A stretch of DNA of 64,000 nt from Nematopogon swammerdamellus (Eukaryota > Arthropoda > Insecta > Lepidoptera > Adelidae). Positions 1 to 64,000 of this stretch are shown here, piece after piece. A program made the position numbers and the translations under genes. The stretch is taken from NCBI GenBank assembly GCA_946902875.1, contig OX336340.1:12167566-12231565 (forward strand). The letters are read 5' to 3'. The notes below the pieces were generated by a model. The model was not told the DNA's origin, did no database searches, and saw only the letters and a list, made by a program, of their open reading frames with translations. The stretch's first letter is position 1; every line of letters begins with the position of its first letter.

Positions 1-99
1 TGTGAGTACTTTAAAAACTAATAATATTCACACATATTTATTTCCTCTTTATAATATTATATTGTGTATTGAATTTATATTTTTATCGAAAGTAGCAGT

Positions 100-300
100 A
101 AGGAGACCTAGCGTCACCGAGTTTGCTTCAAGGCCACGCGGCTGCAAAGCAATAATCACTTTACGCTCTTTCGTTTAGGTACATTTTCGCACGCAACGAC
201 TGGCGACGTAAAACTGTAGGCTATTAAAGCCGTAGGCATTGAACTTTTTCTATGGAGTGATTTATCTGTTACGAAGTAACTATTATGTAATCTGTGCTTT
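100..300 (+). repeat. Dispersed repeat, copy 1 of 2
   Basis: The segment from the GCGGCTGCAAAGCAATAA motif to TTACGAAGTAACTATTATG is closely matched at 27482-27645, including the GTACATTTTCGCACGCA core and the TCTATGGAGTGATTTATCTG stretch. Only small differences separate the copies, so this is a real interspersed repeat. No coding potential or terminal structure is evident and the family is not recognised. Confidence 0.75.
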
Positions 301-989
301 TACCTCAATACCATCGATATGGACACTCTCAATTTGGCAACTAAAAATATAATAAGAAATAGGCATGCCATCTATAGACAAATAGGACACTTAGCCTTTG
401 GTCTGACATCTACATATGATGCAGAAGCGGCGAAATTATACATTTATCCGCCAATCCGACAAAACATGAAAATATTTATTGGAAAAATTATGAAAACCTT
501 AAAATGCACAATTTCGAAATTTCAACATAATATAAAATAATCTTTAAATTTAACTATGCTGTTCCCACTTGGCACCGTTTTATAATTAGCAGATTTAAAA
601 ATATAATAATTATTTAATTCAAATTCGATACTCCCGGCGCCAGCTTAGGACTTAATTGAAGACTAGTTTCATGTTACCTTCCGAATTTCGCTTCAATGGT
701 ACATGCGGGATTTGCCGGATGGTTTAAGATGTCTGGTCGGTGATGGTGGCAGGGACCGCGGGTTCGAGGCTCGCAAAAGACGGACAAATATATTTTGTAT
801 TTCCTACTATTGTATATGCCTCTCTATCGCTTGTTACGCGCTCTCGCTTGCACACACAGGTTTAGATGGAACGTGACACTTCTTCGTGCGTGCAGCCGGT
901 GTTCATCAATTTATAAGACGTGACGTCATCACGTCAAAAAGAATAATCGAAATCGATTGAAGTGGTACAGAATTATTCGCCATATGTGT
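301..989. other. No gene seen
   Basis: AT-rich sequence with only a 73-codon open frame (319-540) that lacks recognisable motifs. Apart from the tRNA-like remnant at 713-782 nothing can be assigned. Confidence 0.5.
713..782 (+). repeat. tRNA-like SINE head remnant
   Basis: A GATGGTTTAAGATGTCTGG stretch resembles a degenerate Pol III A box. It is followed about 35 bp later by CGGGTTCGAGGCTCG, close to the B box consensus GGTTCGANTCC. The spacing and the following AAAAGACGGAC resemble the head of the tRNA-derived SINE at 17779, but no tail is present. It is more likely a decayed SINE head than a tRNA gene, since no cloverleaf closes. Confidence 0.3.
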
Positions 990-1130
990 CAGACTGCAAA
1001 TTGCTGAATAAGTCCACATCACAAAAGTTTTGCTGAAGGTAACCACACACCATAGTAATTTATCAAACTGAAAATTGCTGAAAACGACCACATCACAAGT
1101 TTTGCTGAAGGTAACCACACACCATAGTAT
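990..1130 (+). repeat. Two-copy tandem duplication
   Basis: A unit of about 70 bp containing AAATTGCTGAA, CCACATCACAA and TTTTGCTGAAGGTAACCACA is present twice in direct orientation, at about 990-1058 and 1067-1128. The copies differ by small indels. No function is evident. Confidence 0.8.
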
Positions 1131-1149
1131 TGTGTTGATTTTTCATAAA

Positions 1150-1310
1150 CCGTTCAATCAATTTCGATAAAATTGAAATGGGACTTTCTAAAGAAGAAGA
1201 ATTTTCTAAATCGGCCCTCAATTGACGGAGAAATCGCGTAACAAACATAAAAAAAAACATACATTCGAATTGAGAACCTCCTCCTTTTTTGGAAGTCGGT
1301 TAAAAAATGA
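1150..1310 (-). repeat. Dispersed repeat (CCGACTTC family), reverse copy
   Basis: Read on the minus strand this begins TTTTTTAACCGACTTCCAAA, then GGAGGAGGTTCTCAATTCGA. The same block starts the element at 35562 and reappears inverted at 37419-37447. It is a common-looking AT-rich non-coding repeat family. Confidence 0.6.
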
Positions 1311-1690
1311 ATGTGATAGTGTGCACCAAATACCAAATGCAAGAACATTTTCCTTCAAATTACTTCTCAAACTGTTGATATTTTCCATTTGATTCTGCTA
1401 TTAGTATCAGAGTATATAGTATGATTTTGCATCGAGAAAACCAGCGTCGCCTTGCCTTCAACCAATGCCGTTTCGTATGAGAAACAACCAAGTTTCAGTT
1501 ATATTATTGATTTCTGAGTTTCTAACTAACATCATAATTCAGAAGAAATAATTTTGTTTCGTGTGTTAAATTGTGTTAGAAAGGGAGGAGAAAGTATTTG
1601 AATGTGACAAAATAAAACTATCTGCTTTCAAAAGTTAATACAATATATTGCCCTTGGTTGTTCTTTTTTAATTTGTTCCAATTATTATAA
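1311..1690. other. No gene seen
   Basis: AT-rich unique-looking sequence with no long open frame, RNA gene or repeat recognised. Confidence 0.5.
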
Positions 1691-1746
1691 CTTTATTAAA
1701 GCTTAACTTTATTTATGTAAGTAAATAAAGTTGAGCTTTAATAAAA
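1691..1746. repeat. 25-bp stem-loop with polyA signals on both strands
   Basis: Arms 1691-1715 and 1722-1746 pair over 25 positions, with one G-U wobble and one terminal mismatch, around a 6-nt loop (TGTAAG). The stem carries AATAAA on the plus strand and on the minus strand. It lies about 200 bp downstream of the stop codon of the minus-strand Gly/Tyr-rich gene and could contain its polyadenylation signal; that is inference. Confidence 0.7.
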
Positions 1747-1947
1747 AGATTTAATTAAAGATAATATCGATACATTTTTAAACAGTACAAAAATGCTAAA
1801 ATGTCGAAACTTCCTAAAAACAAAAAGTAAAATATCGCCCAATATGTTTAAAATTATTCGAGCACTTCCATACATAAATACCTATTTTACAATTAATAAA
1901 CTACTTTTACAGAATATCATCTCGCATTTTAAACTATTTTATTAAAA

Positions 1948-2501
1948 TTATCTTCTCGAGTAACCCCTGTACCCGGTGACCAAGCTCGGCGTGATGCCCC
2001 CATATGCTATATTTCCTCTGCCGTAGTAGCTTCCAGAATATCCTGTACCAATGCCCCTGTTGTATCCGTAGCCTAGATTGTTCGCTCCGTTGTAGTATGG
2101 ATTGTTGTAACCGCTATACGAACTGAGCCCTCCGTTCCCTCCGTAGCCGCCGTAACCTCCATTCCCCCCGTAACCACCGCCGTAACCTCCGTAACCCACA
2201 TTCCCTGCGTATCCTCCGTAGTTCCCTCCATAACCGCTGACCTTAGTTCCGTAACCGCCGTAATTGCTGCCGTAACCGCCATAATTGCTGCCGTAACCCC
2301 CATAGTTGTTGCCGTTACCGGCGTAGCCTGTGCCGTAGCCGCCATAGCCGGTGCCGTAACCTCCGTAGCCGGTGCCGACGCCGCCGCTGTAACCCTGGGA
2401 GCTGTCGAGGTTGGAATACCCTCCGATTCCTGTGCCGTACCCCGTCGTCTGTCCGTTGTATCCCAGCCAGTCTGATGAGCCTCCGTAACCTCCACGTACA
2501 T
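1948..2501 (-). CDS. Secreted Gly/Tyr-rich structural protein, terminal exon
   Basis: Read on the minus strand from an acceptor TATTTTCAG ending at 2502, this exon encodes 183 residues after a split codon and stops at TAA (1948-1950). The product is dominated by GYGGYG, NYGGYGS and GTGYGGY repeats and ends in GYRGYSRR. An apparent start at 2199 is only an internal GTG; the repeat frame runs open through it to the splice site. The first exon is proposed at 8385-8559, whose phase-1 donor fits this acceptor exactly and creates a Tyr codon. The joined product is about 241 residues with an N-terminal signal peptide. Proteins of this composition are typically extracellular structural proteins such as cuticle, eggshell or silk-associated proteins; the exact class is not determined. 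A nearby AATAAA lies at 1938-1943. Confidence 0.75.
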
Positions 2502-2788
2502 CTGAAAATATTTCATATTATTAAAATTATAGAACTTACTAAACATCTCTCTCTATATCACATAGTAGATATATTAATAATTGTCCAGGAGCTAGGAAGA
2601 AAATATCTTGGCATGAATTATTACAGATTATTTCATAATAACAGGCCACACTAAACAATTGGGAGAACTTTTAGGGGACATTTCCGGAAATAGCCGTGCC
2701 GTGTCGGTTCCTACCTCACAAAAAAAATGTGACGCGGAATTCGGCCAGCAGTGTCATGGGCATCGACAGCGACTGCGATGAAAGATGT

Positions 2789-3060
2789 TTTTTAGGGTTC
2801 CGTATCCATAAGGAACGGTCTGTCTGTTTGTCTGTCTGATGAGAGCTGTATCTTTTGAACCGTAATAGGCAGCCGGTTGCAATATTCACAGAACATGTGT
2901 TATTATGGCGGATATGCCAACAAATAAAAAAAAATAAACAAATTAAGGGGGGCCCCCATACAAGAAACATAATATGCGGAAGAGCGCCATCTACCGGTCA
3001 CCGATAGATGGGGATCACGCCATCTATCGGTGAACACATGTAATGAGGTTGCCATCTTAC
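2789..3060 (-). repeat. CAAGTGCGAG-family repeat, reverse copy
   Basis: Minus-strand homology to the element at 18634-18966: the end AGGGTTCCGTATCC, a tract of TGTCTG repeats, TTGAACCGTAATAGG, GGGGGGCCCCCATACAAGAA and the GGTAGATGGCG block occur in the same order. The conserved head is missing. At 2999-3032 it contains a perfect 13-bp hairpin (CACCGATAGATGG with its complement). Confidence 0.75.
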
Positions 3061-3208
3061 TTGCTATATATGTATATCAATACAAAATAAGCAGTGATAA
3101 TAAGATACGTGCGTGCGAGTGCGACCACCTGATTGCTGCGCACACTTGCTATACGTGCAAGAAGGAACAATGGCCACGTTCTCTCAACTTAACGGGGTTC
3201 TTTAACAT

Positions 3209-3349
3209 TAAGGCCCACTTGCACCAACACTAATTTAAGATATAAACCAGTTTAACTCGTTAAGCTAGCACCCGTTGACTGTGGGAACCGCGTTTAAATC
3301 CATAACTCGCTACTTAACTCTAAACTCGTGTTGGTGCAAGTGGGGCTTA
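3209..3349. mobile_element. Harbinger-like MITE, copy 1
   Basis: A ~140-bp element with terminal inverted repeats TAAGGCCCACTTGCACCAAC and its complement at the right end. It is matched over its length, in opposite internal orientation, by the copy at 20607-20742. GGCCC-type ends and a 3-bp TAA target duplication (clear in copy 2) suit PIF/Harbinger-type non-autonomous elements. No coding capacity. Confidence 0.7.
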
Positions 3350-3392
3350 GTTGCACACGTTGCACAAAATAAAACTATCTGCGTTGTACCGT

Positions 3393-3833
3393 GTGGGGTC
3401 GGTACTTAAAAAGAATAGCCCCACTGCATCTCTCCCCGTCGCATGTCGTAAATATCGACTAAGGGATAAGGAAATTCGTCAGCCTCGGTAGCTCAGTGGT
3501 GCGGTCAGTCGACTCAGTACTTGGATGGGTGACCGCTCGACTGTTGGAGGCTGGCCGTGGTTCGGATTCCACGTGAAACTGTAGGTCCCTTCCCTTCTTA
3601 CCTTACTAGGTAGGTGGTAGGGTTTATCCGGGCCGGGTTGATACCTCCGCACTGAACGAAACGTCGTTGGTCGAAACGGCTATGTAAATAGTTCGTGTTT
3701 TCCGTCCAGTTCAGTGTAGCCGGCGCGAAATGAAGGAAAGCACTGACATGGCACCTAGAGTTCACCCGGTGTTATGGGCTGACATCACGGATGTTGTAGG
3801 TGATGTAGCCAACCGTGTAAGTTTCCATAAAAA
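3393..3833 (+). mobile_element. 5S/tRNA composite SINE with 5' module (internally deleted)
   Basis: Order of parts: the GTGTGGGGTCGGTACTTAAA module, GCCTCGGTAGCTCAGTGG (tRNA A box-like), a shortened 5S-like piece GTACTTGGATGGGTGACCGC, a B box (GTGGTTCGGATTCCACG), a GTAGGTCCCTTCCCTTCTTA body, the conserved GGTGATGTAGCCAACCGTG tail and a short A tract. This copy has lost the 5S box A part seen at 23141 and 50864. Non-coding. Confidence 0.85.
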
Positions 3834-4377
3834 AAATAGTTGCTGCCAGCGAGGCGCTCGTGTCGTGTCTTCGGAGTTTCTCGTAAAACGTTTTGTTTTA
3901 GATTTTATGTTTCAGATGTTCATTTTAATCTGACAGGTGATTTTAGTTTATTTGATATTTTATATAGTTATATTAGTAAGTTGTTTTAAGTTTTTGACAT
4001 TGAAAATGTCTTTTGGTTCGTTTCAGTATAGGCCCCGATTTCACGAAAAAGTGCGATCCCCTTATATCTCGGAGAGTTGTGAATATGATATTCAAGAAAG
4101 GCTCAAAAGACGCGTATTCATGACAGCTGTAAGGTGAAAAAATAATTATTGGAGAAAGTAAAAAACGTAAAAAGTTATGGCCGAAATAGTGAAAAAAAAA
4201 AAGTTTTTTTTTTCCCACTTTTTAATTTTGGCGCTCGATATTTTGGAAACGAAGAATGATATAAAAAATATGAGAAAAACTCCTCTGAACAGTTTAGTCA
4301 GCTACAATTTGAGCCTAAAACAAAGACGATCGGGTTAAGGGTTTGCCCTGTAGCTCAACCTTTCTGAAAAAATAAAT

Positions 4378-5397
4378 TCACAGATTTCGTGGCTCACACG
4401 ACTATCGAGCACATTGCAAATGAATCTACGGAATTCGAAAAAATATTAATACGAGAAAGTCGGGATAAGGAAAAGGTTAGTTGGGGTCTGATGATGGAGC
4501 CGGAAGGAAGCCATAGGAACTCCTAAACTACACGTGATAAGCCCATCGTGATTGGGCTCGTTGGATTTGTCTTCGCAAGTACTCTTGTCATATATGATGT
4601 CCAGGGTCCTGATGATGGAGCCGGAATGAAGCCATAGGAACTCCTAAACCACACATGATAAATCGACCGTGTTTGGGCTCGTTGGATTTGTCTTCGCAAG
4701 TACTCTAGTCATATGTTATTTCCAGGGTCCTGATGATGGAGCCGGAAGGAAGCCATAGGAACTCCTAAACTACACATGATAAATCCACCATATTTGGGCT
4801 CGTTGGCTATAGGAATATAGGAATATAGGTTAGGTTAGAAGATGCGTCGCATTGAAAATGAATTCAACAAAATAAAAAAAATATTACATTTATATATTTT
4901 TTATTATTTTTCAAAAACACAAGCAGCTTAAAAAATGTAAACTAAAATTTAGACAGAAAAAGAGATAAGGTTGACATTATGTCTAACTAAAGTAACAAAT
5001 TAATAAATATCAAATATAAATACATAATATAAGGATATAGAAGATAAGAATATAGGTTAACCTATCCTATATTCCTATATTCCTATATCCAACGAGCCCA
5101 AATATGGTGGATTTATCATGTGTAGTTTAGGAGTTCCTATGGCTTCCTTCCGGCTTCATCATCAGGACCCTGGAAATAACATATGACTAGAGTACTTGCG
5201 AAGACAAATCCAACGAGCCCAAATACGATGGGCTTATCATGTGTAGTTTAGGAGTTTCTATGGCTTCCTTCCGGCTCCATCATCAGAACCCAACTAACCT
5301 TTTCCTTATCCCGACTTTCTCGTATTTTTTCGAATTCCGTAGATTCATTTTCAATGGGCTCGATAGTCGTGTAAGGCACGAAATCTGTGATTTTTTT
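4378..5397. mobile_element. Long foldback element with tandem repeats in its arms
   Basis: CAGATTTCGTG...ACGACTATCGAG at 4381-4411 is matched by its reverse complement at 5364-5392, and the arms continue inward through GAATTCGAAAAAATA and GATAAGGAAAAGGTTAG. The left arm carries three direct copies (4487, 4612, 4737) of a ~125-bp unit with GATGATGGAGCCGGAA and AGCCATAGGAACTCCTAAAC; the right arm carries two inverted copies. The innermost arms are runs of TATAGGAATATAGG and its complement around an AT-rich spacer (about 4840-5055). No ORF. A non-autonomous foldback DNA transposon is likely; the superfamily is unknown. Confidence 0.8.
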
Positions 5398-5440
5398 AAA
5401 GGAAACTGACACGGTTGGCTACATCACCTTCCTTAGCTGG
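5389..5440 (-). repeat. SINE tail fragment
   Basis: GGAAACTGACACGGTTGGCT and ACATCACC immediately abut the foldback end. This is the reverse complement of the conserved 3' tail of the 5S/tRNA SINE family, with the T run at its left, so only the last ~45 bp of a copy remain. Confidence 0.6.
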
Positions 5441-6189
5441 TTTATAGCAAAATAACTTAATTTCGTAACTGAATCTGTCGTGTCACGATTGAGGATCACA
5501 AGGCAGGTGATGCCTGCCTACTGCTCGTGCAGGGAATAGCAAACATATATAAAATTAAATAAAACGATTATTCGAGATTTTAAGAAAAAATAAATTACAA
5601 TGACCGCACGTAAGAGTTATCAGTTGAACAAGACATGTACATATACGTGTACAAATATGTAAGTATTATTATTATCATCACTTTATCGGTCTTTTTCGAT
5701 ATTTTGAAAGCCCGGCACAAGTCGTCTCTGCTTCTGTTTCTTCTACTAAATGTGTATGTGAAAACAACGGGCAGATGGAATTAGAATTTGCGCGAGGACG
5801 CTATGAAGACATTTCCGTTAAGGTTTGAATTGGCCATTCCGTAGAATTGCTCCTACAAGTTATGATACGGGAGCCGATAAAATTCTTTTACTTTCATAAG
5901 GCCTGCACATCCGCCTCTCCACGCCGCCCCGCAGCCCCGCCCCGCCCCGCTGTCTTCGGCTGGGGAGGAGTCGGAATAATAGTATCTGTACAATATTTTT
6001 GTGTAGTATAGCGTAATTTTTTTACAATTGTCCATCCAACGAGGACGAGGTTGTAACATTACGACGTTGTAAACTGCAATTATTATTTGCAATAGTCGGG
6101 TATTAATGAAAACAAAAAAAACACACAGGTCGTTCATTTTACATTCAAATTAAGTCACGAGTTTAGAAGAATCGCCGCGCCGACGCCGA

Positions 6190-6500
6190 CGCGCCAAAGT
6201 AGTAGGTTTTGGACAATGTTCTTGGTTTTGGACATCGGGTGGCTAAGTTCAATTGACAGTGGCTGGGCGCGTCAGCCGATGAAACGACGACCGTTGGAGT
6301 AACCGTGTGCTACACTGGCGGCCGTAGACACAAAACGTGGGAAGGCACCCGCATGGTGGGACGACGACATCAAGTACGTCGTCGGCGGAAAGCAGTGGTC
6401 CCGTACCGCCGATGTCGGGGTGGACTGGAGGAAGAATGGGGATGCGTATGTCCAGCAGTGGACGCATACACGCTGACTGATGATGACTGACTCAGTTATC
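6190..6500 (+). pseudogene. RTE-like LINE, 3' end remnant
   Basis: One plus-strand frame reads KRGKAPAWWDDDIKYVVGGK, QWSRTADVGVDWRKNGDAYV and QQWTHTR, then stops at 6474-6476. This W-DDI-...-G..W...A....W...G.AYVQQW pattern is the familiar C-terminus of insect RTE-type endonuclease/reverse transcriptase proteins. The upstream frame is broken within 100 bp. The stop is followed by a TGACTGATGATGACTGA tail, typical of short microsatellite LINE tails. Related fragments are at 21580-21672 and 56215-56275. Confidence 0.75.
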
Positions 6501-6636
6501 AAACTGTACAGCCTTTTCGTTAATTTGACATTTGAATATCCGCACGAATTTTATAAGTTTTATATTGTGTTTGTTTATGTAAAATAAAATAAAATTTTAA
6601 TACCTATACCTTATTGTTCACAAATTATGTAAAAGA

Positions 6637-6745
6637 GTCACAAAAGGCGAGTTCAATGCCTTGCGGAATTCTTTACGAACTAACCTTTGGGATGTGGAAA
6701 AAGCGTAGGGGCGGAAAATGCAGTAGGCACTAAAGAAAGGATAAT
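6637..6745 (-). repeat. LINE-tail fragment, reverse copy
   Basis: AACTAACCTTTGGGATGTGG and neighbouring sequence match, in reverse, the segment at 21990-22050 (CCACATCCCAAAGTTAGTTA). Probably a shared LINE 3' end; no coding frame remains. Confidence 0.5.
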
Positions 6746-7287
6746 GCCATGAAATATAAAAATATGTATACATATAACGTAAATGGGGAAATTGTACATA
6801 GATACATACATATAACCAACATACATCTTTACATACACATAATTATATAAATACAATAAAAAACCTTTATAAACTACCTATATAAAATGTTCTTGGAGCA
6901 ATAAAGTAGTTTATATATGTTACGGCTAATAGCCGAAGTATCAATCAAACGTCTCTATAGACAATAGTCTCACTCGCATACTCTGTGATGCTGTGTGTTA
7001 GATTGTTCATGCAAGCAATTTCTATCGTGTTTCAGAGAGGTCAAAGTGACTGCTCTGATTTCCCAGCGGATATTCAAGAATAGTACCTAATGAGAATAAG
7101 TGCTGCTTGAATACGCCTCGTAAACTTAAATATAGAGACAGTGACTGAATACGAGATAATAGAATCCTAACGAAAGAGATTAATGGAGCGAAAGTCGGCG
7201 GTAGTCCCTAGACCACGTCAAGCATGCGCTCCAAAACAGTCATGTGCGTAGTACCGAAACCGATAAGCATGTATGAAAAAATCGGCC

Positions 7288-7620
7288 AAGTGCGAGTTGG
7301 ACTCGCGCACTGAGCTTTTCGTACCACGACGTAAATAGTCGGTTTTTATTACATACTATCTTTTGCAAGCGGCTTCCCTCGCGTGAAATTCGTGTTTCAA
7401 AAGAAGAAAGTAAGTTATTTCGGCGCGCGGAACAATTCGGTTTGTATGAGAGCCGCATCTTAGCGTAACCGGAACTGAATTTTATTATATAGTTTATTTT
7501 ATTATTTAAAATAACCTATCCTGTGTCTCTTATACTTAAATGTGCATATACTATGTTTCATCAAATTCAGATGATCGGTTTAAGAGTTATGGAGTAAGCA
7601 TCGTCAATTTAGTTTTAGTA
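7288..7620 (+). repeat. CAAGTGCGAG head joined to a CTTCGCTCGCG-family repeat
   Basis: 7288-7325 is the head of the CAAGTGCGAG family. From about 7358 the sequence matches the reverse of 20830-21143: a CCCTCGCGTGAAATTCGT start, TTTCGGCGCGCGGAACAATT, GTATGAGAGCC, GTAACCGGAACTGAATTTTA, CCTATCCTGTGTC and GGTTTAAGAGTTATGGAG. Two families appear nested or fused. Confidence 0.7.
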
Positions 7621-7639
7621 TCACATAGATAGAGTCTAC

Positions 7640-7885
7640 AAAACGCAATCCTTACCTATAATAAAATCCAACGTCTGCTTTCTGTATGTCTGAGTGTCTG
7701 TCTGTCCGCTTATAACTCGAGAACCACTAAACCGATTTTAATAAAACAAAATTCTACGGATAGCTTGATTCTTCCCATCAACTATAGGCTACTTACTATC
7801 ACGCTAAATGGCTTATGAGGTTAGCAGTGAAGTGAAATATGAGAGCGGGCGGAGCCGCGGGCACAGCTTGTATCTCATAAAACAA
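7640..7885 (-). repeat. GCCCGCGGCTTCGCTC-type repeat, reverse copy
   Basis: Ends (on the plus strand) with GCGGGCGGAGCCGCGGGC, a degenerate reverse complement of the family head. Internally it has a GAGTGTCTGTCTGTCC tract, AACTCGAGAACCACTAAACC and ACTATAGGCTACTTACTATC. It resembles the 28228 and 43093 family in layout. Confidence 0.55.
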
Positions 7886-8042
7886 AGTAACTTACTCCAT
7901 AACCATCCCTTACAGATTTATTATTAGTATTGATGTGTTATTTGTCTTTAGAATCGCACTCCTAATGTGACGTTTCATACTTTTGTTGTTAAAATATTTT
8001 GATAATTCGGTAGATTGGGCTCTTCTGGAAAATATTATATTT

Positions 8043-8266
8043 GTATAGGGACCCCCCTTTATTTTTTATGTTTTGCTTTTTTTATTATTTGTTAGAATAT
8101 CTGCCATAATAACCACATATTATGCGAAAATATCAACCGGCTACCTATTACGGTTCCAAAGATACAGCAATCAGACGGACAGAAAGGACGACGGACAGAC
8201 AGACAGACGGTGCAGGCTTAGTAATAGGCTTCCGTAAGGGGTTCGGAAACCTAAAACAAAAGTATG
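8043..8266 (+). repeat. CAAGTGCGAG-family repeat, 5'-truncated
   Basis: Shares with 18634-18966 the run TATAGGGACCCCCC, ATAATAACC, CGGCTACCTATTACGGTTC, GACAGACAGACAGACGG and the end GGTTCGGAAACCTAAAAC. The head is missing. It ends about 120 bp from the donor of the signal-peptide exon. Confidence 0.65.
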
Positions 8267-8384
8267 AGAAATGGTCTCAGACAGATGTGAGCGAGGATGT
8301 GAGACGGGTCCGTGGTCTCTATCTCTGTTTAGCCCATTGGGAAACCGGCGTGACGTTATATGCATTAGGAGAAGTAGAACGTAC

Positions 8385-8559
8385 AAGTGCTAGCGGCCGG
8401 GTCGAGGTCGGTCTTGGGAGCCAGCGCGTCAAGTGTGCCGTCGGCCTTGTCTTGCGCGGGCGTCGTCTCCGCCGCCGCCGCTCGCCCCGCGGGCTGCGCT
8501 GGCGATGCAGTGGCGCAGACGCAGGCCACGCCCACAAACACCACGATCCACTTCATCTT
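8385..8559 (-). CDS. Secreted Gly/Tyr-rich protein, signal-peptide exon
   Basis: An acceptor TTTTAACAG (ending at 8560) precedes AAGATG on the minus strand, and the start codon is at 8556-8554. The 57 encoded residues begin MKWIVVFVGVACVCATASPA, a textbook signal peptide with a charged start, hydrophobic core and small residues at the cleavage site. An Ala/Thr/Asp-rich linker ending in LDPAAST follows. The exon ends at 8385 after one base of the next codon, at donor GTACGT. The downstream exon at 2501 starts with the two missing bases in the repeat frame, giving STYVRGGYGG across the junction. An acceptor directly before the ATG means at least one 5' UTR exon lies further upstream on this strand. 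Short signal-peptide exons are usual for insect cuticular genes. Confidence 0.75.
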
Positions 8560-9286
8560 CTGTTAAAACAATTTTAAAATCTATTAAACATTATTAAATA
8601 ACATGTAAAGTTGTTTTACTACCGAAATGATAAAAGGTGAGTATCGAAAACACTGTTCCGTGCGGCTATGTAACCTTTGGAAATTGTATACTTTCCAGTA
8701 GGTAGGGATTTTCATTTGTTTGGGTTTGTTTGTAGATACTACCTATTGTAAAAATGTCGACAACATTTGTAATTTTTTTCATAAGAAATAAAAAATCTAA
8801 ACAATAAAATAAAACATAATATCCCGATAAGTATTGGTTTAAAAAAAATTACTGTTTTATTTTCGTCTCCAAATAGATGCGGATGATAGGTTCACAGTAC
8901 GTCTCTTTATAATAAACTCTGTATAATGGACGTGAACCTCACATGTTGGCTACTGCTTCAAGAATACGATATAGATTGACAGTCCATCTTTGTGTCTAGA
9001 TAAAACAAGGAAACAACAAAAGGTTTTCATGTGGAGATCCAATTCCATTAGGCATGTGAGCGGGCGCGAGCTCAGCTCACCCACCGGGAGCGTGTAATTA
9101 AAAGCAACATTAAATTAAAAGAGGACGCCTCGAAATAGCATCGTCAACGACTCACGTAGGTAATCGTCTCACTGGATCAAAGAATTAAAAATGATAGAGT
9201 TCGAAGAAACAAAAGTATAGAATTTAGAATCCAATAAACTTAAAATGTTATTAAAAAAATTACTAATAATTATTAGTAATAATCGG
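8560..9286. other. No gene seen
   Basis: AT-rich. In the gene model this belongs to the first intron (minus strand). A 22-bp perfect palindrome, ATTACTAATAATTATTAGTAAT, lies at about 9259-9280. Nothing else is assigned. Confidence 0.45.
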
Positions 9287-10231
9287 TTAATTAAGAAAGG
9301 GAATAAGTCAAGCATACCAAATTTTACAGGACAAATAAAAAACTGTCTGGTGTAAAATTTTCTTAGGTCTTCTTCTGATATTTGTTTTTGTTATATTAGT
9401 TTAGTGTAAATTACATGTATTTAAGTAAAGCTGACATTATTTTTACATTATTTAATTTTTTGAAAATTACCTAAAGTCACTTGACTTATTCCCTTTCTTC
9501 ATTAATTATGGTATTACTGAGAAAATGTAGTCATTCGTGTTGATAAACTCATTATTCAGCATTATTTACAATGGTTTTAGGTCAATTCTCAACAATATCC
9601 TTATAATAATCAATTCTGTCGTGTGGTATGTATTGTCGGCTGGAAGTGTTACATTATGGATCCTAGTCTTCCTCAGGTCGAACGTGTTCACCTGAGAAGA
9701 GTTTCCGATGAATGGACGAGTTACATACAACACAGCCCCTTTTTATTTCGGATGAGTATTCAAACTCCAAAAAGTTTGAAATGAGGAACTGCTGTTTATC
9801 AATCCGAGGGGCGTTCTTGGACTGTGTTTCTGGTTTCTGTGGAGGGGGGTTATGTGCCTTTTGTAGAATTTCATCCATCAATCAATTCAAAGAAATCTAT
9901 TAAGTCGTCGGTGTTTACCATGGACACGGTGAACTTTCGATGTGCGTTACAGATTATTTCGCAAATTTCTGTAGGTAATTTCGTTTTCAGACTCGGATTC
10001 AGACATTTTTACAGTTTTACAGCACAACAGTTCAGAAGCACAACCTCCTCGTACATCACGACCAAAACTAGAATGTCTGCTGTTATAAATGACAGAAGTA
10101 AAAACAACATACAACAAACACGTGCTGCAAGATTGCGAACGAAAGGGAATAAGTCAGTTGACTTATTCCTAACTAATTAGCATCATTATTGCCATATGTA
10201 AAAAAAATGACTTATTTCCTTTCTTAATTAA
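9287..10231. mobile_element. TTAA-flanked DNA transposon relic
   Basis: The outer ends TTAATTAAGAAAGGGAATAA (9287) and its complement TTATTTCCTTTCTTAATTAA (10212-10231) form inverted repeats next to TTAA, the piggyBac target site. Two further copies of the GGGAATAAGTCA motif lie inside in inverted orientation at about 9480-9503 and 10141-10156, like subterminal transposase-binding repeats. On the minus strand a short frame starts MSESESENEITYRNL at 10006 and stops soon. A second minus frame (9663-9881) contains GCVVCNSSIHRK. Both look like coding remnants, but neither is recognisable as a named transposase. Two adjacent MITEs are an alternative reading. Confidence 0.5.
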
Positions 10232-10249
10232 ACAATTCTAATTTATTAA

Positions 10250-10590
10250 GAGGAGGCCCCAGTCCGGCTTACATGTGAACTGGGGAAAGCCTATTAACCC
10301 CCGATTAGAAAATCTGTGGATTGTAGGAGTCTCTTTAGGTTCGAATCCGGTCGGCGTGTACCAATGAGATTTTCTGACGGAAAAAATTACGTGCATAGAT
10401 AGATACATTTCACCGTTCGGAACCGGTTTAAAGCTTTAGGTCCCTTCCCTTACCCGTTACTAGGTGGTAGGCTAAAATTGTAGCAGACTGGGTTTGTACC
10501 ACGGCACTGGATGTACCAACCCAGTCGGCTACAATTTTATTGATGTAATAAAATTGTCTCTCTGATTCAGTCACCCATATCGGATTACAT
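10250..10590 (+). mobile_element. tRNA-derived SINE, chimeric head
   Basis: From GGTTCGAATCCGGTCGGCGT (B box) at 10339 on, it matches the SINE at 17779: CAATGAGATTTTCTG, CACCGTTCGGAACCGG, TAGGTCCCTTCCCTTAC, GTGGTAGGC and the CACCCATATCGGATTACATA end. The A box region is replaced by a GAGGCCCCAGTCCGGCTT segment related to 53940-54050. A local inverted duplication of the TGTAGC.GACTGGGTTTGTAC part follows. Confidence 0.75.
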
Positions 10591-11484
10591 AAAACAAAGT
10601 TATGACGACTTCACCTGATCGATGAATTGATACCTCTTCCATCAGTTTGCATTCTATACACTTTGAATGTTTCTCTTAACGTAGGTGTCATGCGAATCGA
10701 CACTAAGTGTAGCTCTTAAAGCGTTTATGATATTTACATACTCGCACGGGTGCTTGAGAGTAACGACGTTATCATCGAGCTATAGAGATTTGATGTACGG
10801 CGCAGGAGATTACTGTAGTCAGAAACTTGAACGAAAAACGCGATTCTCCGCGGGGAGTAAATATTTCACGAAAATAAGTACGATGACACATTTATTTCGC
10901 GAGCGCTAGGAGAGATTTAGTCTGGTGGGTCTACGCGGCGAGTCGAGATAAAATATTCAGGTAACTATAAATTTTACGGACGAGCGCGAAATGTTTTGCC
11001 ATTTCTTCCTTAATTTTTGTTTTTTTTTTTTTACTCCAGCAGAGTTTCCGACGTTTTCAGTTGATTCTTGTACCTAGTCTTGATTATTTTTGTAAGTCGT
11101 TGTCGACCTGAAATCGATTGAGCAATTTGATATACTCGTACTACTGTGTGAGGCCATACATCGGCGAGAGCACAATGTAGACGACTTCCACACTTACGTG
11201 GTCGATACCGTCATAAGAAAATGCAAAAATCAGAATATTCTACTGCACATAACCAATTTTATTTATCTCATATAGGTGCGGAGGAATCGTCGAGTTATCG
11301 AATTTTTGGTATATCACTGCATCATCGTTCGCGGTTTGGAGGAATTGTTTTCATTTATTACACTAAGTACCTATTATTTTTTTAGTTTACACTGTAATGT
11401 TATCAGCGGGCACACACTTTTATTTTCATTTCGCTGGAAAGTAATACTAATGAAATCTGACGCATTTCTTCCACGTAAAGTCGT
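10591..11484. other. No gene seen
   Basis: No open frame above about 80 codons with recognisable content, and no clear repeat. In the gene model this would be first-intron sequence on the minus strand. Confidence 0.45.
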
Positions 11485-11661
11485 ACTCACACGTTCGATA
11501 TTCACTATTTAGGATTCACTTTCAGACTATGCTGCGGTCACCGCTCCACCTCTGCTGCAGGCAGGCACCGTGACGCGTTGGACTGACTGTATGACTTGGA
11601 AGTGTTGTGCGAGGACTAGGAGGCCTAGTGGTGCCGCTCGCGTGACCGACCCACCTTTATA
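11485..11661 (-). promoter_or_regulatory. Candidate TATA promoter and 5' UTR exon
   Basis: On the minus strand GGCATATAAAGGTGGG gives a TATAAA at 11661-11656 in a GC-rich flank. A start site would be expected near 11630. About 140 bp further on is a strong donor, GTGAGT, at 11490-11485. The Gly/Tyr-rich gene needs an upstream non-coding exon on this strand because its ATG follows directly on a splice acceptor at 8560, and this is the best candidate I see. The link is inference; no Inr match is obvious. Confidence 0.3.
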
Positions 11662-11879
11662 TGCCGTGGGAGTTTTTGTTCTGTAATTGACAATGGTCAC
11701 TCGGGAGGTAATGAGTTCGTTTGTAAGCAGCTTGTCCTTCCGACGCGCCGAGATGACGCTGCGATGCGTCGGCAGGAGTACGCCACCTTTAACTTGCCGA
11801 GGGACCATCACTCTACTCCAACCAACTCTATTTCATAATAAACATGAACAAAAAATTATAGATAAAATACCTGTTATGA

Positions 11880-12189
11880 GTTGAATTCAAAACCTCCTTC
11901 TTTTTTGAAGCCTAAAAATACAAATGTTTTAAAGTTTACGCGTACGAGCCTACGTAATAAATAACAGTGGATATGACTTATGCACATAAGTCGACGTTTC
12001 GTCCGCTACGTCACAGGCTTTCATTTGGTTCATCTAGAACCACAAAAGAGTAGTTTGACGTTTGGTACAACGGGCACCGGACGTTGCGTCGGCTTCAGAA
12101 ATTCCGTAGTTCCTAATGAAGCCCGTGACTTAGCGGGCGAAACGTCGACTTATGTAAGTTACACCCACTGTTAATCCGCAAATAAAAAA
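11880..12189. mobile_element. GTCGACGTTTCG foldback MITE, degenerate copy
   Basis: CATAAGTCGACGTTTCGTCC and GCTACGTCACAGGCTTTCAT at the left are matched in reverse by ATGAAGCCCGTGACTTAGCG and GGCGAAACGTCGACTTATG at the right; the centre has TTTGGTACAACGGGCACCGG. The same palindromic element is much better preserved at 48545-48862. A CCTCCTTCTTTTTTGAAG fragment of the CCGACTTC family precedes it at 11892. Confidence 0.75.
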
Positions 12190-14176
12190 AATGGTGTGTA
12201 ATTTTGTAATTATATGAATAATCCGAATACGTAATTCTAGACTATGACATTTAGGTGTTTAAGTTTATAAACTAAAATTAGTCAATTTATGAGAAACGTC
12301 TTGAGTGCTAAAAGGGCCCCATCATTTTTCGTTATATGAATATAATATATATATAAATATAAAAAAATATATATACAGGACAATATATATATATATATAT
12401 ATATTTCAGGATAGGCTTGAGAAACTTCAGGACTAGAAAGTACTCATTAGAAGAAAAAAGCTTTATCACTCAGATCGAAATTCCGTTTTTTTTTAATACA
12501 AACATTTTAAATTGTTATGAAAACTCGATGGACAGTGAGTTTGGGAAAAGGGCGGCTTAGGTCTAGAGATTGCCAATGACCTAGTCCAGTCCCCTTTTTC
12601 TTTTGATGTCATTCAAATTTAAGTGGTTGGAATTTAACTACATGCAGTTCAATTCTACTAGCTATGCATGTAAGTTAATCATTTTAGTTTTATTTAATAA
12701 AGATGGACGTTAACCGTCCACCAAATCTCGATTAAACGATTTTCGTCAAAAAATACTATAAAATGGCCGAAACTGGGAAAAAGTTTCAGAGCTTCTTGTT
12801 TTCAAGTATGGACCCCTTTCGAACCATGAAGTTACGAAACCCTAACCTGAAACACCCTGTATAATATGAATATATGGCACCTAAAAATATTCCATAATTA
12901 GTAATTTATAAATAATACACGTAATCAACAGCTAATCCACACACAAAAATATTAAGAATAATAAATCCTCGGCGTAGGTTCCAAAAGGAGAGAAAAATAT
13001 AAGCCAAGAAACAAAGACAAAAAGTTACGAGATTAGTCGGCTGCCAACGAAAAAATAAAATATGGGATAACTTTCTGCGCAATAAAAAGTTTTCAGTCAG
13101 GAACAATCCTGACTCCGGGGCGCGGCGTTACCCAAACCGATACCCAACCACACGACCCAACTCAAACGTATGTTTCTCTAGTTAGTTGGCTCCTGTTGTT
13201 TCATTTGACAGATAGCTTTGCAAATTTAATAGTGATTACTGCAATAGCTGAGTTGTAAATAATTATTACTGGCAAAAGTGAAACTTTTCTATAAAATTAT
13301 ACGCCAACGCTCAATAAACGTTACGATCACTAGTCAATGTTATAAAATAAAATAAAAAGAACAATGATTTTTTCGAAAGTGCTAAAAAAGTAAAAGGAGA
13401 AAGGTAGTTCAATACTATGAAACATTTGCAAATTAAAATTCTGAAGAATATCACACGTAATCGCGGGAAATAAAAAAGGCAAACTTCAAAATGCGAATTT
13501 CAAAATCCCCTTCTAGTGTTTTACCGCCAATCAAGTGAGTAAAACCCATGCATTTTTTTTTAATTATTATCTCCTTAATACGAGGCACAAAACTCTAAAT
13601 AACTTTATTCAAGTTAGAAGCTGTTTTCCAACCCATAGTAAAAATGCATTGTCCTTTCTACTTTAATGGCACTATGTTTACAGCAGCAACTAAGTTTAAT
13701 AATTATTTTTGTAGTTAAAACAGCTGATTACCGAATGACCCGGTATCGCACAGAGCGCTACAAAAAACATTCCGTTTGCCGTATAAGCGGTCAAGGGCAT
13801 TTCTATTTTAACCGACTTTTTTGTTGCCCAAATTATTGGCGTGTGAAAAGGTTGTCGGCAGCTGCAGGCAGGTGCGTCATTGTTTTAGTGCTGCTAACTG
13901 CTAGTTAAGAAGCAACTACGGACTGAGTGCAGACACACCTTGGAACTGTTACTCATCTCACTATCCGAATGTCTATTGACGCATAGAATGTTATGTACAC
14001 ATAACACTGTTCTAGAACTCGGTCCAGGTACCTACTGTTGGTTGCTACGAGTGAAATCTTAATGCCAATTATTTATTTGGTTATGCGTATAGTATGCAAA
14101 GTCAAAAATGTTGAGTCTGAAAATTCCATGGATTTGGACCTGGATCGCTGGCATCTTTGGCTTTCATAACGTTTTT
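12190..14176. other. No gene seen; AT microsatellite
   Basis: Contains an (AT)n microsatellite at about 12340-12408. A CACCCTGTATA end at 12852-12863 facing TATACAGGAC at 12373 could be the two ends of a TA-flanked mariner-like MITE, but the similarity is only about 9 bp. The remainder is AT-rich with short spurious frames. Confidence 0.45.
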
Positions 14177-14410
14177 TTTAAGGAAACTGACACGATTGGC
14201 TACAGCACCTACAACATCCGTGATGTCAGCCCATAACACCTTGGTGAACTAGGTGCCATGTCAGTGACGTCACGGCCGTCTCCCAATGGGGTAGGCAGAG
14301 ACCATGGATCTTCACGTGCCACGATACTGAAACACCTCTGCCGCCTTTTCCACTCTAACAATGTTCTTCTTACCTGCTCGTCGCTTAATCTGTGCACTTT
14401 CATTGAACTT
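14177..14410 (-). repeat. SINE tail joined to a CCACGTGCCACGAT repeat
   Basis: 14177-14268 is a reverse copy of the 5S/tRNA SINE 3' tail (GACACGATTGGCTACAGCAC, ATCCGTGATGTCAGCCCATA). The rest, from GTCTCCCAATGGGGTAGGCA through CACGTGCCACGATACTGA to CTCTGCCGCCTTTTCCACTC, is a different dispersed repeat, also present at 35425-35555. Confidence 0.75.
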
Positions 14411-15054
14411 TTCGACTAGCCTGTAATAATATCTTGTTCTTTTAATCTTTCTGATGTTAAGCTAACTTCCTTACTACCAACTTAAGTTTTAGTTAATTAA
14501 GTCAACCTTAGTTCGCAATGAGTTTTTTTATACTTGGTTCTAAGCAGAATTTTCTGCTAACTTAAGATAATGAAAAGATACTTTTAATTCTTCGAAAATT
14601 ATTAAACATCTAAATGAAGTGAAACTGGAGAATTGTTCAAAATAAAAGAAATAATTATTTGAGATTTTCTTGTTTAGTCCATGAGGATTTAATTTATATC
14701 TATTTAAAAGGCGACCTCTCTCACAAGTAACTTGGTTTGATTTATTAAGTGTATTTTCTTCAACAACTAAAATATATAAATGCTCTCACCGGGCTCTTCT
14801 TTTGATAAACTACATAAATTGGCCGCTTGGTGGTTTACATTATCTGAAACCCCCCAGCGATTACATCAACTTATCTCGAGCCAAGCGGTTACAACAATGT
14901 TGTTGTTCATACTTTTAATTTCCACAAAATAATTTGCATATTTACTGAGCAAATGCAATAGTTATCTTACGTATGTAACGGATTGAGTCGAAAATGGCTG
15001 CTTGTGCAATAGAAGATAACGGCACGGCGGCGAATGTAACGTCACGAACACGTC
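14411..15054. other. No gene seen
   Basis: AT-rich with no recognisable coding region. An 8-bp inverted pair CCGCTTGG/CCAAGCGG at about 14823 and 14882 is too short to interpret. Confidence 0.45.
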
Positions 15055-15062
15055 ATGGTAGC

Positions 15063-15509
15063 CAGAGGCGGACTAGCAGCCTTAGCCGCCCTAGGCTGTT
15101 TAGTACCAGCCGCCCCAATTCAATGCAGCCGCCCGCGCCCCTTTCAAGTTTACAGCATAGATACAAATGTGAAGTTGTATGAAAATCAGTATTGCGTTCG
15201 GTTCAACCTGCCAAAAATATATTAGGTATTTCTCGGCTTATTTTACATATAGTAAAAGTACTTTTTACAAGTTTTACGGCAATATTGACCTTATAGTCAT
15301 AGCAAAATTATTTTTTCCGCGTAAATAGTGCGTCATCACCTCCGCCGCGCTCACCACTCCCGCACGTCGCACGCACTTGCTCCGGCCGGCACCCTTTCTA
15401 TTCTGTACCTGCGCTCACTGCTTCCAGCAGCAGGTACAGATTGGCCGCCCCTAATATCTGGCCGCCCTAGGCCCGGGCCTAGTCGACCTATATGGAAAGC
15501 CCGCCTCTG
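15063..15509. mobile_element. hAT-type MITE with 8-bp target duplication
   Basis: The ends are CAGAGGCGGACTAG and its imperfect complement AAAGCCCGCCTCTG, flanked on both sides by ATGGTAGC (15055-15062 and 15510-15517). An 8-bp duplication with CAGAG-type ends is diagnostic for the hAT superfamily. The 447-bp interior has GCCGCCCTAGG near both ends and only short open frames, so it is non-autonomous. The intact duplication suggests a fairly recent insertion. Confidence 0.85.
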
Positions 15510-15517
15510 ATGGTAGC

Positions 15518-17778
15518 TGTGGAGGCGAACATTTATAAAAGCATATGAATAGCTTTCGCAATGAACGGCGACAGTAACGATGTGCCGACACGGTATTTCA
15601 TAAATGGTAGGTACATCTGTTACTACTGCCGCGCCGTGGTTGTGACGTTACCGTCGCCGTGCCGTTATCGTGCCGTGCTCGTCTAATGCACAAGCAGTCA
15701 TTGGGTTATTGGTAAATATTAGGGTACTTGTTGCCAGCGTCAATTCACCGATAGACATATTTCTGAAGCGGCGAAGCATGTTCCACTTAATTTTCTTTCA
15801 CGTGTCTTCTCTCGGACCTGTCATCAGAAAAGGTACAGTACTACTACAGTACCTAACCATACAGGTACTATCCATGCCTGTCATGATGTAAAATTACCAT
15901 GTATGAAGAAGGTGGAAAGAGAAAAAAAAAATCTCGTATTTATTTGTGGTGTTTTTTAGGTTTCGTACCAGTAACAGGTGAAAACGGAACCTCATGTGAG
16001 CTGGGCATATTAGTCGACGATACGACGATCGTTGGAGTTGTAGTATCACTTTTCTGTAACTATACTATTGTATCTCTCCTTCCGCGTCCTGCATTATCCA
16101 GCGGGGTAAGCCAGAGACTTCGTCATGACTTCATCTAACCTACTTTAACTTAGCCAATCTCTTTGAACTTAGCAAATAACTCGAGTCAATGACCAGCTCC
16201 GCCGCAGCAGCGACCCCGGCGCAGGGCGTGCGCAATGAATTTTAAATTAATTTTTTTACAAGAATGCTTCGTATCCTTATCTAAGAAAACAAGCGGAAAA
16301 TCGCCGGAACAGACGTGCTGACGGTCAACTTTTAACGATGTCTGCCCGGCCCGCGCGTACACGCTATCTTCATCTTGCGAGCTTAAAGAAAGGAACACAA
16401 TTTAAATACATAGGTATAGCTAACCTGATTACGAGCAAGCTATGGGCAAGGGAAAAGCGTTGCTCCGCCTTGAGGCTGCGAGTAAATTTAATAAGCTAAT
16501 AATATAAGGCCCGATGTGCTATCTCCGCCTAGTTGTGAATGTTACGCTTCAACCGGGTGTTGTGGTTGTGGGCGGGAGGACGGACCAGAGAATATCAAAT
16601 TCGATTATTAAGCATTTTCAGAAAAAAATTGCTTACAAAAAGAGGCTGAATTTTACGAGTTTAGGAAAAGTAAAAAATAATATTATATAGGAAAGTAATG
16701 GCGAAGGTCATCTCTCGGTTCGCGAAGTAAATTCACAAACGACTAGGTGTTTTTATTGTAAGTAAGGGTCGGTTAGAGAATCGCTTAGTTGCTATAATAA
16801 ATAAAATAAAGACGCATAAAAAGCGATGAATCGTAAAAGCTAAGGGACAATTCTCGCAGTTATTTGGTTGGTTTTACGGAGGACATAAAATACAAATAAA
16901 ACCTATCGTTTTACAGTCGTTTTTAAGTGATGAATTATTCTCAGTGTCTTTGCTATTTTAAAAATAATCACCTCTCACGCGCGTTGTTTTGAATTGCAGC
17001 ATGTCATCCTGCTTGCAGTCGCGAGTGTAATTTAGTGATGAGAAAAGAAAAAAATAATATTGCGTAGATCTCCGTCGTCAGTCGCGAGTGTCGCGACTCG
17101 TGGGAACCACCTGGGATTTGCATGACAATCATAAATATTACGAGACGTAGCCGTCCGTCGCGGGCCCTGACCATGTATGTGAGTCATGGCCGCAGCCGAC
17201 TCCGACGCGTACGCCCCGCCCGCCCCGCCCCGCCCCGCGGAGACCACATTCTGTTTCATACATAAGGCATTTTTCATAATCCAACAATGTTAATATTTGA
17301 CACAGGAGTCATTCCACGGAAAAGTGTTCGTGTTACAAGAAGAACGCTAAGATAATAACTACACTATTTCCGATAGTATTTAGTGAAAATCTAAATTATC
17401 GTAATTATCGTAAGAGAGCTTTCAAAAATTGCTTGGAGCTCTGAACGTCACATTCTTTGTTATTATTAACCTAATGTAAAATTATAAATATTTATAAAAA
17501 ATAAATTAAATACGAAGACGTGCTGTAAAGAAAAAGATCAAAGGTGGTCTTTTCGCGATGTGAATGGAATCAGGTCGCCGTCTCTGCGCGGAGTGCCGAT
17601 TTGGTGATGCTGGTCGCGTGTCCGCTAGCATTGTGTTGAGCTGTTGTGCTCTGCGTCCGAGTTCGAGTCTTCCGTACGGGGCTTACGTGGACGTGAGTGC
17701 TGGCATTTCTTGATTTGTACCTACATACGGGTAGGTACGTCCGTGTGCACCATACATACATAGACAATGCACGAAGCG
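15518..17778. other. No gene seen
   Basis: No recognisable coding region. Noticed here: a GC-rich CCCCGCCCGCCCCGCCCCGC run at 17214-17233 that resembles GC boxes, and dinucleotide-poor AT-rich sequence elsewhere. Open frames up to about 100 codons (17570-17887 minus) run into the SINE and show no motif. Confidence 0.45.
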
Positions 17779-18172
17779 GCGGGTGGCCGTGTGGTTTGGG
17801 CATCGGCTTCTCATGCGAGAGGTCCGCGGTTCGAATCCCGTCGGCGTGTACCAATGAGTTTTTTCTGGCGAAAAAATTTACGTCCATACCTACACCTGCT
17901 GCTTCACCGTTCGGAACCGGTGTAAAACTGTAGGTCCCTTCCCTTACTAGGTGGTAGGCTCAAATTGTAGCCGACTGGGTTGGTACCACCGTACTGGATG
18001 TAAGATGGCCTCAATAGCAGCCTCGGTTGTGTTCTCCTCTAGTACAGTATAGCAAGCAACCCAGGGAAGTCTCCGGTATGGCACCTACCTTCTCGGAGGT
18101 GATATTGGCTGGTCGGAGCATGCGCTTTAGCCCCTCCATCTCAGCCACCCATACAGGATTACATAAAAAAAA
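17779..18172 (+). mobile_element. tRNA-derived SINE, near full length
   Basis: The head has a Pol III A box (GTGGCCGTGTGGTTTGGGC) and B box (CGCGGTTCGAATCCCGTCGG) at tRNA-like spacing. GTGTACCAATGAG, CACCGTTCGGAACCGGTG, TAGGTCCCTTCCCTTACTAG, a body ending CACCCATACAGGATTACATA and a short A run follow. It lacks the 5S-like segment of the other SINE family but shares the TAGGTCCCTTCCC block with it. Partial copies are at 10250 and, in reverse, 23990. Confidence 0.85.
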
Positions 18173-18629
18173 AACGTAGACACGCGCGCGCGACTGACCA
18201 CTACGATCAAAATAATGAATGCTTTATGTTATGAGTATGACCTAAATGTGAAGTACGTTGTTTAATAACGAGTCGACAACAAATAAAAAAAGACCCGGCT
18301 GCGAAAACACTTAACTGAAAAGTTAAAAACAAGCTTTATAATCTATAGAACTTTATACTACTTTACTCAACTCAAACAAATTAAAAAATAATAATACTGA
18401 ATTAAGCTATTTACGCATCAAGAAAAGAGCTTTCAAAACATCACATGTTGTGTACATGTTATTTTGGAGATTCATGTCATGTTCATGTGTGTTTGTCAAT
18501 AGGACGGTCTGTATATGTACGAGAACCTACAATAAATGAATAAATCAATCGAACTATTTCTTGGTTAAATTTAAAAGTTTTCAAGAAATTAAATCAAGTG
18601 ATCGATAAGATTAACAATTTCAGCGTTAA
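18173..18629. other. No gene seen
   Basis: AT-rich sequence with no coding region or repeat recognised. Confidence 0.45.
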
Positions 18630-18633
18630 AAAA

Positions 18634-18966
18634 ACCCGGCCAAGTGCGAGTCGAACTCGCGCACCGAGGGTTCCGTTTCGCCAAGTTATGGTCAGCGCCA
18701 CTCACGCCATCTATGGATTAGTTAAAATACTTCATACTCTTTTCGGTAGATGGAGCCTATACACTTTAGTTTCTTGTATGGGGACCCCCGTGAATTTTTT
18801 ACTTTTCTTATTTTTATTATTATATCGGCCATAATAAAATAACATATATTCTGTGAAAATTTAAACGGGCTACGGTTCAAGAGATACTGCCCTCGGACAG
18901 ACAGACAGACGGCGCGGCGTAGGCTTAGTAATAGGGTCCCGTACGACGGATACGGAACCATAAAAA
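18634..18966 (+). repeat. CAAGTGCGAG-family repeat, fullest copy
   Basis: Runs from CGGCCAAGTGCGAGTCGAAC and CGCGCACCGAGGGTTCCG through TTGTATGGGGACCCCCGTGA, TCAAGAGATACTG and a GACAGACAGACAGACGG tract to GATACGGAACCATAAAAAC. Related copies are at 2789 (-), 8043 (+) and 55797 (-), with a head-only copy at 7288. The family is a frequent-looking lepidopteran interspersed repeat. It has no open frame of note and no clear Pol III box, so its class is left open. Confidence 0.8.
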
Positions 18967-19745
18967 CAATAATTCTCAACTATGCAGAGACATGTAAATT
19001 TATACTCGTAGCTATATTTCGTTCATAAGTCCGCTCCCTATTCTTTAAAATAAAAAATAATTTTCCGCTTGAAATTCTACGGAAATTACTGGATTTGGAA
19101 AAGTAAAGAGCGGCTCCTGCTGCAAAGTGATGAAAATGAAAGGAGTCACGATTCTGCTATACTCGCCCTACGAGGCGGTCGTGCGCCAGATAGCGGACTC
19201 AACTTTTTTGTTTACTTTGTTTTAGACTAAGCTGACCTATTAAAAGCTTTTCAAAATTATAATGTATTTAATATTTTTTTGTTTTGTTTACTTTTCACGA
19301 CTACACACATTTAGGTACATTTATTTGACTTGAAGCGTTTCCTACCAACAACATTGTGAATTTATAAATTAAGTAGGTATAAGAAATAGGGGGAGCTGGT
19401 CAAGAGGCTGCGCGCATTGTCTACGTACAGCCGAGCTGGGTCGTTCCCCCTCCAGCGCGTCAGTCTGGTCGTGCGGAGGGTGAACGCAGCGAGCGTTATG
19501 GCGGCCTTTCCGCCATAACGCTCCCTCCATGCAATTCCGGCTCGTGTGCACCTGGACAGTTTTTTAATATTTATTTAGGTTTAGATTAAAATTTTTATTA
19601 ATATGGTTTATACTTTATATATTTAGTAAAGGTTTTTCATGTGTAAGTTAATTTTCTTTAATATTCTTATTGTTAGCTGCACGTTTCATTCGAATAAATT
19701 ATATTCCTGTAAAAGAATGTAATAGAATACATTTAATAAATCAAG
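18967..19745. other. No gene seen apart from a strong hairpin
   Basis: AT-rich flanks around a short GC-richer block at 19390-19550 that holds the stem-loop at 19491-19523. The block has a plus-strand frame fragment RLRALSTYSRAGSFPLQRVS that might derive from a LINE, but this is not certain. Confidence 0.4.
19491..19523. repeat. Perfect 14-bp stem-loop
   Basis: GAGCGTTATGGCGG (19491-19504) pairs without mismatch with CCGCCATAACGCTC (19510-19523) around a 5-nt CCTTT loop. Half of the stem is GC. It could act in RNA or be the join of an inverted duplication; there is no evidence for function. Confidence 0.85.
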
Positions 19746-19905
19746 TACAGCCTCGGGTCCTTCAAGAGGGGCGTGAATGGCACCTGTCAGGCCGGCATGG
19801 GATTCGCAAACCCCGCATACGCCCGAATGTATATGGGCGTCGTCAGACACCTTATGGGTGGCTCGGCGCCATATGTCGCGCTTACAATAAAAAAAACAAA
19901 TTGTA
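19746..19905 (+). repeat. LINE 3' end (GSFKRGVN family)
   Basis: CGGGTCCTTCAAGAGGGGCG, GGCACCTGTCAGGCCGGCAT, CCCGAATGTATATGGGCGTC and TTATGGGTGGCTCGGCGCCA match the 3' end of the LINE remnant at 26090-26880 (opposite strand) and end in an A run. A reverse fragment of the same 3' end is at 20298-20380. Confidence 0.7.
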
Positions 19906-19914
19906 AAATAAACA

Positions 19915-20297
19915 AGTTTCTAGAAACTAGTTTCTAGAACCAATAATTCACATCTGTTAGCTTTAGGGAGAAATAACTGAGGAATTGATTACTCGGTACG
20001 AAGTGAGCCGAACTATCGGATCACGCGCCAACTAATCACATAGCGAGAACGGGATGATGAATAATAATTATTCATCATCGAGCGAATTATTCGCGCTAGC
20101 TTGTGCGACTAAGTTTATTTGATGCGATGCGTGGAAATTTAAAGTATAGAGCTTACAAGTAATATAATGCCAGTTTATATTAAATTACTAATTAATTCGT
20201 CCCGACATAATCCTTGTACACAATCTACACAGTAAATTAGCTTGAAAATAATAATCTGTTCTAATATTGAAAAGGCAAAATATACGCATTTTTACGT
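19915..20297. other. No gene seen; two short palindromes
   Basis: A TTCTAGAA core occurs twice within 19916-19939, and a 27-nt odd palindrome GATGATGAATAAT-A-ATTATTCATCATC sits at about 20052-20078. Neither is linked to a gene. Confidence 0.4.
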
Positions 20298-20380
20298 TTT
20301 GCGCTGAGCCACCCATAAGGTGTCCAACGACGCCCATGGACATTCGGTCGCACACGGGGTTGCGAATGCCATGCCTAGAA
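20298..20380 (-). repeat. LINE 3' end fragment, reverse copy
   Basis: GCGCTGAGCCACCCATAAGG, CGACGCCCATGGACATTCGG and CGAATGCCATGCC are the reverse complement of the 3' terminal block shared by 19746-19905 and 26100-26200. Confidence 0.7.
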
Positions 20381-20606
20381 ATATGTAGAGATCAACCTAG
20401 AAGCTGTAAGTCATTATTGAAACAATTGAAAAAAATCTGACTGTTCCATCTCTTTACATAGGTACATATAATATGAAATCGGGATTTTTGTAAAAAAACA
20501 TCCCCAATATTTTAAAACAGCTTGCACAACACAAAAATAACACAAGAAATAAATAAAATAATTAAATAATGTACCATATTAATCAATACTAATAATAAAT
20601 CTGTAA

Positions 20607-20742
20607 GGCCCACTTGCACCAACACGAGTTTAGAGTTAAGTAGCGAGTTATGGATTTAAACGCGGTTCCCACAGTCAACGGGTGCTAGCTTAACGAGTTA
20701 AACTGGTTTATATCGTTAAATTCGTGTTGGTGCAAGTGAGCC
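20607..20742. mobile_element. Harbinger-like MITE, copy 2
   Basis: 136 bp with inverted ends GGCCCACTTGCACCAACACG and its complement, flanked by TAA on both sides (20604-20606 and 20743-20745). It matches 3209-3349 along its length in reverse. A 3-bp TAA duplication with G/C-rich ends is typical of PIF/Harbinger MITEs. Confidence 0.8.
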
Positions 20743-20804
20743 TAAGAGATGGTCATGGAGTATAAGTTACTTTGTTTTTATATACAAAGAGTCTACAAAC
20801 ATAG

Positions 20805-21150
20805 TGTTTGTAGACTCTATGTATATAATAGAAAAAATGAATTGACGATTTTTAGAAATATTTTCTGTATGTATGTATTTTTCTCCATAACTCTTAAACC
20901 TATCACCCGAATTCGATGAAACTTAGTAAAAGCACATTTACCTATACGTGACACAGGATAGACTAAATAAAATTCAGTTCCGGTTACGCTAAGATATGGC
21001 TCTCATACAAACCGAATTGTTTCGCGCGCCGAAATAAAGGTAACGTAGGAACGCAGCTCGGCCTTCTTTCCACTTTTACTTACTTCCTTTCTTCTTTTTA
21101 ACTACGAATTTCACGCGAGCGAAGCCGCGGGCTTAAGCTAGTAGATCAAT
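20805..21150 (-). repeat. GCCCGCGGCTTCGCTCGCG-family repeat, reverse copy
   Basis: On the minus strand it begins CTAGCTTAAGCCCGCGGCTT, CGCTCGCGTGAAATTCGTAG, then TTTCGGCGCGCGAAACAATT and GTAACCGGAACTGAATTTTA, as at 7358-7620. At its left (20780-20820) TAGACTCT motifs form a small inverted pair. Confidence 0.75.
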
Positions 21151-21939
21151 AAAGGAATTAAATTGAATTGATTTGAATTATTCTATTATCTTGAATTGAA
21201 TTATTATAAAAAATCTAAACCCTCGGTGCGTGAGCACCAGAATCAAAAAAGTTCGTCGACAAGCTGGGCGATATGCTTGTCGACAAGTCTGGTGACCCAC
21301 GTCCCGAGGCTCATCTCGTACGACGTATTAGCTTCGAAATTTAGAGGGGCAACGCAGTCAGTGTGCTGGGTACCGCTGGGGCGACGACGGTGGAATTGAA
21401 GGAAATGTTTGTACTGTAGACTGTAACATTATGTTTTTTTTTGGTTTAAAGTTATATTAGTTTAGTATTATGAAAATGAAAATCTAAAAAATTCAATGTT
21501 TAATAAAAACTCAAATTTCCTAACAAACATTTATCTAAGAAAGATTAAAATACAAAAAAATTAGGTAGGGTTTACTATTCAGTCCAACGACATCAATTAC
21601 GTCGGCGCAAAGCAGTGGTTCCGTACTGCTGAAGTCCGGGAGCACTGGAGGCAAATTGGAGAGGCATAACTAACTATAAAGGACTAACTGACTATTAAAT
21701 TTGTTTTCACCAGCAACCTCTGGAATAATCTCGTCTATAATATTTCCTATTTTTACTGAAGTAAATACATTTATATTGCATACATATCTTAACTCCCCTC
21801 TTCTCTCCCTCTCTCTTGACATTTAGTTGATTTTGTACAACAGTACGTCACAATACCACTGATTAATGTACATCATATGTAAGTCTATTATATACAGATA
21901 TATGCGTATTAAAGAATTTATGTAGTATTCATTTGTAGT
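21151..21939. other. No gene; one RTE-like LINE fragment
   Basis: 21580-21672 (plus strand) has CCAACGACATCAATTACGTC, GGCGCAAAGCAGTGGTTCCG and CACTGGAGGCAAATTGGAGA, homologous to the LINE 3' end at 6360-6460, followed by ACTAACTGACT. The rest is AT-rich and unassigned. Confidence 0.55.
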
Positions 21940-22105
21940 TTATCTTATTTCTTTACAGTTTAATACATTGCCACAAACTATTCTTATTCGCCTGCATGCA
22001 CTTCTTCCACATCCCAAAGTTAGTTAGAATAGAATGCCTCCCCCGCCTATTGTGCCTAATTTATGTCAATTGGTGTTCAATAAAGAATATATACATACAT
22101 AGTTT
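21940..22105 (+). repeat. LINE-tail fragment
   Basis: CTTCTTCCACATCCCAAAGT through ATTGTGCCTAATTTATGTCA, a CAATAAAGAATATA polyadenylation-like signal and a short ACATACAT tail look like the 3' end of a LINE. A reverse relative is at 6637-6745. Confidence 0.5.
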
Positions 22106-23140
22106 AGATGACAATATAATTAGTAGGTAATACATTTTTAATAAATAATCGTTTACTAATTACGTACGACTGTTTAGAGTTCAGAACATGACCATCAAAA
22201 CTTTTGCTTTACCTACGAAAAGTCGTAAAGCCTTTGAAATACAAAGACCATACCAACTTAGAAGTTGGTACGGTCTTTGTTGAAATATATAAAAACTATC
22301 TCTTCAGCCTCTCAATATTCTTCTAAATACCATAAAATCCTCGCATATTGTTAAAGCGAATGAGTCTGATATTTTGGAACTAATGCCAAGAATTGCAATT
22401 ACCCGACTTTCAAAAGGACGAATAAATAGATCCTATTTCAAAGGATCCTCGTTGCGAACTAACCAGAACTCAACGTGGACACCTCCTTTCAAAAAGGAGC
22501 GCGCATCTGTACGTTCCCTATTTTATATCGGTTCTTCTTTCAGGGAAGTGAGATGGAGTGTTACGGATAAATGAAGCCATTTCAGAGATTTTCAATGAGA
22601 GCATTTGTGAGACACAATGTATACATTTAATGTGTTTCTTACTGTCTTTTTAAATCGAAATTGTGTCTTTACTTCCAAGTACTTAAAATGCTCGCGTTCC
22701 TAAAATGTTTACCCTTGCAATTTACAATTCTGCATTTCTCTAGTATTCCGTAAATAGTTAGTTTGCTATTTTGGAGGAAAGGAAAGGAAAACTCCTGTAA
22801 ATTATTGTTGAATACTTAATTGATCTAGCTAGGAAGTAAGCTTATCAATGTCGGTGGTAATGTCTAGCAATTTAAACGTATAGTGTTGCTAGATTGCTTA
22901 GCGATCTACCTCTTAAGTAATTACGTTTTAATTAGACCGGAATCGAAGCACAGGGAATTGTCATGCAGCCTGAATGATGCAGTGACACCACAATGCTATA
23001 ATGTGAGTAATTTCCCTTCGGATGTCGCTGGACATGTAACTATATACTCTTCGATGTGTATTTTATGTGTAAACTTACATTTAACGACTGTTTCGTCCAC
23101 GCAAAGGCAAAGGGGCATCAATGTAAACAACACCGTAATG
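22106..23140. other. No gene; one strong hairpin
   Basis: At 22242-22279 CAAAGACCATACCAACTT pairs with AAGTTGGTACGGTCTTTG (17 of 18 positions; the remaining pair is a mismatch or wobble depending on strand) around a 2-nt loop. The short loop argues against a microRNA precursor. No coding region is recognised. Confidence 0.5.
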
Positions 23141-23625
23141 TAATGTACCGTGTGGGGTCGGTACTTAAAAAGAATAGCCCCACTGCATCTCTCCCCGTCG
23201 CATGTCGTAAAAGTCGACTAAGGGATAAGAAAATTCGTCAGCCTCGGTAGCTCAGTGGCGCGGTTGGTTAGCCAACTGTTATTAAGCAACGCTGAGCGCG
23301 GTCAGTGATTGGATGGGTGACCGCTCGACCGTTGGAGGCTGACCGTGGTTCGGATTCCACGTTAAACTGTAGGTCCCTTCCCTTCTTACCTTACTAGGTG
23401 GTAGGGTTTATCCCGGCCGGGTTGGTACCACCGCACTGAACGAAACGTCGGTCGAAACGGCTATGTAAATAGTTCGTGTTTTCCGTCCAGTTTAGTGTAG
23501 CCGACATGAAATGAAGGGAAGCACTGACATGGCACCTAGTTCACCCTGTGTTATGGGCTGACATCACGGATGTTGTAGGTGATGTAGCCAACCGTGTCAG
23601 GTTCCATAAAAAAAAAAAAAACAAC
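23141..23625 (+). mobile_element. 5S/tRNA composite SINE, full length with 5' module
   Basis: The best copy for reading the architecture. The 5' module GTGTGGGGTCGGTACTTAAA...AAGGGATAAGAAAATTCGTC is followed by tRNA-like GCCTCGGTAGCTCAGTGGCG. Next comes the 5S rRNA-like TTAAGCAACGCTGAGCGCGG, TCAGTGATTGGATGGGTGAC, CGC, then the B box CGTGGTTCGGATTCCACG. The body is GTAGGTCCCTTCCCTTCTTA...GTCGGTCGAAACGGC, and the tail GCTGACATCACGGATGTTGT, AGGTGATGTAGCCAACCGTG ends in 13 A. The order A box-5S control region-B box is unusual. Confidence 0.9.
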
Positions 23626-23699
23626 AAGGTTCTTTTACATTGGTTTTACAAACGTATGTTCAAAATATAAAAATAAAGTAAGTCGAGACCAGGTAGTAA

Positions 23700-23960
23700 G
23701 GTCGGGAAGAGCAGGCAAGCAGTAAGGGCGAGACCGAAGGCCTAGCTGATTATAGGTAAACTTCGACAGCTTTCTCAAAGATAGTAACTAAGGGCGAGTG
23801 TTCAGGCAAACGATAAACCTTATCGAAGAAAGTATGTAATAAAGGGCGAGGCCGAAAGCCGAGCTGCGTTCAGGAAGAGGATAAACCTTCTTGGAGAAAG
23901 TAAGTAAGTAACAAAGGGTGATGCCGAAGGCCGAGTTGCGTTCATGAAGAGGGTAAACCT
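23700..23960 (+). repeat. Degenerate tandem repeat, ~65-80 bp unit
   Basis: AGGGCGAGACCGAAGGCC, AGGGCGAG, AGGGCGAGGCCGAAAGCCGA and AGGGTGATGCCGAAGGCCGA recur at about 23725, 23788, 23853 and 23913, each followed by AGG..AACCTT and GAAAGTA-type blocks. There are roughly four units with indels. Confidence 0.65.
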
Positions 23961-24125
23961 TTAACGAATATATAAACCATCTACGAATTTGTTCCGCATG
24001 GTGAAGCGATACACGAAGAGTCTACAATTTCTAAACATAAACACTTGCAAACACGCATGGATTCAAACCTTGGACCTCCCACTTAAGAGGCCGGAGCCTA
24101 ACACTAGGCCACAAGTCGTGCAATT
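23961..24125 (-). mobile_element. tRNA-derived SINE fragment, reverse
   Basis: On the minus strand GTGGCCTAGTGTTAGGCTCC (A box) and GGTCCAAGGTTTGAATCCAT (B box) have tRNA-like spacing. They are followed by a CGCTTCACCATGCGGAACAA block related to the 17779 SINE. No acceptor stem closes, so it is not counted as a tRNA gene. Confidence 0.6.
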
Positions 24126-25430
24126 AGAGTATTCTAATTGCAATTTACTTCTTTCTGGGTCAAGTGGAAAAAACAAACACTTCCCGATAGTACCTTATCC
24201 TAAATGCTCAATATGAATGTACGTAAATAAAATTGATAAGTATAGAAAAGGAAAAAACCAAGAAAAAAAAATACAGAAAACTTCCGCAGAAGCGACAATA
24301 GATATTTGCCTTCAGTTGTCTTTTCCAACATAAGGAAAACTTAGGAAACGGCTTTAGCCTCCCGAGCAAGACGGTCGGCAGATAAAATTAGTTCTCCAAC
24401 TCTCTGTAAACCATTCCGCGACGAAGATGAAGATTGAAGATTATGTTTAGACCCAAAACGGTAAACAAGACAAACGACCGTCATACATTTTTCATTATGA
24501 CCAGTAAGCATTTAGTAAAATAATGTACATAGGTAGATCCTTATATATCTATCTGTCATCTATCCATACATATAATAAAATCGTAGATCTACCATATTTG
24601 CAAAAAAATTACTGAGAGACATGAGGAATAAGTAATCGAAAGAAAAAAAAAAACAATTTTTGAAATTTTTGTATCTCCAGAGACAGTTTGTCACTATCGT
24701 GATGGTTGTAAGTAAGTATGTATAGTAAGGTACCTACTTGTTGTTTCGTTTCAGTAAGTAGACTGAACTGAAGTGTGGGAGATAATCACCTCTGCTCGCC
24801 ATGCCAGCAGATTAGCGACATGAAATTGTTTAAATATGCTAAGTAATTTTTGTGAAAATACAACAAAACTGTTGAATATAATTTCCACCAACATTCAAAA
24901 CTGTACTGCAATGTTTTGAGACGGGAATTGGATTTTATTGGTCGACAGAACAACACCGTTTTAGAATAGACACAATATTCTGGCTTTGCCCGCATCCAGC
25001 CCGCGCTGTCATACCTATCAATCAATTCTATTGAACGCTGTGTTTGTGCCTCGGTTTGTGTAGTATTGTTACACATTTACATATCACAGTCGTGTCAGCC
25101 GTTGCAGGGACGCATCGAGAGGCGTGAATTTGTAGACTGCAGGGTGTCACCTGTGGTGTCAATTAAGCAGATCCGGTCACTAGTGCCACTGCCGCATCCG
25201 AGATTTCGCACAGCGTTTATGTAGATAGTAGATATTATTGGAAATTTACAACGCACCTAGGCACTTTCCAAAATGTCGGAAGAACGTTATTAATAACCCA
25301 ATTTAAGCCTGCTCGTTTTTAAGATAGGCTCCTGAGACTCCTAACGCCCCCAAATGAATAATCAGTCTACCAAGGCACTTGAAAAGCGTCTAAATTTACA
25401 ATCAGCCGCCGACATCGCTACTACGGTTGT
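24126..25430. other. No gene seen
   Basis: AT-rich. A 96-codon minus frame at 24786-25076 has no recognisable domain and no supporting context. No repeats are assigned. Confidence 0.4.
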
Positions 25431-25630
25431 TCGCAATATCGTTGGTTGTTCTCCTCGCAGGCGGAAGTACGAAACGCCAACGCCCCGTTGCCGCTGTGCC
25501 ACCCACCGGCTCCGCACCGCAGTACGCAGCGCTCCGTCGCCGCGCGGCCGGGCCGCCGCCGCGCCGCGCCGCCGCCGCGCCGCGCCGCCATAATATCCGC
25601 CGCTCCCGCTCCGCTGGCTGCCGTTGTCAT
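25431..25630. other. GC-rich CpG-dense patch
   Basis: A local GC-rich tract of GCCGCC and CGCGCC runs (densest 25530-25600) in an otherwise AT-rich window. Several overlapping open frames on both strands here are low-complexity Arg/Ala/Pro products of the composition. It may be a 5' exon or promoter of an unseen gene. A similar tract in opposite orientation is at 59550-59665. Confidence 0.45.
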
Positions 25631-26089
25631 CCAAGTAGGATTGCTTTTGTATAGCGCTCTCGAGTCTAGCTCGACTCGAGGTCTTGTGAAAATTCTCATA
25701 ATTGTACCGCTTCTCAACTGCTTTGCTACATAATGCGGTTGCACACAATAATGAAGAAGGATAGAGTGGGCATCAACTTTTGGACCAGGTGGAATAGTTA
25801 TAAATCATCATCATCATTATATCAGTCATTGTTGGTGCAATATTGGACATTTTTATTATTTTTTTAGGGTGTTGTAACTCAAAAGCAAAAGTTTGCCCGT
25901 TTGTATGTCCGTCTGTCAAGACCCTTTTTGTCAAGAACAGGTGGATATATCAATTGAAATTAATATAAAATACTAAGGTCTGCTGTCTCTTGGGGATGTA
26001 CAAAAATTCAAGGTTCTGATTCAAAGCAATCAAAAGATACGGCCATTTATTTCGCATATTTTGATACTAGCAAACTTTTTTTTTTATAG
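25631..26089. other. No gene seen
   Basis: AT-rich sequence with no assignment. Confidence 0.4.
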
Positions 26090-26880
26090 TAAGCGCGACA
26101 TGTGGCGCCGAGCCACCCATAAGATGTCTAGCGACGCCCATGGACATTCGGCCGCATGCAGGGGCATTCGGCCGAATGTGTGGCATTCGAACCATGCCGG
26201 CCTGACAGGTGCCCATTCACGCCTCTCTTGAAGGACCCGCGACTATACTTTGGGGGAAATATGTGGGCAGGGCGAGCGTTCCAGAGTTTACCGGTTCTGT
26301 GGAGGAAGGATCTGCAGAACCGATTAGTATGCATCCGCGGTAAGTCCAGCGTATAGGGATGCAATCCCTGCCCAGTGCGCGTTGTACGGAGGTGGAAAGG
26401 GGACGGCGGAATCGCGTTAAACCCCGTGGAATAAGCGATAGAACACACTTAGGGCGCCGACATCCCTCCAAAGTTGCAGTGGTTCTATATCGTGGGACAC
26501 GTCGGGGTCATCCACTAGTCGCTCGGCTCGACGCTGGATCGAGTCCAAAGGCACAAGCTGATATTTGGCTGAGCCATCCCACAAGGCAACCGCCCACTAG
26601 GACCTGAATGCTACGCCCATGTAGGAAGTCGGCGACCCAGTCGCAGAGGCCAGAAGGAAGAAGGAAGCTTGCACAGAAGCGATTTGTGCCAAACCCTGTC
26701 GAATTCCTTGGCAATATCGAGGCCAATTGCCAAGGATTCACCATGTCCTTCAAGCGATTCCCCCCAAAGGTGAGTGACGTACGCTAGGAGATCACCTGCG
26801 GATCGGTTTGGCTGAAAGCATACCAGTTCATTGCTTTTGAATGGTTTGCCTACAATACGAGTCCGCGGCTCAGCTCAACA
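26090..26880 (-). pseudogene. CR1/jockey-type LINE, decayed 3' half
   Basis: Minus-strand pieces in order: SAGDLLAYVTHLWGESLEGH and LDIAKEFDRVWHKSLLCKLP (reverse transcriptase motif A region). After a jump come GLHPYTLDLPRMHTNRFCRS, FLHRTGKLWNARPAHIFPPK and YSRGSFKRGVNGHLSGRHG, the C-terminal stretch common in insect CR1/jockey-like ORF2 proteins. Frameshifts, a stop at about 26530 and an internal deletion that removes the YADD region break it. The 3' terminal block AAGTGCGACATG...ATGGGTGGCTC ends in an A run at 26080-26088 and is shared with 19746-19905. Confidence 0.75.
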
Positions 26881-27481
26881 GCGTAGCTGCCTACCTGCCC
26901 ATGAAACATTCCCCCTGCCTGTCGGTTTACTTGCAACCGAAGAGCGAATGTAGGGGTTGAATATAAGTATTTCATATTTTAAAATTACAAGTGTTTATTT
27001 TTTATATGATTAATTATGCATTCTAGAACTTCTCTTAAAAATGTTACACAGTCAGTGCAGAAAAGGTGTTAATAATTATTTTCAATACATTGCGTTTAAA
27101 AAAAAAAAGGCTCATTTAATCCTTTATTTCGGTTTTGAATCTCTCTAAGGAAATGGCAAACACAACACCGTCAAAAGAGATTTTTTAAATTGCAACATTT
27201 TCCCCACGGATTCTGAATGGGATTTCGAAATACATACTGTATACATAATTTTCTTTATAACCTAATCCGGGAGGGATTATTTTATATAGACCTTAAAATA
27301 ACTGGATCGCCAGGCTGATCCGCTGCTTGGAATGCGCCCGCGCACGGCCCGCGGCCAGGCCTCACGCACTCTATGTACTTGCGCGCGCTAACTACCTATC
27401 GCCCGACGGGCCGCCGGCGGTCTTTTTCAGTACAAATTCGTCAGCCGCGCGAAGTATACATAGACGCTCGCCCACGCAACT
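26881..27481. other. No gene seen
   Basis: AT-rich to about 27300, then a moderately GC-rich stretch (27310-27480) with no frame or motif recognised. Confidence 0.4.
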
Positions 27482-27645
27482 GCGCGCAGCTGCAAAGCAA
27501 TAAACACTTTACACTCGATCGTTAAGGTACATTTTCGCACGCAGCGATTGGCGATGTGAAACAGTAGGCTATTAAAGCCCGAAGGTAGGAACATTTTCTA
27601 TGGAGTGATTTATCTGTTACGAAGTAACTATTAAGTAATCTGTGC
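27482..27645 (+). repeat. Dispersed repeat, copy 2 of 2
   Basis: Matches 120-300: GCTGCAAAGCAATAAACACT, GGTACATTTTCGCACGCAGC and TGGAGTGATTTATCTGTTAC. It is immediately followed by a (CGG)n-like GCGGCGGCGGCGGGGCGG run. Confidence 0.75.
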
Positions 27646-28227
27646 CGCGGCGGCGGCGGGGCGGTCCCCAGAATTGACATTAAATCCTATTAGACACTAA
27701 CTAAAGTCACAGCTAAATTAGACAAGCGTCCTCGCCCGAGGGCCACTCGTGAAATAGTGTGTATCAACATGTAATAGGTACTCTGTTTTTGCAATTCATC
27801 AAATTATAAAACATCAATCAATACATCGACGTTCAGCTTACCGGCGAGGGTTTGAAAAAGATCGTTAGCGCTAGCTAGAACAATGGCCGGTTGTGAGTGG
27901 CGTCGTTAAGACGACGACACCAGCGCGCCACGCGATACAACCAGGAACTAAGGAGAAGCGATCCGACAACGTCATTACCGCCTTATTAGAGGTGACACAA
28001 TTAAATAACGCTTATAAGTATTTAGGAAGTAATGTAGAGGCCAAATGTTATCTAGTTGATAAACAAGCAAACTTGTTTATTGTTACCTAGTTCTTTATTT
28101 GCGGTAATCGCACCCGACTACAGGACAGCCAGCGGCGGCGGCGGCGGCCGCCGCAGTTTCTTGCTGTGTGCTCCCGACCGAGGTGGTGCGGTGAAGAAAT
28201 CGGTAGGTACTCAATACGTTTATTGTT
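27646..28227. other. No gene seen; CGG-type simple repeats
   Basis: Short CGG repeats at 27645-27664 and 28131-28153. Open frames of 65-177 codons (27893-28589) extend into the adjacent repeat and show no domain. Confidence 0.4.
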
Positions 28228-28615
28228 ACACTAGCTTTTGCCCGCGGCTTCGCTCGCGGTTAACTCGGTTTAATAGCAAATCCGATTCAAACGTAAATTC
28301 TTATATTCTCTCTCCCTCTCGTTCTCCCTCCCTACCTCCTTCCCTTCCCCTTCCTCCCACCCCTGCCCACCGTCCTTTCCTCCCCCTTCCATCCGGCACC
28401 ACCATTCTAAATTCCGTTCATATTATACTTTCTTTGCTATACTTCAGCCCTATTGCTATATTGATGCCTCAAGAACTACTCTTTACATTGGTGAAAACCG
28501 CATCAAAATCTGTTCAGTGGTTCAGGAGTTTACCTCAAACATACATACATACATATATACAGACAGACGTTCCCTTTTATAAGAAGTAGAGATAGAGATA
28601 GAGAAGAGATAGAGA
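28228..28615 (+). repeat. CTAGCTTTTGCCCGCGG-family repeat, full-length copy
   Basis: Begins ACTAGCTTTTGCCCGCGGCT and TCGCTCGCGGTTAACTCGGT, has a pyrimidine-rich CTCCCTC interior, then AAGAACTACTCTTTACATTG and TCAGTGGTTCAGGAGTTTAC. It ends with an ACATACAT run, CAGACAGACGTTCCC and a GATAGA microsatellite. The same arrangement at 43093-43376 plus 46183-46215 is split by a LINE. Confidence 0.8.
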
Positions 28616-29491
28616 TAAATGTTAAATTTTAGAAAGTTCCCAGGGCGGCTGTATTATCTAAATTCTAAAGGGTTCAAAATAGAAAATAAGGAAAGTCGCA
28701 GGAAATCAATGTTTTAGAATTTAGACTAATGATGAATGTTTATTAATTAGATTAAAAAAAAAATGCCTGACATATCCACCCGTAACAGTCGTCTTTCAAT
28801 ACTATCTATCACGGAAACCCATCAAGCCTAAAATGCATTTTATATTTTGGATCCAATAGGTAACTGACGGCGATTTCTAAAATTGAGTATTTAACAATAA
28901 ACTTATTGAGTGTATTGTCTCCGCACTATTTTGTGCTATATTATTAACAGTGCCAATAGTCGCACAATTATTGTGTAAACTGTTAGACATTATGGTCTTC
29001 ATGCAGTAGTTTTACTTCTACTCGTATCTCAGGTTCTGTAGATAAAAAAATATTATTAGGTTAAGTAATATATTTTATTAAGAATACCATCTCTCCAAAA
29101 ATAAATCTCAAGCTCGAAAATCACCCTTATCTACTACCAACAAAAAACCACTCACGACTGACCGACTAGGTCTTAACGACATAATCAGGCCATCTGTTGG
29201 CAGCTCGCCAGCCCGCGCCGCGCTGCGGGCCGCCACACTCGACGGCTGTTAGAAGAAAACTCTTTAACTCCAACGCAACGACCTCGCAACAAATAAATTT
29301 ATTCCCCTACCCCGATAATTGCCGCTGTATGTTATTGTAACTTATGTACGGACGATGTGTCGAATATTTATTAAATAAAAGAAAAGCAAGTTTATAAAAC
29401 GCGTGATAGAAAATAAACTAAACAAATTACATTAGGTACCTAATTTACGAACAATTTACAAACAAAGGTACAAACCGACAGAAGCAACTCA
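28616..29491. other. No gene seen
   Basis: AT-rich with a GC-rich island AGCCCGCGCCGCGCTGCGGG at about 29211-29230. No coding region recognised. Confidence 0.4.
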
Positions 29492-29640
29492 TTTACACTA
29501 GCTTTTGCCCGAGGCTTCACTTCGCGTGACTTTTTGCTCACAGCTCAAACTCCCTAAAAACCTCATTCGGACTGTTACAAAGATTAAAAACAAATTGCCC
29601 AACCGTTCTCAAAGTGATGTGCTTACCAACGAACACCATT
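29492..29640 (+). repeat. CTAGCTTTTGCCCG-family head fragment
   Basis: CACTAGCTTTTGCCCGAGGC and TTCACTTCGCGTGA mark the head of the family; only about 150 bp remain. Confidence 0.6.
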
Positions 29641-29915
29641 TAATTTTTATTTATACATAAGATATACATAGATAGAATTACTAAACTAACATAGTGTCTC
29701 TTTCAAATAAGAATTGTTTCATAAATGATTGAGTGTGCCAAATATGATTGATTAAAGATTCGATTAAAATAGATTCATTCTTAGTCATGACTAAAACTCA
29801 CATTGAATCTATTGTGAAAAATTACTAAAATTTCTTGGATTCATTTGTCGAGTAACAAAGGAATTTTCAATTCCTAAGAGTCTGATAACTTCATCAGAAG
29901 GCAGGTTGGAGTAAA
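29641..29915. other. No gene seen
   Basis: AT-rich spacer before the LINE tail. Confidence 0.4.
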
Positions 29916-30915
29916 GTCAAAGTCAAAGTCAAAGTCAAAATCGTTTATTTCCCGTTGAGTGGGTTTATACAATTTTATATAAATAAAATTGTTCCACTAT
30001 GGGACACGTCAAAAATTAAAAAAAAATTTATAAAATAATCCAAAATTAAAATATCATTACAATAATAAAATAAAAGCAATATCGCACATAATTAATTAGT
30101 GGTAGATTCCAAATTTACACATCTTCAGTAGAACAAAGTCAAATTCTCAATCACACATACATAGACATCCCCACACACACAGACCCGCACATAAATTAAA
30201 TTATAATAGTAAATTTAATTAAAAATATTTAAATTAAATATAATTTAAAATTGTATGCTATAAAATTCATTAATATTATAAAGTGGATTAAGAGTTAAAA
30301 AATGTTTAATGTAGTTTTTAAATAAGTTTGGCGACAGTTGCCGTGTGTTCCAATTTATATGATATAATTTAATTTTTTCATAGTCACCGTGACGCTTGGT
30401 GCGTTCCAAACGACAGATAGCCGGTCGTAGGTCCGCTCTCTTTCTCGTAATATACGAGTGAGTCTGCGAGTGCGACGCATATAGCTCCTGTCGTTTGTGT
30501 ACATACAACAAGCAGTCCAAAATGTATTGAGCCACCACAGTTAAAATTTTTGATTCTTTAAATAACGGCCGACAATGGGTTCTTCTTGGCACACCGTGTA
30601 ACACCCGTAATGCGGCTTTTTGCTTCACGAGTACTCGGTTCACATCCACCGCATTTCCCCACACCAGCAGACCATATGACAATAAAGAGTGGAAATACCC
30701 GTAATATGCCAGTTTCATCGTCTCCTCATTGGTGTATTTCTTCAGTTGTTTCAAAGCGTATAGACTAGAAGAAAGCTTATTACAGAGTTTTTCTATATGA
30801 CTGGTCCAACTCAAGTTAACGTCCAGTGTTATTCCTAGGAAGGTAACTTCTTTAGCACTACAAAGAGCAGATGTTCGGTTTCTTTTGGTACATGTAAAAT
30901 GCAAAATGCATCAAG
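29916..30915 (-). mobile_element. 5'-truncated jockey-like LINE
   Basis: On the minus strand the element carries the C-terminal reading frame (30904-30245), a ~290-bp 3' UTR and a terminal GACTTT microsatellite (AAAGTC repeats at 29916-29940 on the plus strand), with AATAAACG just before the tail. A microsatellite tail and severe 5' truncation are typical of non-LTR retrotransposition. No clear target duplication was identified. Confidence 0.8.
30245..30904 (-). CDS. LINE ORF2 C-terminal fragment (reverse transcriptase thumb and tail)
   Basis: An uninterrupted 219-codon frame starting within the truncated protein: VTFLGITLDVNLSWTSHIEK (after the catalytic fingers/palm), then LAYYGYFHSLLSYGLLVWGN, KQKAALRVLHGVPRRTHCRP and a C-terminus ending NINEFYSIQF. 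The phrase order LG..LD..L.W..HI, Y...S...YG...WG, QK.A.R is the standard C-terminal portion of jockey-clade ORF2. The catalytic YADD motif lies upstream and is lost. The absence of stops suggests a rather young insertion. It is not a host gene. Confidence 0.8.
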   Translation of the reverse strand: MHFTCTKRNRTSALCSAKEVTFLGITLDVNLSWTSHIEKLCNKLSSSLYALKQLKKYTNEETMKLAYYGYFHSLLSYGLLVWGNAVDVNRVLVKQKAALRVLHGVPRRTHCRPLFKESKILTVVAQYILDCLLYVHKRQELYASHSQTHSYITRKRADLRPAICRLERTKRHGDYEKIKLYHINWNTRQLSPNLFKNYIKHFLTLNPLYNINEFYSIQF

Positions 30916-31029
30916 TGAGTTTTTAATTGGTTGACGTTAGTACGTTGCCAGTCTAACGTGGTCCCTGTCTACGTTTTACATAATATAATTAAGTCGAATC
31001 GATTAAGTTCACAAAAAAATTCTCCGTCT

Positions 31030-31215
31030 TATGTGTTAGGTTTGGACTCTGACGTACATATCAACTGTACTCTGAAGTCTGAACGGTTAGACTGTTTTGG
31101 ACTTGAGACTTTGGAGAAACGCCGCAAGGTTGGAAGCTCGGAAGGACTTGGTTACCCTTCATAAAATTGTGAATGGCAAACCGGGCACTCCCATTCTTGC
31201 TTTGGCATTTCACAA
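31030..31215 (+). pseudogene. LINE ORF2 remnant with frameshift
   Basis: ERLDCFGLETLEKRRKVGSS in one frame is continued one frame over by LVTLHKIVNGKPGTPILALA. The joined order L..RR....L..LHKI.NG is typical of jockey-type ORF2 C-terminal regions. Decayed and isolated. Confidence 0.6.
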
Positions 31216-33944
31216 CTAGTTGCACGAATGTGTGGTCTATGCCATGACCAATTGTAGTGCGTACTATTACTACTTAAGTGTAGTGTAAAAGGTTATGTTG
31301 TAATAAATAAAATATAAAACTCAGAGCTGCGAGATTTTAACATACTTAGCGGTCCCTCGACAGTAACATATATTCGGTGCCCTCGACGCCCTTAAGTAAC
31401 TAAACGGAAATTATTTTAGACTTTTTTTTTTGGTCGGAGTTTTTTTTATTTGTAATTTTAGTTTGTTTGTATTGTACTTTATTCTGTTTGTGGCCCATAA
31501 AATAAAAAAATAAAATACACATCAATAAACGTAATAAGTATCTGGGTGTAAGTGTGTTAGTGGGAATTAGATTTTAATTATTTAGTATACTTTTAAAATT
31601 CAACCGTGTGTATGGCTAATTGTAAGTATGGAACCATTGCCCTCTAATAGTACAGTACATAGGGCTAGTTTAAAGGGTAACACTTTAAAATTGGGCATTA
31701 TTATTAATAATTTTTTTTTCATAGGCTTAGAATTTTTGTTGTGCCTACTTAATTAATTTTCATTTTATTGGAAATAAATATTTTTTATTTTACTACTTTT
31801 AGTAGTAATATTGTATAGTAATGTCTAAATATCTGAATTTAGGTAAGTCTATGTTATTGTGAATTCGATTTTAATGTTTTGAATATAAGACCACAAATCG
31901 AGTGTTGATTCCAGCGAAACTGTTGTAGCTACAGATAATTTGGTGAGAACACGAAAAGTTAAGCATTTGTGATCTTAACAAATGTTTGGGAAACATTTCA
32001 GTAGACGATATAATAGTAGTGGGCGGGCACAGGAACGAAATAATGATATTTATCTACTTGAAACTTGTTGCGCCCTTACCAACCAGGACGAAGAAACCAG
32101 TGAGCGCCGTTATTTGTCAGGAGGGGAAACACATGCTCAATTGCTCAGGGATGGGGCAGGAGATGAAATTCACCGATCGACTTACAGGACAGTCTGAAGT
32201 CAATATTGGAATAATTGGACTGACAGGAAAAAGGTTGTGGCTAAGCGTTGATGAGTCTCGAAGTCTCGGTTGTGGGTCTCCATAGAGGGCGAAGCCGCAG
32301 GTCGAGCTGTGTACGCATGTCTGATGTTCGCGGCCAAAGAGCTTCATCGAGGACGAGGTCGAAGACCGAGCTGCGTAGACCTGATAGACCTGCACGATAT
32401 CCATGGTTCAGGAAATCCTTTGAGGTCAACCCTTTTTTATTCTCTCGACTAATGGCCCCTCTATATTTTTGTATTCCTACTCATTCAGCCTAGACTGCCC
32501 ATGATCAAGGATTTTGCCAAAAACTCTGCTTACCCGAATAGCGATTGCCGCGAAAAGACAACTTCTATCAGCGCGTGTTTATTTTCTTATGCCTATGTAG
32601 GTATCTATTTGCTCTTTACTTGCATCAATATATTTTATTTTGATTTTTGAGCACAAAAACAGTAAAAACGCTCTACTGGAAAATTTATAAAATATCGTTA
32701 CGACATTTTGTTGGGAGAGGGGCGATATGAAACTCGCTGAATTAAACGGTTCTATGTGAACGTCTTCTCCTTGAGGAACGATCAATCATTTCCTGGAAGC
32801 CTATACAACATTGAAAGCACCAATCCTCTTCAAACTCCTCTTGACAGACGATACTCGACGAATTTACATTTTCCAGCAAATCTTTTGTGATATAACGAAG
32901 ATTATTTTTGGTATTTACGTAGAATGATGCTCGGCATCAAGATTTAAAGTGCACTCCGCTTCAAACAGGCGTCCCAGTAGAGTGATCTATTAATTCTCTC
33001 AAAGTTAAAATTACCTTAAAGCATTTTCGTTCGCCTGAGCATTTGCGAGTGGCAATGAAGGAACCGTTTACGCTTATATTGGGGCGATGTATAAGCCAGG
33101 CACTCACTTCCAAGACTGGTAATATTTTGAAAATGTTTCTTATATCTTCTGTTTAATTCATTAATATTTTCATCACAAGTAAGCCGTGTTACATAACATT
33201 TTCAACATGTTTATAGAATAATTCGAAGTTCTTCGATACCAGCACCTCCGCAAAAACCAAACCGTCTCAAAACTAAGATATAGAGAACGATTGCGAAAAG
33301 GATCGGGCGAATTCCAATGAAGTCATTCATATAGACCATGGGTTGCCAACCTTTTAGGCGGGCCAAATTTTAGAAATAAGGTTGCTTGCACACAACTTAA
33401 TATGTTTGGGGTTTCGTACTTCAAAAGAGGAAAACATTTGTTTAAAGGATCACTATCTTGTATATCTGCTGTCTGGCTCTCCGTCTGTCGCAGCTTATTT
33501 TCTCCGAAAATACTGGACGAAAATAATTTGACCAAATTTGGTATATTTATACAGTTTAATGACCCAATCACGAACGTATAGCGTAAATGAACGAATTTTG
33601 AGTTAGGGGGTAAATTTTGGGCGAGAAATAATAAATAATGTAAGATATACATATATTTTTTCAATTGCCCCATATGACGTCTCACTGGAAAGGGCTGGTT
33701 ATAAATACACGTCTTACAAATACGTTAGGAATATGTAATTTTTTTTTATTTACGTAGGTACTAATACCACGCGTTCGGTGCGCGCGTTTTCGGCTCAACA
33801 TTGCAAACAGTTTCTTACTAGGAATCCAGACAGAATCAATTCTATCAGACCAGATGTCATTTATCTTACAGTTAACTATAAAATGAACTTATATACTTCT
33901 ATAGCAATGGAATATGATATAATATAGGAGCGACAATAGATGCG
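31216..33944. other. No gene seen
   Basis: Mostly AT-rich. A block at 31980-32460 has overlapping frames of 60-99 codons on both strands with no recognisable domain, and a phrase GGGCGAAGCCGCAGGTCGAG like that in the 23700 tandem repeat. At 33338 CATGGGTTGCCAACCTTTTA resembles a hAT terminal sequence, but no partner end or duplication was found. A 120-codon minus frame (33323-33685) is unrecognised. Confidence 0.4.
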
Positions 33945-34080
33945 GATTGTTTTTTTTTTTATGGAAACTGACACGGTTGGCTACATCACCTACAACATCC
34001 GTGATGTCAGCCCATAACACCGGGTGAACTTGGTGCCACGTCAGCGCTTCCCTTCGGTCGTGCCGGCTACACTTCTTCAT
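33945..34080 (-). repeat. SINE tail copy
   Basis: T run, then GGAAACTGACACGGTTGGCT, ACATCCGTGATGTCAGCCCA, and CCTTCGGTCGTGCCGGCTAC at the right: the last ~120 bp of the 5S/tRNA SINE in reverse. Confidence 0.8.
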
Positions 34081-35424
34081 TATTCTTGTATTCAATATTA
34101 TTGATTTCTTGTATAGGTAATAAAAACAAAATCCGGACGCTACGCGGGCGGCAAGTTGCTGCCCGGCGGCGGCGCGCGGGCCGCAGCTTTACCACCCATG
34201 ATATAGAAATTTTATTTTAACTTAATTTTAAAATGTATCTACTCGCTACTAGGCAAAGTGTCGAATGAGAAAGAGCAGCCGCGTAGTCGCGAGCATAGGA
34301 GCGACGACCTCTTTACGACCCGCTAAGCGTGGGCCGGTCAGGCAGGACCTGCCCCGGCGGAGGCATTCTAGGATAAAATCACATTCATAAATAAGCGACC
34401 AGACGTGCGTTCGCACCGCGCCGCAGGGTTCCGCGGCACCTAGGAGGCCAATAACATAAACATCACCTGCTCTACCATTCGGTGAGTCGGCGAATGTGCT
34501 GTCTCGTCTGTCTGTCTGTATTGTCCGGGATGTTGAGTTGCGTTTCCTCGACTATTGCGTTCACATTACGTTACTATATTTGAATTGTATTTTAATTGCA
34601 ATTTGTATTTTTAAAATATTCAAATACGAAAATGTTGCGTAAGTATATTTATGATCGGTAACGTCTAATCCAATCTAATGTTGACGGCTTATTACTGCAT
34701 CGCCTATACGGCCTTTTTAGAGTTTTCAAAGTTTTATTAAAAACAAAAAAATAAAAAAATGTCACTATTTTTGTTTCTTCACTATTGAGTAAAAGGTGTT
34801 AACCGATGTTATATTTTTATATTTCAATAAAGGCTTATTTGTTATTACGAGTATTTTCCAGTTTACAAGTTTTTAAGTCACTCCTGTACCAAATTATTGC
34901 CGATATATGCTGTCATGCCACAACACTAATAATTTGACAATAATTTTGCATGTTCGACTTGGATCACAGAGCCGCAGGGAGACGCGGAGCGGCCATATGG
35001 AGAAAGACGGCCGCCAATTGATGTTCTGTGACTTACTCATTAAAATAATCCGATTGTCAGGAACGTTCATTTGGCTAGACATACCTGTTCAACTCAACCG
35101 CCCCGCCGGCGCCGCCGCCGCCACCGGATTACTTATTCAAATATGCGTTGGGAGTTTCTACCTTTAAGGGCAAATAGAAAAAGAACTTTCCCTGGAATCT
35201 TTCATGTTTTATTTATAAAGCATTTGATTAAATGTAAGGATTTTTAGTCGGTGTGACGAACAATCTGATTTAGTTAGATTATTAAAATTACAATGCGATT
35301 TCTTTGAAGAATTACACTAAATATGTTGTAATTATTATGGTTCTGAAAGAGACCACGATTCTTTTTTTCAATAACACAACAGGACTTCGAATCCACCAAA
35401 AAACAACTTTATTTGATACATCCA
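34081..35424. other. No gene seen; GC-rich patches
   Basis: GC-rich patches at 34135-34190 and 34290-34445, and a (GCC)n-like run at 35100-35127, lie in otherwise AT-rich DNA. A promoter or 5' UTR is possible but no splice-consistent coding exon was found. Confidence 0.35.
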
Positions 35425-35555
35425 TACATACATAGTCATGCCTGTTTCCCAGTGTGGTAGGTAGAGACAACGGATCTCCACGTGCCACGATCCTGACACA
35501 CCTCTGCCGCCTCTTCCACTCTCTTAGATGTTCTTCATACATACTACGCACTTGA
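35425..35555 (+). repeat. CCACGTGCCACGAT repeat
   Basis: GTTTCCCAGTGTGGTAGGTA, CGGATCTCCACGTGCCACGA and CCTCTGCCGCCTCTTCCACT match 14275-14350. Non-coding. Confidence 0.7.
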
Positions 35556-35561
35556 CTCTTT

Positions 35562-35825
35562 TTAACCGACTTCAAAAAAAGGAGGAGGTTCTCAATTCGA
35601 CTGTATTTTTTTTATATGTTTGTTACCTCAGAACTTTCGACTGGGTGAACCGATTTTAATGATTCTTTTTTTATTTGAAAGCTGGTGCTTCCTGTGTGGT
35701 TCCATTTCAATTTGCTCAAGATCGGATTAGAAAGCGAGGCGGAATCGCGAGGCCGAAGGCCGAGCGAATCTGCCGAGTACATTAATAGCAAAAAATTACA
35801 AAAAAAACTTTGAAATAAAAAACTA
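35562..35825 (+). repeat. CCGACTTC-family repeat
   Basis: TTTTAACCGACTTCAAAAAA, GGAGGAGGTTCTCAATTCGA, then GGTGAACCGATTTTAATGAT and GTGTGGTTCCATTTCAATTT. An inverted end (CCTCCTTTTTTGAAGTCGGT) stands at 37425-37444, so the two may bracket one older element interrupted by later insertions. Confidence 0.65.
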
Positions 35826-36033
35826 TTTAAAAAAAATTAAAACCGCCTTCAGAAATGTATGAAATAAAAAAATCGAACCTTAGAGTTGAGTGCGGTGCTA
35901 AAGCAAGCAAAAATGATGCATGAAAGAAAACATGAGTGGATGATATCCTTCTGTGTAGCCTTCTTTTTAGCATCGCCTTAAACTCTAGGGTTCGATTTTT
36001 TTTATTTCATAAATTTTTGAAGGCGGTTTTTAT
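35826..36033. mobile_element. Foldback MITE, ~208 bp
   Basis: AAAACCGCCTTCAGAAAT, AATAAAAAAATCGAACC and TAGAGTT at the left are matched in reverse by AACTCTAGGGTTCGATTTTT, TTTATTTCATAAA and TTTGAAGGCGGTTTT at the right, with a ~70-bp loop. No coding capacity. Confidence 0.75.
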
Positions 36034-36039
36034 ATTTTT

Positions 36040-36370
36040 TTAAATATTTTCTTATTGAGCACATGCTCGATCTGGTCCACGTATGTGCACTCAGGGCGAC
36101 CTTTCCAGACTCTTCCACTTACATTAGCTCTATACATTTCTTTCATCACGCATTCTTCCAACACGACCGAAACATCGAAGCATTTCTTTCTCAATCCTTG
36201 TCACTGTATCTTCTTTCAGATCACAACGCTCTCGCACTACACTATTTCTCTATCTATCTTTGATTGTAACTCCACACATACCTACTCCTTAACGCGCGCA
36301 TTTCCACAGCATTTATCCTGCTTTCCTGCTTCGTCTGCCATGCCCAACTTTCACTTCCGTATATCAGTCG
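36040..36370 (-). pseudogene. LINE reverse transcriptase C-terminal remnant
   Basis: Minus-strand pieces VVRERCDLKEDTVTRIEKEM, LRCFGRVGRMRDERN and, after a frameshift, YRANVSGRVWKGRPECTYVD, QIEHVLNK. This is the RERC..KED...RIE..MLR.FG...RM...R...GRP...Y.DQI..VL pattern of insect LINE ORF2 C-termini. A short plus-strand relative, DARTYLDQIGHVLKK, is at 37720-37775. Confidence 0.7.
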
Positions 36371-37220
36371 ACAGCACGGAGCATGACGGCTATGTTAAGG
36401 ACTGGAAGAGTAGAGATTCGCGGCATAGTGAGGCTCAATGTTCAGTGGTTAATAAGAACTATAACGTTTTCGGAAAAGTAGCTCTATGGGGCCAGGAGAA
36501 CATTGTCGCCTTCATTGTTAGCAAGATTCAGTGCTGCGCATTATCTGCTAAGGTCGATCCCTTTCCTTTCCAAGCTAGTTTCCAAGGCAGCGTCGTACCT
36601 CTCTCGGAGCACCTGGACTTCCTGGGCACCATAATTTCCAAAGACTTAGGTTTCCGGCCACTAATCGTGTCTAAGGCTAAAACTGGATCCAGAGCATCCA
36701 GCCTTCTCACCGGCACAACTATACCCGTTGCACAAAACACAGATTAGGCCGGTGATGGAGTACTGCAGTCACATCTGTGATAGGGTAGTCCCCATTATCT
36801 GCTTGCGTCTTTGAACTCGATACAGCGCCGAGCCATCCGTCTTGTTGGTGACCTGAAACTAACAGATGGTCTGGAGTCTATGAGAGTAACAGACGATTTG
36901 TAGGTTCGCTTAGTCTGTTTTACAGATGCGATCACGGAAACTGCTCTGTGGAACCAGCATCCCGTATTCCATGCCACCCTTCCTATCCCCGCATGACTCC
37001 CCGCAGAGAGACTCAGCACCCTTTTGTTGTTGACATTGGGCTTTTGAGAACCCAGCGGTTCTCTAAATCGTTTCTTTGTCGCATAGCTAGGTTGTAGAAC
37101 TGTCTTTCGGCGAGTGTCTTTCCTGATCCTTTAACCTGGGTGTCTTCAAACTTCGTATTAACAGGCTAGACAGCCTAGCAACAGTCGGCAAATCTGCTGG
37201 CATGGCACCCAACTGAGCGT
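36371..37220 (+). pseudogene. CR1/jockey-type LINE, decayed C-terminal half
   Basis: The plus strand reads FNASKIQ-like IVSKIQCCALSAKVDPFPFQ, FLGTIISKDLGFRPLIVSKA, then by frameshifts VMEYCSHI-type sequence, RAIRLVGD-type sequence and LRTQRFSKSFLCRIARL, ending in VFKLRINRLDSLATVGK. The order matches the thumb-to-C-terminus of CR1/jockey ORF2. Several stops and frame changes make it a dead copy. Confidence 0.7.
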
Positions 37221-38229
37221 GGTTTTGCGGGGAGAGGTGATTTTGGCTCTGTCGACAGCACCATTGGTCTCTCGGCACAGCCCATTCTTAATCCACAGTC
37301 ATATTCATTTAGATCAGCCAAGCTGTTTGACCTTTTTTAGTTATATAATAACTTTATGCCGCTTAATATGTAGCAAGGGTGGACTTATTGCTTTAAGCAA
37401 TTTCGTCTAGTTATCCGGCGGAACATCCTCCTTTTTTGAAGTCGGTTATAAACTGGGCGACGAAACCCTAGTTACGTGATTTTGGCGACAAATCAGCGGC
37501 GAACGCATTGAGCATAGCTGAGACTACCAACGTCGTCGTCGCAAACGAATTATGACATCAACCATTTTACCGCTACAACACCCGAGTGAACTGTCCACAG
37601 CATGAAAACAAATTGATTTATTAATTAGTAATAATTAATCACTGAAGAGAAAATATTTATTTCCTAACGTTCTTTTATGACAACAAACGATGAATAATTT
37701 ATATTTATAAATAAATGCTCGGAGCGTCGACCTAGACGCACGTACCTAGACCAGATCGGGCATGTGCTCAAAAAGTAAATTTTTCCCGAAGTAGGTATGT
37801 ATTTTCTTTAAAATGCGCGCGATAAGCTTTTTGAAAATGAATAATTCAATATTAAATCATTTTCAGCGATAAAGATAGTAAGTACATTTATTTTGTAAGG
37901 ATCTACTAATGTGATTTGTTGCCATATTTTCCAACTGTAATTTTTTTTTTCAAGACCCATCGTTTGGTCGATTGGGATAGCATTGTTTAGATAAAAATAT
38001 ATTCCACTTAGTGGTTTAAAACTAAAATTAATAAAATACTAATTTTATAATTCCGACTGCGAAAAGGGAAGGAAAGTTGATTGAAAATGCTGTAGTCGGG
38101 CGTGTAGAAGAATTTGAATATTAAAGAACTTAGCTGCAGTCTAAATTTTAACTTACTCTGAGCTATGAAGAATACTGTGTTTTGAATTGGTTACACTACG
38201 CACAGGAATCTCATAGTTTTGAATTTTGT
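37221..38229. other. No gene; repeat fragments
   Basis: Contains the inverted CCGACTTC end at 37419-37447 and the short LINE fragment at 37720-37775. The rest is AT-rich and unassigned. Confidence 0.45.
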
Positions 38230-38400
38230 ATTCGAGCCGCTCGTCTCTCCCGCCCGCCCCCACCTCAGCAGCACGCCGCGCCGCGCCGCCTCCGCCGCCG
38301 TCGCGCCGATGATATCTGCTTCAAACGAGACGTCGCCGAACGTTGCGAAGCTCCCACGTGACCACGTGACCTGCAGAACGGTAAAAGATTAACGCAAAAG
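38230..38400. other. GC-rich patch with paired E-box
   Basis: GCCGCGCCGCGCCGCCTCCG runs (38274-38310) and two CACGTG motifs make this a candidate promoter-like patch in AT-rich DNA. No adjacent exon was found. Confidence 0.35.
38355..38368. promoter_or_regulatory. Two CACGTG E-boxes 2 bp apart
   Basis: CACGTGACCACGTGAC contains two perfect palindromic E-boxes in an 8-bp register. CACGTG is the site of bHLH factors such as CLOCK/CYCLE, Myc/Max and MITF/USF types. Binding here is inference. Confidence 0.35.
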
Positions 38401-38859
38401 TAATACTTAATGCTTTCGGCAAAAAATTCGGGCTGACCAAATATTGAGGATGAGAAAGTTGGAAGTCTTTCGTCCCACTTTTATGCAAGCCGGTGAGAAA
38501 AAATACTGCAGGTAATGCTGAAAGTGTTTATTCAACATAATAAAGAGACATATTCAGGGGTTTTTCTCAAGTGCACAGTGTAAGGAAGAGGCGGGGCGGG
38601 CAACATGGTGGCATGCCACAAGTGGAAATGCCGTTTCAGTAATTTCGACTGGCGGTGGAAACACTCGGTGCTTAGGTACTAGGAGAAAACTCACCCCTTT
38701 TTCTTTATATCCCGCATTCATATGGCCAAACTTCATAGATTATCATTTGGTGATAAAGAGGACTACGGAAGTCACACAATGAATAAAAATGTAACCCACC
38801 TAGGATAGAAACGTTGAAAGTATTATTTTCACACTATTTTTCCGGTTATATTACTACCA
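38401..38859. other. No gene seen
   Basis: No coding region or repeat recognised. Confidence 0.4.
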
Positions 38860-39015
38860 TACTCCGGTTACTTTCGCTCGATAGCCACCTACGGGATTGA
38901 ATTGTGGGGACAAGCCGCCGACAGATATAGAGTGCTCCGCATGCAAAAGCTAGCTGTCCGCTCTTTAGCTCGGGCGCCAATAGACAAACCAGCACATGAT
39001 ATATATCCTAAAACG
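38860..39015 (+). pseudogene. LINE ORF2 fragment
   Basis: The frame YFRSIATYGIELWGQAADRY, RVLRMQKLAVRSLARAPIDK, PAHDIYPK is the YF.S...YGI.LWG......R...QK.AVR...... segment of jockey-type reverse transcriptases. It is open for about 50 codons, then lost. Confidence 0.7.
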
Positions 39016-39744
39016 ATCTTAGAGATTCGCTAAATCTGATGGAATAATCGCCATGCAATTTTGATAGATTTTTAGTAAATCGTAATAAATGGTAGTTTTT
39101 TGGTAGTTTCTTAGTAAATCGCGAACGTAAATCTGCGGAAAGACAGAAACCACATTTTTAACTTTTCGAAGTTTCTAAACAAAATATTATTTTTCTGATT
39201 ACACCGGACGATATTACCTTTAGTTGTCATCCTAATTTTGGAAATAGACTTAGCCATGATTAATTTTGTGTCGCGCGGTTTGCATTTTATATTATGTAAT
39301 ATGACGTGATGATTGATGTAAATATTCCATTAGTTAATCTGTCTGATTAGAAACATGAAAATATCATTGTAAATAGAATATTTGATTTGATGTGTATCCA
39401 AATCGAAAGGAGCCTTTATTGCTTAGTGTTCTGGCGCGAATGCTACATACCTACTATATACTACACCGAACAATTTTGAAGTGGAAACTTCTTTAGCGGC
39501 GCTTGGCACTTTTTTTTAGATGGGTAAAAAATGTTAAACTCGCGTCAGATCCGTAGCCTGATCGAAAAAGCGTAAGATTCGTTGAAATTATGGATGAAAG
39601 TTGATTTTTCTGAGAAATAAACTTTTTGATGTAAAATAATTATAATAGTTCTGTAGTGTTAAAGTTTTTATGTAATATAAATTGTCATGTTTGTCTACGA
39701 TAGCGCAATAAATGAATATTGTATTTTACCACATAAATAATACT
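39016..39744. other. No gene; small dispersed repeat
   Basis: 39480-39545 (TTCTTTAGCGGCGCTTGGCA and following) recurs in reverse at 52627-52690. Otherwise AT-rich and unassigned. Confidence 0.45.
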
Positions 39745-40085
39745 ACCGTGTGGGGCCGGTACTTAAAAAGAATATCCCCACTGCATCTCTCCCCATGCAT
39801 GTCGTAAAAGGCGACTAAGGGATAAGGACAAGATGCCGTGCTAAAGGGCGACAGGCTCGCCACCTCTCACCTTGGCACGGTACTTCCACCGAGTCATGCA
39901 GCAGGTGGGTCTTCGTGCCTTACTTGCTGCTTGATCGATTGAATCTTGTTCGAATACTTTGCGAAACGTGGTGGTTGGTGTTGTGCTGTAACTGACCAGA
40001 GTTCTTGCAGCACAACACCGATAACTCTGCTTACCCCGATTGTCGGGATTTAGCGTGTGTGATATGTATGTATGTATGTATAATA
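39745..40085 (+). mobile_element. Module-A repeat with TATG tail
   Basis: Begins CCGTGTGGGGCCGGTACTTA, the same 5' module that heads some 5S/tRNA SINE copies. It then continues differently: AAGATGCCGTGCTAAAGGGC, CAGCAGGTGGGTCTTCGTGC, TTGTGCTGTAACTGACCAGA, GATTGTCGGGATTTAGCGTG and a (TATG)n tail. A near-identical reverse copy is at 53290-53626. The tail suggests a LINE-mobilised sequence; no ORF. Confidence 0.8.
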
Positions 40086-40171
40086 GTACTTTTATACTGA
40101 AATAAAACAATTCGTGCGAAATTATTCCCTAACCATTCCAAAATATTCTGCCGCCACTCCTGGAGTGCAAC

Positions 40172-40520
40172 CTTAGGCTTTTTTTTTAAGGAAACTGACA
40201 AGGTTGGCTACATCACCTATGACATCTGTGATGTCAGCCCATAACACTGGATGAAATAGGTGCCATGGACGGAAAACACGAACTATTTACAAAGCCGTTT
40301 CGACCGACGACGTTTCGTTCAATGCGGTGGTATCAGCCCGCGGCCGGAATAAACTCTACCACCTAGTAAGGTAAGAAGGGAAGGGACCTACAGTTTTATG
40401 TGGAATCCGTACCACGGCCAGCCTGCAACGGTCGAGCGGTCAACCATCCAAGTACTGACCGCGCCCAGGGTTGCTTAATAACAGTCGACCGACCGCACCA
40501 CTGAGCTACCGAGGCCGACA
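40172..40520 (-). mobile_element. 5S/tRNA composite SINE, full core
   Basis: A reverse copy from the T run through the tail, body and B box to GAGCTACCGAGGCCGAC at the right. On the minus strand its 5S-like part reads GGGCGCGGTCAGTACTTGGA followed by TGG, closest of all copies to 5S rRNA. It starts at the tRNA-like head without module A, showing that module A is not an obligatory part. Confidence 0.85.
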
Positions 40521-41319
40521 TTTATAAATAAGGGCATGTATTTCGAGGTATAATCCATAAACCTGTACTTATTTCTCAATTCACGAAACGATATATTCTT
40601 CTGATGAAGAATTCTGTGAAATTTACCTGATGTATTTAAACACTGAAAGGTCTGCTGACTGACTACACAAAGTTAAATAGCCTTTGTAGTCAGTAGAGTC
40701 AGTACATATTATAGAGCCTGAGAAGTGGGCGGAATAGAAGACGGTTTACAAGAGAGGTGGGTGTACAATTGATTATGATTGCCCGGAAACAAAGATTTGC
40801 GCGAAAATGAAAACAATTTTGAAAAGAGAATTAATTATGTTGTATTATATTTTCATTCATCACATACATGGTCACAATTATATTAGTTAAATTTTTTTTG
40901 TTGAGCGACAGTAATCAATCACTCAATTATGTAAACTTCACTTCAGCTCTACATACACATAATACCTGCTCGTTGTGCTGCAAGGATTCCCTCCGGTAAA
41001 TTACAGTACAAAACCTAACACTACTTTTCGGTTACCACTAGTGTTAGGATAAGATACCTAACTATCAAGCAGCAAGTAAGGCACGAATACCCACTTGCTA
41101 GGTGGAAGGACCGTGCTAACGTTTTAGAGGTGGCTGTCTTGTCGCCTTTTAGAGCGGAATGTTGTCCTTATCACTTAGCCGACTTTTACGACATGCACGG
41201 GGAGAAGTATTTTTAAACCTATACCACTCGGGTCATCTGTACCGTAGTAGGTAGGATTGATGCACACATATGTGATATGACATATGCACACAGATGAGAT
41301 AAAGATAAGTTTAAAAAAA
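40521..41319. other. No gene; module-A fragments
   Basis: 41045-41215 contains scrambled reverse fragments of the module-A element (AGCAGCAAGTAAGGCACGAA, GACTTTTACGACATGCACGG). The rest is AT-rich. Confidence 0.5.
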
Positions 41320-41440
41320 AAATTATGGAAACTGACACGGTTGACTACATCACCTACAACATCCATGATGTCAGCCCATAACACCGGGTGAACTAGGTGC
41401 CATGTTAGTACTTCCCATCGGTCGTATAGGGAATGTTACA
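41320..41440 (-). repeat. SINE tail copy
   Basis: GGAAACTGACACGGTTGACT, ACATCCATGATGTCAGCCCA and AACTAGGTGCCATGTTAGTA are the reverse of the 5S/tRNA SINE tail. Confidence 0.75.
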
Positions 41441-42850
41441 TATTTTCAATCCTACCTGATTATCTTTAGTGAACCTAGACGTTGAAAGAGCAAGTTTATT
41501 TAAGAATTAATGTATAATATGTTTTATAATTTTTCTCTAAATACAATTTTATATTCTTTAGTGAAGCATGATTTGAAAAATTCACAACGCTAAATTTTTT
41601 CATACTTATTAAAATAAAAACGATTTGCGCGCTATTCGCATTAGCTTTGTTTTATCGTAAGCGCCTTGTGGCGATTCCATTCCATCCCGCTCTAGTAAAG
41701 AGGAAACTGCCTAAAGAGGAAACGTTTGGGGGGCGGGGCAGCGCCCCTGTTCCCGCTCTCCATTCCGCTGAGCGCATGACGTCACTATGAGTGGAAGAGG
41801 ATCCATGGATATGTATGAGGAATCACTTAAGGGAAATATGGGCATGGGGCATGGCAACCGTACTTATAGGAGCAGAGCACGGTGTAAATCCATACCGACA
41901 TATCGAGTAACGATGCCGGCCGACCTTGTCAGGGTCAACGAATAAGGTTATAAATAATTATACACAAATATTGGGATCAACGGCTTCCCCGCAAGCCGGG
42001 CAGGATAACGGCACCGGGGTCGTTCAACTTCTTTCATTGTTGTGTTTATACCGTGCTCGTTCGAGACGCCTCGAGATGTCGAGGCGGGAGACAGCTGGGC
42101 CCGCCCCCTGCGGGCGGCCCTCGTTACCTGGGTGCGTCGCGCGTCGCCTCGCCTGTGACGTCCGCTGTCCGCAGCAGAAGGTTGCTTGCGATGCGGGGCG
42201 GACGCCGGGCGGCCGATATCACAGATGATGTTACACCGAGGAAGGTTGTAAACCTATTTCAGAACAAGAAAATTAACTGGATTTTTAATAACTGTTAGAT
42301 ACTGAAATGAGTATGTTGAAATGAAACTGAGCATCAATACGTATCGTACGTATTATAATTTAACAACGAGAATCCGCGGCACACGTAGAAAAATTAACAC
42401 ATGGGTGGGGCCAGAAAACGGCGCTGGCTTATTTTCTATTGAAGAACAATAAGACTTGAAAACTGAAGAAGAATTATAAGGATTATATTCAAAATTACAA
42501 ATTTAAAAAACCCCAGAGCCTTAAAAAGTAAAAAAAAATCCGTTTACTTACTTAAACAAGTCGGAGGACCGCTAATTAAATAATAAGGGTCGGTTTTTTT
42601 TTAATTACTTTTTTTACGTACTTTCATTTCAAGCTTTTAAAAAAAACCCGCGTTTTTTAAAAAGGGGATCGACTTGCGATTGCGATCGACTTTTTGAGAT
42701 AATAAATGTTTTGATTACTTAATTACTTGATTACAAACATATCAAAGAACCATCCCAATTAAACCAGCTTTATAATAAAGAAAACCGCATTCAAATCTTC
42801 ACATCAAGACACACCCTTACACATATACACACACTCACACACATATAATG
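41441..42850. other. No gene seen; GC-rich patch
   Basis: 42040-42225 is GC-rich with frames of 80-100 codons whose products are low-complexity Arg/Pro/Gly. No domain. The remainder is AT-rich. Confidence 0.4.
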
Positions 42851-42984
42851 CGCGGGGCGGATCTTGGCGTGTCGCCGCCGCAGCGGTTCGTCGGTGTTCT
42901 CCCTCGCACCCGCACCGTACTTGTATAGTTTATTCGCGTGGCGGGTCGCCCGCTGCGGCGACGACACGCCGAGATCCGTCCCGG
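42851..42984. repeat. GC-rich inverted repeat, ~30-bp arms
   Basis: GCGGATCTTGGCGTGTCG and CCGCCGCAGCGG (about 42857-42886) are mirrored by CCGCTGCGGCGACGACACGC and CGAGATCCGTCCC (42950-42982), about 28 of 31 positions complementary, separated by ~63 bp. The flanks ATATAATGCG and CACTATACG are also roughly mirrored, so it may be a small foldback MITE. Confidence 0.7.
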
Positions 42985-43092
42985 GCACTATACGTTTTAA
43001 ACTAATAACACCCCTCTTTTTTGCATCGGGAGTTAATAAGTGTAAGCAACGATCATGTACCTATTTAGGATGATTCTGCATAATATATAATA

Positions 43093-43376
43093 CTAGCTTT
43101 TGCCCGCGGCTTCGCTCGCGGTAGACTCGGTTTAATAGCAAATCAGATTAAACGCAAATATTATAATAAACAATTGCTTTCCTTATATTATCTCTCTCTC
43201 TCCTGTCCATACTATACTTTCTTTGATACAGCTCAGCCCTATGGCTATTTAGCGTGATGGTATATAGCCTATAGTGAGCCTCAAGAACTAGGTACTCTTT
43301 CCATTGGTGCAAACCGCATCAGTTCATGGTTCCATGTTCAGTGGTTCCAGATTTTACTTCAAACATAGGTACATAC
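43093..43376 (+). repeat. CTAGCTTTTGCCCGCGG-family repeat, left part
   Basis: ACTAGCTTTTGCCCGCGGCT, TCGCTCGCGGTAGACTCGGT and the body match 28228-28550. The element is interrupted at 43376 by the LINE and resumes at 46183 with CAGACAGACGTTCCC and TTTATAAGAAGTAGAGA, exactly as in the 28 kb copy. Confidence 0.85.
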
Positions 43377-45787
43377 TGCCTATTTATGTCTCATGGCACA
43401 ACATGGTCTCTTTCCAGCAATCACACTAGCTACAAGAGGTGCGTCATGCTTAGATCATTACATGGTGAAAGACTGGAGTAACATAAATACTATAATATGT
43501 GAAACTAATGTAACTGACCACTTTCCAATAATAGCTACCACAGTATACACGAGAAAGGCTCAAGTGCTGAATCCCAAAACCAGATTAGTAGTCGAATATA
43601 GCAAAGTGATGGACAGTCTTAATAAACATACGTGGAGCTCACTTTTGAAGGAGACAGACACAAATGCGGCAACCGATAGCCTTATACTTACCCTACAGAC
43701 ATTAATTAAAGATAATACAAAAATGCTCACTTTGCCACATAAAAACTACAACATAAAAAAATGGATAACGCCCAGTTTAATAAAATGCCAACGAAAAAGA
43801 GACAAACTTCATCAAGCTATCCGTAAAAATCCTGATGACATAGGCCTGAAAAATAAATACAAAAGATACAGGAATATTTGCATCAGAGCGACGAAGTGTG
43901 CTAGGGATCTGTATATAGAAGAGGATCTGTTTGAAAACCGCAACAATCCAAAAAACACTTGGAAGATTATAAAATACGCAGCCTCGCTCCCCCAAAGAGG
44001 TCAGAACGATGCCATAGACCTCCTCAAACAGGGAAGCGAAGCGGCGTCAGTACAAGATGTTAATGACTTCTACACAGGCATCGGCAAGTCTCTTGCTGAT
44101 ACTATACTAAAGGCAAACAGCACAAACGAAGCAGAGTTAGCAAGCAAAATCTCGAATCACTCAGACAGCGCTAATGCTAACACCTTCTTCTTTACCCCAG
44201 CAGACGAAATGGAAATTTCAAAGACTGTAGATGAGCTAAAAAATGATTGTGCGCCAGGGTGGGACTGTGTTACTACGAAATTAATTAAGAAATTAAAACA
44301 ATATCTAATTGTACCTTTGACGCACATCTCTAATCTGAGCCTATCTACTGGAGTATTCCCAACCTCGTGCAAAAGAGCCATTGTTGTGCCTATATACAAA
44401 GCAGGTGACAAAACTAACACAGCAAATTACAGACCAATCTCTCTCCTGACGGCCCTCTCGAAAATCATTGAAAAGATAGCTAAGCGTAGACTGTATGGAT
44501 TTCTGGAAAGAGATAATATACTCGCAGCTAATCAATATGGTTTTCGCAACAAAAAGTCAACTCAAGATGCTGTAGGTGATCTCACAGACTATATATCCAA
44601 CAGCATGGATTCGGGTCGGAAATGTATAGGTGTTTTCCTAGATCTCGCAAAGGCCTTTGACACCGTCTCAATTCCCATTCTCTTAAAGAAGTTGGAGCAT
44701 GCGGGTGTCAGAGGACTCCCGCTTGAGTGGTTCAGAAGCTACCTTATAGGCAGAGTACAATGTGTCAGAATTGACACAGTCGTTAGCGAGAACGGAGATG
44801 TAACTTTCGGTGTTCCTCAGGGGAGTGTACTTGGACCCTTGCTTTTCCTACTTTACATAAATGACCTGTGCAAGGCGAGGCTGAAGGGCTGTCACATTTA
44901 CACATATGCTGATGATACTGCATTGGTTTTTGTTGGTGATACCTGGGACAAAACCCATCAACTAGCTGAAACGGGCCTTAGGGATATCAAAGCATGGCTT
45001 GACAACAACCTACTTTCACTGAACGTTGATAAAACAAAACACCTGTGCTTTGGTATCACGCGGGCCTCTCAGCCGTCGAATCCACAAATCCTCCGTATCC
45101 ACTCGTGCTTGAGGGATGAGGCTGTTGGTCGTTGCAGCTGTCCATCTATCCAAAAGGTACCTTCCATTAAATATCTGGGAGTGGTCCTTGACGACAGATT
45201 GTCCTGGGATACCCACTTAAAAATACTCTCACAGCGAGTGCGTAAAACAATTTACATCTTTAAGAGTCTGCGTAACGCTGCTAGTAGAAAATTACTCTAC
45301 ACAACATATCTGGCGCTGGTTCACCCAATACTATCATACTGCATAACGTCGTGGGGCGGAGCGGCAAAGAATCACCTTCTCTCGCTCGAAAGAGCGCAAA
45401 GAGCTCTTCTGAAGGTAGCATTCCGCAAGCCGTACAGGTACCCGACCCAAGATCTATACCAGGAACTAGAACTGCTTACGGTGCGGCAGCTTTTCATCTA
45501 CTCCCTTCTGTGCAGCACGGCCACCAAAACAGGAGATATATCTTCAATGCACATTTATAAAACCCGAACGCGCGGAAGTGGCAAGCAGTTGGTCCCCGCA
45601 ATGCAGACTAGTTTCGGGCAGAGATTCCGATACTTTCTTGGCCCTTACATACTGAATAAGGTCGATCCCAACGCACTATTTAGAGAAATGAAACGAGGGC
45701 AAATGCAAATGATGGTGAAAAATTATCTAATAGGAAGAGGCTATGAGGAGACAGAACGCATTTTAAAGATCCTGACCTGAATCACAC

Positions 45788-45819
<32 letters not shown>

Positions 45820-46182
45820 ACCCCACACTGACAGACACATACATACACATACTCACTCTCAAAACCTAACACATATACTCACACACGAGACCTAATCCCC
45901 TCTCACAAACAGACACCACTGACACCCTCATGTATCCACCCATACTAACAAGTTTTATTAGTTTTATTTTATTTTATTTTGTTTTATTACGATATATTAC
46001 TAGAACATGCCCGACCAAAAACTACGTTACCCGCATACATAAAATATTACCGCTAACTACCTACTGTAAGCTGTCCTCTACGGCACAGTCTACCCAGACT
46101 AGTGTAGAGGACAGAGACCAATAATGTATGTATACTTTATTAGTTCAATAAACGTTTTTGATTTGATTTGATTTGATTTGAT
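43377..46182 (+). mobile_element. 5'-truncated non-LTR retrotransposon with TTGAT tail
   Basis: Flanked by a 6-bp direct repeat ACATAC (43371-43376 and 46183-46188). The element begins inside the endonuclease region of ORF2 and carries a complete reverse transcriptase frame. Its 3' UTR has a 33-bp A run (about 45788-45820) and a pyrimidine/ACAC-rich part. It ends with a CAATAAACG signal and (TTGAT)n. The interrupted host repeat is intact on both sides, which fixes the borders. Confidence 0.9.
43393..45780 (+). CDS. LINE ORF2 protein: endonuclease C-terminus plus reverse transcriptase
   Basis: A 795-codon uninterrupted frame. The first ~40 residues (SCLDHYMVK... TDHFPI) are the end of the apurinic-type endonuclease domain; the rest of that domain is lost by 5' truncation. 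Reverse transcriptase motifs follow in order: NYRPISLLTALSKIIEK (fingers), FLDLAKAFDTV with the catalytic Asp near residue 417, VPQGSVLGPLLFLLYINDL (motif B), YADDTALV at residue 505 (catalytic pair) and KYLGVVLDDRLSWDTHL, then a C-terminal domain with SYCITSWGG and QRALLKVAF. The motif set fits the CR1/jockey group of non-LTR retrotransposons; the (TTGAT)n tail would help place the clade, which I cannot fix. With no endonuclease this copy cannot be autonomous. Confidence 0.92.
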   Translation: MAQHGLFPAITLATRGASCLDHYMVKDWSNINTIICETNVTDHFPIIATTVYTRKAQVLNPKTRLVVEYSKVMDSLNKHTWSSLLKETDTNAATDSLILTLQTLIKDNTKMLTLPHKNYNIKKWITPSLIKCQRKRDKLHQAIRKNPDDIGLKNKYKRYRNICIRATKCARDLYIEEDLFENRNNPKNTWKIIKYAASLPQRGQNDAIDLLKQGSEAASVQDVNDFYTGIGKSLADTILKANSTNEAELASKISNHSDSANANTFFFTPADEMEISKTVDELKNDCAPGWDCVTTKLIKKLKQYLIVPLTHISNLSLSTGVFPTSCKRAIVVPIYKAGDKTNTANYRPISLLTALSKIIEKIAKRRLYGFLERDNILAANQYGFRNKKSTQDAVGDLTDYISNSMDSGRKCIGVFLDLAKAFDTVSIPILLKKLEHAGVRGLPLEWFRSYLIGRVQCVRIDTVVSENGDVTFGVPQGSVLGPLLFLLYINDLCKARLKGCHIYTYADDTALVFVGDTWDKTHQLAETGLRDIKAWLDNNLLSLNVDKTKHLCFGITRASQPSNPQILRIHSCLRDEAVGRCSCPSIQKVPSIKYLGVVLDDRLSWDTHLKILSQRVRKTIYIFKSLRNAASRKLLYTTYLALVHPILSYCITSWGGAAKNHLLSLERAQRALLKVAFRKPYRYPTQDLYQELELLTVRQLFIYSLLCSTATKTGDISSMHIYKTRTRGSGKQLVPAMQTSFGQRFRYFLGPYILNKVDPNALFREMKRGQMQMMVKNYLIGRGYEETERILKILT

Positions 46183-46481
46183 ACATACAGACAGACGTTC
46201 CCATTTATAAGAAGTAGAGAGAGTAGAATTTTTTCTACGTTTCCTTTACTCCAACACCCAAATTACCAAACGTTATTTACGATTCTAGGCATTCCGAAGG
46301 CCAAACAAACGCCACAACTCATCCATACAAACCGATTTGAAATTATTTGAACCTATGATTTTTTTTTTTGCATTTTTGTTTACGTCCACTTACTCTATAT
46401 TTACAAAAATGTTTGTCACTGCCTACATAGTACGAGTCATCACTATTTCTAAAAAAATATCACAAATACAATTTTTTTCCA
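46183..46481 (+). repeat. Right part of the interrupted repeat, then unassigned
   Basis: 46183-46215 is the terminal part of the 43093 repeat. The following sequence to 46481 is AT-rich with a 73-codon frame and no motif. Confidence 0.6.
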
Positions 46482-46745
46482 TTTTTTTTTTTTGGAAACT
46501 GACTCGGTTGGCTACATCACCTACAACATCCGTGATGTCAGCCCATAACACCGGGTGAACTAGGTGCCATGTCAGTGCTTCCCTTCGGTCGTGCCGGCTA
46601 CACTGAACTGGACGGAAAATACAAACTATTTACATAGCCGTTTCGACCGACGACGTTTCATTCAGTGCGGTGGTACCAACCCGGGCGGGTTGAACCCTAC
46701 CACCTAGTAAGGTAAGAAGGGAAGGGACCTACAGTTTTACGTGGC
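46482..46745 (-). mobile_element. 5S/tRNA SINE, 5'-truncated
   Basis: A reverse copy containing the tail, body and TAAAACTGTAGGTCCCTTCC region (as its complement). It stops just before the B box, so the Pol III promoter part is absent. Confidence 0.8.
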
Positions 46746-47904
46746 TTAAACCATTCATATAACACTTTGGAGCCAATTGGAGCAGGCCAGTCTCCACAAA
46801 CAGCACCCGTTCATAAGCATCACGCCAGGGTCAGTCATCGCCTCCCTCAACCATATTTGAGGGTGAGATGCGACCCGGACCAAGCGTCACCGTAAGCAAA
46901 GACCTTAAAGCGATGCACTATCCCAGCCAGCGGTAATCCTAAGGTACCTACTATTTCAGTGGTACCTACCTACACACACATCTATGTAATTGTAACCACG
47001 AGGAAAGTGCCTCTGTGGTGGAACAATTTCAGTGCAAATCAGCGCTTCACATTATCGAGTAATACTTAGCGGTGTTGTGCACAAGGTTGACTGTATGCAT
47101 GCATGAATAAGTCAAACTTCTCTAAATCATTCATATGCGGATTGTGTTCTGAAAACAAAAATCCAACCGAATCAAATGGGACAAGGAATTATATCAAACA
47201 ATAGGATTTTTGTAGCAATAATCGTATTTACCTAACTGGTAAGATCGAGGGTAACAAGAGGAAAACTCTATTTATACATTTCAGGGTTGCTCGAAAAAAG
47301 CCTGTGTGTTATCCACCGAGCATACATACGGGAGACGCAACGCTACTGCGTTTGTATCGGAGCACGGCTAGCCAAAAATCCCTACTACTACGAAAATCGA
47401 AATCGCAATTTAATCTTTTATGACGTGACTTGTCTATCTCCGTTACCCATATCGCGCCCTGCGATATGGAGAGAGACAGAGCGAGCAAGGCCAGCGACAG
47501 GTTTGTTATCGCTGGCTTGGCTCGGGTATCTGGTAGTAAGAGCCGACCGTCCGACCAATCGGAAGCCTTGCTTGACGGCAACTTGACGGGATCACTACGA
47601 ATGCCAGTCTGACGGACGATGATGGTGCGGTATATTTGTGAATTTTGAAATTGTTATTTGTAATATTATTTCAAATAGTTTTTACTGAACGAATATTATT
47701 GTTTGAATCCAAAAAAAAATATTGAAAAATTAAACCAGACTGTTGTTCTAATATTTTTGAAAAGTTGTACTAATAATCAGTGATAGGAATAAGTAGGGCT
47801 TATTTACCTAAACTTCGAGGAACAGAGTAAAAGATTGGAGTCTTCCTTAAAAAAAATATTTTTTTCCGGTTTAATAATATTCATGGTGTTTTAATCTCGC
47901 GATT
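46746..47904. other. No gene seen
   Basis: No coding region recognised. Small hairpins are present: CATATCGC-GCCCT-GCGATATG at about 47448 and GCCAGCGA/TCGCTGGC at about 47491-47516. Confidence 0.4.
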
Positions 47905-48211
47905 TAAAAAAAGTGGCCGCCATTTTGAACTTTTTAGTTACTGGACCGATTGCTTTCAAAATCTATATCTGGGTGTATGTGTGGGCTCTGATTACGAATC
48001 TGTAGTAAAAATTTAAAAAAAGTGGCCGCCATTTTGAACTTTTTAGATAGTGGACCGATTGCTTTCAAAATCGATATGTGGGTGTATGTGTGGGCTCTGA
48101 ATACGAATCTGTAGTCAAAATTTTAAAAAAGTGGCCGCCATTTTGAACTTTTTAGTTACTGGACCGATTGCTTTCAAAATCGATATCTGGGTGTCTGTGT
48201 GGGCTCTGAAT

Positions 48212-49380
48212 TAGGGGTCGCAATACCGGACCCCTTTTCCAATACCGGTGTTTTCGGTATTACTTTTTTAATAATACCGAGATTCCGGTATTTTCGGTAT
48301 TTTCGATATTGTGAGAAAAAATATTTAAAATATGTAATGAAATCGTCATTTTTGTAAGGCAATTGTCACCAGTCAAACAATAAAGTGTGTTAAGATAAGA
48401 AAATCACAATTTTATTAATTTTAGATTTTAAACTTCAATCTGCTATTACGAAAATATAATAACTTACTGCCGAGTTATTTTAAACAGACATAAATCTTAC
48501 TTAAACTAGGATAATATTACTAATGTTTTTAAGTTTACACTGTTATTAATTATATTCATTTTTAAGTTTCCGGATTAACAGTAGGTTTAAAGACTTACAT
48601 AAGTCGACGTTTCGCCCGCTACGTCACGGGCTTCATCAGGAACTGCGGGAGTTCCTGGAGCCGACGTCTGGTGTCCGTTGTACCAGACGTCAAACTTTCA
48701 AAAGTTGACGTCTGAGTTTGACGTCTGGTACAACGGACACCAGACGTCGGCTCCAGGAACTCCCGCAGTTCCTGATGAAGCCCGTGACGTAGCGGGCGAA
48801 ACGTCGACTTATGTAAGTCTTTAAACCTACTGTTAATCCGGAAACTTAAAAATGAATATAGGATAATATTCTTTTAACAAAACTGTAATCAGCTTTAACA
48901 AAAACATCAAATACTCTCTGGCGAGTGGCGACTTATCCTAATATGAAATTAAAACGTAAATGTCTCACTCTTGAGTTACTTATTTATAGCTAAAAACAAA
49001 TAAAAACCGAAACCCTAATATTTATTTATCTATAATCGCAGGAACAGCAGGCACGACAATGGCTTTCAGGTGTCGTACGCCGTCGGGAGTAGGTCTCACT
49101 CACTCCTGGCCGTGTGTGTGTAGTCGCGCGTCGCGCGCGACATGCGTCACATAGCTGAGCCGCGTTGCCATAGCAACCACCGCGCGACTACTCGCAGAAA
49201 GAATCGTGTGCGGCGGAATGTCGCGGGCTTTTTAATTTGTTATTAGTCTTGTTTATAATGAAATACCGAAAATACCGAAAATCTCGGTTTCTGTTAACTC
49301 AATCCCGGTAGTTTAAAGCTTTCGTTTCGGTCCGGTATCCCGGTATTTTCGGGATTCGGGATCCCGGTTTGCGACCCCTA
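48212..49380. mobile_element. hAT element inserted in the tandem array
   Basis: An 1169-bp insertion flanked by the 8-bp array sequence CTCTGAAT on both sides (48204-48211 and 49381-49388), which fits the hAT target pattern nTnnnnAn. The ends TAGGGGTCGCAATACCGG and CCGGTTTGCGACCCCTA are inverted repeats. Subterminal ATACCGG/CGGTATT repeats are numerous at both ends. No transposase frame remains, so it is non-autonomous. It contains the palindromic foldback at 48545-48862. Confidence 0.92.
48545..48862. mobile_element. Near-perfect palindromic foldback element
   Basis: Arms of about 150 bp mirror each other: TTCATTTTTAAGTTTCCGGA, TTAACAGTAGGTTTAAAGAC, TAAGTCGACGTTTCGCCCGC, TACGTCACGGGCTTCATCAG, AACTGCGGGAGTTCCTGGAG and CCGACGTCTGGTGTCCGTTG all recur as complements, around a centre near 48702. 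No ORF. A degenerate relative is at 11962-12185. The strand-pure symmetry implies a recent inverted duplication or gene conversion between arms. Confidence 0.9.
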
Positions 49381-50543
49381 CTCTGAATACGAATCCGTTG
49401 TCAAAATGTAAAAAAAGTGGCCGCCACTTTGAACTTTTTATTTACTGTACCGATTGCTTTCAAAATCGATATCTGGATGTATGTGTGGGCTCTGAATACG
49501 AATCTGTAGTAAAAATAAAAAAAAGTGGCCGCCATTTTGAACTTTTTAGTTACTGGACCGATTGCTTTCAAAATCGATATCTGGGTGTATGTGTGGGCTC
49601 TGAATACGAATCCGTTGTCAAAATGTAAAAAAAGTGGCCGCCATTTTGAACTTTTTAGTTACTGGGCCGATTGCTTTCAAAATCGATATCTGGGTGTCTG
49701 TGTGGGCTCTGCATACGAATCCGTTGTCAAAATGTAAAAAAAGTGGCCGCAATTTTGAACTTTTTAGTTACTGGACCGATTGCTTTCAAAATCGATATCT
49801 GGGTGTATGTGTGGGCTCTGAATACGAATCTGTAGTAAAAATTTAAAAAAGTGGCCGCCATTTTGAACTTTTAGTTACTGGACCGATTGCTTTCAAAATC
49901 GCTATCTGGGTGTATGTGTGGGCTCTGAATACGAATCTGTAGTCAAAATTTAAAAAAAGTGGCCGCCATTTTGAACTTTTTAGTTACTGGACCGATTGCT
50001 TTCAAAATCGATATCTGGGTGTCTGTGTGGGCTCTGAATACGAATCCGTTGTCAAAATGTAAAAAAAGTGGCCGCCATTTTGAACTTTTTAGTTACTGAA
50101 CCGATTGCTTTCAAAATCGATATCTGGGTGTCTGTGTGGGCTCTGAATACGAATCCGTTGTCAAAATGTAAAAAAAGTGGCCGCCATTTTGAACTTTTTA
50201 GTTACTGAACCGATTGCTTTCAAAATCGATATCTGGGTGTATGTGTGGGCTCTGAATACTAATCTGTAGTAAAAATTTAAAAAAAGTAGCCGCCATTTTG
50301 AACTTTTTAGTTACGGGACCGATTGCTTTCAAAATCGATATCTGGGTGTCCGTGTGGGCTCTGAATACGAATCCGTTGTAAAAATTTAAAAAAAGTGGTC
50401 GCCATTTTGATCTTTTTAGTTACTGGACCGATTGCTTTCAAAATCGATATCTGGGTGTCTGTGTGGGCTCTGAATACGAATCCGTTGTCAAAATGTAAAA
50501 AAAGTGGCCGCCATTTTAAATAATAATATAATAACCGCCATAG

Positions 50544-52080
50544 TAACTAAAAAGTTCAAAATGGCGGCCAGTTTTTTTAAATTTTGACAACGGATTCGTA
50601 TTCAGAGCCCACACGGACACCCAGATATCGATTTTGAAAGCAATCGGTCCAGTAACTAAAAAGTTAAAAATGGCGGCCACTTTTATAAAATTTTGACAAC
50701 GGATTCGTATTCAGAGCCCACACAGACACCCAGATATCGATTTTGAAAGCAATCGGTCCAGGAACTAAAAAGTTCAAAATGGCGGAAACTTTTTTAAATT
50801 TTGACAACGGATTCGTGTTCAGAACCTACACAGACACCCAGATATCGATTTTGAAAGCAATCGTGTGGGGTCGGTACTTAAAAAGAATAGCCCCACTGCA
50901 TCTCTCCCCGTCGCATGTCGTAAAAGTCGACTAAGGGATAAGAAAATTCGTCAGCCTCGGTAGCTCAGTGGCGCGGTTGGTTAGTCAACTGTTATTAAGC
51001 AACGCTGAGCGCGTTCAGAGATTGGATGGGCGACCGCTCGACCGTTGGAGGCTGACCGTGGTTCGGATTCCACGTTAAACTGTAGGTCTCTTCCCTTCTT
51101 ACCTTACTAGGTGGTAGGGTTTATCCCGGCCGGGTTGGTACCACCGCACTGAACGAAACGTCGGTCGAAACGGCTATGTAAATAGTTCGTGTTTTCCGTC
51201 CAGTTTATTGTAGCCGACATGAAATGAAGGGAAGCACTGACATGGCACCTAGTTCACCCTGTGTTATGGGCTGACATCACGGATGTTGTAGGTGATGTAG
51301 CCAACCGTGTCAGGTTCCATAAAAAAAAAATAAAAAAAATCGGTTCAGTAACTAAAAAGTTCAAAATGGCGGTCACTTTTTTTTTAATTTTGACAACGGA
51401 TTCGTATTCAGAGCCCGCACGGACACCCAGATATCGATTTTGAAACCAATCGGTCCAGTAACTAAAAAGTTCAAAATGGCGGCCACTTTTATAAAATTTT
51501 GACAACGGATTCGTATTCAGAGCCCACACAGACACCCAGATATCGATTTTGAAAGCAATCGGTCCAGTAACTAAAAAGTTCAAAATGGCGGCCACTTTTA
51601 TAAAATTTTGACAACGGATTCGTATTCAGAGCCCACACAGACACCCAGATATCGATTTTGAAAGCAATCGGTCCAGTAACTAAAAAGTTCAAAATGGCGA
51701 CCACTTTTTTTAAATTTTGACAACGGATTCGTATTCAGAGCCCACACGGACACCCAGATATCGATTTTGAAAGCAATCGGTCCAGTAACTAAAAAGATCA
51801 AAATGGCGGCCACGTTTTTAAATTTTGACAACGGATTCGTATTCAGAGCCCACACGGACACCCAGATATCGATTTTGAAAGCAATCGGTCCAGTAACTAA
51901 AAAGTTCAAAATGGCGGCCACTTTTATAAAATTTTGACAACGGATTCGTATTCAGAGCCCACACAGACACCCAGATATCGATTTTGAAAGCAATCGGTCC
52001 AGTAACTAAAAAGTTCAAAATGGCGGCCACTTTTTTTTAATTTTGACAACGGATTCGTATTCAGGGCCCACACAGACACT
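50544..52080 (-). repeat. ~109-bp tandem array, inverted half (10 units)
   Basis: The same unit in reverse. Motif AAAATGGCGGCCAC or variants lie at about 50556, 50668, 50777, 51363, 51473, 51582, 51691, 51801, 51908 and 52017. The two halves face each other across a 25-bp AT-rich spacer at 50519-50543. A SINE interrupts this half at 50864-51337. Confidence 0.95.
50864..51337 (+). mobile_element. 5S/tRNA composite SINE with 5' module, inserted in the array
   Basis: The array sequence AAAGCAATCGGTCC is interrupted after AATCG, and AATCG reappears after the A run (about 51338-51342). This gives a ~5-bp duplication, ambiguous within the A tract, and defines the element borders. Both the TGTGGGGTCGGTACTTAAAA module and the tRNA/5S/tRNA body lie inside these borders, so the module moved together with the SINE body here. 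Nearly identical to 23141-23625. Confidence 0.9.
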
Positions 52081-52510
52081 TTTATTATAAAATAACCGTC
52101 GGAGGACCTTGGTTGAAAATTGTAAAATTTAGTAGAACGGACAGACATGCATTTGTTACGGAACCCTACATTCATTTTAAAATAAATGTTAAATTTTGTA
52201 GAACGGACAGACATGCATTTGTTACGGAACCCTACATTCATTTTGCAGAACTTATTAGTAGAATGGACAGACATAAACGTGTTACGGAACCCTACTTTTA
52301 TTATAAAATAACCGTCGGAGGACCTTGGTTGAAAATTGTAAAATTTAGTAGAACGGACAGACATGCATTTGTTACGGAACCCTACATTCATTTTGAAATA
52401 AATTTTAAATTTTGTAGAACGGACAGACATGCATTTGTTACGGAACCCTACATTCATTTTGCAGAACTTAGTAGAATGGACAGACATAAACCTGTTACCG
52501 AACCCTACTT
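52081..52510 (+). repeat. Higher-order tandem repeat (~219 bp of ~66-bp subunits)
   Basis: TTTATTATAAAATAACCGTC begins a block at 52080 and again at about 52298. Each block holds three subunits with GTAGAACGGACAGACATGCA (or GTAGAATGGACAGACATAAA) and GTTACGGAACCCTAC. A long open frame through it is an artefact of subunit length. GTTACGGAACCCTAC resembles the end of the CAAGTGCGAG family. Confidence 0.9.
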
Positions 52511-53289
52511 AACAGTTGCACTCCGGGTGTGCCGGCAGATCCCGTGCCACTCTAACTTAACCCTTAATGCAATGACTTAAGGTTTCATTTTAAAAATGAC
52601 GCTGACGCGATGTCGCGATTTCGAGTTATACATTTTATACCCACCTAAAAAAGTGCCAAGCACCGCTAAAGAAATTTTCACTTAAAAAAAAACAAGCAAA
52701 CAAATAAACAAACAAATATACTTTCGCATTTATGATAAACAACATGATAGCAAACAAATAAACAAACAAATATACTTTCGCATTTATGATAAACAACATC
52801 GCATTTATTATAAACAACATCCCCGTATACAATAATTGATTTCAAATTTCTTTTCAGTCTGTCAAATTTGCCTATCATGTGTACGCGCCCGGTATGGCGC
52901 GCAGTCGTGCTCCTAACTCGCGGAATTATTGTATTTTTCACGTTTTAAGCGTTGTATTATCATTAAAATGACTTACCTATGAAAGGTTACGCCATCTTTT
53001 GTTATTCCTGATGATCTTGAGCTCTTTCGACACGTACGAACTGCACTACTCGCCATTTTGCGTAGTGCACATATACGTGTTCTTTGTCCCCAAGTCACAT
53101 GTGCACTGACGTTCGATCCCGCAGACTATTATATTGTAAGAGCATAATGCACTAAGACGCGGCTAATTTTCCCATATAATAGCGCTCGACGGTTGCCACT
53201 CCCGTATGTATGCTTGGTGGTGTTATCCCCGCTTATCACTGAACATTCAAGGTTACATATAGTTAGTACCAGCTATCAGATGAATAAGT
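52511..53289. other. No gene; short tandem duplication
   Basis: 52695-52800 duplicates CAAACAAATAAACAAACAAA, TATACTTTCGCATTTATGAT and AAACAACAT. 52627-52690 is a reverse copy of the repeat at 39480. The rest is unassigned. Confidence 0.6.
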
Positions 53290-53626
53290 TCCGTACATAC
53301 ATACATATCACACACGCTGAATCCCGACAATCGGGGTAAGCAGAGTAATCGGTGTTGTGCTGCAAGAACTCTGGTCAATTACAGCACAACACCGACCACC
53401 ACGTTTCGCAAAGTATTCGAACAAGATTAAATCGATCAAGCAGCAAGTAAGGCACGAAGACCCACCTGCTGCATGACTCAGTGGAAGTACCGTGCCAAGG
53501 TGAGAGGTGGCGAGCCTGTCGCCCTTTAGCACGGCATCTTGTCCTTATCCCTTAGTCGTCTTCTACGACATGCATGGGGAAAGATGCAGTGGGGATATTC
53601 TTTTTAAGTACCGGCCCCACACGGTT
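53290..53626 (-). mobile_element. Module-A repeat with ACAT tail, reverse copy
   Basis: A reverse complement of 39745-40085 with few differences, from an ACATACATACAT tail at the left to GGTACTTAAAAAG-type module A (as its complement) and CACACGG at the right. Confidence 0.85.
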
Positions 53627-54250
53627 CCGTTCTTTTTAAGTTCCGTATATGTTGCTTAATAGAAAAGTTGGTTTTCTTTCCAGTATTGATTATCTTTTTT
53701 AATCGAATAAGAAGATCATCTATTTACAGAACCGAAAACCTTTGGAATGCTCTCCCTGCTCATATATTTCCCATCAGCCTCGGGATTTAAAAATGGCGCA
53801 AAAAGCCAAAAACCACAATGGGCACTGTTTTTTTATTTTTTATTGCTTCCGAACTGCTTGGCTGTGCCCGAGGTCAAAGCCTCAGGCGCACGTAGCCAAT
53901 TTCACCCAGCGATATGCTAAAGTAATAATATACAAGTCGACGATTTCACCCCCGAGGAGGTGCCAGTCCGGCTTGGAGGCGGACTAATGTCGCCGGGGAA
54001 AAGCTATTAAGTCGCGATTTGAAGATCCGCGGATTGTCGGAGTGGTGAAAGATATTCCCCGGAAGCCCGTTCCACACCTTTGCAGTGCGACACAAGAACG
54101 ATTAAGAGCATCGTGCAGTTCGCGAAAAACTCTTCTGTCAACTGACAAAGGGGTCGGGTCGGGTGTTATGGTCACTTGTAAATGTATGTACTGTGCAACA
54201 TGTCGCTCTTCTTAAAATAAGTTTTCTACAGCAAACTACGAGTAATAAAG
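53627..54250 (+). pseudogene. LINE fragments
   Basis: At 53725-53775 the frame RTENLWNALPAHIFPISLGI resembles the RT..LWN.LP...FP segment of CR1/jockey ORF2. 53940-54180 (GGTGCCAGTCCGGCTTGGAG, GATCCGCGGATTGTCGGAGT, TTCCACACCTTTGCAGTGCG) is a separate LINE-like 3' block related to 10250-10340. No intact frame. Confidence 0.55.
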
Positions 54251-55077
54251 TCTTGTCCTGTGCGTGGTAAGAACTAGAAGCTCCCTTACAAGCTCATCAG
54301 CTCACGTGTCTGATTATGTACTAGGTACTATGTATGTAGGTACGTACTTATGTGGCAGAAGCTCATTGTGTTTAGTCTTCCCGAATTAATTAGTAGCTTG
54401 AAGGTTTGAGAAGACGTGCAGTTAATAATATTTTAATTTATTTTGAGTGAACAACGCACGGTGAGGTCAGACTTCACCGCTAACCTTTCATAGAATACGC
54501 ACTCGATGTCATAATGCACTAAGCAACCTCGTTGTGGTCTTGGGGAAAAACGATTAGTACTCATTGAAATTATAATAAAATAGGTAATGTGTGCCTCCAT
54601 CACGCATGCGCGTGGACCACCTCAGCGATTTGCATTTTGAGGTGAGATGTGAAAGGTCAATGTGCATGTCATTATTTCGAAGATTTTATGGAATACCTGC
54701 GATCTTTAGTTTGTTTCATTTATCAAAGGTTCATTAAGAAATTTCGAAGACTTACAGTTTTGCTAGTCCTGTGACTTAAAAGTTGGTGTAGAGAAATATA
54801 ACCGTTATTTCAATAAAAGAGGATTTGAAACCAGAGACTGAAATTAAGCCGATAGGTACTTATCGTTTTATTTCCTCTTAAATTTTCTTAGGAATAAAGA
54901 CCACAGATCCCAGTGCGAAAATGTAATCTTTTTCATTTTAATAAACAATTATTTAAATCGCCTCATCGGTACCGTTGAGTTGGATTCAAACAAAGAATAT
55001 ACAAATTGTCTAGTGAAAATGAAAACTGTAAAATTTAAACAGATAGGCATCTTGTTTTAATTGTTTTTCTTGAAGTT
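54251..55077. other. No gene seen
   Basis: AT-rich with no assignment. Confidence 0.4.
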
Positions 55078-55375
55078 TTTTTTTTATGGATACTGACACG
55101 GTTGGCTACATCACCTACAACATCCGTGATGTCAGCCCATAACACCGGGTGAACTTGGTGCCACGTCACGTCGTGTCGGCTACACTGAACTGGATGGAAA
55201 ACACAAACTATTTACATAGCCGTTTCGACCGACCTTTCATTCAGTGCGGTACCACCGCACCCCTACCACCTAGTAATATAAGAAGGGAGTCATATCCCTT
55301 AGTCGCCTTTTACGACATACACGGGGAGAGATGCAGTGGGGCTATTCTTTTAAAGTACCGGCCCCTAAGTAAGTT
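55078..55375 (-). mobile_element. SINE tail fused to module A
   Basis: A reverse tail (GATACTGACACGGTTGGCTA, CATCCGTGATGTCAGCCCAT) and part of the body run directly into the reverse of module A (CTTAGTCGCCTTTTACGACA, GGGGAGAGATGCAGTGGGGC). The whole Pol III head has been deleted. Confidence 0.75.
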
Positions 55376-55796
55376 ATGTCAAATGAGCTCTTAGTTCCAA
55401 CCACGATTCCTTTCGTGGTTCCAACTAAGCAGCTGTCCTCAGACTTGGCGGCAACCTGAACACTAGAAGAAAGCTGCACGGACGTGCTCGGAGGATTTTA
55501 TCACTCTTTTCCTCTTTGTTTAATCTCGACAATGTTCGTGGTCATGAAAATAAATATGCAGAAGTGGAATTGAATAACTAGCTACAATTAGTTAGCAACA
55601 TTCGGCCGGGATCCGTTCCATTTACAGCAGACGGAAGATTGTAATTTAGCGTTTGTGCAATTTTATAGTATTTATTTATTTATTCAGACGTAAGATATCG
55701 TAGAGAAAACAAAAACTAGTGCTAAGGCTAGTCCCGCCCGAGTGGCGGCTGTAACACCAGTACCTACTCGTATTTAGGTAAACTTCCTCTGCTTTA
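55376..55796. other. No gene seen
   Basis: Contains a short TTATTTATTTATT run at about 55672. Probably the end of another decayed retroelement, but unassigned. Confidence 0.4.
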
Positions 55797-56150
55797 TTTT
55801 TAGGGTTGCGTATCCAGCGGGACCCTATTACTAAGCGTACTCCGTCTGTCCGTCTGCTTGTCCGTCTGTAAGTCTATCCGTCCGTCTGTCCTATCTTTAA
55901 AGGGCTGTATAATTTGAACCGTAATAGTTAGTCGGTTGAAATTTCACACTTTCCCTTTCACGCTTTGACTTTTTTCAAAGTTTTTTTGTTTTTGCTATAT
56001 CGTAAAAACTGTGATGCATACAAGCGTCAAACTAGGTGTGACTGTAGTGCTAACTCTAAAGTAAAACAATTAATAATAAAAACCCACCAATTACGTGGTG
56101 GTACGGAAGCCTCGGTGCGCGAGTGCGACTCGCACTTGGGCAATTTTTAA
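55797..56150 (-). repeat. CAAGTGCGAG-family repeat, reverse full-length
   Basis: On the minus strand it runs from GCCCAAGTGCGAGTCGCACT, CGCGCACCGAGGCTTCCGTA through a TTGAACCG-type region and a GACGGACGGAC tract to GATACGCAACCCTAAAAA. Both ends known from 18634 are present. Confidence 0.75.
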
Positions 56151-57399
56151 AATTTTTACAGTTTGTTAATTAAGGATAAACACCACAACTTCACAGAACC
56201 GGATTATTGATGAAAATTGGAGAAGTGTATGTCCAGCAGTGGACGCTTACACGCTGACTGACTGACCACAACTTTCTCGGCATTACACCTCCTCGGCAAG
56301 TAAAGCTTGTTCTAGGTATATATCTCTCCCTGGTTCGTGGCAATGTTCGCGGACTCGCGCCGTCTCGTAAGCAGCCGCGAAGGATACGAACGTGCAATGG
56401 ATAATGCATCTTTTGTGCAATCAGCGAAATGAAATGCATTTCTGCGTTGTAATCAGTCGAGCTCGTCATGTTTTGCCCGCGCAGAAGGATTGAGAACAGA
56501 GGAGCCAAAGAGTAGTCCGTAAAAAAAATCAGAAATTATAGCTTTTTCAAATAATTTAGTTCTAATTTGCTTTAATACCATACGGTAAATACGGTGAATC
56601 AATTATCGTACGATGAAAATCAGAGTAGACACGTTACGCTGACAAATTTTCGTGTTGCATGAATCAAAACTAACCCTACAATTGTTACTACGTACTACAC
56701 CGAGTAATACATTTTTTTTTATTTTAATTCTTATTTTTGTTATATTTATTATAATAATTACTTCAGCGATTTTTGTGTGTAAATTTTATTAGAAAGTTAT
56801 ACATTCATACATTACCTTTTTAACATAACTTTTTTAAAAATAAAAATCCTTTTGTTTTTCGTCGCCGTAGTCGGTTAAAACATTATCATATTACTTAGTG
56901 TGGGAATGCGGTGAGTGTACTGCGCACTCTGCGCTCTATTCATAAAGTATCTTATATTGTAGCTTAGTTTCTCTTAGTATATAATATTTTGTACACTTAA
57001 ATGTTAATAAATGGATTAATACTAGCGTTAGGTTCAATTTCTTAACATTATTGCTCGTTCAATAGCGGTCAGTATAAATCAAATTTGTAAATCTGCAAAT
57101 AAAAGGTAAAGTGAATCAATTAATGTTGTAATGCTGCTCAAGTGGGCACAAGAAAGTACAAATCCGCGGCTGAATGTCGCTGGTTAATCCTGAAAGCAAA
57201 AAGTATTTGCTCGACCCAATTCGAGAGGGACTGAAAAAGGTCAAGACGAAAATATCCAGCAATTTGTTATTTTGGGGACGGAGAAATGTGTTTGCTAAAA
57301 AACACATTTTTATTTAAAGAAGACTTTCGTTGAGAGCGAAATACATCTTATTGGATCAAATCGAATAATCTGGATACCTATATTCGGAGAGGAATTTAT
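56151..57399. other. No gene; RTE-like tail fragment
   Basis: 56215-56275 reads AGAAGTGTATGTCCAGCAGT, GGACGCTTACACGCTGACTG, the extreme 3' end of the RTE-like LINE at 6190-6500. The rest is AT-rich with unrecognised short frames. Confidence 0.5.
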
Positions 57400-57660
57400 C
57401 TTGACTGAACAGGCGCGAGGCGGTGGCGGTGACGACGACGCGACGGCAGTGCTACGTCACAGAAGCGGCCAGCCAGACGGGCGTATGCGGATCTTGCACA
57501 GAGTGTGAGGGATCCTCCTCAAGAATACTCCATTGGCGGTTGGCATAACCGCGTACTTCCGCCGCCCGCTGTCGCGCGCCGCGCGCCGTCGCCTCGCCTC
57601 CTCCGCGGCTGCTGCGGTACATTGAAACGCACTCGCACACGGGAGGGAGTGTCGCAGCAT
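57400..57660. other. GC-rich CpG-dense patch
   Basis: GGCGGTGGCGGTGACGACGA and GCCGCCCGCTGTCGCGCGCC tracts in AT-rich DNA. Overlapping frames on both strands are composition artefacts. A promoter or 5' exon is possible but unsupported. Confidence 0.35.
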
Positions 57661-58050
57661 GCGTGACTATTGTACGTGGAAACGTATGTGTTACACTGTC
57701 AAGGATGTAGCTCGGCGGGGCGCGGAGGCGGAGGGGCCGGCTGTAGGCGCAGCGAGTACAGGTTTTCGGCGCCCATACGAGTTCAGTGACACCGGGACCT
57801 GTCGCTCAACTATTCTGCTCAATAACAACATCGTGCGATGCAACTGTCGCGGCGCTATTATATACCAATATGTCTTTTACCTAATTAGGTAATTGCAGAT
57901 TGTATTGTCAATGAAAACATGCTATTAACACTGACAGTTACAATTACGATACATTGGGAAGGAGTTTTGTGAGTGCGGATGATGTAAGAAGGTATATTTA
58001 CCAAAAAGTTCTTATTTTTGTCCGGCTACGAATGCCCATCGAGCACAGAC
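57661..58050. other. No gene seen
   Basis: No assignment. Confidence 0.4.
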
Positions 58051-58052
58051 TT

Positions 58053-58430
58053 TTTTTTTTTTTTTTATGCAATCTGACACGGTTGGCTACATCACCTACA
58101 ATGTCCGTGATGTCAGCCCATAACACCGGGTGAATTAGGTGCCATGTCAGTGCTTCCCCCTCTGATCGTGCCGGCTACACTGAACTGGTCGGAAAACACA
58201 AACTATTTACATAGCCGTTTCGACCGAACTTTCATTCAGTGCGGTGGTACCAACGCCTGGGTTGGTACCACCGCACCAATCTTACTTGGTGGTAGGGTTA
58301 AACCCTACCACCAAGTAAGATTAGGAGGGAAGGGACCTACAGTTTTACGAGGAATCCGAACCTCGGTCAGCCTCCAACGGTCAGCGGTCACCCATCCAAG
58401 AACTGACCGCACCCAGCGTTGCTTAAGGCG
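58053..58430 (-). mobile_element. 5S/tRNA composite SINE, reverse copy
   Basis: Tail, body, B box and, at the right, the 5S-like part. On the minus strand this reads TTAAGCAACGCTGGGTGCGG, TCAGTTCTTGGATGGGTGAC, CGC. The copy ends at the start of the 5S-like segment, so the tRNA-like A box is missing. The GGTTTAACCCTACCACC region is locally inverted and duplicated. Confidence 0.85.
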
Positions 58431-58979
58431 GTGACAAACGTCAAATACGCAAAACATGCAAAAAGTGCGACAAAGAAGGTTCAAAACTGACCAATTGACA
58501 CACATTCAGAAAATTAAAAAAATACCAACCTATATTTTGGTTCCTTACCAACAAAGTGCATTGCTGGTTTTTTTAATAATGAGTAAAAGTAAGTAATAAA
58601 CATAAAATTAAAAATATATAAAAAAAGCATGAATTTTTGAAAATCTGAGTATGTGTGTATTATTACAATTTTACAATACCACCGATTCAAAGGTCACAAA
58701 GCTCTGAGAAAACTCTATTAAATTTTTTTTATTATTTTATCCACGAAAGGAGATAAAAATAAAAAACAAAAAACGCCTACATGAAATTATTGACGTAATT
58801 CTTCAGTCGGAAGGGTAAAATTTTTGCCTTCGTCAATTTAGCAGGCACTTCAATACTAGATACAATTTTAGTTCCGGGCTCGCTTGCTCGCTCCTGCCCT
58901 GCTGCGCCCGCGTGTCGGTCGTCATTTCTGTCTTCTGTGTTTGGATCGAATGGAAAAAAGATAGGTAGGTTAGGTATAT
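58431..58979. other. No gene seen
   Basis: AT-rich with no assignment. Confidence 0.4.
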
Positions 58980-59375
58980 TTGTACCGTGTGGGATGGTAA
59001 TTTAAAATAATAGCCCCACTGCATCTCTCCCCGTGCATGTCGTAAAAGGCGACTGAGGGATTTTTTTATGTAAACTGACACAGTTTGCTATATCACCTAT
59101 AACATCCGTGATGTCAGCCCATAACACCGGGTGAACTTAGGTGCCATGTCAGTGCTTCCCTTTGGTCGTGCCGGCTACACTAAACTGGACGGAAAATACA
59201 AACTATTTCGGGATATGACTCCCTTCTTTTTTTCCGTCCAGTTCAGTGAAGCCGGTACGACCGAAGAAAAGCACTGACATAGCACCTACTTCACCAGTTG
59301 TTACGAGCTGACATCTCGGATGTTGTAATGTAGGTGATGTTGCCACCGTGTCATTTTCCGTACCAGTATACAGTA
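58980..59375. mobile_element. Mosaic of module A and two facing SINE tails
   Basis: 58984-59060 is module A (plus). 59063-59210 is a SINE tail in reverse, and 59228-59365 is a SINE tail in forward orientation (TTTCCGTCCAGTTCAGTGAA, GACATCTCGGATGTTGTAAT). The facing tails make an inverted repeat. Confidence 0.75.
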
Positions 59376-59827
59376 CGACCGTATCAGTAATATCTCTCTT
59401 CTGTGGTATCTATCAGTATACGCTCCGGTACGTAACTTGACGGGGCGTTATACGCATGGCTTTCGTTGGTATAACCACAGAATAACTAATAGGTACTGTG
59501 GTATAACGCTGTCTGCGCTTGAGATGCAAGGACTATAGAACCGTGCCTAAATGTGCGCTGCGGAGCGGGGGCAGCGGCGGCGGCGGCACTGTGGTGGCGC
59601 GGAGCGGAGACGACGCGGCGGCGCGGCGCGGCGCGGAGGAGCGGCGGCGCGGCGCGGAGGAGCGGCTTGTTATTGCTTGCTTGCATGCGTGAGTGGCCAC
59701 TTGTGTCGTGTCGTGAGTTGTGCGTGGCGCACGGGCCTGACGTCCTGGCACTATTGTATTCACCAAGTTTGAAAATTGAGGGTGAGGATCGTTGTGTCGA
59801 ATTGGCAGAGTTTATAAATTTGCTTCA
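59376..59827. other. GC-rich patch upstream of the Mutator-like gene
   Basis: 59550-59665 is a CGG/GCG-rich tract, CpG dense, followed by unremarkable sequence up to the first candidate ATG at 59828. It could be the promoter or 5' UTR of the gene to its right; there is no direct evidence. Confidence 0.35.
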
Positions 59828-59864
59828 ATGGGCAAACATAAGGCACAAAGTTGTGTGAAGAGAG
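59828..59864 (+). CDS. Candidate first exon of the Mutator-like gene
   Basis: ATGGGCAAACATAAGGCACA encodes MGKHKAQSCVKR and runs to a donor GTAAAG at 59865. Short basic starts of this kind are usual in this protein family. The exon ends in phase 1, whereas the next recognised exon (60594) needs phase 2, so at least one further small exon is required. The assignment is tentative. Confidence 0.3.
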
Positions 59865-60593
59865 GTAAAGCGCTGGCATTGTGGTGAGCAATTTACTTAC
59901 GATACTTTTTATAACCCTTGCTTTTAATTTTCAATACATGTACCTATGTACATTTACAAATTTATTCTGTCTGAAATAAGAACAACATAACTTTAGACTT
60001 ACATAACGCAATTTTGGAATGGTGTTTGTTACGGTCGTCCTGGTTCACGAGGGGGGAGGGGATTTCAAGGGAAATCGCAATTTACGAACTATTTTTCTTC
60101 CCTGAAATTCGGAGCGGGGGGGTAATCATCACACCCAAGTTATAACGGCAGTTGGTCGGTTGGCTATGACAGCCGTGACTAACTTTCCACATTCTTTAGT
60201 AAGGCAAGGTTTCATTATAGTAAATGTCTAACTGTGTAAAAGTGAACCTAATACGAAATTGATATTTCCGCCCGCTCAAGTGTCAGCCTGGAGGTGACCC
60301 CATTTTCCTACCGTCAATTGCCAGCCGCCTCGTGGAGGCGTCTCGGTCCGATTGACTTGAAAAAAAAACTTCCGTCTTCTTGCGATGTCAAATTAGCTCT
60401 GGGATGCGTTCGAAAATTATCGATTTTTTTTCGATTGGGCGGGAACGGATGCGGTTCGGCTTATTTTTCATTTTAAAGCTTATTAATCCACTATCCACAT
60501 CTACACTTAGATATCTATTTGTAGCTGTAGGTTTCAAATGTCTAACTGTGTAGAAGTGAACCTAATACGAAATTGATATTTCCGCGTGAGCAG

Positions 60594-60662
60594 GAACAAA
60601 AGAAAACGGGCGGACGAGGACTGTAATGGGAATGATGATGATAGAGATCAAGGAAGCTCAGA
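60594..60662 (+). CDS. Mutator-like gene, small repeat exon A
   Basis: 69 nt between acceptor CGTGAGCAG and donor GTAAGT. It starts with one base and ends with two bases of split codons, so it is symmetric and can be added or skipped without frame change. The peptide is NKRKRADEDC then NGNDDDRDQGSS, completed by Glu at each junction: a basic start that could serve as a nuclear localisation signal and an acidic end. Confidence 0.7.
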
Positions 60663-60965
60663 GTAAGTACATAACGACCTCCATATTTATCTATACATAT
60701 TATATGTACATATTAGAGCACTACCCTATCACATATTTATTATAGGGGCAGACAGGGGTAATAGGAATGAGATGAAATAAGAGAGCCTATTGATAGCCAG
60801 AATATTCCAGCGGTCTCGAGCGTAGACGCGGCGCAGTTGGTCGGTTGTCTCTGACAGCCGTGACTAACTTTCCCCATTCTTTAGTAAGGCAAGGTTTCAT
60901 TATATTAAAATGTCTAACTGTGTAGAAGTGAACCTAATACGAAATTGATATTTCCGCGTGAGCAG

Positions 60966-61034
60966 GAACAAAAGAAAACGAGCGGACGAGGACTGTAATG
61001 GGAATGATGATGATAGAGATCAAGGAAGCTCCGA
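60966..61034 (+). CDS. Mutator-like gene, small repeat exon B
   Basis: 69 nt, the same peptide as exon A (NKRKRADEDC, NGNDDDRDQGSS) with two silent base changes (CGG to CGA, TCA to TCC). Same splice signals and phase. The identity of the protein despite nucleotide change hints at constraint or a very recent duplication. Confidence 0.7.
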
Positions 61035-61400
61035 GTAAGTTCATACCGACCTCCATATTTATCTATACATACTATATATACATATTAGAGCACTACCCTA
61101 TCACATATTTATTATAGGGGCAGTCGGGGGTAATAGGTATGAGATGGGATAAGAGAACCTAATTTTATAAGAATTAAAAGAATTTTGCTGAAGGGAACCA
61201 CATGAAATTTTATTTTTCATTGCCAATTCCCTCCGGCTCCCCTACATCACGCAAGGATCGGTTGGATTATGGAAAAATAGTTATTATGATATATTTCTAT
61301 ATTATTCAAAAGTTGTATAACCTGTGAATGTATGTAAATATGTTTTGAATAAAATTTACGTACCATACCTAACACCAAATTGATATTTTCATGTAAGAAG

Positions 61401-61466
61401 GAGCAAAAGACAACGCACGGACGCGGACGGTAATGAAAATGATAATAGAGAGCAAGGAAGCTCAGA
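61401..61466 (+). CDS. Mutator-like gene, small repeat exon C
   Basis: 66 nt between acceptor ATGTAAGAAG and donor GTAAGT. It encodes SKRQRTDADGNENDNREQGS plus S, a diverged relative of exons A and B with the same phases. The upstream CCAAATTGATATTTTCATGT matches the intron before A and B. Confidence 0.65.
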
Positions 61467-61653
61467 GTAAGTGCATTATTACCTACGTTCATTTTTGTAT
61501 ATGGACCAGACATGTATTGCTAAGTCATCGCTATACCCGTGTTGTCAGCACCTTAGTGATTTTAAGTATCATGTCAGTGCTGCTACATATTTATCAATTA
61601 CACGTGATTTCTTGTGTGCTTAGTAAATATCAATAAAGTATATTTTTATTTAG

Positions 61654-61746
61654 GATTCAAACAAATGAACTGATCAGTGCGGATCGAGGTACGGATGGTG
61701 ACATGGCAGAGGAGGACGGTAGTAATAAAGATCAGGGAAGCTCAGA
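61654..61746 (+). CDS. Mutator-like gene, small exon D
   Basis: 93 nt between acceptor TTTTTATTTAG and donor GTAAGT. It encodes IQTNELISADRGTDGDMAEE then DGSNKDQGSS. It shares the DQGSS end and phases with exons A-C but has a different start. It splices in frame to the catalytic exon at 62140. Confidence 0.7.
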
Positions 61747-61762
61747 GTAAGTAGAATATAAT

Positions 61763-61945
61763 ATAATAATGTTTATTTCCTTTCTTAAAACAAACATATA
61801 CATCACATGAAGGAACACAAAAGAAGGAGGAAAAGGCAGCCAGCTCAGCTTATGAGCCGCAGCTCCCTCTCGATGAGAGCTTATTCATATTAGTCTATAT
61901 AATTTAGTTTTCATTGTAATTTAGATTAGTTTAGTTTTAGATTAA
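61763..61945 (-). repeat. LINE/SINE-like 3' end in the intron
   Basis: ATAATGTTTATTTCCTTTCT at the left and CAGCTCCCTCTCGATGAGAG further right look like the reverse of a retroelement 3' end with an AATAAACAT signal. It lies in the 393-bp intron between exon D and the catalytic exon. Confidence 0.45.
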
Positions 61946-62139
61946 CATTATAATGATGTTTTAGTAGGTATATAATTGAATTAAGACTTCAGAATTATGA
62001 GAACAGCTTTTGTAAAGGTCACGCTAATCTCGTATCTAATTAACACTGGTGAATTGACTTACCATTATCTTACAATGCAATCTGTGTTACATATATCATA
62101 TTATGAATGTAATCGAATAATAAATTAAATTTTAAAAAG

Positions 62140-63785
62140 GTCTCATTGTCAAGAGAAGCAAATTGGCAGAAGAATTATTAATGTGACACATTTTTTCAAT
62201 AAATTGAAAGAAATCGCACAGCATCTTCCATTTGGATGCGGAATGAGTGCCCTAGTGATAGTTGGCGAAAAGCAAAAAGGGCTGTCTTCATACTTCACGA
62301 TAAAATGTAGTCAGTGCCATGTACAGTTTTACCTCGAAAGCGACTGCGAGGAAGACAACTACGTTGAAATAAACACCTGTGCTGTAGCGGGAACAATAGC
62401 AATAGGAGCTGGCCAAGCGCAACTAGAAGAATTCCTGTCAGCTTTAAACTTACCTCTGATTACGAACAAAACATATCGGCAGAGACACGACAATATTTCG
62501 AAGAATTGGGGAAAAGTTGCTCTTGAATCGATGAAGAAGGCAGGTCAAAAAGAAAGGGAGCTAGCGATTACTGAGGGTAGAGTGACCAAAAATGGAATTC
62601 CTATAATAGACGTTGTTGTTGACGGATGTTGGGCCAAGCGGTCATACAAAAAAAATTATTCATCCCTGTCTGGAGCTGCTGCCGTAATTGGAAATATAAC
62701 TGGAGAAGTGTTGTACTTGGGCGTACGAAATAAGTACTGTTACACATGCGATCGAGCAGACAAACACGACGTTACAGCCAAGGAGCACGTATGTGTCAAA
62801 AATTATTCTGGACCATCGACTGGCATGGAAAGTGACATAATCGTGGAAGCCTTTAAGAACTCCATAGAAATGCACGGTGTGATTTATGGACGCCTTATAT
62901 CGGACGGAGACTCCAGCACCTACGCCAAGATTATACAGTCCCGCCCTTACCCTGACTATACTGTAGAAAAAGTGGAGTGCCGCAATCACTTGCTAAGGAA
63001 CTTCTGCAACAAACTGCAAGCATTAAAAACAGATACGAAATTACCTGTCAAAGCGAGAAAAGCTCTCACCAAAACAAGAATCTTGACGATCAGGTCCATA
63101 ATCTGCAAAGCTATAAAAAAAAACAAAGGCGCAGAATGCCCAGAAGTGCAACACCTATTTGATGATATATTACTAGCTCATCATCACGCTTTTGGAAATC
63201 ACAGCAAATGCAAACCCTACTTCTGCAACAAAATAGGTCAAAACGAAGAAGTTCCTCAAGATTTCTATGTAAGCACACTCTGGCAAAAAATTTGTTTTTT
63301 GATGAGAAGCTTAGCTGCACACGCTCGCAGTTTAATTCACGATGTGGACAGTAATTCTGGAGAACGATATCACAGCATTGTTGCCAAATTCGTCGGCGGA
63401 AAGAGAATTAATTACTGCTTGAAAAACGCCTATCAGACAAGATGTGTTGCGTCTGTAGTCGCATTCAACACAAAGAAGCCTCTTTCCAGGCTCTACAAAA
63501 ATATTACTATCTCCAGTCCAAAAGGAAAGTTAAAAATGTTGGAGAATAGAAGACAGAAAAAAATGATCCTCAACCGGAAGTACAAAAAGATAAAACCAAG
63601 AAATCTATTTAAAAAACAGGACCAGGATTACGGCGAGGAATGTATAAGGCCTGATATGGATCAGGCAGTGTTTAATTTATCTAAAGGTAATTTTATGAAA
63701 AATTTGAAGAAAACTGATGAAGAACGCATTGCACGCACGCACGCATTGATCTGTCTTCTCGCGATAGAATTCGACTACTTCGAAG
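62140..63785 (+). CDS. Mutator-like (MULE) transposase-family protein, catalytic exon
   Basis: 548 whole codons between acceptor TTTTAAAAAG and donor GTACGA. The true exon starts upstream of the in-frame GTG at 62183, with SHCQEKQIGRRIIN, a conserved-looking lead-in. Features counted from the GTG: CSQC pair at 42-45; IIDVVVDGCWAKRSYKK with the first catalytic Asp at 147; NKYCYTC...H...H.C, a probable zinc knot at 184-204; LISDGDSST with the second Asp at 241 or 243; VECRNHLL, the MULE CxxH motif, at 264-271; SNSGERYHS with the candidate Glu at 394. A lysine-rich stretch follows at 446-478. The order D-D-CxxH-E and the DG.W.KRSY signature fit the eukaryotic Mutator-like transposase domain. Relatives often continue into a YqaJ-type nuclease domain, which does not follow here. 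Transposon or domesticated gene cannot be decided. Confidence 0.85.
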
Positions 63786-63882
63786 GTACGAGATTGTCTA
63801 TTGAATTTGTTTTTATATTTTTAACACACGCATTAGTATTATTCTTACCTAATTCTTAGCTAAGTATTTTCTTTCATTTCAG

Positions 63883-63956
63883 TGTGCATCACTTGGCCTC
63901 TCTCTGATGTAATCAGTAAATATAACGGGAGTCGGTGTTTTCACTGCTGCCACTGA
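63883..63956 (+). CDS. Mutator-like gene, last exon
   Basis: A strong acceptor TTCTTTCATTTCAG ends at 63882 after a 97-nt intron. The phase-1 junction forms a Val codon. The exon encodes CITWPLSDVISKYNGSRCFH then CCH and stops at TGA 63954-63956. If real, the protein ends here, shortly after the LKKTDEERI region where related proteins start their nuclease domain. Alternative splicing to exons beyond the window is possible. Confidence 0.5.
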
Positions 63957-64000
63957 AACCTATCCAAACTGATGTCATGTCACTCTTTCGCATTGATCTG

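What the first reader, a model, noticed from the sequence alone, without database searches (positions are those of the whole stretch)
59828..63956. Mutator-like transposase gene with an array of symmetric micro-exons
Four short exons (60594, 60966, 61401, 61654), all with identical phases and all ending in codons for QGSS plus a split Glu at a GTAAGT donor, feed in frame into a 548-codon MULE-type catalytic exon. Phase-symmetric exons can be multiplied or skipped freely, so the protein can carry a variable number of basic/acidic units (KRKR...DDDRD...GSS) ahead of a D-D-E domain. I know of no description of such a modular leader on this family. It could tune nuclear import, DNA targeting or host-factor binding, or mark a domesticated gene.
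Basis: partly seen in the sequence, partly recalled or inferred. Interest (0 to 1): 0.85.

Follow-up and report, generated by a model that had tools for sequence, protein, structure and literature searches.

The report
Kolobok transposon with duplicated leader exons
In an insect genome (probably a moth or butterfly), a jumping gene of the known Kolobok family, with its cutting enzyme intact but its partner nuclease lost, carries a short exon copied several times near its start; an unusual but explainable variant of a known mobile element.

Summary
The exon array is real as a sequence pattern: four segments of 69, 69, 66 and 93 nt, each between AG and GTAAGT, all phase 2-2, reading in frame from an MG- leader exon into a 1646-nt catalytic exon. 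They are tandem duplicates, short exons rather than micro-exons, without transcript evidence.

The interpretation changes. The protein carries the Kolobok signature (D, CCHC finger, D, CxxH, second finger, E) and groups with exonuclease-bearing (KolobokE-type) proteins, not classical MULEs. A distant KolobokE family in this genome (five near-identical copies; TTAA at all five 5' ends and three of three 3' ends read) shows the same leader/phase-2-intron/catalytic plan; exons copied inside that intron must be 2-2, which explains the symmetry.

The window gene lies in such an element: a 3'-truncated copy on contig 18, 0.67% diverged, shares its start at TTAAGG (58423) with different flanks, and carries the leader exon plus one unit (E1). 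The array therefore rode on a recently mobile element, which disfavours domestication. Its 3' terminus was not found.

The parts
58423..58435 (+). 5' terminus of the element, TTAAGGCGGTGAC; the base before it (C) is also shared, flanks beyond differ between the two copies
   Evidence: (window and contig-18 copy); sibling family starts TTAAGGTGAT
59828..59883 (+). Predicted first coding exon MGKHKAQSCVKRGKALALW, donor GTGAGC, phase 2; an in-frame alternative donor lies after 59880
   Evidence: identical stretch in the contig-18 copy (302 bp, 100%)
60148..60271 (+). Partial duplicate of the region upstream of E2 (60833-60957, 95%) that stops just before the acceptor and carries no exon; lies in the stretch 60062-60477 that the contig-18 copy lacks
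60533..60789 (+). Duplicated unit, copy 1 (contains E1)
   Evidence: 257 nt, 95% to 60905-61161
60594..60662 (+). Exon E1, 69 nt, phase 2-2, NKRKRADEDCNGNDDDRDQGSS; identical in the contig-18 copy
60905..61161 (+). Duplicated unit, copy 2 (contains E2)
60966..61034 (+). Exon E2, 69 nt, two third-position differences from E1, same protein
61401..61466 (+). Exon E3, 66 nt, 56 of 66 aligned bases as in E1; adjacent 40-nt flanks 68-70%
61654..61746 (+). Exon E4, 93 nt; clearly shares only its 3' end and donor with the others
62140..63751 (+). Catalytic exon, part homologous to Kolobok-type transposases (PF20700; D161, CCHC finger 200-218, D255/D257, C280xxH283, second finger 354-362, E408 in exon numbering)
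63742..64000 (+).

Best explanation
A KolobokE-type DNA transposon that was mobile recently, now with an incomplete 3' part. Its ancestor had a short basic leader exon, one phase-2 intron, and a long exon coding for a DDE transposase followed by a lambda-exonuclease. Inside the phase-2 intron a short exon with its flanks was tandemly duplicated, so the predicted protein has up to four units (three basic-then-acidic, the fourth diverged), probably disordered, between its N terminus and an intact catalytic domain. A rearrangement removed the exonuclease part and left a tandem repeat there. Likely working (inferred): transcription from the element's 5' region, splicing in of a variable number of units, nuclear entry through the KRKR motifs, DNA binding and cutting by the catalytic domain; the leader acts as nuclear signal and spacer, and its unit number is probably close to neutral. 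Shown: anatomy, duplication, catalytic residues, loss of the exonuclease sequence, the shared TTAAGG start with a second recent copy. Inferred: that the second copy arose by transposition, transcription, splicing, any activity.
For: PF20700 at 1.5e-101. Relatives carry PF20700 plus YqaJ: 70 of the 120 proteins listed (of 254 found) hold the TASNF motif. Tested catalytic and zinc-ligand residues all present; 2 of 90 conserved positions deviate, equal to the median of 91 sequences. Model pLDDT 87.4; the five PDB matches with E up to 0.001 are all ISCth4 transposase. Signature as published for Kolobok/KolobokE. Grouped at 99/95 with P0003, P0006, P0009 and P0031, three of them named lepidopteran. 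Contig-18 copy: window 58422-60883 matched in pieces, 13 substitutions in 1937 aligned bases (0.67%), shared C-TTAAGG start with different flanks, E1 identical. Sibling family: TTAA at 5 of 5 5' ends and 3 of 3 3' ends read, GG..CC termini, same leader/intron plan. 0 hits of 40 YqaJ tails in the window plus about 19 kb downstream.
Against: No transcript evidence. Acceptors before E1, E2, E3 and the catalytic exon have poor pyrimidine tracts. The element's 3' end was not found; the one candidate, 19 nt at 65874-65892, is weak (E 0.14) and lies in what looks by eye like a tRNA-type SINE. The contig-18 copy stops matching at 60883 without a recognised terminus and has no catalytic exon, so a segmental copy that happens to start at TTAAGG is not excluded. 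Two conserved features deviate in the window protein: G237 is A (G in 89 of 89 others), and the residue before the catalytic E is G where others have V (78) or A (12). Both genome searches scored only 40 candidates (of 59 and 160), so counts are lower bounds.
Confidence: 0.65

Rival explanations
1. Dead relic: the exons are not spliced as predicted; the array is a chance tandem duplication in a decaying element and no protein is made.
For: Weak acceptors; exonuclease part lost and replaced by a 248-bp repeat; one partial copy upstream lacks the exon; the other copy is truncated.
Against: Intact catalytic frame of 529 codons and conserved residues; four matching donors and frames whose phase fits both ends. 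Low divergence from the other copy (0.67%) means intactness may simply reflect youth.
Confidence: 0.2
2. Domesticated host gene: the transposase was co-opted and the modular leader is kept and varied by selection, perhaps by alternative splicing of in-frame units.
For: One catalytic exon at high identity; E1/E3 exon more alike than flanks, Fisher p 0.03, and 0 of 1500 neutral simulations stop-free since the E1/E3 duplication; splice sites and frames kept in 4 of 4 units.
Against: Recent second copy of the 5' part with the same TTAAGG end, so the sequence was copied recently and selection on a mobile element explains the intact frame. Since the younger E1/E2 duplication an intact frame is unsurprising (P 0.18; 0.43 at the lower bound of divergence). 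E1/E3 show no third-position excess. No protein with this leader found. My odds were 0.2 before and are lowered for that reason.
Confidence: 0.07
3. The contig-18 copy is a segmental duplication, not a transposed one, and the window gene is an old immobile Kolobok remnant.
For: The copy ends at 60883 without a recognised terminus and lacks the catalytic exon.
Against: The shared stretch starts at C-TTAAGG, the kind of end the sibling family has.
Confidence: 0.06
4. Classical Mutator-like (MULE) transposase gene, as the first reader and the Pfam name say.
For: Pfam calls PF20700 'Mutator-like transposase'.
Against: TTAA ends, two zinc fingers and the exonuclease partner of the relatives fit Kolobok as described in PMC9587614; MULEs give 8-11 bp duplications (recalled).
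Confidence: 0.02

Closest known systems
KolobokE lineage of Kolobok DNA transposons (Kojima and Bao 2022, PMC9587614; abstract, found passages and section 10 read)
   Same: DDE triad with C/DxxH, CCHC finger after the first D and a second finger before the E; TTAA and a GG start at the 5' end; relatives and sibling carry a lambda-exonuclease-like domain
   Different: Window copy has lost the exonuclease, its 3' terminus was not found, and it carries an exon array in the leader intron
Sibling 13.8-kb KolobokE family in the same genome (copies on contigs 31, 29, 20, 11, 10)
   Same: MGKQ- basic leader exon, predicted phase-2 intron, PF20700-type exon, TTAAGG start
   Different: Keeps the exonuclease part, five near-identical copies, no exon array; leader is one proline-rich exon with an 84-bp-spaced internal DNA repeat; distant in the tree
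Helicoverpa armigera LOC126056452 (P0027)
   Same: PF20700-YqaJ protein whose leader holds a duplicated 35-residue stretch, 37 residues apart
   Different: Unit unrelated in sequence; exon structure unknown here

Membership tests
Kolobok superfamily, KolobokE lineage | DDE triad with C/DxxH between second D and E | tested here: met
   D161, D255/D257, C280-H283 and E408 present, and identical in every homolog with a residue there (89 or 90 of 90); motif from PMC9587614
Kolobok superfamily, KolobokE lineage | CCHC finger after first D and second finger between C/DxxH and E | tested here: met
   C200, C203, H216, C218 and H354, C357, C362; description
Kolobok superfamily, KolobokE lineage | Lambda-exonuclease-like (YqaJ) domain downstream of the transposase | tested here: not met
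   0 hits of 40 YqaJ tails (of 70) in the window plus about 19 kb downstream; present in relatives and, by eye from the shared TASNFG and IEIKCP-like motifs, in the sibling. The window copy is therefore called KolobokE-type or KolobokE-derived, not an intact KolobokE
Kolobok superfamily, KolobokE lineage | TTAA target duplication and 5'-RR..YY-3' termini | tested here: inconclusive
   5' side: TTAA-GG at 58423 in 2 of 2 copies with different flanks. 3' side: not found. Sibling family: TTAA at 5 of 5 5' ends and 3 of 3 3' ends read, GG..CC
Mutator-like elements (MuDR/MULE) | Match to the Pfam model named Mutator-like | tested here: met
   PF20700, 340 bits; the name is Pfam's
Mutator-like elements (MuDR/MULE) | 8-11 bp target duplications (recalled) | tested here: inconclusive
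   No longer flanking repeat in the 3 sibling copies read at both ends; not testable at the window copy, whose 3' end is unknown
Domesticated transposase gene | Immobile, one copy, no transposon end | tested here: not met
   Catalytic exon has one full-length match, but a 0.67%-diverged second copy of the 5' part and a TTAAGG end exist
Domesticated transposase gene | Orthologs at the same place in related species, and expression | not testable with these tools
   No insect genomes other than the window's own and no transcripts were at hand

The most novel reading that the evidence does not exclude
A recently mobile KolobokE-type transposon that carries an expandable cassette of interchangeable 2-2 exons in its leader intron and, by duplication and alternative splicing, makes transposases with a variable number of KRKR-acidic units, for instance to tune nuclear entry or partner binding.
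Probability: 0.12. Interest if true: 0.6.

Novelty: new variant of a known kind. Interest (0 to 1): 0.36.

Why it matters
It shows how the fast-changing N terminus of KolobokE-type transposases can be remodelled: exons copied inside a phase-2 intron stay in frame, so leader length can change without touching the catalytic domain, and the change can travel with the element. It also suggests that at least some insect proteins named 'Mutator-like' by Pfam are Kolobok transposases.

Tried and rejected
No confirmed relatives in viral or prokaryotic contigs with the patterns the tool used. The leader was searched twice in the protein database with no match at E up to 10 (189 candidates; 2 candidates). 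Sibling-type ends within 40000-83235: one exact ATCACCTTAA at 66499 and three one-mismatch matches, judged chance. A GC-rich inverted match 59559-59631 / 65312-65380 flanks the gene (77%); it vanishes with the low-complexity filter and similar GC-rich matches occur elsewhere, so it is not taken as terminal repeats. Leader region against 224 kb of held loci and the first 59.4 kb of the window: one 54-bp intronic fragment; the later genome-wide search gave itself, two pieces at one contig-18 locus, and 38 fragments of 75-91% from window 61745-61881, a dispersed repeat. Literature: aimed at exon duplication on transposases, listed 0 papers; searches listed 0; some searches listed 5, 2, 2 and 1, of which only PMC9587614 was opened; open-licence papers only. 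One search's global E1/E4 alignment is gappy and its 84% should not be used. One search's 98 mismatches between 3' repeat units come from a one-base shift; one search gives 99%. Before I held that the gene had no transposon end and was stranded; overturned this.
Full report
Observation. The first coding exon has two possible phase-2 donors, after 59880 and 59883; with the second, the seven-exon model translates to 690 aa and stays in frame when all four exons are skipped. 66-93 nt is longer than what is usually called a micro-exon (recalled).

Origin of the array. E1 and E2 lie in 257-bp direct repeats 372 bp apart, 95% identical; E3 is an older copy, E4 clearly shares only the 3' end and donor, and a partial copy at 60148-60271 holds the flank without the exon. 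E1/E2 differ at 2 of 69 exon positions, both third positions, and at 11 of 188 flank positions. E1/E3 differ at 10 of 66 exon bases and 24 of 78 flank bases, Fisher p 0.03, but the differences fall at codon positions 1, 2, 3 as 5, 2, 3, so the conservation is not clearly at the protein level.

Identity. The catalytic exon matches PF20700. The search found 254 proteins among 7990 scored candidates and listed 120: the best named ones are lepidopteran, weaker ones come from other arthropods including spiders; many carry YqaJ (PF09588) after PF20700. A profile of 44 rows matches lambda-type and related exonucleases in the PDB (7 distinct sequences). Kojima and Bao (PMC9587614: abstract, found passages and section 10 read) describe Kolobok as TTAA-duplicating, with RR..YY termini and C/DxxH; KolobokE has both zinc fingers and a lambda-exonuclease-like nuclease. 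The window protein has the residues tested (the first 90 of 104 homologs longer than 560 aa, of 120). Its model (pLDDT 87.4) matches ISCth4 transposase best, at a modest TM-score of 0.43 by target length.

Sibling family. The window lies at G000:C8:12167566-12231565. The catalytic exon has one full-length match, itself; of 47 matches, two are 44-nt tandem pieces just downstream and 44 are pieces of 67-76% identity. The strongest of those belong to a family with five copies compared, 99.99-100% alike; its full 13.8 kb was measured between contigs 29 and 11. Its ends are TTAA-GG..CC-TTAA (5' in 5 of 5, 3' in 3 of 3 read). Its gene has an MGKQ- leader exon, an intron that I read as phase 2 (GTACAT..TTTTTTACAG), and a 921-codon frame that I read as transposase plus exonuclease by its likeness to the homologs. 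The same plan in two distant lineages (tree of 36 of 120 homologs plus both genes) suggests that the phase-2 intron is old; exons copied inside it must be 2-2, so the symmetry needs no special explanation.

The element. The genome-wide search with window 59760-62139, answered, found one other place with the leader exon and an array unit, on contig 18. There, window 58422-60883 is matched in pieces, 13 substitutions in 1937 aligned bases (0.67%). Both copies start at C-TTAAGGCGGTGAC and differ outside it, the kind of start the sibling has. Over 256 bases round the exon the contig-18 unit differs from E1 at 2 positions, while E2 stands alone at 12, so the copy was made from E1 after the E1/E2 duplication. 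It lacks about 80 bp of a palindrome (59154-59232) and window 60062-60477, which holds the exon-less partial copy, and it stops matching at 60883; no homolog matches its 20 kb by tblastn (60 of 120 proteins). I take it as a recently transposed, 3'-truncated copy; a segmental copy is not excluded. The 3' terminus of the window element was not found.

State of the window gene. Homology ends by 63751 and no YqaJ sequence lies within about 19 kb downstream (40 of 70 tails and 60 of 120 proteins used). The 529-codon homologous frame is intact. Under neutral substitution since the E1/E2 duplication that has P 0.18 (0.43 at the lower bound of divergence); since the E1/E3 duplication 0 of 1500 runs stay intact. 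With a recent copy known, selection on a moving element explains this as well as domestication does. 2 of 90 strongly conserved positions deviate (one, G237A, is otherwise invariant), the median for the set; the residue before the catalytic E is G instead of V or A.

Leader in relatives. Of 38 leaders tested, 35 come from homologs; one (P0027) has a clear duplication of 35 residues, unrelated in sequence, and one (P0071) a weak 11-residue match (0 of 60 shuffles). The other rows are the window, the window without E2 (1 of 60 shuffles reach it), and the sibling (5 of 60), whose 84-bp-spaced DNA repeat (82%) does not stand out at protein level. Leader growth by duplication is seen elsewhere but is rare in this sample. 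The unit itself has no protein match.

Verdict. A KolobokE-type transposon copy, recently mobile, without its exonuclease, with a tandemly duplicated exon in its leader intron. Interesting as exon duplication on a transposase leader carried by a mobile element, ordinary in mechanism. The odds of domestication were lowered from 0.2 to 0.07 because.

Noticed in passing
L011/L012; G000 contigs 31, 29, 20, 11, 10: A 13.8-kb KolobokE transposon family with five copies 99.99-100% alike where compared, so probably active very recently. The contig-10 copy lacks about 438 bp inside the transposase frame, so it may have moved with help from another copy or lost the piece later.
   Followed up: partly
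L018:5678-7994: Reverse-transcriptase-like frames inside that element (seen by eye, no family search), suggesting a LINE inserted in it and carried along.
   Followed up: no
L009:307-955 (window 63742 to about 64390): 248-bp tandem repeat, 2.6 copies, 99% alike, standing where the exonuclease part is expected; each unit carries an acceptor-like and a donor-like site.
   Followed up: partly
window 59061-59362: Palindromic repeat inside the element with many copies in the window (for example 46485-46631, 58060-58208, 23467-23614), MITE-like; the contig-18 copy lacks its centre.
   Followed up: partly
window 43369-45780: 803-codon open frame with a reverse-transcriptase look (YADD motif, by eye), probably a LINE.
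   Followed up: no
P0027 (Helicoverpa armigera LOC126056452): Leader with a tandem duplication of 35 residues, another case of leader growth in this family.
   Followed up: partly
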